Assembly: GCF_944387675.1 (NCBI RefSeq)
Contig: NZ_CALXFV010000008.1
Coordinates: forward strand, 1-36,992
Direction of reading: 5' to 3'
Origin: an uncultured Flavonifractor sp.
Lineage (GTDB): Bacteria; Bacillota; Clostridia; Oscillospirales; Oscillospiraceae
Length of the DNA: 36,992 bases
Both the position numbers and the translations under genes were made by a program. Below are positions 1 through 36,992 of this stretch, piece after piece (position 1 is the stretch's first letter; each line of letters starts with the position of its first letter). The notes below the pieces were generated by a model, which saw only the letters and a list, made by a program, of their open reading frames with translations, was not told the origin of the DNA and did no database searches.

Positions 1-546
1 GTGTGCAAGGGCAAGCGGTACAACCGGGAGACCCTGGAGGTGCGCTACAAGGGCAAGAACATCTATGAGGTGCTGGATATGACGGTGGAGGAGGCCCTCC
101 CCTTCTTCGAGCACCTGCCCAGGCTGTACAACAAGCTCCAGACCCTGTACGAGGTGGGCCTGAGCTATGTAAAGCTGGGCCAGCCCTCCACCGAGCTGTC
201 CGGCGGCGAGGCCCAGCGGGTGAAGCTGGCCACCGAGCTGGCCAAGCGCTCCACCGGCAAGACCATCTATATCCTGGACGAGCCTACCACCGGCCTGCAC
301 ACCGCCGATGTGCACAAGCTCATTGAGGTACTGCAAAAGCTGGTGGAGGCAGGCAACACAGTGGTGGTTATTGAGCACAATCTGGATGTGATCAAGACTG
401 CCGACCATATCATTGATCTGGGTCCCGAGGGGGGCTCCGGCGGCGGCACCGTCGTGGCAGTTGGAACGCCGGAAGAGGTGGCCGCCTGCCCGGAGAGCTA
501 TACCGGGCAATACCTGAAGCGGATGCTGGAGCGGAAAGGAGTTTGA
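1..546 (+). CDS. uvrA: UvrA excinuclease ABC subunit A, C-terminal part
   Basis: This is the C-terminal ~181 residues of UvrA, the ATPase that finds DNA damage in UvrABC nucleotide excision repair. The 5' end lies outside the window, so the in-frame GTG at base 1 is not a real start. Visible are the second ABC signature ([15 protein letters not shown]), the Walker B region with its following glutamate ([11 protein letters not shown]), and the switch histidine (VVVIEHN). The opening residues (VCKGKRYN) are what normally follows the C-terminal zinc finger. The stop overlaps the start region of the next gene, so uvrA probably heads a small operon with the thioesterase, YbaK-like and HdeD-like genes. 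The family assignment is very secure. Confidence 0.97.
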
Positions 547-551
547 ACAAA

Positions 552-947
552 ATGTCTCTTACTGTGGGATGCAAGGGGCGGTCTGAAACCGTGGTGACGG
601 CGGAACACACCGCCGCAGCCGTGGGCAGCGGCTTGGTTCCCGTGTTTGCCACGCCCTATATGATCGCTCTGATGGAAAACGCCGCCGTCAATGCGGTGCA
701 GGCCCAGTTGGAGGAGGGGCAGGGTACCGTGGGTACCCGTCTGGAGGTCACCCACGACGCCGCCACTCCCGTGGGCATGAAGGTATGGGCTCAGGCGGAG
801 CTCACCGCCGTGGAGGGCAAAAAACTTACCTTTGCCGTCCAGGCCTTTGACGAGGCCGGCCCCATCGGCGGCGGTACCCATGAGCGGTTTGTCATTGCCG
901 TGGATCGGTTTCTCAGCAAGGCGGAAGCCAAAAAGGGAGGTCAATAA
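552..947 (+). CDS. Hot-dog fold thioesterase, FlK-like
   Basis: A 131-residue protein of the fluoroacetyl-CoA-specific-thioesterase-like hot-dog family, which hydrolyses small acyl-CoA esters. The ATG at 552 is chosen because AAAGGAG lies about ten bases upstream; an upstream TTG at 543 would overlap the Shine-Dalgarno region. The family triad can be placed at Thr34 (FATP), Glu42 (MENAA) and His67 (VTHDA), with the Thr-Glu spacing of 8 that is known for FlK. The long central helix following Glu42 and the C-terminal beta strands fit the usual length. The gene is coupled to uvrA and to the YbaK-like gene 5 bases downstream. The true substrate is unknown; homologues in gut clostridia are annotated only as thioesterase family protein. 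Confidence 0.85.
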   Translation: MSLTVGCKGRSETVVTAEHTAAAVGSGLVPVFATPYMIALMENAAVNAVQAQLEEGQGTVGTRLEVTHDAATPVGMKVWAQAELTAVEGKKLTFAVQAFDEAGPIGGGTHERFVIAVDRFLSKAEAKKGGQ

Positions 948-952
948 AACCT

Positions 953-1426
953 ATGTCCATTGAAAACTGCCGGGCCTACCTGCGGGAGCGGGGATATGAG
1001 GACCGGGTCCGGGAATTTGACGTGTCCAGCGCCACGGTGGAGCTGGCCGCCCAGGCGGTGGGCTGTGAGCCCGCCCACATCGCCAAAACGCTCTCCTTCG
1101 TCCATGAGGACGGAGCCATCCTCATTGTGTGCGCCGGAGACGCCAAAATCGACAACACCAAATTCAAGGCCCAATTCCACCACAAGGCCACCATGCTCAC
1201 CCCCGACCAGGTGGTGGAATTTACCGGCCACACCATCGGCGGGGTGTGTCCTTTTGCCATCACCCACCCCAAAGTGGTCACCTATCTGGATGTGTCCCTG
1301 AAACGGTTCGAGACCATTTACCCCGCGGCGGGCAACGCCGCCTCCGCCGTGCGTCTCAACTGCGGCGAGCTGGAGGAGCTGGCGGGCAGCAGCGGGTGGA
1401 TCGACGTGTGCAAGGGCTGGCAGTAA
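953..1426 (+). CDS. YbaK/EbsC-type aminoacyl-tRNA deacylase
   Basis: A 157-residue YbaK/ProX-fold protein. Family members hydrolyse mischarged aminoacyl-tRNAs in trans (for example Cys-tRNA(Pro) or Ala-tRNA(Pro)). Supporting features are the Lys in the HIAKTLSF segment (the conserved catalytic lysine region), the GDAKIDNTKFK stretch, the GGVCPFAI motif, and the C-terminal segment that ends at the expected length. The ATG at 953 has a GGGAGG Shine-Dalgarno about 12 bases upstream. It follows the thioesterase gene with almost no gap and is probably co-transcribed. Which tRNA it edits cannot be told from sequence reading. Confidence 0.88.
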   Translation: MSIENCRAYLRERGYEDRVREFDVSSATVELAAQAVGCEPAHIAKTLSFVHEDGAILIVCAGDAKIDNTKFKAQFHHKATMLTPDQVVEFTGHTIGGVCPFAITHPKVVTYLDVSLKRFETIYPAAGNAASAVRLNCGELEELAGSSGWIDVCKGWQ

Positions 1427-1450
1427 GCCCGCCGGGAAAGGAAGGTGTGC

Positions 1451-2041
1451 ATGATGCGAGAGCGGCTGAAAAACCTCAGCGTCAGCTTTGTGGTGCTCTC
1501 CATCCTTTATGTGCTGTTGGGCCTGGTGCTGCTCATCTGGCCCACTACGGTGATGGACGGACTGTGCTATTTCACCGGCGGCATCCTGCTGCTGTACGGC
1601 GTGTGTGCCATCGTGGGCTTCTGCCGGGCGGCGGAGCGCAGGGCGGGCAGTTTCCTCGCCCTGTTCCTGGGGATTGTGGCCGCCTCTGTGGGAGCGGTGC
1701 TGCTGCTCCAGCCCCTCCTGTTCCAGAGCATCCTCACGGTGATTCTGGGCCTCTACATTCTCATCGACGGGCTGCTCAACCTGAAACGGGCGCTGGAGCT
1801 GCACCGGCTGGAGCATATGGGCTGGGTCCTGTACCTGGTCCTGTCCCTGATCACGGTGGCCCTGGGCGCGGTGGTGGTTTTCCGCCCCATGCTGGCCGGC
1901 GTCACCCTGGTGCGCCTCATCGGCGGCTCCCTGCTCTATTCCGGCGCCGCAGATTTGTGGACCCTGTTCCAGCTCTCCCGCTGGACAAAAGCCTACCGCA
2001 AAACCCATCCGGTGGAGGTGGACCCGGTGGACCTGGATTAG
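1451..2041 (+). CDS. HdeD/DUF308 family membrane protein
   Basis: A ~196-residue integral membrane protein with about six hydrophobic helices arranged in pairs, typical of the HdeD (DUF308) family. The family is linked to acid resistance in Escherichia coli, but its role in Firmicutes is unknown. Two adjacent ATGs (1451 and 1454) follow AAGGAAGG; a GTG at 1445 is also possible but falls inside the Shine-Dalgarno. The C-terminal tail is short, charged and cytoplasm-like (WTKAYRKTHPVEVDPVDLD). The last gene of the uvrA-led group; no clear terminator follows, and about 120 bases without recognisable features separate it from the glnA promoter. Confidence 0.8.
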   Translation: MMRERLKNLSVSFVVLSILYVLLGLVLLIWPTTVMDGLCYFTGGILLLYGVCAIVGFCRAAERRAGSFLALFLGIVAASVGAVLLLQPLLFQSILTVILGLYILIDGLLNLKRALELHRLEHMGWVLYLVLSLITVALGAVVVFRPMLAGVTLVRLIGGSLLYSGAADLWTLFQLSRWTKAYRKTHPVEVDPVDLD

Positions 2042-2162
2042 GCAATGCACCGTTCACCCCGAGACGGCGAAAGTCTTTTTGTTTGAACTTGCATATTTCG
2101 CCTGTTTTGCCGGTCGTTTTCCTGTCAAATGAAATAAATCGAGTTGAATTATGCAGATCCTC

Positions 2163-2191
2163 TTGACTTCCCTGTTTCAACGCGCTATAAT
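2163..2191 (+). promoter_or_regulatory. glnA promoter (sigma-A type)
   Basis: TTGACT at 2163-2168 and a perfect TATAAT at 2186-2191 are separated by 17 bases. Transcription would begin near 2198, just ahead of the leader hairpin at 2204-2250. Confidence 0.85.
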
Positions 2192-2203
2192 GCCCACATG
2201 GTT

Positions 2204-2259
2204 GAGGACAAAGACGTTCCCGGCATACTGTGCCGAGGGTCTTTGTCCTCTTTCTATTT
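2204..2259 (+). terminator. Leader attenuator hairpin upstream of glnA
   Basis: A 12-bp perfect stem (GAGGACAAAGAC at 2204-2215 pairing with 2239-2250) encloses a second small stem (CGGCA/TGCCG) and is followed by TTTCTATTT. It begins only a few bases after the predicted transcription start, so it should terminate most transcripts unless it is disrupted. I found no clean ANTAR hexaloop in it. Control by the NitR-like regulator is inference from gene neighbourhood. Confidence 0.7.
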
Positions 2260-2284
2260 GAAGGAACGAAAGGGGTTTCTTGCA

Positions 2285-3616
2285 ATGGCGTATACCAAGG
2301 AAGACATTATCCGTATGGTCAAAGAGGATGACATCGAGTTCATCCGCCTCCAGTTCACCGATATTTTCGGTCAGCTGAAAAACGTGGCCATTACCGCCTC
2401 CCAGATTGAGAAGGCAGTGAATAACCAGATCATGTTTGACGGTTCTTCCATCGAGGGCTTTGTGCGCATCGACGAGTCGGATCAGTATCTCTATCCCGAT
2501 CTGAACTCCTTCGTGGTCTTCCCCTGGCGGCCCAGCCACGGCAAGGTGGCGCGGCTGATCTGCGACGTGTACAATCCGGACGGCACCCCCTTTGTGGGCG
2601 ATCCCAGGGGCGTGCTCAAGCGGGTGCTGCGCAAGGCGGCGGATATGGGGTATGACGCCTTTCATGTGGGACCCGAGGCGGAGTTCTTCCTCTTCCAGAC
2701 CGACGACGAGGGCAAGCCCACCACCAAGACAAACGACGAGGCGGGCTATTTCGACCTGGGTCCCCTGGACCACGGGGAATCCACCCGGCGGGAGATCTGC
2801 ATGGCTCTGGAGCAGATGGGCTTTGAGATCGAGGCCAGCCACCACGAGGTGGCCCAGGGCCAGCACGAGATCGACTTCAAATATGCCGACGCCCTGCGCA
2901 CCGCCGACAATATCATGACCTTCAAGCTGGCGGTGAAGACCCTGGCCCAGAAGAACGGACTTCACGCCACCTTTATGCCCAAGCCCATTTTCGGTATCAA
3001 CGGCTCCGGTATGCACACCAACATGTCTCTGTTCCGCAAGGGCAAAAACGTCTTCTATGATCCCGACGGGGAGAAGGGCCTTTCCAAGGAGGCGTACAGC
3101 TTCATCGCCGGTCTTCTTGCCCACGTGAAGGGTATGGCGGCGGTGACCAACCCCCTGGTCAACTCCTACAAGCGGCTGGTACCCGGCTATGAGGCGCCCT
3201 GCTACCTGGCCTGGTCGGCCTCCAACCGCTCCGCCCTCATCCGCATCCCTGCCGCCCGCGGCCAGTCCACCCGCGTAGAGCTGCGCTCCCCCGACCCGGC
3301 CTGCAACCCCTATCTGGAGCTGGCCGCCTGTTTGGCCGCCGGTCTGGACGGCATTGAGCGGGGGCTGACGCCTCCACGTGAGGTGACGGAGAACATCTTT
3401 GCCATGGATCAGGCCACCCGGGAGGCCCACGGCATCGAAAGCCTGCCCGGCTCTCTGGAGGAGGCCATCGCCGCCCTGGAGGCCGATCCGCTCATTCTGG
3501 ACACCCTGGGAGAGCACGTGGCATCCAACTACATCGAGGGCAAGAAGAAGGAGTGGGAGGAGTACCGCACCCGGGTCTCCTCCTGGGAACGGGAAAAATA
3601 CATCATCAACTACTAA
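2285..3616 (+). CDS. glnA: Glutamine synthetase type I
   Basis: A 443-residue type I glutamine synthetase, joining ammonia to glutamate with ATP. The ATG at 2285 gives the typical clostridial/Bacillus start (MAYTKEDI) and has AAGGGG about nine bases upstream; codons upstream in the same frame lie in the leader hairpin and are rejected. Conserved blocks include [20 protein letters not shown] (metal ligands), [24 protein letters not shown], and the RIPAARG segment. The length matches the shorter GSI-alpha form, which lacks the adenylylation loop. It is followed 86 bases later by an ANTAR regulator and then by the glutamate synthase genes, so this is the GS arm of GS/GOGAT. Confidence 0.97.
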
Positions 3617-3702
3617 AGCTGCGGTGCCTGGGGCGCGGGGGAGTTTGAAGCGCTCGGGCTGGGTATACTGTACGGCAGGCGCCCGGAGAGGAGAGACGGG
3701 AA

Positions 3703-4242
3703 ATGGAGCGGATCATCCTTGCGCTGACCCGGGAGGCACACAACCGGCGGGTCAAGGAGGTGCTGGAGGGAGCGGGCGCGGCCTCCTGCCTCATCTGCAC
3801 CTCCGCCGATCAGGTACGGCGGGCGGCGGCCAAATACCACATCGACGTGGTGGTATGCGGATATAAGCTGGGGGATCAGCCCGTTGAGCTGTTGGCCGGC
3901 GATCTCCCCCCCACCTGTTCCCTGCTGGTGCTGGCACCCCAGGACCGGCTGGAGCTGCTGAACGGCGAGGGACTGTTTCCGCTGTCCACGCCGGTTAGCC
4001 GGCGGGATCTGGTGGCCGCCGTCCAAATGCTGCTCGGCATGACACACAGCCCGGAGCTCCACGCCGTCCCACAGCGCTCCTCCCAGGAGCAGGCGCTCAT
4101 CCTCCAGGCCAAGCAGCTGCTCATGGACCGGCACGGCATGACCGAACCCCAGGCCCACCGCTTTCTCCAGAAGGCCAGTATGGACCGGGGCGCCCGGCTG
4201 GTCCAGACGGCCCAGCTGGTTCTGGAGAGCGCGCTGATCTGA
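3703..4242 (+). CDS. NitR-like ANTAR regulator with degenerate receiver domain
   Basis: A 179-residue protein with an N-terminal response-regulator-like domain (about 1-115) and a C-terminal ANTAR RNA-binding domain (about 125-179; EQALILQAKQLLMDRHGMTE). In the receiver, the usual phosphoacceptor Asp is replaced by Gly53 (VVVCGYKL), so it is unlikely to be switched by phosphorylation. Similar ANTAR proteins located next to glnA in clostridia (NitR) control nitrogen genes by transcription antitermination; the function here is inferred from that. It lies between glnA and gltB, and the gltB leader just downstream has a hairpin with an ANTAR-type hexaloop. The Shine-Dalgarno is GGAGAGGAG ahead of ATG 3703. 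Confidence 0.85.
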   Translation: MERIILALTREAHNRRVKEVLEGAGAASCLICTSADQVRRAAAKYHIDVVVCGYKLGDQPVELLAGDLPPTCSLLVLAPQDRLELLNGEGLFPLSTPVSRRDLVAAVQMLLGMTHSPELHAVPQRSSQEQALILQAKQLLMDRHGMTEPQAHRFLQKASMDRGARLVQTAQLVLESALI

Positions 4243-4250
4243 ATCGGCAA

Positions 4251-4339
4251 GAGACAAAGCGGTCTCGCGGCGGCAGTCCGCAGACGCGGCTGCCGCCGCT
4301 TTCCCATCCATGCCCGCGGAAGGTCCCGGCGGCTTTTTT
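4251..4339 (+). promoter_or_regulatory. gltB leader: candidate ANTAR site and terminator
   Basis: Three structures occur in the 137-base gap ahead of gltB. The first hairpin (4251-4266) has a GAGAC/GTCTC stem and a six-base loop AAAGCG, with A at position 1 and G at position 4 as in known ANTAR targets. The second (4267-4299) is a 10-bp stem, GCGGCGGCAG with CTGCCGCCGC, containing an inner CCGC/GCGG stem. The third is an imperfect GC-rich hairpin (4312-4333) followed by six T (4334-4339), a likely intrinsic terminator. The second hairpin does not show the A1/G4 loop, so the dual-hairpin assignment is partial. Confidence 0.55.
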
Positions 4340-4379
4340 CCGCAGGCGCCACAACACAACCTGGAAAGGGGACTGGCAC

Positions 4380-7300
4380 ATGAACACAGAGGGTTATCCC
4401 CAGCGGGGCCTGTATCACCCTTCATTTGAACATGACGCCTGCGGAATCGGCGCCGTGGTGGATATCAAGGGCCGCCCAAGCCACCAGACGGTGGATGACG
4501 CGCTGAAAATCGTGGAAAAGCTGGAGCATCGCGCCGGAAAGGACGCCGAGGGGAAGACCGGCGACGGAGTGGGCATTCTGCTCCAGATCTCCCATACCTT
4601 CTTTGCCCGGGTGGCGGAGGAGCTCGGCCTCTCCCTCCCCGGCGCCAGGGAATATGGGGTGGGCATGTTTTTCTTCCCCCAGGATGCGCTCAAGCGCAAC
4701 CAGGCCAAGAAAATGTTTGAATTCATTGCGGCCAGGGAGGGCATGACCTTTCTGGGCTGGCGCACCGTGCCGGTTTGCCCGGATATTTTGGGCCGCAAGG
4801 CCAGGGACAAAATGCCTTGGATCGAGCAGTGCTTTGTCCGGCGTCCCGACGGCACGGAGCCTGGGCTGGACTTTGACCGAAAGCTCTACGTGGCACGGCG
4901 GGTGTTTGAACAGTCCAACGATAACACCTATGTGGTCTCCCTGTCCAGCCGTACGGTGGTATACAAGGGCATGTTCCTGGTCCGCCAGCTGCGGGCCTTC
5001 TACCCCGACCTCCAGGCGCCGGACTATGCCAGCGCCATCGCTCTGGTCCATTCCCGCTTCTCCACCAACACCAATCCCTCCTGGGAGCGGGCGCATCCCA
5101 ACCGGCTCATCGCCCACAACGGTGAAATCAACACCATCCGGGGCAATGCGGACCGGATGCTGGCCCGGGAAGAGACCATGTCCTCCCCTTTGCTGGAACA
5201 GGACATGGACAAGCTGCTCCCGGTGATCAACGTGTCCGGCTCCGACTCGGCCATGCTGGACAACACCCTGGAATTTCTCATGATGGGCGGTATGGACCTG
5301 CCACTGGCGGTCATGGCCTGTATTCCGGAGCCCTGGAGGGGCAGCAAGTCCATTTCCCGGTCCAGGCGGGACTTGTACCAGTATTACGCCACCCTGATGG
5401 AGCCCTGGGACGGCCCGGCCGCCATCCTGTTCTCCGACGGCGATGTGGTGGGCGCTGTGCTGGACCGCAACGGGCTGCGCCCCTCCCGCTACTACGTCAC
5501 CGCCGACGAGCGGCTCATCCTGTCCTCCGAGGTGGGCGTACTGGACCTGCCCGCCGGACAGATTCTTCAGAAATCCCGCCTTCAGCCCGGGCGGATGCTG
5601 CTGGTGGACCTGCGGCAGGGCCGGCTGATCAGCGACGAGGAGCTCAAGGAATCCTACGCCGCCCGCCGCCCTTACGGCGAGTGGCTGGACCAAAATCTGA
5701 TCCATCTGGCCGATCTGCCCGTTCCCAACCAGCGGGTACCCACCCGCACCCGAACCGAGCGGCAGCGCCTGCGCAAGGCCTTTGGCTACACCTATGAGGA
5801 TGTACACGACACCATCCTGCCCATGGCACGCACCGGCGCCGAACCCACCGCCGCCATGGGCGCCGATATCCCCCTGGCGGTACTGGATTGCCAGGATCAG
5901 CCTCTCTTCCAATACTTCAAGCAGCTTTTCGCCCAGGTGACCAACCCGCCCATCGACGCCATTCGGGAAGAGATCATCACCGACACCACGGTGTATGTGG
6001 GGGATGACGGCAACCTTCTGGAGGAAAAGGCGGAAAATTGCCGGGTGCTCCAGATTCAAAACCCCATCCTTACCTCCACCGGCCTGATGAAAATTAGAGC
6101 CATGGATCAGCCCGGCTTCCATGTGGCCACCGTCTCCATCCTCTGCTACAAAAACACCCCTCTGGACCGGGCGCTGGATCACCTGGAGGTGGCGGTGGAC
6201 CGGGCCTGGCGGGAGGGCGCCAATATCATCATTCTGTCCGACCGGGGTGTGGATGAAAATCACGTGGCCATTCCCTCCCTGCTGGCCGTGTCCACGATGG
6301 AACAGCACCTGATCCGCACCAAAAAGCGTACCGCCGTCTCTATCCTGCTGGAGTCGGCCGAACCGCGGGATGTACACCACTTCGCCACCCTGCTGGGCTA
6401 CGGCGCCCGGGCCATCAATCCCTACCTGGCGGAGGAGACCATTGTGGAGCTGATCGAGGAGGGGCTGCTGGACAAGGACTTCCACACCGCCGTGGCCGAC
6501 TACCACGCCGCCATCCTTCACGGCATTGTCAAGATCGCCTCCAAGATGGGAATCTCCACCCTCCAGTCCTACCAGTCCGCCCAGATTTTCGAGGCGGTAG
6601 GCATCAGCCGGGAGGTCATTGACCGCTGCTTCACCAATACCGTCTCCCGGGTGGGAGGGATCGGCCTGAAGGAGCTTGCAGACATGGTGGAGCGCAACCA
6701 CTCCAGAGCCTTTGACCCCCTGGGACTGGACGTGGATCTGGAGCTGGACAGTCTGGGGACCCACAAGGCGCGGGCCGGCGGCGAGGACCACCTGTACAAT
6801 CCCCGTACCATTCACCTGCTCCAGCAGGCCACCCGCCGGGGAGATTACGAGTTGTTCCGGCAGTATACCGACCTGGTGGATGACGAAACCTGTCCCCACA
6901 CTCTCCGGGGCCTGCTGGACTTCCGGTTTGCTCAGACCCCCCTTCCCCTGAGCGAGGTGGAAGGCGTGGATGCCATCGTCCGGCGCTTCAAAACCGGAGC
7001 CATGAGCTATGGCTCCATCTCCCGGGAGGCCCACGAGTGCCTGGCGCAGGCCATGAACCTACTGGGCGGCAAATCCAACTCGGGAGAGGGCGGCGAGGAA
7101 CGCGACCGCCTGGACGACCCGAAACGCTCCTCGGCCATTAAGCAGGTGGCCTCCGGCCGCTTCGGCGTCACCAGTGAATATCTGGTCAGCGCCAAGGAGA
7201 TTCAGATCAAAATGGCCCAGGGTGCCAAGCCCGGCGAGGGCGGTCACCTGCCTGCCGGCAAGGTCTATCCCTGGATCGCCAGGTGCCGCCACTCCACACC

Positions 7301-8921
7301 CGGCGTCACCCTCATCTCCCCGCCGCCCCACCACGACATCTACTCCATTGAGGACCTGTCCCAGCTTATCTACGACCTGAAAAGCGCCAACCGGCAGGCC
7401 CGCATTTCGGTCAAGCTGGTCAGCGAGGCGGGCGTGGGTACCATCGCCGCCGGCGTGGCCAAGGCAGGGGCGCAGGTGGTGCTGATCTCCGGCTATGACG
7501 GCGGCACAGGCGCCGCCCCCCGGACCTCCATCCACAACGCCGGCCTGCCCTGGGAGCTGGGGCTGGCCGAAACCCACCAGACGCTTATCCAGAACGGCCT
7601 GCGCTCCCGGGTGGTGGTGGAGACCGACGGCAAGCTCATGTCCGGCCGGGATGTGGCCATTGCCTGCATGCTGGGGGCGGAGGAATTCGGCTTTGCCACC
7701 GCCCCTCTCATCACTCTGGGCTGCGTTATGATGCGGGTATGCAACCTGGACACCTGTCCCGTAGGGATAGCCACCCAGAATCCGGAGCTGCGCAAGCGGT
7801 TTGCCGGGAAGCCGGAGTATGTGGTCAACTTTATGCGCTTTATCGCCCAGCAGCTGCGGGAGCTTATGGCAAAGCTGGGCGTGCGCACGGTAAACGAGCT
7901 GGTGGGCCGCACCGATCTGCTGTGCGTCCGCCGTCCGGCGGTCAACCAGCGGGCGGCCACGGTGGATCTGTCCCCTCTGCTGGACAGTCCCCGTGCCGAT
8001 GACGGCGTCAAAACTCACTTCAATCCCGCCGACGCATATGACTTCCACCTGGAGGAAACTGTGGATTTGAAGGTGCTGGAAAAAAAGCTGGGTAAGGCGC
8101 TCCGCAGCGGGGAACCCAGGCGGCTGGAGCTGGCCGTATCCAGTACAGACCGGGCGGTGGGGACTATTTTAGGCTCTGACGTCACCCGGCTGCACAAAAA
8201 TAGCCTGCCTGCGGATACCTTCACCGTCAAATGTACCGGCGGCGGCGGACAGTCCTTCGGCGCCTTTCTCCCCAAGGGGGTCCGGCTGGAGCTGGAGGGG
8301 GACGCCAATGATTACCTGGGCAAGGGGCTGTCCGGAGGTACCATCGTGGTCTATCCCCCTCGGGACAGCGTCTTCGATCCCGCCGCCAATATTCTGGTGG
8401 GCAACGTGGCGCTGTACGGCGCCACGGGCGGCGCCGCCTTCCTCAACGGCATAGCGGGTGAGCGGTTCTGCGTACGCAATTCCGGCGCCACCGCCGTGGT
8501 GGAGGGCGTGGGGGACCACGGCTGCGAGTATATGACCGGCGGCGTGGTGGTCGTGCTGGGTCCCACGGGCAAAAATTTTGCCGCCGGCATGAGCGGCGGC
8601 GTAGCCTATGTGCTGGACGAAAACCGGGACCTGTATCTGCGGCTGAACAAGACACTGGTCTCCATGGACCAGGTCACCGGGCAGCAGGATATTGCCCAGC
8701 TGCGGGGACTGATTCAGGCCCATGCGGACGCCACCGGTTCCCCCAGGGCCAGAGACATTCTGGCGCACTTTGCCCACTATCTGCCGCTGTTCAAAAAGCT
8801 GCTGCCCTGCGACTACGACCGGATGCTGCGCACCATCGCCCAGTACGAGGAAAAGGGGATGTCGCGGGAGCAGGCCCAGGTGGAAGCCTTCTACGTGACC
8901 ACCAGAAAGGTGGGGGAATGA
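4380..8921 (+). CDS. gltB: Glutamate synthase large subunit
   Basis: A 1513-residue glutamate synthase large (alpha) subunit. It releases ammonia from glutamine and channels it to 2-oxoglutarate to make glutamate. The N-terminal class II glutamine amidotransferase begins after a 20-residue leader with Cys21 (EHDACGIG), which is expected to become the catalytic N-terminus. The central and FMN domains follow; the 3Fe-4S cluster ligands are near residues 1115-1126 (C-x5-C-x4-C, CNLDTCPVG). The C-terminal GXGXG beta-helix domain ends the protein. The ATG at 4380 has GGAAAGGGG upstream. It overlaps gltD by 4 bases (ATGA), showing translational coupling. Confidence 0.98.
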   Translation: MNTEGYPQRGLYHPSFEHDACGIGAVVDIKGRPSHQTVDDALKIVEKLEHRAGKDAEGKTGDGVGILLQISHTFFARVAEELGLSLPGAREYGVGMFFFPQDALKRNQAKKMFEFIAAREGMTFLGWRTVPVCPDILGRKARDKMPWIEQCFVRRPDGTEPGLDFDRKLYVARRVFEQSNDNTYVVSLSSRTVVYKGMFLVRQLRAFYPDLQAPDYASAIALVHSRFSTNTNPSWERAHPNRLIAHNGEINTIRGNADRMLAREETMSSPLLEQDMDKLLPVINVSGSDSAMLDNTLEFLMMGGMDLPLAVMACIPEPWRGSKSISRSRRDLYQYYATLMEPWDGPAAILFSDGDVVGAVLDRNGLRPSRYYVTADERLILSSEVGVLDLPAGQILQKSRLQPGRMLLVDLRQGRLISDEELKESYAARRPYGEWLDQNLIHLADLPVPNQRVPTRTRTERQRLRKAFGYTYEDVHDTILPMARTGAEPTAAMGADIPLAVLDCQDQPLFQYFKQLFAQVTNPPIDAIREEIITDTTVYVGDDGNLLEEKAENCRVLQIQNPILTSTGLMKIRAMDQPGFHVATVSILCYKNTPLDRALDHLEVAVDRAWREGANIIILSDRGVDENHVAIPSLLAVSTMEQHLIRTKKRTAVSILLESAEPRDVHHFATLLGYGARAINPYLAEETIVELIEEGLLDKDFHTAVADYHAAILHGIVKIASKMGISTLQSYQSAQIFEAVGISREVIDRCFTNTVSRVGGIGLKELADMVERNHSRAFDPLGLDVDLELDSLGTHKARAGGEDHLYNPRTIHLLQQATRRGDYELFRQYTDLVDDETCPHTLRGLLDFRFAQTPLPLSEVEGVDAIVRRFKTGAMSYGSISREAHECLAQAMNLLGGKSNSGEGGEERDRLDDPKRSSAIKQVASGRFGVTSEYLVSAKEIQIKMAQGAKPGEGGHLPAGKVYPWIARCRHSTPGVTLISPPPHHDIYSIEDLSQLIYDLKSANRQARISVKLVSEAGVGTIAAGVAKAGAQVVLISGYDGGTGAAPRTSIHNAGLPWELGLAETHQTLIQNGLRSRVVVETDGKLMSGRDVAIACMLGAEEFGFATAPLITLGCVMMRVCNLDTCPVGIATQNPELRKRFAGKPEYVVNFMRFIAQQLRELMAKLGVRTVNELVGRTDLLCVRRPAVNQRAATVDLSPLLDSPRADDGVKTHFNPADAYDFHLEETVDLKVLEKKLGKALRSGEPRRLELAVSSTDRAVGTILGSDVTRLHKNSLPADTFTVKCTGGGGQSFGAFLPKGVRLELEGDANDYLGKGLSGGTIVVYPPRDSVFDPAANILVGNVALYGATGGAAFLNGIAGERFCVRNSGATAVVEGVGDHGCEYMTGGVVVVLGPTGKNFAAGMSGGVAYVLDENRDLYLRLNKTLVSMDQVTGQQDIAQLRGLIQAHADATGSPRARDILAHFAHYLPLFKKLLPCDYDRMLRTIAQYEEKGMSREQAQVEAFYVTTRKVGE

Positions 8922-10378
8922 CAATGGGAAAACCAACCGGATTTATGGAATATCATCGTCAGGGAAATCCCTCCCAGCCGCCTCTGGAGCGCATCCGGCA
9001 CTACCGGGAGTTCCATCCGCGGCTGGGCCGGGAGGAGCGGCGGCGTCAGGGCGCCCGGTGCATGGAGTGCGGCATCCCCTTCTGTCAGTCTGGGGCGGTG
9101 CTGGGCGGCATGGTCTCCGGCTGTCCCTTGCGCAATCTGGTCCCTGAGTGGAACGATTTGATCTACACCGGCAACCTGGGCCATGCCCTGGACCGACTGC
9201 TGAAAACCAACAACTTCCCTGAATTTACCGGCCGGGTATGCCCCGCCCTGTGCGAGGCGGCCTGCACCTGCGGGCTTCACGGTGAGCCGGTCACCATCAG
9301 GGAAAATGAGCTGGGCATCATTGAGGAGGCCTGGGAGAAGGGCCTGATCCAACCCCACCAGCCCTCCATCCGGACGGGCAGGCGTGTGGCGGTGGTGGGC
9401 TCCGGCCCCGCCGGCCTGGCCTGCGCCGATCAGCTCAACCGGAGGGGCCATACCGTCACCGTCTTTGAGCGGGAGGACCGGCCCGGCGGCCTGCTCATGT
9501 ATGGCATTCCAAATATGAAGTTGGAGAAATCCGTCGTCCAGCGGCGGGTGGATCTGATGGCCGCCCAGGGCGTCACCTTCCGCACCGGCGCGGACGTGGG
9601 GCGGAACGTGGCGGCGGAGGAACTGAGGAAAGGGTTTGACGCGGTGGTGCTCTGCTGCGGCGCCTCTAAGCCCCGGGACCTGGACATTCCAGGCCGGGAG
9701 GCCGACGGGGTGTACTTTGCCGTGGATTTTCTCAAGGAGACCACCCGCGCTCTGCTCACCTCCGGATTGGACGGCGGAGGTCATCCCAGCGCCAGGGACA
9801 GACAGGTGGTGGTCGTCGGCGGCGGCGACACGGGCAATGACTGCGTGGCCACCTGTATCCGCCACGGCTGCGCCCATGTGGTCCAGCTGGAGATGCTGCC
9901 CAAACCGCCCGCAGCCCGGCGGGAGGATAACCCCTGGCCGGAGTGGCCCAGGGTATGCAAAACCGACTATGGACAAGAGGAGGCCATTGCCCTGTTTGGC
10001 CACGACCCCAGAATCTACCAGACCACCGTCACCGGACTGATTGCCGATGAACAGGGGAGCCTTCAGGGTGTCCAAACCGTCAGGCTGGACGGTGCGCTGA
10101 AGCCGATTCCCGGCACGGAAGCGGTGCTGGACTGCCAGCTGCTGCTCATTGCCGCCGGCTTCCTGGGTGCGCAGGAGTATGTACCCCAGGCCTTTGGAGC
10201 TGTGCTCACGCCACGCACCTGCGTCGGCACCGCCGCTGGCCAATATGCCACCAGTGTACCCGGCGTATTTACCGCCGGCGACATGCATCGGGGCCAATCC
10301 CTGGTGGTATGGGCAATCCGCGAAGGCCGGGAGGCCGCCCGTGAGGTGGACCACTACCTGATGGGATACAGCACCTGA
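8918..10378 (+). CDS. gltD: Glutamate synthase small subunit
   Basis: A 486-residue NAD(P)H-dependent small (beta) subunit of glutamate synthase that feeds electrons to GltB. Seen in order: an N-terminal iron-sulfur region with cysteines (RCMECGIPFCQSG and GRVCPALCEAAC), an FAD-binding Rossmann motif (VVGSGPAGLACA), an NAD(P)H-binding motif (VVVVGGGDTGNDC), and a C-terminal FAD motif (GVFTAGDMHRGQSLVVWAI). The start could be ATG 8918 or ATG 8924, two codons later; the GGTGGGGGA just upstream fits the second slightly better by spacing. Transcription ends at the hairpin beginning at 10388, convergent with the eut locus. Confidence 0.97.
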   Translation: MTMGKPTGFMEYHRQGNPSQPPLERIRHYREFHPRLGREERRRQGARCMECGIPFCQSGAVLGGMVSGCPLRNLVPEWNDLIYTGNLGHALDRLLKTNNFPEFTGRVCPALCEAACTCGLHGEPVTIRENELGIIEEAWEKGLIQPHQPSIRTGRRVAVVGSGPAGLACADQLNRRGHTVTVFEREDRPGGLLMYGIPNMKLEKSVVQRRVDLMAAQGVTFRTGADVGRNVAAEELRKGFDAVVLCCGASKPRDLDIPGREADGVYFAVDFLKETTRALLTSGLDGGGHPSARDRQVVVVGGGDTGNDCVATCIRHGCAHVVQLEMLPKPPAARREDNPWPEWPRVCKTDYGQEEAIALFGHDPRIYQTTVTGLIADEQGSLQGVQTVRLDGALKPIPGTEAVLDCQLLLIAAGFLGAQEYVPQAFGAVLTPRTCVGTAAGQYATSVPGVFTAGDMHRGQSLVVWAIREGREAAREVDHYLMGYST

Positions 10379-10387
10379 CCTGTCTTT

Positions 10388-10420
10388 GCCCCCGGGGCGG
10401 CCAGCCCCGGGGGCGTTTTC
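10388..10420 (+). terminator. gltD terminator
   Basis: An 11-bp GC-only stem (10388-10398 with 10404-10414), loop GGCCA, followed by GTTTTCG. It sits 10 bases after the gltD stop codon. Confidence 0.85.
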
Positions 10421-10440
10421 GCCCAGCAGAGGGCGGACAA

Positions 10441-10489
10441 GAGAAGGCCGGAGGCGGCCGCCTGCATCGGCGGCCGCCTCCGGCCTCTC
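10441..10489 (-). terminator. Long GC-rich hairpin between convergent transcripts
   Basis: A 17-bp perfect stem (10446-10462 with 10469-10485) extended by GAGA/TCTC gives about 21 bp closed by a six-base loop. On the minus strand it is followed by TTCTCTTGTCC, so it may end the riboswitch RNA. On the plus strand there is no T run, so its role there would be only a backup to the gltD terminator. Confidence 0.55.
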
Positions 10490-10554
10490 GGGGGTTGGTA
10501 AACCAACGGACTCCCCGCACACATCCAGCGGTGTGAGGAGCGCCGCTTACCACG

Positions 10555-10620
10555 AAAACGAAAACTGCACCCAAATGGGTGCAGCCATTGGGCCGCCGGC
10601 TACCGGCAGCCATTGCACCC
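10555..10620 (-). terminator. Riboswitch expression platform: terminator and antiterminator
   Basis: On the minus strand an 8-bp stem CTGCACCC/GGGTGCAG with loop ATTT (10565-10584) is followed by TTTTCGTTTTCG, a good intrinsic terminator. An upstream GGGTGCA (10614-10620) can instead pair with the TGCACCC of the terminator's 5' arm, enclosing a 9-bp hairpin. The two structures exclude each other, as expected for a transcription-controlling riboswitch. Confidence 0.75.
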
Positions 10621-10652
10621 TCTCTGGATCGGAGCGGATTGTTCGTGCGTCA

Positions 10653-10812
10653 TACGCAGGCAGGTATTCTGACTCAGGCATCCGGCGCAGCGCCCGCCTT
10701 CCCGGAGTTTCCTCCAGTGGCAACTGGGCGCCGCTTTGCCTATACAGCAACGGCATTGTGCGGGATTCTCACCCGCTTCCCTCTTACGTGCATAAGGATA
10801 TGCACCTGCGTA
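10653..10812 (-). ncRNA. Cobalamin (B12) riboswitch without a downstream gene
   Basis: This is a cobalamin riboswitch aptamer on the minus strand. The closing P1 stem is TACGCAGG (10805-10812) pairing with CCTGCGTA (10653-10660). Conserved blocks in order are AGAGGGAAGCGGGTGAGAAT, GCCACTGG, GGGAAGGC and the B12 box AGTCAGAATACCTGCC. It lies 72 bases after the eutQ stop, so it can only control RNA between here and the convergent gltD; no credible reading frame exists there. I infer a regulatory RNA comparable to EutX (Enterococcus) or Rli55 (Listeria). No convincing separate promoter was found upstream, so it may also be part of the eut transcript. Confidence 0.9.
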
Positions 10813-10884
10813 CCCATATGATTCATTTGTCGGGCCGCCGGCCGGCCCGCCCAACAGGGCGGGCCGGGACGGCGGACACGTTTT

Positions 10885-11322
10885 TTATGCCATCTCCTGC
10901 CAGTTGGCCGGATAGACAAAGTAGGCGTACCGGGCCTTGTCCGGCGTCTGGAAATGGATGTGGCTGCCCTTGGGGATGTAGATGATATCCCCGGGGCCGC
11001 CGGAGACAATGCGGCCGTCGATTTCAATCTCCAGCGTTCCGTCGATCACCATGTCGTACTCGTCATAGGTCAGGGTCCACTCAAAGCTGGTGTGATCCAG
11101 CTCCATGATCCCGCAGCCCATGCGGGGAGCCTCCTCCAGGGTGACCACGTCCTTCAGGCTGACGCCTTCCTGCTCAAACGGCTCGCACTTGACGGTGCTG
11201 GTCTTGATGCCGATGATGCCGCTGGGGTCCACCTGCCGCACAAAGCCGGGGCCGGACTTGCCGGTGGCCTCCTCCAGCACCTTGGTGACAATTTCACGGA
11301 TCAGTGCTTCGCTTACATTCAT
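10885..11322 (-). CDS. eutQ: EutQ-like cupin, short form
   Basis: A 145-residue cupin protein of the EutQ family. EutQ supports microcompartment assembly, and acetate kinase activity has been reported for the Salmonella protein. The cupin core is visible (YDEYDMVIDGTLEIEIDGR, GDIIYIPKGSHIHF). It is shorter than the ~230-residue enterobacterial EutQ: the large N-terminal region is replaced by an amphipathic helix (MNVSEALIREIVTKVLEEA) that resembles an encapsulation peptide. It is the last gene of the eut locus, 18 bases after eutH. The start ATG 11322 has AGGAGC about 8 bases upstream. Confidence 0.9.
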   Translation of the reverse strand: MNVSEALIREIVTKVLEEATGKSGPGFVRQVDPSGIIGIKTSTVKCEPFEQEGVSLKDVVTLEEAPRMGCGIMELDHTSFEWTLTYDEYDMVIDGTLEIEIDGRIVSGGPGDIIYIPKGSHIHFQTPDKARYAYFVYPANWQEMA

Positions 11323-11340
11323 AATGCGCTCCTGTTTCTC

Positions 11341-12564
11341 TTACATCTTGGTGGCGTTGATCTTGGCCAGCAGCTTGGGAGAGAGAATGTTGGCCAGGAT
11401 GATGGCGGTAATACCGGCCACCAGCTTGCCCACGATCACGGGGAAGATCATGTCGGGGTTGTTGCCGGCGGTGAAGCCCAGGTGGTCGCCGAACACGAAG
11501 GCGGCGGACACGGCAAAGGCCACGTTGAGCAGCTTGCCCTTGGGATTCATCTCGCCCATGATGTTGAACATGGCGATGTTGTTGGCCAGGTTGGCCACCA
11601 TACCGGCAGAGCCCTTCTCATCCATACCCAGGGCGCCGCCGATCTTGGACAGGGCGCCGCCGAAGGTGCGGGTAATCCACTCCACCATGGGGAAGGCGCC
11701 GATGAGGACGATGGCGATCTGGCCGCAGACCAGCAGGCCGCTGTCCAGACCCCGGGAGCCGTCGGCGGGATTCTCCACCATAATGTGGAATACGGGGAAC
11801 ATGATGCCGGTAATCTGCTCAAACACCGCGATGGCCGTGAGGGCGGTGATGACGATGGTGACGCCGGTGCCGAACTTGTTGAAGCCGTTGATCATGGGGC
11901 CGGGGGCAAACCACAGGCCGATGCAGATCAGGCCGGCAATGATGATAACCGGCACCAGATTGATGAGAATGCGGGTAATGCCCAGCTCATAGGGAGTGAA
12001 CAGGTCCATGATCACGCCGCCGGCAATACAGCCGATGGGGACGGTAATCAGGCCGGCCAGCACACCGGCGCCCAGGTAGGGCCGGTCTTCCTTCTTGATA
12101 ATGGACAGAGCCACCGGGATGGTGAACACGATGGTGGGACCCATCATGGTACCCAGAATCAGACCGGCGAAGTTGCCGATAGACTCATCAGCGGCCAGCT
12201 GCATGGCCAGAGGATAGCCGCCCATGTCGCAGGCCAGCAGGGTGGTGGCAAACATGGAGGCGTCGGCGCCAATCATGGTGTACAGGGGCTTGATGATGGG
12301 GCCAAGCACCATGGACAGCACGGGAGCGGCTGCCACAACGCCGGCCATGGCCAGGGCCAGAGGACCCATGGCGTTGAAGCCCTCTTCAAACTTCTCGCCA
12401 TAGCCCAGCTTGTTGCCCCGGATCTTGTCCACGGCACCTACGATCATGAAGATCATCATGATCATCATAATCACAGAGTTGATGGAGATGTTCTGGATCC
12501 ATGCGGAGATACTCTCGGTAAACACACTGCCGTCAGCGGCGGCTATCAGTTCACTGAAATCCAT
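11341..12564 (-). CDS. eutH: Ethanolamine permease EutH
   Basis: A 407-residue, very hydrophobic polytopic membrane protein of the EutH family, which lets ethanolamine into the cell. The ATG at 12564 (MDFSELI) is chosen because AGGAG lies ten bases upstream; a TTG farther upstream would place that Shine-Dalgarno inside the gene. About ten to eleven membrane segments are evident, with family-typical glycine-rich stretches (LACDMGGYPLAMQL, FGDHLGFTAGN). It lies between the pduT-like gene and eutQ, in the distal part of the eut locus. Confidence 0.95.
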   Translation of the reverse strand: MDFSELIAAADGSVFTESISAWIQNISINSVIMMIMMIFMIVGAVDKIRGNKLGYGEKFEEGFNAMGPLALAMAGVVAAAPVLSMVLGPIIKPLYTMIGADASMFATTLLACDMGGYPLAMQLAADESIGNFAGLILGTMMGPTIVFTIPVALSIIKKEDRPYLGAGVLAGLITVPIGCIAGGVIMDLFTPYELGITRILINLVPVIIIAGLICIGLWFAPGPMINGFNKFGTGVTIVITALTAIAVFEQITGIMFPVFHIMVENPADGSRGLDSGLLVCGQIAIVLIGAFPMVEWITRTFGGALSKIGGALGMDEKGSAGMVANLANNIAMFNIMGEMNPKGKLLNVAFAVSAAFVFGDHLGFTAGNNPDMIFPVIVGKLVAGITAIILANILSPKLLAKINATKM

Positions 12565-12617
12565 ACGCTTCTCACTCCTTTTCAATCATAAACACACAAC
12601 AGCAGGGGTGGGATTAC

Positions 12618-13157
12618 TCACATAATGCTTTGAAACAGCTTGGGCGCGGGACGCGGGATCACGGTGGTACCCACCAGCAGCTCGGCGTGCTCCGCCGCCG
12701 CGGCCACCGCCGCCCGGACAGCACCCACATCGCCGGTGAGGGTCACATAGCCCTTGCCGCCGATGGCGTAGCCGATGCGCACCTCAATAAGGGTCACATT
12801 GGCCGCCTTGGCCGCCACGTCGGCGGCAGTGATGGCGGAAGCCACGGAGTAGAACTCCAGAACACCCAGGGCGCCGCCCTGAGGTACCTGCGTGGTCATG
12901 CTGATGGCGGGGATCAGCTGGGGATGGACGTTGGGCAGCAGCAGCGTGTCCACCACATACTCGCCCCCCCGGCGGATGCCCTCCGCCATGGACGCCTTCA
13001 CGTCACCGGTGTCTCCCGCAATGAGAATCATGTACTTTCCGGGGCAGACGGTGGAGGAGCGGATGAGGTCCACCTGCGCCGCCTTTACCATGTAGTCGCA
13101 GGTCTCGATGCCCCGGGCAATGCTGGTCAGCTCCACCATGCCGATGGCCATTCTCAT
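12618..13157 (-). CDS. PduT-like tandem-BMC shell protein with Fe-S cysteine
   Basis: A 179-residue protein with two BMC domains in tandem (about 1-88 and 95-179), forming a pseudohexameric trimer in the microcompartment shell. Cys38 (STVCPGKY) falls at the same residue number as the cysteine that binds a [4Fe-4S] cluster on the three-fold axis of Salmonella PduT. It starts at ATG 13157, overlapping the pduS-like stop codon by 4 bases, which suggests the two products act together: PduT is thought to pass electrons across the shell to or from PduS. Such genes are standard in propanediol loci and also found in some Firmicutes eut loci. Confidence 0.9.
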   Translation of the reverse strand: MRMAIGMVELTSIARGIETCDYMVKAAQVDLIRSSTVCPGKYMILIAGDTGDVKASMAEGIRRGGEYVVDTLLLPNVHPQLIPAISMTTQVPQGGALGVLEFYSVASAITAADVAAKAANVTLIEVRIGYAIGGKGYVTLTGDVGAVRAAVAAAAEHAELLVGTTVIPRPAPKLFQSIM

Positions 13158-14512
13158 GCCGATTCAACCTCCTTCCGGCGCAGCCACACGCCTGCCGGTG
13201 TGATTTCTTCCACCACGCCGTCCATACTGGCGTGGATGTTGGCGGACAGGCCCTCCGCCGCCTGGCCCAGCAGCTCGCCGCAGGCCACCCGCTCCCCCAC
13301 CGCCTTCACGGGAAGGGCGGGCTTGCCGATGTGCTGCTGCATGGGAATGCACACCCGCTCCGGCTCCAGCGTAATGCAGCTGTGGGCATGCAGGCCGTTG
13401 TAGGCCGCCAGACCCAGCCTGGCAATCAGCCGGTCCGTGGGCGTCTTGCGCGCATCCGCAAACTCCCGGGCGTGCGGTTCCATGTTCCGGGGAACCTGGA
13501 TTCCCCGGCTGCGCAGCTCCCCTTTCAGGTAGCTGTTCACCTTCCGGGGGGACAGCCCCATGGGACAGGCAAACATCTCGCACACTCCGCAGTCACAGCA
13601 GTTGGCCGCGTCTCCAAAGGTGGCCAGATACGCCTCGTTGTCCTCCACACCCTTCTCCCGCCAGAGGTTCCGCATCATCAGATGGGGACGGATCTGGTGG
13701 CCGATGAGGTAGCGGGGACACAGGTCGGTACACATCCGGCACTGAATGCAGGCGCTTTTGGCCTGGTGCCGGATGGCGTCCATGGACAGGGCCGCCCGGC
13801 GGAACAGATAGTGATCGGGGGGCAGGACAATCAGGTTTCCGGTGGTCTTGGTCACCACCGCCTCCTCCATGGCTGCCGGCTCGGTGAGCACCTTGCCCAT
13901 CATGGGTCCCCCCACAATGAGGGCGTACTTGCCAATGGTGGGAGACGCGGCGGCCACACACTGGGTCAGCGGCGTGCCGATGGGGACATAGAGCATCACC
14001 GGCTCCTTTACCTCTCCCACCACGGACAGGTACTTGTGGGTGACGGGGCGGCCCTCCAGGGCGTCCATGATGTTGAGCAGGGTACCCACGTTGTCCACCA
14101 CACAGCCCACGTCCAGGGGCAGGCCCCGCTCGGGTACCGAGCGGCCGGTGACCTGCTCCACCATGGTCTGTTCATCCCCGGCGGGATAGAAGGTCTTCAT
14201 CGGAAAGATCTCCACCTCCGCCCGGAGGCGGCGGATCGCCTCCTCCAAGGCGGAGATCTCCGCCTGATACTTGCCCTTCAGGGCAATGACGGCCCGCTTC
14301 GCACCCAGATGGGCGGACACCGCCGCGGTAGCCGCCACAATCCGGTCGGGAAACGTCCGGCACAGGTACTTGTCGGTCTCAATCAGCGGCTCACACTCCG
14401 CGGCGTTCACCAGGAAGCACTCCGCCTTGGCCGACAGCTTCACATGGGTGGGAAAGCCGGCCCCGCCGGCTCCCACCACACCGGCGGCCTTGACCGCTTC
14501 TGTCAGATTCAT
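13154..14512 (-). CDS. PduS/RnfC-like cobalamin reductase
   Basis: A 452-residue iron-sulfur flavoprotein of the RnfC/PduS type. The N-terminal nucleotide/FMN region shows the VVGAGGAGFPTHVKL motif and NAAECEPLIETD. Two [4Fe-4S] cluster motifs follow (CIQCRMCTDLCPRYL, then CCDCGVCEMFACPMG). The C-terminal domain resembles the SLBB/barrel-hybrid region. In propanediol loci PduS reduces cob(III)/cob(II)alamin for the adenosyltransferase, so here it probably serves EutT and EutBC. Translational overlap with the pduT-like gene suggests a linked electron path through the shell. ATG 14512 has AAAGGA about 11 bases upstream, within the repeated element described at 14517-14529. Confidence 0.9.
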   Translation of the reverse strand: MNLTEAVKAAGVVGAGGAGFPTHVKLSAKAECFLVNAAECEPLIETDKYLCRTFPDRIVAATAAVSAHLGAKRAVIALKGKYQAEISALEEAIRRLRAEVEIFPMKTFYPAGDEQTMVEQVTGRSVPERGLPLDVGCVVDNVGTLLNIMDALEGRPVTHKYLSVVGEVKEPVMLYVPIGTPLTQCVAAASPTIGKYALIVGGPMMGKVLTEPAAMEEAVVTKTTGNLIVLPPDHYLFRRAALSMDAIRHQAKSACIQCRMCTDLCPRYLIGHQIRPHLMMRNLWREKGVEDNEAYLATFGDAANCCDCGVCEMFACPMGLSPRKVNSYLKGELRSRGIQVPRNMEPHAREFADARKTPTDRLIARLGLAAYNGLHAHSCITLEPERVCIPMQQHIGKPALPVKAVGERVACGELLGQAAEGLSANIHASMDGVVEEITPAGVWLRRKEVESA

Positions 14513-14542
14513 TCTGGACCATTCCTTTCACGGGCATCCCCG

Positions 14543-14833
14543 TTACAGCTCGGGCAGCGCACTCTGGTCAACCTCCTGGTCGTCCACGATGCCCACAACA
14601 GTGGCGTCCACGGGGATGCTCATATCCCCGGCCGCACTCCGGGCGGAGCTGCCCCCTACCACCAGTACCGTCTCGCCCACACCGGCGCCGATGATATCCG
14701 CCGCCACAATGGGGCAGCGGTCCTTCCCGCCTGTGAGCACGTTCAACGGCTGCACCAGCAGCAGCTTCAGTCCCGCCAGTTTTTCCTCCTTGCGGGTGGC
14801 CCAGATGGTGCCGATGACTTTGGCAACTTTCAT
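14543..14833 (-). CDS. eutN: EutN/CcmL pentameric vertex protein
   Basis: A 96-residue EutN/CcmL-type protein that caps the vertices of the microcompartment shell as a pentamer. The sequence MKVAKVIGTIWATRK followed by KLLLVQPL is the typical N-terminus. A second ATG at 14845 abuts the Shine-Dalgarno AAAGGA and is less likely as the start. Its small size and the IIGAGVGETVLVVGGSSAR segment fit the family. It is in line with the unknown eut protein upstream and the pduS-like gene downstream. Confidence 0.93.
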   Translation of the reverse strand: MKVAKVIGTIWATRKEEKLAGLKLLLVQPLNVLTGGKDRCPIVAADIIGAGVGETVLVVGGSSARSAAGDMSIPVDATVVGIVDDQEVDQSALPEL

Positions 14834-14882
14834 TCCAATGACCATTCCTTTCCCGGTTTTTGCGGCTCATGGGAGGCCGGGC

Positions 14883-15620
14883 TTAGCCCAGCTCCAGACG
14901 AATGCCCCGGTCCTTGGCGCAGTCCTTGGCCAGAGCGGTGAGAATGCATTTAGCCGGCAGGCGGATACAGGTCACCTTGGCCGCCGCGGCGTCGGAAACG
15001 TCCTTTTCCGTCAAAACCCGCTTCTCCAGCCGCAGTTCCCGCTCCTGACAGGCGCAGGGCGTGGGAGCAGGGGCGGACCGCTCCGCCCTCGGGCCGGATT
15101 CCCCGCAGCCGGCGAGAACATGCTCCAGATTGCTCTGGCTGCATATCACCGCGCCGGAGGCAGTCAGCAGGTTCAGATGGGCCTCCAGCGCCGCATAATA
15201 GGGCGCCGGCGCCGTGGTGGCATAGCGGTACAGCTCCACCTGCTCGGTGAGGATGTAGACTCGCTTTCCCATCAGAATGGCCTGGGAGGCCATGCGGGTG
15301 TAGGGCGTGTCGCAGATGCCCAGGGCCAGCTTGCTCAGCACGTCGTTGGTCAGCTGACACAGTACCACGCAGGACTGGGCGGACAGGTCCGCCACATCCT
15401 CCGGACGGCAGGCACAGGTGATGGCAAACCGCTCCTTCAGCGCGGCGTTGTCCAGCACCTGGGTGCAGCACTGGTCTTCCGTCTGACTCAGCACCAGCAG
15501 GCCGGGTTTCCCGGCGGGCTCACCGGCGGGGTCCTGCCCCGCATCCGCCGCCTCGCCGGCTGCCGCCAGCTTGGCCGCCACACGGGCCAGAATCTCGTCA
15601 ATGAGCTTGCTCTGCTCCAT
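14883..15620 (-). CDS. Ethanolamine-locus protein of unknown function
   Basis: A 245-residue protein that I recognise only as a type found in Firmicutes eut loci, without an assigned reaction. The first ~20 residues (MEQSKLIDEILARVAAKL) form an amphipathic helix like an encapsulation peptide, followed by a Gly/Ala/Pro-rich linker (about 22-38). The middle has alternating hydrophobic strands and helices (CVVLCQLTNDVLSKLALGI; GKRVYILTEQVELYRY; APYYAALEAHLNLLTASGA), a pattern reminiscent of a flavoprotein-like fold. The C-terminal segment ends in TEKDVSDAAAAKVTCIRL. It is Cys-rich for its size. It sits between eutJ and eutN; the start ATG 15620 follows GGAGGGAG. Confidence 0.75.
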   Translation of the reverse strand: MEQSKLIDEILARVAAKLAAAGEAADAGQDPAGEPAGKPGLLVLSQTEDQCCTQVLDNAALKERFAITCACRPEDVADLSAQSCVVLCQLTNDVLSKLALGICDTPYTRMASQAILMGKRVYILTEQVELYRYATTAPAPYYAALEAHLNLLTASGAVICSQSNLEHVLAGCGESGPRAERSAPAPTPCACQERELRLEKRVLTEKDVSDAAAAKVTCIRLPAKCILTALAKDCAKDRGIRLELG

Positions 15621-15639
15621 ATCGCTCCCTCCTTTCCCG

Positions 15640-16458
15640 TTAAAGTTTGCAGTTCATGGCGATGCCCGCAGGCGTCACCAGAAAGGGATTGGCCGGCTTG
15701 ATTGTGTGGATGCCGGTCACTTTTTCAAAAACTTCCTCAATGCCGGTCAGGCAGCAGGTGCCGCCGCACAGATAAATGGTGTCGGCGTCCGCCTTTGTCA
15801 CGTAGCGTTTGACGATGCTGCCCATTTTCTCCAGCACCGGCCGTACCACCGGCAGGATCTCCCGGTGGCGGGAATAGTCCTGCTTGATGGCCTCGGCCTC
15901 TTCAAAGGGAATATGGTAGTTGCCCGCCAAAACCAGAGACAGGTGGGTGCCGCCGGTAGGCTCGTCCTCGGTCTGGACCACCACCCCGTCCTTCAGCACC
16001 GCCAGACCGGTGGTGCCGCCGCCGATGTCCACCACCACGCCGTTTTCAATCTGGTAAATGGCGTTGGCGGCGGAGGGCTCGTCCAGGATGTCGGTGACCT
16101 CGAACCCCGCCCCCTCGGCCACGTACTGGTGGGTGCGGGCGCTGGACTCCGTCCCCGCCGGCATGGCAATGGCACAGTTTTCCAGCTCCGTCCCCAGCCG
16201 GGCCTCCAGCTTCTCCTTCAGCTCCCGGACAATGCGCAGCGCGCCGGTGTAATCCACCACCACGCCGTCCCGCAGGACCTGAGCCGCCCGCTTCTCGCAG
16301 GCCACGGGGTTGTTTTCCTCATCCAGCACCACCAGCACGATATAGGCCGTACCCAGGTCCACTCCGGTCTTGAGCTTGTGGCCCACCGGGCGGAAGGTGG
16401 TGGTTTCGGATGCCTCCACGCGGGCGAGGTAAGCGTTTACGCGGTCCAGATCCATCAT
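15640..16458 (-). CDS. eutJ: EutJ, Hsp70-like chaperone-type protein
   Basis: A 272-residue actin/Hsp70-fold protein of the EutJ family. Evidence is the phosphate-1 loop (GVDLGTAYIVLVVLD), the phosphate-2 region (VVDIGGGTTGLAVL) and the adenosine segment (IYLCGGTCCLTGIEEVF). EutJ is thought to help assemble or maintain eut enzymes; its exact role is unsettled. It lacks the substrate-binding domain of DnaK. ATG 16458 has AAGGAG about nine bases upstream. It lies 33 bases downstream of pduL and precedes the unknown gene. Confidence 0.92.
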   Translation of the reverse strand: MMDLDRVNAYLARVEASETTTFRPVGHKLKTGVDLGTAYIVLVVLDEENNPVACEKRAAQVLRDGVVVDYTGALRIVRELKEKLEARLGTELENCAIAMPAGTESSARTHQYVAEGAGFEVTDILDEPSAANAIYQIENGVVVDIGGGTTGLAVLKDGVVVQTEDEPTGGTHLSLVLAGNYHIPFEEAEAIKQDYSRHREILPVVRPVLEKMGSIVKRYVTKADADTIYLCGGTCCLTGIEEVFEKVTGIHTIKPANPFLVTPAGIAMNCKL

Positions 16459-16491
16459 GTCGCAGAGCTCCTTCTCTGATAAAATGTGGGA

Positions 16492-17103
16492 CTACCGGAT
16501 GATCTTTCCGAGGGTGAAGCCATGTACCATGGCCGCGTTGGCCTCGTCAACATCAATGTGCATTTTGCAGCTGAACTGGGTGCTCACCCGGATGATCACA
16601 TCCTTGAACACCACCGGCCGCTCCGTCATCACCGCAACGGAAACCCGCTGCTTGTCCTTCAGATTGAAGCGGATAGAGTCGGGAGCGGTGACGTGGATGT
16701 GATTGTGGGCGATGATGACTCCCTCCTCCAGCTCCAGAGTGCCGCAGGGACCCTGGATGGTGATGGAGCCGGAACCCTTTACATCCCCGGATTCCCGGAC
16801 GGGGGCCTCCACGCCCAGCGCCAGACAGTCGCTGCGGGAGAGCTCCACCTGGGTGGCGCTCCGGGCGGGACCCAGCACCGCCACCCGCTCTTTTGTCCCC
16901 TTGGGGCCGATGAGGGTTACCCGTTGCTCCGCCAGGAATTGTCCCGGCTGAGAGAGGGGGCGCCGGTGGGTGAGCACCGAGCCCGGCCCGAAGAGATACT
17001 CCACATGGGCCTGCGACAGGTGTACGTGGCGGGCAGATACCTCCACCTCCACCATGCCGGCACTGTGGACGGCGTCCATGACGGCAGATACGATCTCTTT
17101 CAT
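16492..17103 (-). CDS. pduL: PduL-type phosphotransacylase
   Basis: A 203-residue PduL family enzyme converting acetyl-CoA to acetyl-phosphate inside the microcompartment, regenerating CoA for EutE. Two zinc-ligand motifs are visible, SARHVHLS near residue 23 and AHNHIHV near residue 130, one in each half of the fold. A short N-terminal amphipathic helix (MKEIVSAVMDAVHSAG) is likely an encapsulation peptide. No classical EutD (Pta-type) phosphotransacetylase is present in the window, so PduL appears to take its place. The start ATG 17103 has AAGGAGG upstream. Confidence 0.94.
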   Translation of the reverse strand: MKEIVSAVMDAVHSAGMVEVEVSARHVHLSQAHVEYLFGPGSVLTHRRPLSQPGQFLAEQRVTLIGPKGTKERVAVLGPARSATQVELSRSDCLALGVEAPVRESGDVKGSGSITIQGPCGTLELEEGVIIAHNHIHVTAPDSIRFNLKDKQRVSVAVMTERPVVFKDVIIRVSTQFSCKMHIDVDEANAAMVHGFTLGKIIR

Positions 17104-17118
17104 GCCCGGCCAGCCTCC

Positions 17119-17883
17119 TTAACGGTACTGGCCCGCCAGGTACATGCACATCATGATGTGCATGGCGCTGGACAGGCGGTTGAGCTCCTCCACAAGATCC
17201 GGGCGGGTACACTTGCTCCCCGCCTGGAAAGCCGCGGCAGCCGCCACCTCCGTCTCCCGGACGGCGGCCCGGAGCTGGTTGAGCAGGGCATAGTCCCGGC
17301 CCATGGTGTGATCGGGCAGCAGCATCTGCTGGATGCCGAAGAATTTTTGGGGATTGTGGGACCGCTCCCGCAACTCCTGGTGGGTCAGGCCGATGATGGT
17401 CTGTCTGGTGTAGGCCTCGTCCAGCACGTCACAGCGCATCAGCTCCCGCAGGTTATCCAGGATGTTCCCCAGATCATCCACCAGCTTCTGGCTGCCGTCC
17501 GCGGCAATCAGGGCCTGATCCAGCACCACCAGGGCCTGGAGACTGTCCAGCTTGCCCCGGAAGAGAATCCGGGGATGGCTCTTGACCACCAGCTCGTTGC
17601 CGCACAGCTGGGTCATGTGCTCCGGCTTCTCCATGTAGAAAGCGCCGGTCTCATGGTCCCGGTACTTCGCGCTGGGTACAGCCGCGGGGGCGGCGGCAGG
17701 CGCCGCCGCTGCGGGAGCGGCGGGCGCCGCCTCCGGGGGCTTGCCCTTGGCGATTTTGATCTTGCGCTGCTGCAGATATTCCCGCGCCGCGGGGGTGAGG
17801 ATCTTACCCTCCGGCACATAGTAGGTCTCGGGCTGAGCGTTTCTCAATTCCAGCCGGAGGAAATCCTCAGTAATTGCTTTCAA
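17119..17883 (-). CDS. eutT: EutT-type cob(I)alamin adenosyltransferase
   Basis: A ~254-residue EutT family protein, which transfers adenosine from ATP to cob(I)alamin to supply adenosylcobalamin for EutBC. The N-terminal ~45 residues (ITEDFLRLEL, PEGKILTPAAREYLQQRKI) match the usual EutT start. They are joined to the four-helix ATP:cobalamin domain (about 80-254; KPEHMTQL, LDSLQALVVLDQALIA, MHIMMCMYLAG) by an unusual Ala/Pro linker at about 50-75. I prefer TTG 17883 (MKAITED...) over GTG 17892, because the AAGGAAGGGG Shine-Dalgarno is too close to the GTG. A small hairpin separates it from eutM. Confidence 0.88.
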   Translation of the reverse strand: MKAITEDFLRLELRNAQPETYYVPEGKILTPAAREYLQQRKIKIAKGKPPEAAPAAPAAAAPAAAPAAVPSAKYRDHETGAFYMEKPEHMTQLCGNELVVKSHPRILFRGKLDSLQALVVLDQALIAADGSQKLVDDLGNILDNLRELMRCDVLDEAYTRQTIIGLTHQELRERSHNPQKFFGIQQMLLPDHTMGRDYALLNQLRAAVRETEVAAAAAFQAGSKCTRPDLVEELNRLSSAMHIMMCMYLAGQYR

Positions 17884-17914
17884 GCGCTCCACCCCTTCCT
17901 TTGCTTGTCGGGTA

Positions 17915-17931
17915 CGGGCCTAATAGGCCCG
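17915..17931 (-). other. Intercistronic hairpin between eutM and eutT
   Basis: A 6-bp stem CGGGCC/GGCCCG with loop of five bases lies 4 bases after the eutM stop. There is no T run, so it may protect the 3' end of the abundant shell-gene mRNA rather than terminate transcription. This role is inference. Confidence 0.4.
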
Positions 17932-17935
17932 CGCC

Positions 17936-18223
17936 TTATTTCTCCAGAGAGGGCAGGATAAACTCCACCTCGTTGTGGGGGCGGGGAATCACGTGGACGC
18001 TGATCAGCTCGCCCACACGCTCGGCTGCCGCGGCACCGGCGTCGGTGGCAGCCTTCACGGCGCCTACGTCGCCGCGGACCATCACGGTGACCAGGCCGCC
18101 GCCCACATGGACCTTGCCGATGAGGGTCACGTTGGCCGCCTTCACCATGGCATCCGCCGCTTCAATGGAGGCTACGAGACCCTTGGTCTCGATCATACCC
18201 AGTGCCTGAGTCATAGTTGCCAT
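17936..18223 (-). CDS. eutM: EutM hexameric shell protein, second tandem copy
   Basis: A 95-residue single-BMC-domain protein of the EutM/PduA type that forms the hexagonal facets of the shell. The conserved pore region and helices are clear ([44 protein letters not shown]). It differs from the adjacent upstream copy in only four residues, all in the C-terminal twelve (Asn for Glu after RPH, and Ser, Glu and Lys in SLEK). Good AAAGGAG Shine-Dalgarno before ATG 18223. It probably arose by tandem duplication. Confidence 0.95.
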
Positions 18224-18252
18224 ATTGTATTACTCCTTTCGTTTTCCGTCTC

Positions 18253-18540
18253 TCAGCCGTCCAGACGGGGCAGAATGAATTCCACTTCCTCGTGGGGCCT
18301 GGGGATCACATGGACACTGATCAGCTCGCCCACACGCTCGGCCGCCGCAGCGCCGGCGTCGGTGGCGGCCTTCACGGCGCCTACATCACCCCGTACCATC
18401 ACGGTAACCAGGCCGCCGCCCACATGGACCTTGCCGATGAGGGTCACGTTGGCCGCCTTCACCATGGCGTCCGCCGCCTCAATGGAGGCCACCAGGCCCT
18501 TGGTCTCAATCATGCCCAGTGCCTGTGTCATAGTTGCCAT
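18253..18540 (-). CDS. eutM: EutM hexameric shell protein, first tandem copy
   Basis: A 95-residue BMC shell protein, nearly identical to the following copy at 17936-18223; it ends with RLDG. EutM is the major facet protein and its hexamer pore is thought to pass ethanolamine and ethanol. The sequence carries the family core ([30 protein letters not shown]). ATG 18540 is preceded by AAAGGA within the repeated element GAAAGGAATGGTC. It follows eutE by 43 bases. Having two copies in series should raise facet protein output or allow mixed hexamers. Confidence 0.95.
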
Positions 18541-18583
18541 ATTTGACCATTCCTTTCCGGAAACAATTCAGCGGAAATTTTGT

Positions 18584-20065
18584 TTACAGGGCCTGGATGC
18601 GGCAGATAATCCGCCGGACAATGTCATCAATGTCAATGTCCTCCAGGCTGGGCGCCGTACGGCACACTCCGTCGCTGCAATCGGGTACGCTGGCCCGGAT
18701 GTCGTCCAGCTCCCGCTGGCCGTAGGCCACATACCGCAGGTTCAGAAGATGCATGGGACCCACGTTCTCCGAGGTGGCCGAGCCGCCCACCGCGCCGCAG
18801 CCCAGAGTAAGGGAGGGCTGAAGGCCGGTGGTGCCGCCGATGCCGCCCAGCGCGCCGGGGGTGTTTACCAGCACACGGGAGGCGGGAACCCGCTTGGCAA
18901 AGTAGTCTATCACCGCTTCATCCTTGCTGTGGATGATGAAGGTGTGGCCTGCGCCCTCATAGTGGAGAATCTCGCACACCTTGTCGCACACGTCCTTGTA
19001 GTCCGTGCCGGTGAAGAAGGCCAGGATGGGTCCCAGCTTCTCATTGGAGTAGGGGTGGCCACGGCCCACGCCGGTCTCGCGGGCCACCAGCACCCGGGCG
19101 GTGGGAGGCACCTTCTCCAGCCCGGCCAGGCTGGCGATGGTGGACACGCTGCGGCCCACGATCTCGGGGTTCATGGTGCCGTTGGCCCGCAGGATGAACT
19201 TCCCCAGCTTCTCCCGCTCCTCGTCGTCCAGGAAATAGGCACCCTGCTTCTCCATCTCGGCCTGGACGGCGGGAACCCTGTCCTCGTCACAGATGATGGA
19301 CTGCTCGCTGGCGCAGATAGTGCCGTTATCAAAGGTCTTGGAGTCCAGAATGCGCTTTACCGCCAAGGGCAGGTCGCAGCTCTTCTCCAAATAGGCGGGA
19401 CCGTTGCCCGGACCTACGCCGATGGCGGGGGTACCGGAGGAATAGGCCGCCCGTACCATGGCCGAGCCGCCGGTGGCCAGAATCATGGCCACATCCCGGT
19501 GGCGCATCAGATTGTCTGTGGCCTCCATGGTGGGGATGGTGATGCAGGACACCAGGTTCTCGTTGGCACCCGCTTCCGCCACCGCTTGACGGATCACCTT
19601 CACCGTCTCCAGAATGCAGCGCAGGGCGGTGGGATGGGGAGAGAACACAATGGCGTTGCCCGCCTTGATGGCAATCTCCGCCTTGTACAGCGCCGTGGAG
19701 GTGGGGTTGGTGGAGGGAATCAGACCGGCAATCACGCCCACAGGTACCGCCACGGTGCGAATACCTCTGGCGTCGTCCCGGCTGATCTCTCCAATGGTCT
19801 TCATGTTTTTCACGTGCTCGTAGACGCCCTGACTGGCGAATACGTTTTTGATGACTTTGTCATCCACAATGCCGAAGCCGGTATCCTCATGGGCCATCTG
19901 GGCCAGCCGCCGGGCGTTGCGCACGCCCGCGTCGGCTATGGCGCGCACAATGCGGTCCACCTGGGCCTGACTCATGGCGGCCAGCTCCTGCTGGGCCACC
20001 TTGGCCGCCTCTACCAGCTCCCGGACCTCCTGCATGGACAGAAGATCTTTATCGATCAGCTGCAT
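18584..20065 (-). CDS. eutE: Acetaldehyde dehydrogenase, CoA-acylating
   Basis: A ~493-residue aldehyde dehydrogenase of the EutE family, oxidising acetaldehyde to acetyl-CoA with NAD inside the microcompartment. The N-terminal helix (DKDLLSMQEVRELVEAA) is typical of the encapsulation region. The catalytic cysteine is in NGTICASEQS; the nucleotide loop is seen in VGPGNGPAYLEKS and the CoA-acylating family motif in GGIGGTTGLQPSLTLGCG. ATG 20065 (MQLIDKD) is preferred because GGAG lies six bases upstream; ATG 20077 abuts AAAGGA. It precedes the two eutM genes. Confidence 0.95.
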   Translation of the reverse strand: MQLIDKDLLSMQEVRELVEAAKVAQQELAAMSQAQVDRIVRAIADAGVRNARRLAQMAHEDTGFGIVDDKVIKNVFASQGVYEHVKNMKTIGEISRDDARGIRTVAVPVGVIAGLIPSTNPTSTALYKAEIAIKAGNAIVFSPHPTALRCILETVKVIRQAVAEAGANENLVSCITIPTMEATDNLMRHRDVAMILATGGSAMVRAAYSSGTPAIGVGPGNGPAYLEKSCDLPLAVKRILDSKTFDNGTICASEQSIICDEDRVPAVQAEMEKQGAYFLDDEEREKLGKFILRANGTMNPEIVGRSVSTIASLAGLEKVPPTARVLVARETGVGRGHPYSNEKLGPILAFFTGTDYKDVCDKVCEILHYEGAGHTFIIHSKDEAVIDYFAKRVPASRVLVNTPGALGGIGGTTGLQPSLTLGCGAVGGSATSENVGPMHLLNLRYVAYGQRELDDIRASVPDCSDGVCRTAPSLEDIDIDDIVRRIICRIQAL

Positions 20066-20122
20066 AGCTTGCTCCATTCCTTTCCGTAGGAATTACGCCG
20101 GGGACGGACAGCGGAATGGGAA

Positions 20123-20680
20123 TCAGACCGTTCCACCGTCCAAAAAGGCACGGATCGCCGTCAGCAGCTCCTCCCGCTTGGCAAACCGGATCTCCTTCTT
20201 GGTCATGCTGGTGAGCCCCATCTGTCGGGCTGCGGCCCGCAACTTGACCACCGAGAGGTGCTCCAGCTCCCCGAAGGTGGCGGGAGCCGGCTGGCTGTCC
20301 GCCCGGACGGGCGGAACCTCCGGCTCAAGCGCGGGTGCAGGCTCCGGCTCCGGTTCAGGCGCCGGCTCGGGCGCCGGGCCAGGCTCCGGATCGGGCTGCT
20401 CCGGCGTGGGATCCAGTCCGCCCAGGATGTACTCCACCTCCCCGTGGGGGCGGGGAATGACATGGACGGAGATGAGCTGACCCACCCGTTCCGCCGCCGC
20501 GGCGCCGGCGTCGGTGGCGGCCTTTACGGCCCCCACGTCCCCCCGGACCATGACGGTGACCAGGCCGCCACCCACGTGCTCCTTGCATTGCAGGTCCACG
20601 TTGGCGGCCTTTACCATGGCGTCCGCCGCCTCAATGGCGGCCACCAGTCCCCGGGTCTCGATCATACCCAGTGCCTTCAT
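20123..20680 (-). CDS. EutM-type BMC protein with Rho_N/SAP-like C-terminal tail (EutK-like)
   Basis: A 185-residue shell protein. Residues 1-90 are a BMC domain closely related to the two EutM copies ([19 protein letters not shown]). Residues 91-134 are a Pro/Glu-rich linker (repeats of PEPAPEPEP type). Residues 135-185 are a small basic helical domain ([18 protein letters not shown], then [13 protein letters not shown]) that looks like a Rho N-terminal/SAP-type helix-extension-helix. Enterobacterial EutK has the same plan, a BMC domain plus a nucleic-acid-binding-like helical domain, but I cannot say the tails are homologous. ATG 20680 has GGAGGT close upstream. Any nucleic acid binding is inference. 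Confidence 0.88.
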
Positions 20681-20723
20681 ACGTACCTCCGTTCACAGAC
20701 CTTGTCAGGTCCTTTTCCGTCCG

Positions 20724-21374
20724 TCAGATCTTGGGCTGATCGGCTACGGACTCCACGGCGGCGGCAAAGGCGTCGCAGGCAGATTTGCAGGCGGACTGGC
20801 TGCCGGTGAGCAGTGCGCCGCCGAAGTTGGTCTCAGAGGGGGGCGCGTAGAGCACGCACATCCGCACATCGGCGGCCTTCAGCGCGGCATCCACACCGTA
20901 CATAGCCTCCAGAGGCGGTGCGATCAGATAGGCCAGCGCCTCGCCCTCCTGGATGCCGGCGCCCTCGGACAGGTAGGAGCCGGTGCGGGAGATGCAGTGG
21001 GCATAGTAGCACACGCTGTCATCCTCATTGGCGGAGATGAAATGGGCCACGTTCTCAATCATGTCCACGCAGGCTTCCAGACCAGCCTTGGCCTCCGCCG
21101 GGTTGGGACCGGCCAGAATGCCGATGATCTCGCCGGCCAGAGCGGTGTTGGCGTTGGCGGCGCCGGCATAGAAGCTTTTGGCGTAGACCACCTTGACGTC
21201 GGCCTTCTTGGTGGCCTCGTCCAGGGCGGTGTAGGTGACGTCATCACAGTCGGCAGTGATGATGGCCAGGGACTTCTGATCGGGGGTAAGGTTCAGCTCC
21301 TTGGCCATGTCGGGGGCTACGTTGGGAATCAGACGGGTAGCCAGGACATGTGCGGGCAATGGATCTCTTTTCAT
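20724..21374 (-). CDS. eutL: EutL tandem-BMC shell protein
   Basis: A 216-residue EutL protein made of two permuted BMC folds, forming trimeric shell tiles with a gated central pore. The N-terminus (MKRDPLPAHVLATRLIPNV) and the segments FYAGAANANTALAGEIIGIL and SGSQSACKSACDAF-like (here GSQSACKSACDAF) fit the family, and the length is usual. ATG 21374 is preceded by GGGAGG. It sits directly behind eutC, as in most eut operons, and precedes the BMC fusion gene. Confidence 0.95.
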   Translation of the reverse strand: MKRDPLPAHVLATRLIPNVAPDMAKELNLTPDQKSLAIITADCDDVTYTALDEATKKADVKVVYAKSFYAGAANANTALAGEIIGILAGPNPAEAKAGLEACVDMIENVAHFISANEDDSVCYYAHCISRTGSYLSEGAGIQEGEALAYLIAPPLEAMYGVDAALKAADVRMCVLYAPPSETNFGGALLTGSQSACKSACDAFAAAVESVADQPKI

Positions 21375-21394
21375 GGTATGTTCCTCCCTACTCC

Positions 21395-22279
21395 TTAAAG
21401 TTTCAGATCGGTGCCGCTGGCCTTCTTCTCAAGCATGATCTTGATGATCTCGGCGATGTGGGCGCCGGCTTCGGCGGGAATGGTACCCGCCCGGTGGATG
21501 TTGGACACCACGGTGCGGCGGGCCTCGGGCATGCCCACGGTGGCCTTGTAGGCAATGTAGGCGGACATGGACTCGGCGGTAATCAGGCCGGGCCGCTCAC
21601 CGATGAGGGTGCAGGTGACGTCGGCTCCGGTGAGCTCGGAAATCTCATCCATGACGCCCACGCGGCCGTACTTCACAAAGAAGGGGGTACCCACGTCGAT
21701 CTTGAAGCTCTGCAGGCCCTGCAACAGCGCGGGCAGCAGGTCGGGAATGTTCGCCGCCACAGAGGCGGAGGACAGGCCGTCGGCCACATAGATCTGCACG
21801 GTGGGGTTCTTCTTGCACTTCTCCTTCAGGGTGGCCACCGCTTCGGCGCTGAGCTTACGGCCCAGGTCGGGACGGGTCAGATAGGTGTCCTTGCAGTCGC
21901 ACTGGGTCTGAACGATGAACAGGCCCTGAGCCTTGACAAATTCCTCGTCCACGTCGTTGAACACCGCGTCCTGGGCGGCGGAATGGGCGGCCCGGAATTC
22001 CAGCTGGGGCAGGGTCTTATAGCGGGCGCCGGCCTTGCCGATCCCCAGACGGCAGGGAGCGTTGAACTTCAGTTCGGCATATTCCTCGCCGTTCTCCGGC
22101 TCCTCTACCAGGTACTGCGTGCGAATGTCGATCTCGGTGATGTCGGGGATGCAGCCCTCTTCCACCTGGGAAGCCTCCCCGGCGGGTGCGGCGCAGCAGG
22201 CTGCGGCGGGGGCAGACCCTCCGGCGTTCATCTCGGCCAGCACCTGCTCGATGATGGTTCTTAAATCCTTCTCATTCAT
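21395..22279 (-). CDS. eutC: Ethanolamine ammonia-lyase small subunit
   Basis: A ~294-residue small subunit of adenosylcobalamin-dependent ethanolamine ammonia-lyase. Family blocks include GIGKAGARYKTLPQLEFRAAH, QTQCDCKDTYLTRPDLGR, YVADGLSS and LIGERPGL. The first residues (MNEKDLRTIIEQVLAEM) form the amphipathic encapsulation helix reported for EutC, followed by a Gly/Ala/Cys-rich linker (AAACCAAPAG). ATG 22279 is favoured over a GTG at 22288, because GGAGGT lies seven bases upstream. It starts 18 bases after the eutB stop. Confidence 0.97.
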   Translation of the reverse strand: MNEKDLRTIIEQVLAEMNAGGSAPAAACCAAPAGEASQVEEGCIPDITEIDIRTQYLVEEPENGEEYAELKFNAPCRLGIGKAGARYKTLPQLEFRAAHSAAQDAVFNDVDEEFVKAQGLFIVQTQCDCKDTYLTRPDLGRKLSAEAVATLKEKCKKNPTVQIYVADGLSSASVAANIPDLLPALLQGLQSFKIDVGTPFFVKYGRVGVMDEISELTGADVTCTLIGERPGLITAESMSAYIAYKATVGMPEARRTVVSNIHRAGTIPAEAGAHIAEIIKIMLEKKASGTDLKL

Positions 22280-22296
22280 AGCGTGCACCTCCCTCC

Positions 22297-23667
22297 TTAT
22301 TTACGCAGGAACACGGAAGCGTCGCCCGCCTTGGGGGTCAGCTTGCCGTTCTCGGAGAAGCCCATCTTCTCCATCCAGGCGTCGAACTCCTTGATGGGAC
22401 GCAGCCCGAAGATCTCGCGGAGGGCGGCGGCCTCGTGGAAGCCGGTACACTGATACATCAGCATGCAGTCATCGCCCTGGGGAACGCCCATGACGTAGTT
22501 GCAACCGGCAGCCACCAGCAGAGTGGCCAGGTTCTCAATGTCGTTCTGGTCCGCCTTCATGTGGTTGGTGTAGCAGGCGTCGCAGCCCATGGAGATGCCG
22601 GTGAGCTTGCCCATGAAATGGTCCTCCAGACCGGCGCGGGTCACCTGCTTGGCGTCATACAGATACTCGGGGCCGATGAAGCCCACCACCGTGTTCACCA
22701 GGAAGGGCTGGAAGTGACGGGCCAGGCCGTAGCAGCGGGCCTCCATGGTCACCTGGTCCCAGCCGTTGTGCGCCTCGGAGGACAGCTCGGAACCCTGGCC
22801 GGTCTCGAAATAGTTCACGTTGGGTCCGGTGGAGGTGCCTCTGGAGAGCACCATGTCCCGGCCGTCCTGGATCATCTGGGCGGTAACACCGAAGGCCTCG
22901 TTGCCCTTCTGGGAGCCGGCAATGGACTGGAACACCATGTCCAGCGGCGCGCCGAACTTCTCAGCGGCCTCTACCTGGGTGGTGATGTGGGCCAGAACAG
23001 AACACTGGGTGGGGATTTCCCACTTGTTCTTGAACTCATCCAGCATCTTCAGCAGCCGGGCCACAGACTCCACCGAGTCGTCCACCGGGTTGATGCCGAT
23101 CACCGCGTCGCCGCAGCCTACCGACAGGCCCTCCATCACGGAGGCGATGATGCCCTTGGGGTCGTCGGTGGTATGGTTGGGCTGGAGGCGGGAGGAGAAG
23201 GTGCCGTCCACACCGATGGTGGTGTTGCAGTGGGCCTGCACCCGCATCTTCTTGGCAGCGTAAATCAGGTCCAGGTTGCTCATCAGCTTGCACACGCCGG
23301 CCACACACTCGGAGGTCAGGCCCCGGGAGGCGTGGCGGATCATGGCGGTGGTGGTCTTCTCGCTGAGCAGCCACTCACGGAACTCGGAGACCGTCATGCC
23401 CTTGAACTGGTTGAAAATGGTCTCGTTGATGTCGTCCTGGATGATGCGGGTGACCTCGTCCTCCTCGTAGGGGACGGCGGGGTTGTTGCGCAGATCATTC
23501 AGGGTCAGATGAGAGAGCACTACCTTGGCGGCCACCCGCTCCTCCGCGGTCTCCGCGGCGATGCCGGCCAGCTTGTCGCCGGACTTCTCCTCGTTCGCCT
23601 TCGCCATGACCTCACGTACGGACTTGAACTCATAGACGTGGCCAAACAGCTTTGTTTTTAAGATCAT
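22297..23667 (-). CDS. eutB: Ethanolamine ammonia-lyase large subunit
   Basis: A 456-residue large, catalytic subunit of ethanolamine ammonia-lyase, which converts ethanolamine to acetaldehyde and ammonia by a radical mechanism with adenosylcobalamin. The usual TIM-barrel blocks are present (CNTTIGVDGTFSSRLQPNH, GDAVIGINPVDDS, YFETGQGSELSSEAHNGWD, CDACYTNHMKADQND). Length is normal and no residue is obviously missing. ATG 23667 is preceded by GAGGTG. It follows eutA by 26 bases and is presumably co-translated in excess with eutC. Confidence 0.98.
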   Translation of the reverse strand: MILKTKLFGHVYEFKSVREVMAKANEEKSGDKLAGIAAETAEERVAAKVVLSHLTLNDLRNNPAVPYEEDEVTRIIQDDINETIFNQFKGMTVSEFREWLLSEKTTTAMIRHASRGLTSECVAGVCKLMSNLDLIYAAKKMRVQAHCNTTIGVDGTFSSRLQPNHTTDDPKGIIASVMEGLSVGCGDAVIGINPVDDSVESVARLLKMLDEFKNKWEIPTQCSVLAHITTQVEAAEKFGAPLDMVFQSIAGSQKGNEAFGVTAQMIQDGRDMVLSRGTSTGPNVNYFETGQGSELSSEAHNGWDQVTMEARCYGLARHFQPFLVNTVVGFIGPEYLYDAKQVTRAGLEDHFMGKLTGISMGCDACYTNHMKADQNDIENLATLLVAAGCNYVMGVPQGDDCMLMYQCTGFHEAAALREIFGLRPIKEFDAWMEKMGFSENGKLTPKAGDASVFLRK

Positions 23668-23693
23668 GCTACTTCACCTCTCATATATCCTTG

Positions 23694-25133
23694 TCAGGAA
23701 TTGAAGATCAAGGTCTTGATGACCACGGGCAGCACCTGCCCGCCTGCGATGGGTTCTCCGATATCGATGTAGTCGCCGCTGAGAGTTTTGATACCGTCAA
23801 TGCAGATCACGTCCTTCTTGTGCTCCAACAGCACGTTCAGGGCGTTGCCCAGCACTTTGCCGATATCGTTTTCCACCACCACGATCAATGGATAGGGACC
23901 TTGGATCACCTCCTTGGCACTTTTGATTACCGCCGCCGCCAATGCCTGAACCTCTGCAAAGCTGGTGCGCTTCTCTCCCGTAAAGGCAATGGCGATCTGC
24001 TCCGCCTTCCCCTCAGGCGTGAACAGGGGCATCTGCTGTATGATAGAGGCTTTCAGCGTCTCCAGCGACGCCTCATCCTCCGGCGATACTTTTAAAATGG
24101 GGATGTTCTTGATGGGCAGCTTGCTCCGCTCATAGCGGATGGTGCTGCCGCTCACCTCCGTGGTGTGGGTCCCCGCTCCCACCACAGTGGCCCGGATGGT
24201 CTCCGCCGCCTGACACAGCTCCACCCGGCTCAGATCCGGGTCGGCCCGAATGGCCTTTCCCAACAGCACTCCCACATCCCCGAAGCGGAACACGTCATTC
24301 TCCATCTTCTGGTAGATACAGTCTGCCACTCCTCCGGAGTAGGTCACCGCCTGTACCGCAGGCTGGGGCGGCAGCGCCCGGCCGTCGTTGGTGTACATGC
24401 CGGCGTGCTGGCCGTCCGCCGCCGTCAGATGGAGGGCCTGGGCCAGCTGGGCCGCCATCAGGCGGCACACCCCGTAGAGCTGCTCGGGATAGGCCCGGTC
24501 CCCCACCTGCACCTCAATGCCGTGGGCCTTGGCCAGAGCCTGTATTTTGGGATATACGTAGGAGATCCGGCCGTTGTCCACCTTGATGAGCCGGCCGCCC
24601 ACATCCAGGCAGCAGGTTCCGCGCAGATTTCCCTTCTCATACAGGGCAATGTTGGTGGTGCCGCCGCCAATGTCCAGATTGGCCACTGTTATGCGCCGCT
24701 GCTTGGACAGCACGTCGGTTCCCGCCCCCCGGCCAGAGAGCACCGACTCCAGGTCGGGACCGGCGGTGGCCACCACAAAATCTCCCGCCAGATCGGACAG
24801 GGCGGAGAGCACCTCGTTGGCGTTCTCCTTTCGGGCCGTCTCGCCGGTAATGATTACCGCGCCGGTCTTCAGCTCCTCCGGCGTGATCCCCGCCGCCCGG
24901 TATTCCTCCCGTACAATCCGTTTCACCGCCTCCGCATCGATCTCCGTGGCCGAGCGCAGGGGGGTGAAGTAGATCTCGCTGCGGTAGATCACTTCCTTGT
25001 CCACAATGTTGATCCGCGGCACCATGTAGCTGCTTGCCTGGTTCTCAATGGTCAGACGGCTGAAAATCAGCTGGGTGGTGGAGGTGCCGATGTCAATGCC
25101 TACACTGAGAATGACTTCGTGCAAGTAATTCAC
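23694..25133 (-). CDS. eutA: EutA reactivating factor for ethanolamine ammonia-lyase
   Basis: A ~479-residue Hsp70/actin-fold ATPase that swaps inactive cobalamin out of EutBC. The phosphate-1 loop (SVGIDIGTSTTQLIF) and phosphate-2 loop (ANLDIGGGTTNIAL) are clear, and the C-terminal VEND...CIDGIKTLSGDYIDIG segment is family-typical. The frame opens with GTG 25133; a TTG four codons later (LHEVILSV) is an alternative start, and neither has a strong Shine-Dalgarno (GAGAGCGG lies just ahead of GTG). A strong hairpin in the gap to eutW may attenuate its expression. Confidence 0.95.
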   Translation of the reverse strand: MNYLHEVILSVGIDIGTSTTQLIFSRLTIENQASSYMVPRINIVDKEVIYRSEIYFTPLRSATEIDAEAVKRIVREEYRAAGITPEELKTGAVIITGETARKENANEVLSALSDLAGDFVVATAGPDLESVLSGRGAGTDVLSKQRRITVANLDIGGGTTNIALYEKGNLRGTCCLDVGGRLIKVDNGRISYVYPKIQALAKAHGIEVQVGDRAYPEQLYGVCRLMAAQLAQALHLTAADGQHAGMYTNDGRALPPQPAVQAVTYSGGVADCIYQKMENDVFRFGDVGVLLGKAIRADPDLSRVELCQAAETIRATVVGAGTHTTEVSGSTIRYERSKLPIKNIPILKVSPEDEASLETLKASIIQQMPLFTPEGKAEQIAIAFTGEKRTSFAEVQALAAAVIKSAKEVIQGPYPLIVVVENDIGKVLGNALNVLLEHKKDVICIDGIKTLSGDYIDIGEPIAGGQVLPVVIKTLIFNS

Positions 25134-25163
25134 CCGCTCTCAAAATACCATAAAATGTAAATC

Positions 25164-25198
25164 AGCCCGGACGCAGAGAATTCCCCTGCCTCCGGGCT
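25164..25198 (-). terminator. Hairpin in the eutA leader (candidate attenuator)
   Basis: On the minus strand an 8-bp outer stem AGCCCGGA/TCCGGGCT (25191-25198 with 25164-25171) continues after a G/G mismatch into a second stem GCAGGGG/TCTCTGC. It is followed by GATTTACATTTTATGG, a weak T tract. In Enterococcus an ANTAR site precedes eutA. Here a possible six-base loop GGTGCA upstream has only a short stem, so antitermination is speculative. Confidence 0.55.
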
Positions 25199-25225
25199 GC
25201 ACCGCTCCGAATTTCCGGCGCGTGA

Positions 25226-26659
25226 TTACGTCACCACGTCCGCTTCAATCATTTGGTTTTTAAAATCGAAGGTCACGCAGGTACCCCAGGACCCTGATTC
25301 GATGGTCAGCTTGCCCCGCAGCTTGTCCTTCACCAGCGTCTGCACAATGGACAGGCCCAACCGGCTGTGTTCCGTGCTCTGGCTGTCAAAGCCGTTTCCG
25401 TTGTCGCTGACCTGGAGGCTGGAGTAGAGCTCTCCTTTCTTCACCGCAATGGTGATCAGGCCGGTATTCCGGCCTTCAAAGGCGTATTTCAGCGAATTTT
25501 GCAGCAGCTCGTTGATGATGATGGCCACCGAGGTGGCCACATCCGAGTCCACCTGGAAGTCGTCCCCCTCCACCGCAATGGTAACCAGGCAGTGGGGGTT
25601 GGAAAAGTACCGCATGGTGTTGTTCTTGATGTTGTTGATGACCTCTCCGATCATCACCTCGTCCACTCCCACCTGAGCCAGCAGCTCGTGAGTGCTGGCG
25701 ATGGAGAGGATGCGGTTCATGCTCTCTCCCAGCACCTGGCGGGTCTCCTCGCTGTCGGTGCGCCGCATCTGCAGACGCAGCAGGCTGGCAATGGTCTGGA
25801 GGTTGTTTTTCACCCGGTGGTGGATCTCCTTGATGGCCACCGACTTGAGAATCAGGGCCTTCTCCTGCTCCCGCCGCCAGGTTTCGTCCCGAATGATGAG
25901 GGCAAACTCCATGCCCGGGGCATTGAGCTGCACCCGCTTGATGTTCAGCACGTGCCGCCCCACCGTGATCTCCACAAAGGAGTAGCCCGCCACCTCTTCC
26001 GGCGGCTCCTCCTGGGAGATCAGGCGGATGTTTTCATAGGTCTGGCCCAGCAGATCCTCCACATATCCCAGCTTCTGATAGAGATCCCGGGCCAGAGAGT
26101 TGCAGAAGGTGACCACCCCGCTGCGGTCCACCATTACCAGCGCCTCATCAATGCACTCGGTCAGCCAGTTGTTTTCCGACACCATGCGGGTGAGCACACT
26201 GGCAATGTTTTCGTAGCTCTTTTGGGAAAAGTGGATGCGCTCGCTCACCAGATGCTGCTCGTCCACCCGCTTCTCCCGGATCAGCACCCCGATGATCCGC
26301 CCGCCGTGGCGGATGGGTTCCACCGATTGAATGGTGCTGCCGTTCTCCTGGGTGGTGGCCTTCATCTGCTTGGTCCCCACCCCCAAACGAAAGGTGCGGG
26401 CCACCGCCGGTTCGTTCTCCGCCTTGGCCAGCAGGCCCACCACCGAGTTCTTGTAGGAGGACGGCACGTCCTCCGGCTTGGCCTCCGCCACCACGATGGC
26501 GTCCCCGTCCCGGCGGGGACAGTCGATAAAAATATCCGCGTCCTCCAGATTCGCCAGGGGCTGGAGAATGGCAGAGGTATGCTCAATGACCCGAATCTCC
26601 TCATCCGAGAGGTCCGTATGTTTTCTGCACAGCTCCCAAATGGTGTCCACGCCGCTCAC
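25226..26659 (-). CDS. eutW: EutW sensor histidine kinase
   Basis: A ~477-residue cytosolic sensor kinase paired with EutV; in Firmicutes it autophosphorylates in response to ethanolamine. The N-terminal part (about 1-140) is an HTH-free sensory region with SYKNSVVGLLAKAENEPAVARTF, followed by a PAS-like domain (ECIDEALVMVDRSGVVTFCN). The HisKA_2 box (IKEIHHRVKNNLQTIASLL) carries the phosphoacceptor His, and the ATPase domain has NELLQNSLKYAF and DNGNGF. No membrane segment is seen. It begins with GTG 26659, overlapping the eutV stop by 4 bases. Confidence 0.94.
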   Translation of the reverse strand: MSGVDTIWELCRKHTDLSDEEIRVIEHTSAILQPLANLEDADIFIDCPRRDGDAIVVAEAKPEDVPSSYKNSVVGLLAKAENEPAVARTFRLGVGTKQMKATTQENGSTIQSVEPIRHGGRIIGVLIREKRVDEQHLVSERIHFSQKSYENIASVLTRMVSENNWLTECIDEALVMVDRSGVVTFCNSLARDLYQKLGYVEDLLGQTYENIRLISQEEPPEEVAGYSFVEITVGRHVLNIKRVQLNAPGMEFALIIRDETWRREQEKALILKSVAIKEIHHRVKNNLQTIASLLRLQMRRTDSEETRQVLGESMNRILSIASTHELLAQVGVDEVMIGEVINNIKNNTMRYFSNPHCLVTIAVEGDDFQVDSDVATSVAIIINELLQNSLKYAFEGRNTGLITIAVKKGELYSSLQVSDNGNGFDSQSTEHSRLGLSIVQTLVKDKLRGKLTIESGSWGTCVTFDFKNQMIEADVVT

Positions 26660-27240
26660 CCGCCGTTTTTGACCAGTATAATCTCCGCCACCCGGCGCAT
26701 GGAGAGATGCTTGTCCAAACTCAGCTTCCGAATGTAGTCGTAGGCCTCCTGCTCGGTCATCCCCTGCTCCTGCATGATGATGCCCTTGGCCTTTTCAATC
26801 ACGCTCCGGCTCTCCAGCCGCTCGGAGACCTTTGCCATGTCCTTCCGCAGCCGCTTGAGTTCCCGGCTGCGGGCCACCGCCAGCTCAATGCTGGGTACCA
26901 GCGACTTCTCGTCTATGGGCTTGACCAGATATCCGCTGACCCCGTAGCCCTTGGCCTGCTCCACAAACTCCCGCTCACTGTATGCCGTGAGCATGATGAT
27001 GGTATCGGCCAGCTCCTCCTCATAGATGATTTTCGCTGCGGAAATACCGTCCAAAAACGGCATCTTGATATCCAAAATTACCAGATCCGGATGATACAGC
27101 TTGCATTGCTCCACCGCATCAAACCCGTCCGACACCTCCGAAAGCACGGTGTAGCCGCCCTCGGACAGCAGCTCCTTCAGATCCATTCTGCTGATCGGCT
27201 CGTCGTCGGCAATGACGACGGAAATTCCATCCTTTCCCAT
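26656..27240 (-). CDS. eutV: EutV response regulator with ANTAR RNA-binding domain
   Basis: A 194-residue response regulator: receiver domain (about 1-122) with the acidic pocket (IADDEP), phosphoacceptor Asp57 (VILDIKMP) and Lys in GYLVKPID, then a short coiled coil and ANTAR domain (about 133-190; VIEKAKGIIMQEQGMTEQEAYDYI). In Enterococcus and Listeria phosphorylated EutV binds dual hairpins in eut leaders and stops terminators forming. Candidate targets in this window are the eutG, eutS and eutA leaders. All catalytic residues needed for phosphorylation look intact, unlike in the NitR-like protein at 3703. Confidence 0.96.
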   Translation of the reverse strand: MGKDGISVVIADDEPISRMDLKELLSEGGYTVLSEVSDGFDAVEQCKLYHPDLVILDIKMPFLDGISAAKIIYEEELADTIIMLTAYSEREFVEQAKGYGVSGYLVKPIDEKSLVPSIELAVARSRELKRLRKDMAKVSERLESRSVIEKAKGIIMQEQGMTEQEAYDYIRKLSLDKHLSMRRVAEIILVKNGG

Positions 27241-27258
27241 CTGAGCACCCTTCCTGTC

Positions 27259-27708
27259 TTATTGGAAGCCCAACCGCCGAACCAGATCATCCACTCCTTC
27301 GCCGGTTACGCCGCTGACAACATAGATCTCCTCGGCCCCGGCAATGTTCAGATATTTCTTCGCCCGCGCAAGCTGCTCCTGGGTGGCCAGGTCCGACTTC
27401 GTCACCACACCGACGCAGGGCTTGGCAAAGGTGCTGCTGTACGCAGGGGGAAACATGCTCCCGGGCTCCGTGGCGTCCTGCACCAGCACAATAATGTCCG
27501 CGTCGGCGGCGGTGACCATCAGGGCGCCCCGGAAATAGCGCCGCTCCAAATATTCGCCCGGCGTATCAATCATCGTTTCGTTCAGAATCTGTACGGTTTG
27601 AGTCTTGTGGTACTTAAGCTCCTCGTTCGCCATCCGCTGGCACAGCGTGGTCTTGCCCGCCGTGGACCGGCCGATGAGAATGATGCGGGGACTGTGCTGT
27701 TCCTTCAT
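27259..27708 (-). CDS. eutP: EutP, P-loop protein of ethanolamine utilisation
   Basis: A ~149-residue small GTPase-fold protein. The P-loop (GRSTAGKTT), a switch-like DTPGEY and a TKSD specificity motif are visible. EutP in Salmonella has been reported to act as an acetate kinase; its role in Firmicutes is unproven. ATG 27708 (MKEQHSPR) lies only 4 bases after the eutS stop; the weak Shine-Dalgarno (AGG) suggests translational coupling to eutS. An in-frame start farther upstream would overlap eutS and is rejected. Confidence 0.9.
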   Translation of the reverse strand: MKEQHSPRIILIGRSTAGKTTLCQRMANEELKYHKTQTVQILNETMIDTPGEYLERRYFRGALMVTAADADIIVLVQDATEPGSMFPPAYSSTFAKPCVGVVTKSDLATQEQLARAKKYLNIAGAEEIYVVSGVTGEGVDDLVRRLGFQ

Positions 27709-27712
27709 AAAC

Positions 27713-28066
27713 CTATGTTTTGGTGATGGGCGCGGATGCAAAGCCCATCATACCGCAAAGCGTGTTCATAACCTCCGTCAGTGCCGCCTGGACCGCCGCC
27801 ACGTCGCCCGTAATGACCAGGGAACCGTTAAACCGGTCCACAAAGCCGATCTTGACATCCGCAGCCTTGGTGGCCACATCCGCCGCAATCATGGCAGCCT
27901 CGCTGGGAGTGATGGTAAAAATCCCAATGGCTCCGCCCCCGTCGATCAGACCCAGCTTGGCGTAAAGGTCCTCCACCGGATTGGCAATCACATGGGCCAG
28001 CGTGACCTGCTTGCCAGGTACGAATTCCTGTATGATGCGCTGTTTCTCGTCCAGCTCAATCAACAA
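27713..28066 (-). CDS. eutS: EutS shell protein
   Basis: A 117-residue BMC protein of the EutS/PduU type, with the extra N-terminal beta-barrel segment ([19 protein letters not shown]) and permuted BMC fold. It forms hexamers thought to be located at bends in the shell. The BMC core is clear ([38 protein letters not shown]). Translation starts at a TTG (28066) preceded by AGGAGGG. The gene has its own leader with a terminator, so shell production may be tuned separately from eutG. Confidence 0.93.
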
Positions 28067-28179
28067 AACACCCTCCTAACCGCCCAAGGCCATGATCGCT
28101 CCCCAAAGGGCGCCCCGGTGTCCTCCACGTGCAGGCGCCTCCTCCGGCGCCGGAACACAACAGCCAGCCCACAAAGCAT

Positions 28180-28244
28180 AAAAAGGCCCCTAGAATTTCT
28201 TGAATCGGTCATCCTTGAAATTCCAGGAGCTCCATCGCTCTGGG
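28180..28244 (-). terminator. eutS leader terminator with overlapping candidate ANTAR hairpin
   Basis: On the minus strand a 14-bp stem (5' arm 28217-28230, 3' arm 28186-28199, including two G-U type pairs) with a 17-base loop is followed by CTTTTTATG, a strong intrinsic terminator. Overlapping its 5' arm is a smaller hairpin (28223-28244) with stem GAGC/GCTC, extended by CCA/TGG after a bulge, and a six-base loop GATGGA. The two cannot form together. A further 7-bp stem (28253-28281) lies upstream, but has no six-base loop. No clear separate promoter was found. Confidence 0.7.
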
Positions 28245-28393
28245 TATACTGCGTACCGGATCCTAACGGCGCACCCGGTACCCGGCTGGGAGTTTCCACC
28301 AATTTACCCTACATTTTTGGTCATTTTACCATAAAAACCCCAATTTGTCAATGGCAAATCGAGCGGAATCGTCAATTCCGCCTGTTATTCCCC

Positions 28394-29527
28394 TCAGGGC
28401 AGCTTCCCCGTATAGGCCTTCCGGTACAGCTGTACCACATCCGCCACGGTACAGGGCTTTGGATTGGTGGCGGTACAGCGGTCGGCCACGGCGGCCTGGG
28501 CCATTTCCTCCACCGCCGCCTCAAATTCGGAGGCAGTTACGCCGGCGGCCTGGATGGTGGAGGGGACGTTCAGCTTCTCCACATACCGCCGGGCGGTGCG
28601 GATGAGGTTGAGGGCGCTCTGGCGGATACTGCCGCTCTCCAGTCCCAGCAGGCGGGAGATCTGGGCGTATCGCTTGGCGGTAACCGTCAGTGTCTCGGAG
28701 CAGCCGGCGTTGAAACTCATCACATAGGGCAGCAAAATACCGTTGGCCCGGCCGTGGGGGATATGGAAGCGGGCGCCCAGGGCGTGCGCCATGCCGTGGT
28801 TCAGGCCCAGGCCGGCGTTGGAAAAGGCCACGCCGGCCAGGCAGGATGCGTTGTGCATCCCCTGCCGGGCCACCAGATCCTCGGGGTGCTGATAGGCGTT
28901 GAGCAGGTGGCGGCGCACCAGCTTAATGGCCTTCTCCGCCGCCGCATCGGTAAAGTCGTTGGCTGCGGTACATACAAAGGCCTCCACCGCGTGGGTGAAT
29001 ACGTCCAGTCCGGTGTCCGCAGTAATGGCCGGCGGCACACTGGCGGTGAGCCGGGCGTCCAGCACCGCCACATCGGGCAGCAGGCTGTCGTCAATCAGGG
29101 GGTACTTGACCTCCTTCTCCCGGTCGGTAATGACGGCGAAGCGGCTCACCTCCGAACCGGTGCCGCTGGTGGTTGGAATGGCCACAAACAGGCAATCCCG
29201 CATGTCCCGGGTCTTGGCGGCAAAGTACACGATGGCCTTGGCCGCGTCAATGGCCGAGCCGCCACCGAAGGCGATGACACAGTCCGGCCCGAACTGCTGG
29301 ATGATACTGACTCCCTTGGTCACGGTGGCCACATCGGGATCGGCCTGCACGTCGCTGAACACCTGCCACTGGGCGCCCACCTGATCCAGCGCGTCGGTCA
29401 CATAGCGCACCCGGCCGCTCTCGGCCATAAACCGGTCGGTAACCACAAAGCCCCGGTGGACCTGATGGGCCAGCTCTTCCAGTCCATTTCCGGTCATGAT
29501 CTTGGTTCTGACGCTGAAAACCTCCAT
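28394..29527 (-). CDS. eutG: Iron-containing alcohol dehydrogenase (EutG-like)
   Basis: A ~377-residue group III (iron-dependent) alcohol dehydrogenase. It would reduce acetaldehyde to ethanol and recycle NADH for EutE. Visible are the nucleotide-binding GGGSAIDAAKAI motif, the TTSGTGSEVS segment, and the histidine-containing metal site (GLNHGMAHALGARFHIPHG). The ATG at 29527 (MEVFSVRT) follows AAGGAGCGGGGTT; upstream codons belong to the leader. It is the first gene of the eut locus, with its own promoter and attenuator; assignment as EutG rests on location, since PduQ and general Fe-ADHs look similar. Confidence 0.9.
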   Translation of the reverse strand: MEVFSVRTKIMTGNGLEELAHQVHRGFVVTDRFMAESGRVRYVTDALDQVGAQWQVFSDVQADPDVATVTKGVSIIQQFGPDCVIAFGGGSAIDAAKAIVYFAAKTRDMRDCLFVAIPTTSGTGSEVSRFAVITDREKEVKYPLIDDSLLPDVAVLDARLTASVPPAITADTGLDVFTHAVEAFVCTAANDFTDAAAEKAIKLVRRHLLNAYQHPEDLVARQGMHNASCLAGVAFSNAGLGLNHGMAHALGARFHIPHGRANGILLPYVMSFNAGCSETLTVTAKRYAQISRLLGLESGSIRQSALNLIRTARRYVEKLNVPSTIQAAGVTASEFEAAVEEMAQAAVADRCTATNPKPCTVADVVQLYRKAYTGKLP

Positions 29528-29542
29528 AACCCCGCTCCTTCC

Positions 29543-29615
29543 CGAAAAAACATAAGGCAGCACCCTGAACTTCCGTTCAGGATGCTGCCTCGCATCCAGC
29601 GCTATCGGTGCGCTG
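29543..29615 (-). promoter_or_regulatory. eutG leader: candidate dual-hairpin ANTAR site and terminator
   Basis: On the minus strand, in order: a 6-bp hairpin CAGCGC/GCGCTG (29597-29615) with a seven-base loop ACCGATA; a 6-bp hairpin GGATGC/GCATCC (29580-29597) with six-base loop GAGGCA; and a 15-bp terminator stem (29556-29589, loop GGAA) followed by TTATGTTTTTTC. The second hairpin overlaps the terminator's 5' arm by ten bases, so they exclude each other, the layout expected of EutV antitermination. Loop bases only partly match the A1/G4 consensus. Confidence 0.7.
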
Positions 29616-29632
29616 CACCGCACACCTCATCG

Positions 29633-29666
29633 CTTATAGCTTACCGTTTCCACCGGCCCCTGTCAA
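29633..29666 (-). promoter_or_regulatory. Promoter for eutG and probably the whole eut locus
   Basis: On the minus strand a perfect TTGACA (29661-29666) is followed after 17 bases by TAAGCT (29638-29643); TATAAG (29633-29638) is a better hexamer but lies 22 bases away. The -35 is convincing, the -10 is uncertain. Confidence 0.55.
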
Positions 29667-29696
29667 GTTTTTTATACGCACCATTCTGGAAAACGG

Positions 29697-29725
29697 TTGA
29701 CATTTTCCGGAATGGCTGACATAAT
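29697..29725 (+). promoter_or_regulatory. Promoter of the Eis-like acetyltransferase gene
   Basis: TTGACA (29697-29702), 17-base spacer and CATAAT (29720-29725). It is divergent from the eutG promoter, with the -35 boxes about 30 bases apart. A 10-bp hairpin (about 29778-29800) lies in the untranslated leader. Confidence 0.75.
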
Positions 29726-29824
29726 GACCTCGTCAAAGCAGGTGCGCTGACACGCGGAGGCTTCCCCCCTCCGCCCGCCCCGCCGTCCACCGGACGGCGG
29801 GTGTGCAGAAAGGAACAACCGAAC

Positions 29825-31057
29825 ATGGATGTCAGATTCGTTCTCCCCTCCGAGGTGGGGCAGCTGGCCAGGAACGTGGTCACCTCGTTCCCGTCCAAGA
29901 CGCCGGCGGCCCTGCTGGAGAATATGGAAGGCGAACTGTACCGTCCGGACGAGGGACGCTACCTCGGCTGTTTTGATGACGGCGGAACCCTGCTGGGCTC
30001 CGTGCTGATGATGGATTTCACCCTCAACGTCAGAGGTGTGAGGATGCCCATGGGCGCTGCGGCCTATGTCTCCGCCAATTTTCTTCACAAGAAGGAGCGG
30101 GTGGCCTGCACGCTGCTCAAGGTGCTGATGCGGTACTATGCCGAGCTGGGAACCCCCATCGGCTGCCTCCATCCCTTCAACCCCGCCTTTTACCGCAGCA
30201 TGGGCTACGGCTATGGCAACGAGTATGTTCTCTACCAGCCCAAGCCCTGCTATATCCGCTCCTTCGGGGACAAGTCCGGCCTGTCCTATGCCGGCGAGGC
30301 CGACCGCCCCGCCGTTCTGGACCTTTACCGCCGGTGGGCGGAGCGCACCCATGGCGCCACCCTCCATCCCTATATGGACCCGCACCGGATTTTCGACGCC
30401 CCCTACGTGGTGGTCTGCCGCAGGGCGGGCCGGCTCACCGGCTACCTCACCTTCTCCTTCGTGGAGGTGGACCACTATACCGACATGTACCATGACCTGA
30501 TGGTACATGAGATGATCTATGAGGACATGGATACCCTGCGGCAGTTCATGACTTTCTTCGCCTCCCAGGTGGACCAGATTGAGCGGGTGCGCATCCTGTC
30601 CGCCGATGAGCATCTCCACATGATGTTCACCAACCCAGACACCGGGGAAAACCGCGCCCATGACGGGTGTATCCACGAAATCGGGCGGCGTACCATGGGC
30701 TATATGGTCCGTCTTTTTGACGTGGCTGGCTATTTTCGGGTGCAGAATCACTGTCAGCGCCCTGTGAGCAGGCCATTTGTGCTGGCCCTCCAGGTGGCTG
30801 ACGACTTTATACCCTTCAACAACCGCACCTTCCTTCTGGAGATTGCGGGGACCCAGGTCGCGCTGATTGAGCATGCTCAGCCGGATGTCACCCTGTCCCT
30901 GGGAATTTCCACCCTGTCCTCGGTGGTGATGGGGGCCTACTCTCTCCAGCAGGCGGTGGATTTCGCCCTGGCCGAGCTGTCCGATCCGGCCTTCCTGCCC
31001 GACTTGCAGGCCGCCATCGGCTGGGACACAAAGCCGGTCAATGTGACCTATTTCTAG
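29825..31057 (+). CDS. Eis-like GNAT acetyltransferase with C-terminal SCP2-type domain
   Basis: A 410-residue protein with the Eis plan: an N-terminal GNAT domain (about 1-140), a second GNAT-like domain (about 150-280) and a C-terminal sterol-carrier-like domain (about 300-400). The segment CLHPFNPAFYRSMGYGYGNEYVLY is characteristic. In the first domain the usual R-x-x-G-x-G/A acetyl-CoA loop reads KKERVACT, so the motif is degenerate and activity is uncertain. Family members acetylate amines, including aminoglycosides, but a substrate cannot be assigned here. It has its own promoter at 29697 and terminates at the bidirectional hairpin at 31079. ATG 29825 has AAAGGA upstream. Confidence 0.85.
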   Translation: MDVRFVLPSEVGQLARNVVTSFPSKTPAALLENMEGELYRPDEGRYLGCFDDGGTLLGSVLMMDFTLNVRGVRMPMGAAAYVSANFLHKKERVACTLLKVLMRYYAELGTPIGCLHPFNPAFYRSMGYGYGNEYVLYQPKPCYIRSFGDKSGLSYAGEADRPAVLDLYRRWAERTHGATLHPYMDPHRIFDAPYVVVCRRAGRLTGYLTFSFVEVDHYTDMYHDLMVHEMIYEDMDTLRQFMTFFASQVDQIERVRILSADEHLHMMFTNPDTGENRAHDGCIHEIGRRTMGYMVRLFDVAGYFRVQNHCQRPVSRPFVLALQVADDFIPFNNRTFLLEIAGTQVALIEHAQPDVTLSLGISTLSSVVMGAYSLQQAVDFALAELSDPAFLPDLQAAIGWDTKPVNVTYF

Positions 31058-31078
31058 CGATTTATGGAAAAAAATGAA

Positions 31079-31114
31079 GCTGCCGCGGATCCGGAATCCG
31101 CGGCAGCTTTTTTT
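31079..31114. terminator. Bidirectional terminator
   Basis: A 12-bp perfect stem (31079-31090 with 31096-31107), loop CCGGA. It is followed by seven T on the plus strand, and by TTCATTTTTTT on the minus strand, so it serves both convergent genes. Confidence 0.92.
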
Positions 31115-31119
31115 GCCGG

Positions 31120-32490
31120 TTACTTTCCCGCGCAGGCGGTGCAGCCACCGCAGCCGGGGTGGCTCTGGCTCCACAGCTTCTCGGCAGTGGAAGTCCAGTT
31201 GTCAGCATAGGGATGAGTCTTGGCCGTGAGATGCTCCACCGTCTCGGGAGACTGGGGGTCTGTGGAGTGGGCGCCGGTCTCATGAACCATTCGCTCAATG
31301 CACTGGGGATTTTCCAGCATGGGACAGGGCTGGAGCATATTCTCGTTGAAGGGCTGCCCGTTGTGGTAGGCCATAAACAGGGGGGAGCGCAGGCAGTCCA
31401 GCAGACTCTTTTCCCGGATATTGGAGTCGGAGTAGTGAATGAACACGCAGGGGTCCACGTCGCCGTTGGCATTGATGTGCAGATAGCGCCGGCCGCCGGC
31501 AATGCAGCCGCCCACATACTCGGCGTCATTCTGGAAGTCCATGGAAAAGATGCCCTTGGTCTGGCGCATGGCCCGGATGCGGTGGTAAATCTCCTCCCGC
31601 TGCTCAGGCGTGGGCATCAGCTCCGGCGCGGCGTCGTTGCCCACGGGCATGTAGTGGAAGAACCAGATGAAATAGGCCCCCAGATCCATGATCTTGTCGT
31701 AAAATTCCTCGCTGGTGATGTCCTTGTAGTTGACGCTGGTGTAGCAGGTGGAGATGCCGAAGGGCAGCTTGTGACGCTTCAGCAGAGCCATGGCATCGGT
31801 GACCTTTTTGTAGATTCCATCGCCCCGGCGGGAGTCGTTGGCCTCCTCAAAGCCCTCCAGACTGATGGCGGGAATGAAGTTGCCCACCCGAAGCAGATCC
31901 TGGCAGAAGGCCTCGTCAATCAGAGTGGCGTTGGTAAAGGAGAGGAATGCCACATCATTGTGCTTCTCGCACAGGGCAATCAGGTCCTTCTTCCGCACCA
32001 GCGGCTCGCCGCCAGTGTAGATATACATATAGATCCCCAGTTCCTTACCCTGGGTGATGATGGAGTCAATCTCATCAAAGCTCAGATTCAGCTTATTGCC
32101 GTATTCCGCCGCCCAGCAGCCGGTGCAGTGCAGGTTGCAGGCGGAGGTGGGGTCCAGTAGGATGGCCCAGGGGATGTTGCAGCCGTACTTTTTCCGGCAT
32201 TCCTCCTGCTTGGGCCAGCCCACCAGGTTGGCGTTGACAAAGAAGTTGTTGAACACCGTCTTGAGTACATTGGAGTCGGTCTGGGTCCACACCTTTTCAA
32301 TCAGCTGGTGCCAGCAGGAGTCCTCATCCTTGATGACCTGATCAAACATGGAGCGCTGGAGCGCCAGCGTGTCCCCCGCGAACTTGTTTACCAGGTCCAT
32401 GACCTTGCTCATGTTGTTCATGGGGTCTTTGTCCAGATAATCAAATACCTTAGCCAGGCCATAGCGCTTCAAACTGTCAGGAATCTTCAT
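31120..32490 (-). CDS. Radical SAM protein of unknown function
   Basis: A 456-residue radical SAM enzyme. The cluster motif is CNLHCTGC (residues near 117-124) after an N-terminal ~110-residue helical region; the SAM-binding glycine motif is YTGGEPL. A second set of cysteines lies in the C-terminal part (CIAGG..., DPCVFIHYSDSN, PCPMLENPQC), as in SPASM-type auxiliary cluster domains. The last residues (HPGCGGCTACAGK) form a C-x2-C-x2-C tail. No peptide substrate gene was recognised alongside. The gene stands alone, with its own promoter and shared terminator. Its reaction cannot be assigned from sequence. Confidence 0.85.
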   Translation of the reverse strand: MKIPDSLKRYGLAKVFDYLDKDPMNNMSKVMDLVNKFAGDTLALQRSMFDQVIKDEDSCWHQLIEKVWTQTDSNVLKTVFNNFFVNANLVGWPKQEECRKKYGCNIPWAILLDPTSACNLHCTGCWAAEYGNKLNLSFDEIDSIITQGKELGIYMYIYTGGEPLVRKKDLIALCEKHNDVAFLSFTNATLIDEAFCQDLLRVGNFIPAISLEGFEEANDSRRGDGIYKKVTDAMALLKRHKLPFGISTCYTSVNYKDITSEEFYDKIMDLGAYFIWFFHYMPVGNDAAPELMPTPEQREEIYHRIRAMRQTKGIFSMDFQNDAEYVGGCIAGGRRYLHINANGDVDPCVFIHYSDSNIREKSLLDCLRSPLFMAYHNGQPFNENMLQPCPMLENPQCIERMVHETGAHSTDPQSPETVEHLTAKTHPYADNWTSTAEKLWSQSHPGCGGCTACAGK

Positions 32491-32505
32491 GACGCTTCCC
32501 CTTTC

Positions 32506-32535
32506 ATCTTATCTAAATCCTATTTGAATTGTCAA
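32506..32535 (-). promoter_or_regulatory. Promoter of the radical SAM gene
   Basis: On the minus strand TTGACA (32530-32535), an 18-base spacer and TAAGAT (32506-32511), just ahead of AAAGGGGA and the start codon. The remaining part of the 32536-32712 gap is AT-rich and shows nothing else I can name. Confidence 0.65.
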
Positions 32536-32712
32536 CATGATACCGCCCTTTCCAGAAAAGGAAAATAGACAAATCCCCTCTCCTGTCCAAACTCTGGACA
32601 AAAACGGCAGTTTGCTTAAATTTTACGCGGACATTCCCTTAAACTTTCTGCAATTTTGACCATTGCTATTCATGGTTATTAAAACCACATCCTGCATTTC
32701 GCCCCGTGCGCA

Positions 32713-32755
32713 GCCAAAAACAGCCGCCGGCCCCCCTATCCGAGAGGCCGGCGGC
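32713..32755 (-). terminator. Terminator of the small membrane protein gene
   Basis: A 10-bp GC stem (32723-32732 with 32746-32755) is followed on the minus strand by TGTTTTTGG. Confidence 0.8.
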
Positions 32756-32769
32756 CTGCTTTTCTGACC

Positions 32770-32955
32770 TTACAGCAGGGTAATTCCCTTGATGATCATG
32801 GCGATTCCGCCGACGAGCAGCACTATGCCGCCCACCTTGGTGGTCACCGGGGAGCGCATGCCCCGGAACACCTCGTGCAGCTTCTCATAGGGCATCAGGA
32901 CGAAAAACGCCCCCAGTACCGCCAGGAGAATTCCCACCGAGAGATAGCCTGACAT
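32770..32955 (-). CDS. Small two-helix membrane protein
   Basis: A 61-residue hypothetical protein with two hydrophobic helices (about 5-22, LSVGILLAVLGAFFVLM, and 42-58, VGGIVLLVGGIAMIIKG) separated by a charged loop (YEKLHEVFRGMRSPVTTK). The family is not known to me. It looks real because it has a good promoter (TTGCAA and TACAAT, 17-base spacing), a following terminator, and unbiased coding composition. ATG 32955 has only a modest GAGG near it. It is divergent from the Crp/Fnr gene. Confidence 0.65.
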   Translation of the reverse strand: MSGYLSVGILLAVLGAFFVLMPYEKLHEVFRGMRSPVTTKVGGIVLLVGGIAMIIKGITLL

Positions 32956-32987
32956 GTCCTCACCGCCCTTTCTTTCCCATTTTTTCT

Positions 32988-33039
32988 ATTGTAGCAGGTG
33001 GGACTTTCCATTGCAACCCCCGCCGGACCGTGATACACT
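32988..33039. promoter_or_regulatory. Overlapping divergent promoters sharing one -35 hexamer
   Basis: TTGCAA at 33011-33016 is its own reverse complement. On the plus strand it lies 17 bases from TACACT (33034-33039, with an upstream TGA extending the -10). On the minus strand it lies 17 bases from TACAAT (32988-32993). Only one RNA polymerase can use the box at a time. Confidence 0.75.
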
Positions 33040-33043
33040 GGAC

Positions 33044-33069
33044 CCACAAGTTGCAAATGCAACTTGTGG
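33044..33069 (+). promoter_or_regulatory. Palindromic operator candidate at the Crp/Fnr gene start
   Basis: A perfect inverted repeat with 12-base arms, CCACAAGTTGCA and its complement, and a 2-base centre. It covers the predicted transcription start (about 33046), 11-25 bases before the start codon. It fits an autorepression site for the Crp/Fnr protein; an RNA hairpin is the alternative reading. Confidence 0.7.
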
Positions 33070-33079
33070 AGGTTGAGGT

Positions 33080-33745
33080 ATGACGGAATATCTGGAGGCG
33101 CTTCGCCGCTCCCCCCTGTTTCAGGGCATCGGGCCGGAGGAGCTGTCCGCCCTGCTGGACTGTCTGGGGGGATACCCCCGCCAAATGAAAAAAGGGGACA
33201 CGGTCCTGTCCGCCGGAGAGCCTGCCACTCACCTGGGGGTTGTGCTGGCGGGCCGGGTACAGGTCAGCCGCCTGAAGGCGGACGGGCAGCGGATTGTCAT
33301 GGGAGAAATCCGGGCGGGCCATCTGTTTGCCGAATCCTTTGCCTGCGCCCGGGCGGATGTCCTGCCGGTTACCGTCACCGCCGGGACGGATGGCGCGGTG
33401 CTGCTGCTGGACAGCAGGCGGCTGTCCGCCCCCTGCTCCGCCGCCTGCGCCTTCCACGGCAGGCTGATTGGCAATCTGCTGTCGGTACTGGCGGAGAAGA
33501 ATCTGGCCCTGGCGGGCAAGGTGGCCCATCTCTCCGGCCGCACCATCCGGGAGCGGCTGCTGGCCTATCTGGAGGAGCTGTCTCTCCAGACGGGGAGGGA
33601 TACCGTCACCGTACCTTTTGACCGGCAGGCCCTGGCGGATTATCTGTGCGTGGACCGCAGCGCCCTGTCCCGGACCATCGGTCAGCTGCAGCAGGAGGGG
33701 GTACTGGAGGCAGACCGGGCAAAATTCACCCTGAAACGCCGGTGA
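33080..33745 (+). CDS. Crp/Fnr family transcriptional regulator
   Basis: A 221-residue regulator with an N-terminal cyclic-nucleotide-binding-type beta-roll (about 15-125; KKGDTVLSAGEPATHLGVVLAGRV) and a C-terminal winged helix (about 150-221; RQALADYLCVDRSALSRTIGQLQQEG). No N-terminal cysteine cluster is present, so it is not an Fnr-type oxygen sensor; the effector is unknown. GGAGG lies eight bases ahead of ATG 33080. A long palindrome covers the transcription start, suggesting autoregulation. It precedes glpK by about 60 bases, but glpK has its own weak promoter. Confidence 0.9.
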   Translation: MTEYLEALRRSPLFQGIGPEELSALLDCLGGYPRQMKKGDTVLSAGEPATHLGVVLAGRVQVSRLKADGQRIVMGEIRAGHLFAESFACARADVLPVTVTAGTDGAVLLLDSRRLSAPCSAACAFHGRLIGNLLSVLAEKNLALAGKVAHLSGRTIRERLLAYLEELSLQTGRDTVTVPFDRQALADYLCVDRSALSRTIGQLQQEGVLEADRAKFTLKRR

Positions 33746-33770
33746 CCCCCTTTTTCTTCCCCCGCATCCG

Positions 33771-33808
33771 TGATACACTAAGAAAAAATGGACAAAGGAG
33801 GCCTCCTT
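33771..33808 (+). promoter_or_regulatory. glpK extended -10 and self-complementary Shine-Dalgarno
   Basis: TGATACACT at 33771-33779 matches the extended -10 of the Crp/Fnr gene, though the -35 region (TTTTTC) is poor. The Shine-Dalgarno AAGGAGG is part of a 14-base palindrome, AAGGAGGCCTCCTT (33795-33808), which ends right before the glpK ATG; it can fold as a 5-bp stem with GGCC loop. Confidence 0.55.
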
Positions 33809-35293
33809 ATGGGCAAGTATCTCCTGGCCCTGGATCAGGGTACCACCAGCTCCCGGGCCATTCTCTTCGACCGGGAACAAACTATCCTGGGCGTAGCCCA
33901 GAAGGAGTTTACCCAGCTCTATCCCAGAGAGGGCTGGGTGGAACACGATCCCATGGAGATCTGGTCCTCCCAGTACGGGGTGATGATGGAGGTCATCGCC
34001 CAGTCCGGGGTGGAGGCCAGGGAGATCACCGCCATCGGCATCACCAACCAGCGGGAGACCACCATCCTGTGGGACAGGGCCACCGGCCGCCCCATCCACA
34101 ACGCCATCGTCTGGCAGTGCCGCCGGACGGCGGACATGGTGGACAAGCTCCGGGCCGGCGGGCTTGAGGATCACATTCGAAAGACAACCGGCCTTATCCC
34201 AGACGCCTATTTCTCCGCCACCAAAATCGCCTGGATTCTGGACCGGGTGGAGGGGGCCAGGGAAAAGGCCCGGCGGGGCGAGATTCTCTTCGGCACGGTG
34301 GACTGCTGGCTGCTGTGGAAGCTCACCGGCGGGGCGGTCCATGCCACCGATGTGACCAACGCCTCCCGCACCATGCTCTTTGATATCAGGAAGCTGGACT
34401 GGGACGACACCCTGCTCCAGGCCCTGGATATCCCCCGGGCCATGCTGCCCCGGGTGTGCTCCTCCAGCGAAGTCTACGGCTATACCGACATTCAGGGAGC
34501 CCGCATCCCCATCGCCGGCATGGCCGGGGACCAGCAGGCCGCTCTGTTCGGCCAGGGCTGTTTCTCTCCCGGAGACGCCAAAAACACCTACGGCACCGGC
34601 TGCTTTTTGCTGATGAATACCGGGGAGACCCCCTGCAGCAGCGCCAACGGCCTGCTCACCACCATTGCGGTGGGGCTTGGGGGCAGGGTGCAGTACGCCC
34701 TGGAGGGTTCTGTATTTGTAGGCGGCGCGGTGATTCAGTGGCTGCGGGATGAGTTGGGTTTCTTCCCCGAGAGTCGGGATGCGGAGTATTACGCTCAGAA
34801 GGTATCTGACAACGGCGGGGTGTATCTGGTACCCGCCTTTACCGGCCTGGGGGCGCCCTACTGGGATATGTATGCCAGGGGAATTCTGGTGGGACTCACC
34901 CGGGGAACCAAACGGGAACACATTACCCGAGCGGCCCAGGAATCCATCGCCTACCAGGTGGCCGATCTGGTCCACGCCATGGAGGCGGATACCGGCCTGC
35001 CCCTGCGGGGACTGCGGGCGGACGGAGGCGCCAGTCGGGACGTATTTCTGATGCAGTTCCAGGCGGATATTCTGGACCGGCAGGTGCTCCGCCCCGCCAT
35101 CCGGGAGACCACCGCCCTGGGCGCCGCCTGTCTGGCCGGTCTGGCTGTGGGGACCTGGCGGGACGGGGAGGAGCTGAAGGCCCTTCGCCGTCCGGGTACC
35201 AGCTTCTCCCCCGTTATGGAGGAGTCTAGGCGCGCCGAGCTGCTCCGGCAGTGGCACCGGGCGGTGGACCGCTGCCGGGGCTGGGCAGAGTGA
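33809..35293 (+). CDS. glpK: Glycerol kinase
   Basis: A 494-residue FGGY-family glycerol kinase, phosphorylating glycerol with ATP to give glycerol-3-phosphate. The N-terminal phosphate loop ([15 protein letters not shown]), the glycerol-binding segment ([11 protein letters not shown]), the [13 protein letters not shown] region, the [11 protein letters not shown] motif and the C-terminal FGGY signature region ([10 protein letters not shown]) are all seen. The length is normal. ATG 33809 lies seven bases after the AAAGGAGG Shine-Dalgarno. No glycerol-3-phosphate dehydrogenase or facilitator is nearby. The Crp/Fnr gene just upstream may regulate it. Confidence 0.97.
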
Positions 35294-35340
35294 GGCGGAC
35301 CGGTTCGACAAAGCCTCCTGCCTTTCCCCTCCCTTCTCTC

Positions 35341-35369
35341 TTGCAGGATGGAGCAAATGGGAGTAGAAT
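35341..35369 (+). promoter_or_regulatory. Promoter of the unknown gene at 35399
   Basis: TTGCAG (35341-35346), 17-base spacer, TAGAAT (35364-35369), followed by AGGAGG before ATG 35399. Confidence 0.65.
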
Positions 35370-35398
35370 AGGCCACAGAAGACAGGAGGCCCTGAACC

Positions 35399-35836
35399 AT
35401 GGAAACTATGGATGCTTTTTCCTATCAGTGCGGTGTGATCGACTGCATGAATGAGATGGTCTATGCCGGAGTCAAGGCTCTGGCACTCAGCCGGCCCATG
35501 GACAGCGCGGAGGAACGGGACGCTCTCCTCCCCTTCGCCCAGGAGAGCTGCTCCCGCTATGGCAACCAGCTCTACATAGAGGATGAGCCCCTGCTCACCG
35601 ACCTGTTTCCCATCTCCATGAATCTGGGCAAGCACAACCTGCTCATTTACCGGGCCAATCATATTTTGGAGCAGTACCTCCGCCTGAAGCACTGGAAAAA
35701 CGACCTGGTGCGGGAGAAGGTCTACTTTGGAGGCAACCGCACCCAGATTGCCTGGGACTTCGGACGGCTGCTCTCCTATCCGGAGGAGGCCATTCGCCGC
35801 CTGATCCGGGAGAATTCAGAGAAGGAACTGGTGTGA
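35399..35836 (+). CDS. Conserved-looking protein of unknown function
   Basis: A 145-residue soluble, mostly helical protein that I do not recognise. No signal peptide or membrane segment is present. Two cysteines lie in the N-terminal part (SYQCGVIDCMNEM) and one later (ESCSRYG); the central stretch is amphipathic (NLLIYRANHILEQYLRLKHWKND). It has a good promoter, an AGGAGG Shine-Dalgarno nine bases before the ATG, and normal codon use, which support a real gene. It stands alone between glpK and the cold-shock gene. No function is proposed. Confidence 0.75.
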   Translation: METMDAFSYQCGVIDCMNEMVYAGVKALALSRPMDSAEERDALLPFAQESCSRYGNQLYIEDEPLLTDLFPISMNLGKHNLLIYRANHILEQYLRLKHWKNDLVREKVYFGGNRTQIAWDFGRLLSYPEEAIRRLIRENSEKELV

Positions 35837-35843
35837 TTTCTGC

Positions 35844-35872
35844 TTGACGGGCGCCCGGTTCGGTGGTATAGT
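35844..35872 (+). promoter_or_regulatory. Cold-shock gene promoter
   Basis: TTGACG (35844-35849), 17-base spacer and TATAGT (35867-35872), giving an untranslated leader of about 120 bases. Confidence 0.8.
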
Positions 35873-35899
35873 AACACGGTAGTCTAAATGTACGGCCTG

Positions 35900-35960
35900 A
35901 ACTCACATTTTTGTAGTCATCGTCGCTTCTTCAGACGATCAGCAGAGATGTGAGTTTTTC
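35900..35960 (+). promoter_or_regulatory. Structured 5' leader of the cold-shock gene
   Basis: A 9-bp outer stem AACTCACAT/ATGTGAGTT (35900-35908 with 35948-35956) contains an inner stem ATCGTC/GACGAT (35919-35924 with 35934-35939) and is followed by TTTCTTTG. It could act as an attenuator or as a temperature-sensitive leader such as known for cspA; which one is not decided by the sequence. Confidence 0.6.
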
Positions 35961-36003
35961 TTTGTCATTTAGATCCAAATCTTTTCTCAGGAGGTACCAT
36001 ATT

Positions 36004-36216
36004 ATGTATCACGGTACTGTCAAGTGGTTCAACGAGACCAAGGGCTTCGGCTTCATCTCCAACGACGAGGGCGGCGACGATGTGTTCGTACACTTCTCCG
36101 CCATCGTGTGCGACGGCTTCAAGACCCTCCAGGAGGGCCAGAAGGTCACCTATGATGTGGAACCCGATCCCAAGAACGCCGACAAGCTGCGCGCTGTCAA
36201 CGTTGTGGCCGCCTGA
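36004..36216 (+). CDS. Cold-shock protein (CspA family)
   Basis: A 70-residue single-domain cold-shock protein, an RNA chaperone that binds single-stranded nucleic acid. RNP1 (KGFGFI) and RNP2 (VFVHFSAI) motifs are intact. ATG 36004 has AGGAGGT about nine bases upstream; the upstream in-frame codons lie in the structured leader and are not part of the protein. It is a single-gene transcript with its own promoter at 35844 and terminator at 36233. Confidence 0.96.
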
Positions 36217-36232
36217 TTCGTCCGACCCATCC

Positions 36233-36270
36233 GCGCCGGTCCCCGCCTCGGGGGCCGGCGCTTTTTGCTT
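36233..36270 (+). terminator. Cold-shock gene terminator
   Basis: A 7-bp GC stem GCGCCGG/CCGGCGC (36233-36239 with 36255-36261) with an inner CCCC/GGGG pairing is followed by TTTTTGCTTTTG. Confidence 0.88.
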
Positions 36271-36354
36271 TTGTGAACCCTGTACCCGCCTGAGCCATAT
36301 ACTGTCTTGCGGAGGGCCTGCGCCCGCCGCCACTTTGAATGGGGGTACTTTATC

Positions 36355-36597
36355 ATGTGCTGTTGTAATCGTCAGAACCGCTGCTGCCGCCGGGGCTGCT
36401 GCTCCGGTACCGGAAACGGCGGGGCCGTCACCCTGTCCGCCCTTGAGGAGCTGTCCCGGATGGCTGGCGGCGGCACCGCCGGCACCGGCTGGCCGGTCTA
36501 CGTCTCCGTCCCCGCCTTCCTCTGGGAGGGCGAGGAGGAGGAGTCCGACTCCTGCGGTTCCTGCCGCCCCTGCTGCTGCCGTCCCTGCTGCGGTTGA
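36355..36597 (+). CDS. Small cysteine-rich protein
   Basis: An 80-residue protein with 14 cysteines confined to its two ends (MCCCNRQNRCCRRGCC at the start; DSCGSCRPCCCRPCCG at the end). The middle has no cysteine and includes a Gly-rich part and an acidic stretch (WEGEEEESD). GGGGGT lies ahead of ATG 36355, and two GC-rich hairpins follow the stop. No clear promoter was found. The pattern suggests metal binding or disulfide cross-linking, for example in a coat-like structure, but I do not recognise the family. It may not be translated. Confidence 0.55.
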   Translation: MCCCNRQNRCCRRGCCSGTGNGGAVTLSALEELSRMAGGGTAGTGWPVYVSVPAFLWEGEEEESDSCGSCRPCCCRPCCG

Positions 36598-36604
36598 CCC
36601 CGCA

Positions 36605-36673
36605 CCGCCCCTCCCGGGGCGGTTACTTACCCCCATTTCCATCCCCCGCGGCCGGGCCGCGGGGGATTTTTTT
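36605..36673 (+). terminator. Tandem hairpins ending the Cys-rich gene
   Basis: A 7-bp hairpin (36605-36622, CCGCCCC/GGGGCGG) and then a 10-bp hairpin (36643-36652 with 36656-36665) followed by ATTTTTTTG. The second is a strong intrinsic terminator. Confidence 0.85.
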
Positions 36674-36738
36674 GTACTTCAATCCCTTGCGGCCCTAAGC
36701 GTTTTCGTCTTTCAGCCTTTTTTCGGCAAAAATACCTC

Positions 36739-36766
36739 TTGACAAATGGCCGCCGCCTGATACAAT
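36739..36766 (+). promoter_or_regulatory. acpP promoter
   Basis: TTGACA (36739-36744), 16-base spacer, TACAAT (36761-36766). The next ~70 bases are almost pure A/T, unlike the rest of the window, and contain a palindrome TTAAAAATTTTTAA, a possible site for a fatty-acid-synthesis repressor (inference). Confidence 0.75.
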
Positions 36767-36849
36767 ATGCTTAAATTATTTTATTTAAAAATTTTTAAGT
36801 AAAATGATTTAACTAAAAAATTTGAATTGATTTGTGAGGAGCATTTATT

Positions 36850-36992
36850 ATGGATTTCGAGAAGATTAAGGACATCATTGTGGAGACCCTGAGCTGCGAC
36901 GCCGACAAGGTGACTCCCGAGGCCCGTCTGGCCGAGGATCTGGAGGCCGATTCCCTGGCCGCCGTGGAGCTGTCCATGGCGCTGGAGGAGGC
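36850..36992 (+). CDS. acpP: Acyl carrier protein, N-terminal part
   Basis: The first 47 codons of acyl carrier protein, cut by the window end. It begins [14 protein letters not shown] and contains the phosphopantetheine attachment serine in [13 protein letters not shown] carries growing chains in type II fatty acid synthesis. GAGGAG lies ten bases ahead of ATG 36850. Its strong promoter with an AT-rich leader suggests it heads a fab gene cluster beyond the window. Confidence 0.93.

Follow-up and report, generated by a model that had tools for sequence, protein, structure and literature searches.

A cobalamin riboswitch RNA without its own gene behind eutQ in Flavonifractor and related Clostridia, a candidate B12-gated decoy for EutV

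The window, meaning the whole 36,992-nucleotide stretch analysed here, is one complete contig (G000:C8) of the 2.23-Mb draft genome of an uncultured Flavonifractor sp. On its minus strand, the eut genes run from eutG to eutS, eutP, eutV, and eutW and on to eutH and eutQ; ten proteins were scanned against Pfam, and the remaining gene names come from translations read by eye. Pfam recognizes both EutV and EutW, a pair whose presence in the eut locus is common to EutX/Rli55 systems. On the same strand, 3′ of eutQ, follow a cobalamin aptamer, a P13-like hairpin, an antiterminator, a terminator (T1), a long hairpin (T2), and then a hairpin adjoining gltD, which is convergent and ends at 10378, about 60 bases past T2 (Table 1). 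Elsewhere in the locus, two almost identical BMC-type shell-protein genes stand in tandem (17936-18540, minus strand), and a 245-amino-acid protein (14883-15620, minus strand), kept in relatives at 32 to 53% identity, has only a weak Flavoprotein match.

Table 1. Features of the window discussed in the text, with the relatives that carry a recurrent tail hairpin
Feature	Positions	Strand	Basis or remark
T2, long hairpin with hexaloop GAUGCA at 10468-10463; proposed EutV decoy loop and 3′ terminator	10444..10487	-	terminator-like hairpin scan
Hairpin CACAC-CGCUGGAU-GUGUG holding GCUGGA, weak EutV-type loop with closing C.U mismatch	10518..10535	-	by eye
Terminator T1, with T tail	10563..10586	-	terminator scan and 18-sequence covariation
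Antiterminator, arms 10620-10614 / 10583-10577	10577..10620	-	95.1% of cells paired
P13-like hairpin (anti-antiterminator), arms 10637-10632 / 10624-10619	10619..10637	-	18-sequence alignment; one G.A mismatch in window
Cobalamin aptamer RF00174	10642..10824	-	102 bits against gathering score 31.5, E 1.3e-24
eutQ, gene preceding the RNA	10885..11322	-	PF06249, E 1.1e-45
eutW, sensor kinase	25226..26659	-	PF12282, PF07568, PF02518
eutV, ANTAR response regulator	26656..27240	-	PF00072 and PF03861; matches 6wsh/6ww6
eutS leader hairpin GAGC-GAUGGA-GCUC, presumed EutV site	28227..28240	-	leader inspection
eutG leader hairpin GGAUGC-GAGGCA-GCAUCC, presumed EutV site P2	29580..29597	-	leader inspection
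eutG leader hairpin, loop GGUGCA, presumed EutV site P1	29607..29626	-	leader inspection
Tails with CUGCCA hairpin			L034, L035, L036, L037, L091, L121, L124, L125, L145, L147, L149, L153, L224

The initial annotation of this DNA, made from the sequence alone, had placed a complete B12 aptamer behind eutQ on the eut strand, with coordinates that prove accurate to about 10 bases. A search with the Rfam cobalamin model on the minus strand bears this out; the RF00174 match spans the entire model (positions 1 to 189) and is the only match in the window at Rfam gathering thresholds. At permissive thresholds, 18 more matches appear on 10380-10890, all far under their own gathering scores. RF01482, which we take to be the eut-class cobalamin riboswitch family, did not match anywhere in the genome of the window at E 0.001. 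The ligand is presumably AdoCbl, judging from the class I assignment of the aptamer as that class is described in the available text of PMC11477304.

The same annotation saw no gene in the region before gltD. Although mechanically called ORFs of 84 and 114 amino acids cross the post-aptamer region, this holds at the DNA level. Between the window and its closest relative, L090 (EutQ, 90%), the stretch after eutQ contains one-base indels; a conserved reading frame is therefore unlikely, and we rejected a small conserved protein behind the riboswitch on this ground.

A competing terminator and antiterminator had also been proposed, and both were found in an alignment of 18 platforms, two of which (G206_b and G287_b) come from other loci. 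In P13, 99.1% of cells are paired, with both-side changes in three of six pairs; for T1, the figures are 97.5% and six of nine. Taken together, the two helices have 98.1% of cells paired and both-side changes in 9 of 15 pairs. None of 500 shuffles reached both measures, and slid versions pair at 41 to 54%, while the count of further pair types is no higher than in shuffles. The antiterminator pairs throughout most of the alignment, yet covariation is absent from it, equal to its shuffles. This layout suggests a switch that would terminate transcription when the ligand is bound. A possible contact between L5 and L13 was looked at by eye; we make no claim for it.

Other Clostridia share this arrangement, among them members of Flavonifractor and Intestinimonas. 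When 300 family genomes were searched at the DNA level, four of them (G160, G206, G250, and G287) showed the same order, confirmed with Rfam, and a fifth, G003, has a 58-bit riboswitch match behind eutQ; these are five of the ten family genomes with a close eutQ (at least 68%). No riboswitch was seen in the stretches fetched from G198, G053, G056, and G030, and the contig of G282 ends inside eutQ. In a contig scan with an EutQ alignment, the best 80 of 92 loci were named, and 20 of these 80 have a riboswitch-profile match. We grouped 16 of the 20 with the window, since L110, L127, L134, and L138 look different. Twelve of the 16 sit 34 to 163 bases behind eutQ, L144 lies at about 0.76 kb, and L124 and L125 lie at about 2 kb; the L094 riboswitch is about 2.3 kb from eutQ, on the other strand. 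The contigs L144, L148, and L158 duplicate those of G250, G287, and G003. Behind the eutQ-linked RNA of G206 (L074:3112-8938), there is a second set of genes like eutV (36%, 43%), eutL, eutW (41%), eutB (53%), and eutC (56%).

What follows the RNA varies: gltD in the window, eutL in G287, and other genes, named by eye, elsewhere. The initial annotation had raised the possibility that the long RNA runs antisense across the end of gltD and thereby ties B12 supply to nitrogen assimilation, an idea to which the convergent gltD and its end about 60 bases beyond T2 lend themselves. This finds no support, given that a terminator-like T2 precedes gltD and that the region past the RNA differs in relatives while the loops described below stay, and we consider it very improbable. 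The changing neighbors bear as well on the notion of an ordinary cis-acting switch for a same-strand gene behind the tail, or, in the window, a remnant whose gene was lost. A gene read by eye as DUF2284 family does lie behind the tail in L130, L154, and L158, same-strand genes are also found there in L090, L124, L125, G206, and G287, and further RF00174 copies in the same genomes lie ahead of genes. Against this, the window and G160 have a convergent gene next, the tails of L130, L154, and L158 keep EutV-type loops, and P13 and T1 are kept by covariation, with loops that recur though the following gene changes. A cis role is thus unlikely, if less so than an antisense one, though it may operate in those relatives that have a same-strand gene behind the tail.

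If the RNA instead acts on EutV, its tail should resemble the sites that EutV is presumed to bind. Published ANTAR leader sites are dual hairpins, and a scan of 17 eut-locus sequences for tandem A1/G4 hexaloops gave 14 pairs, none in a riboswitch RNA and one in a leader (eutA of G206, L073 6339-6389). This outcome led us to look for the clade's own loop class, using 42 leaders from 19 loci (15 of eutG, 19 of eutS, and 8 of eutA). Single A1/G4 hexaloops occur 11 times in these leaders. The eutS leaders mostly have the form GAGC-GNNGNA-GCUC, in many preceded by a GNNGNYA heptaloop; L208, with AAUGUA, has the A1 form. The rule adopted, a hexaloop GNNGNA or heptaloop GNNGNYA on a stem of at least 4 bp with at most one GU pair, was drawn by eye from the leaders and from some tails already seen, and hence the test of the tails is not blind. 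Several rows of the data set are near duplicates (L124/L125, L147/L149, L078/L081, and L207/L209). There are 56 motif hairpins in 35 of the 42 leaders, compared to a shuffle mean of 3.6 (standard deviation, 1.9; maximum, 9; 300 runs) and 3 on the reverse strand. In a rule-free ranking of leader hexaloops, the combination G-G-A at positions 1, 4, and 6 comes first (41 of 183; the next has 8).

Fifteen tails, the window's included, contain 17 motif hairpins, distributed over 11 of them. Shuffles average 1.17 (standard deviation, 1.1; maximum, 5), random stretches from the same loci 1.69 (maximum, 7), and the reverse strand has 1. G-G-A at positions 1, 4, and 6 again ranks first without the rule (15 of 79 hexaloops), followed by 9 of the CUGCCA class. 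Four tails are without the motif at stems of at least 4 bp; in G250 and L153, the only such loops sit on 3-bp stems, and in L147 and L149 they are bulged only, as judged by eye. Five tails scanned after the rule had been set (L224, L094, L130, L154, and L158) hold eight motif hairpins together. The riboswitches that look different (L110, L127, L134, and L138) have none at stems of at least 4 bp, L138 having one at 3 bp, and 4 of 20 non-eut riboswitches of these genomes also have motif matches (5 in all). By motif counts, shuffles, rule-free ranking, later tails, and random stretches, the tail carries the loop class of its own clade's eut leaders. In L154 (2119-2183), two perfect GGCGCA-loop hairpins stand in a row between the riboswitch and the gene read as DUF2284.

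That clear A1/G4 hexaloops are missing from the window tail had been noted before and is confirmed here for stems of at least 4 bp; 4 of the 15 tails have one such hairpin each. The absence of these loops can be put down to the presumed EutV sites of the clade, which mostly use G1/G4/A6 loops. The second long hairpin that had been described behind the aptamer is T2, at the apex of which lies the one strong EutV-type loop of the window tail, a single loop against the paired hairpins of the published leader sites; this speaks against the decoy reading. T2 is terminator-like in one scan; in another, just a short stem within it is listed. The terminator-like hairpins in 32 fetched stretches number 126, of which two have a GNNGNA-class loop, the T2 hairpins of the window and of G160; in those stretches, the filter for terminators did not retain T2 from any other relative. 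Between the window and L090, the T2 stems have diverged, with the loops reading GAUGCA and GGUGCA. The L090 counterpart of the weak hairpin before T2 holds GGUGUA and was counted in the tail test; the window's own was not.

Of 17 riboswitch tails, 13 have another hairpin, whose stem varies but whose hexaloop is always CUGCCA, and C-rich segments (CACCUCU, for example) recur in several tails. One could therefore envision the tail as a small RNA that pairs with mRNAs and has nothing to do with EutV. However, the CUGCCA hairpin is absent from the window, L090, L093, and F. plautii C205 among these 17 tails, and one of the 42 eut leaders contains the complementary TGGCAG, for which reason pairing between this loop and the leaders was dropped; a base-pairing role would also leave the loop class shared with the leaders unexplained. 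We regard it as quite unlikely, somewhat more so than a cis-acting switch.

Whether EutV could accept G at position 1 can be approached from its structure. According to the available part of PMC8934654, G4 is the only base that EutV contacts specifically, A1 is uncontacted, and the minimal binding motif is a single hexaloop; G1 in the loop can thus be accepted. Aligned with chain 6wsh, with a residue numbering offset of two that was inferred, the window's EutV keeps the G4-contacting residues R142, K149, E160, and Y164, and has S, L, D, H, and S in place of K143, M172, N173, R175, and R177, which are described as touching the backbone, loop interior, or stem (PMC8934654, in the part available). 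These changes may go with the changed loops, or they may weaken the argument that G1 is accepted. EutV orthologues (66 to 98%) were found in 11 of the 14 genomes with a riboswitch near eutQ that were searched, and not in the drafts G307 (L130), G310 (L149), and G313 (L154). In G300, whose EutV is 98% identical, the leaders of both eutG and eutS contain the loop GAUGCA (L200).

The source of the transcript appears to differ within the group. In 16 of 18 riboswitch RNAs, TTGACA and TATAAT, spaced by 17 or 18 bases with 11 or 12 of 12 matches, end 11 to 28 nucleotides before the aptamer match. No promoter of its own was seen for the window RNA, the best candidate matching at 9 of 12 positions 157 nucleotides upstream, inside eutQ, or for that of L090 (best, 8 of 12). 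In both, the hairpin after eutQ has no T tract, and therefore the RNA is probably the 3′ untranslated region (UTR) of the eut transcript in these two genomes, a promoter of another kind being possible.

On computational evidence, we therefore favor, with a probability of roughly 0.7, a B12-gated noncoding RNA that would make ethanolamine use responsive to the B12 supply by titrating EutV. We imagine that with AdoCbl bound, P13 and T1 would form and the RNA would end at T1; at low AdoCbl, formation of the antiterminator would let transcription pass T1 and run to T2. The tail of this long RNA would display loops of the EutV type (in the window, GAUGCA at the apex of T2 and perhaps GCUGGA ahead of it), and these would bind active EutV and keep it away from the terminators that precede eutG, eutS, and eutA. 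Where the RNA would be the 3′ end of the eut transcript, as in the window and L090, the decoy would depend on EutV activity and appear only once the operon is on, a negative feedback. In the other relatives examined, the strong promoter would make the RNA independently.

The initial annotation had likened the RNA to EutX of Enterococcus faecalis and Rli55 of Listeria monocytogenes in both position and logic. The logic is supported, with a riboswitch RNA without a gene, a locus encoding EutV and EutW, and the clade's loop on T2. As described in the accessible portions of PMC5821096 and PMC7602753, those RNAs likewise have a B12 riboswitch with an early terminator, a noncoding tail with presumed EutV-binding hairpins, and a eut locus with EutVW. 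The position does not match, the Enterococcus RNA sitting between eutT and eutG (PMC5821096, as far as available) and this one after eutQ. Other differences are the aptamer, class IIb in EutX/Rli55 and class I here (PMC11477304, in the part available); the loops, A1/G4 there and mostly G1/G4/A6 here; the decoy loop, placed here on a terminator apex; and the constitutive promoter, of which no counterpart is visible for the window RNA. The comparison supports an RNA that would work like EutX but that we do not count as a member, since its loops and aptamer class differ and, in the window, no promoter of its own is seen. The leaders, in turn, resemble the ANTAR dual-hexaloop leaders (eut, nasF, and amiE) in having G4-loop hairpins adjoining terminators before eut genes (PMC3369931, in the part available), and differ in that position 1 is mostly G, position 6 is A, and P1 is often a heptaloop. 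With other terminator-controlled RF00174 riboswitches the RNA shares the aptamer and terminator/antiterminator platform, whereas in the window a structured tail takes the place of a cis-controlled gene.

It is possible, and we suggest it tentatively, that Clostridia assembled the decoy once more, from loops of another class and an aptamer of class I, and that in the window's lineage it became the 3′ UTR of the eut transcript, without a promoter of its own and with one hairpin, T2, that both ends the transcript and captures EutV, giving B12-gated negative feedback. Our confidence in this was lowered slightly because the promoter-less form comes from two genomes; an origin independent of EutX is plausible. 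If true, riboswitch-gated protein decoys arose in more than one form, and an operon under such restraint can itself carry the decoy in its 3′ UTR. A 2018 review, in its available text, describes Clostridium eut loci as having EutV but no obvious riboswitch and asks about EutX-like small RNAs elsewhere (PMC5821096). Our literature search, by titles and the openings of abstracts, brought up nothing recognizable as an EutX-like RNA in these Clostridia. The RNAs described here supply specific candidates from Flavonifractor, Intestinimonas, and related Clostridia, with a loop code that searches based on A1/G4 could miss.

The candidates include one in the genome of a cultured strain, F. plautii ATCC 29863 (G302), where a matching RNA stands at the start of contig C52 (L224). 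The F. plautii eutQ contig ends 93 bases after the EutQ match, and any linkage of L224 to eutQ is presumptive. The same genome has a further riboswitch RNA (L220, on C205). Its T1 is of the same type, it has a promoter of its own, and the one motif hairpin of its tail is a GGCGCA loop on a 3-bp stem; it is perhaps a second decoy RNA. On contig C164 (L225 and L186), a cobalamin riboswitch and a response regulator that shares 42% identity with EutV are divergently oriented, about 0.3 kb apart.
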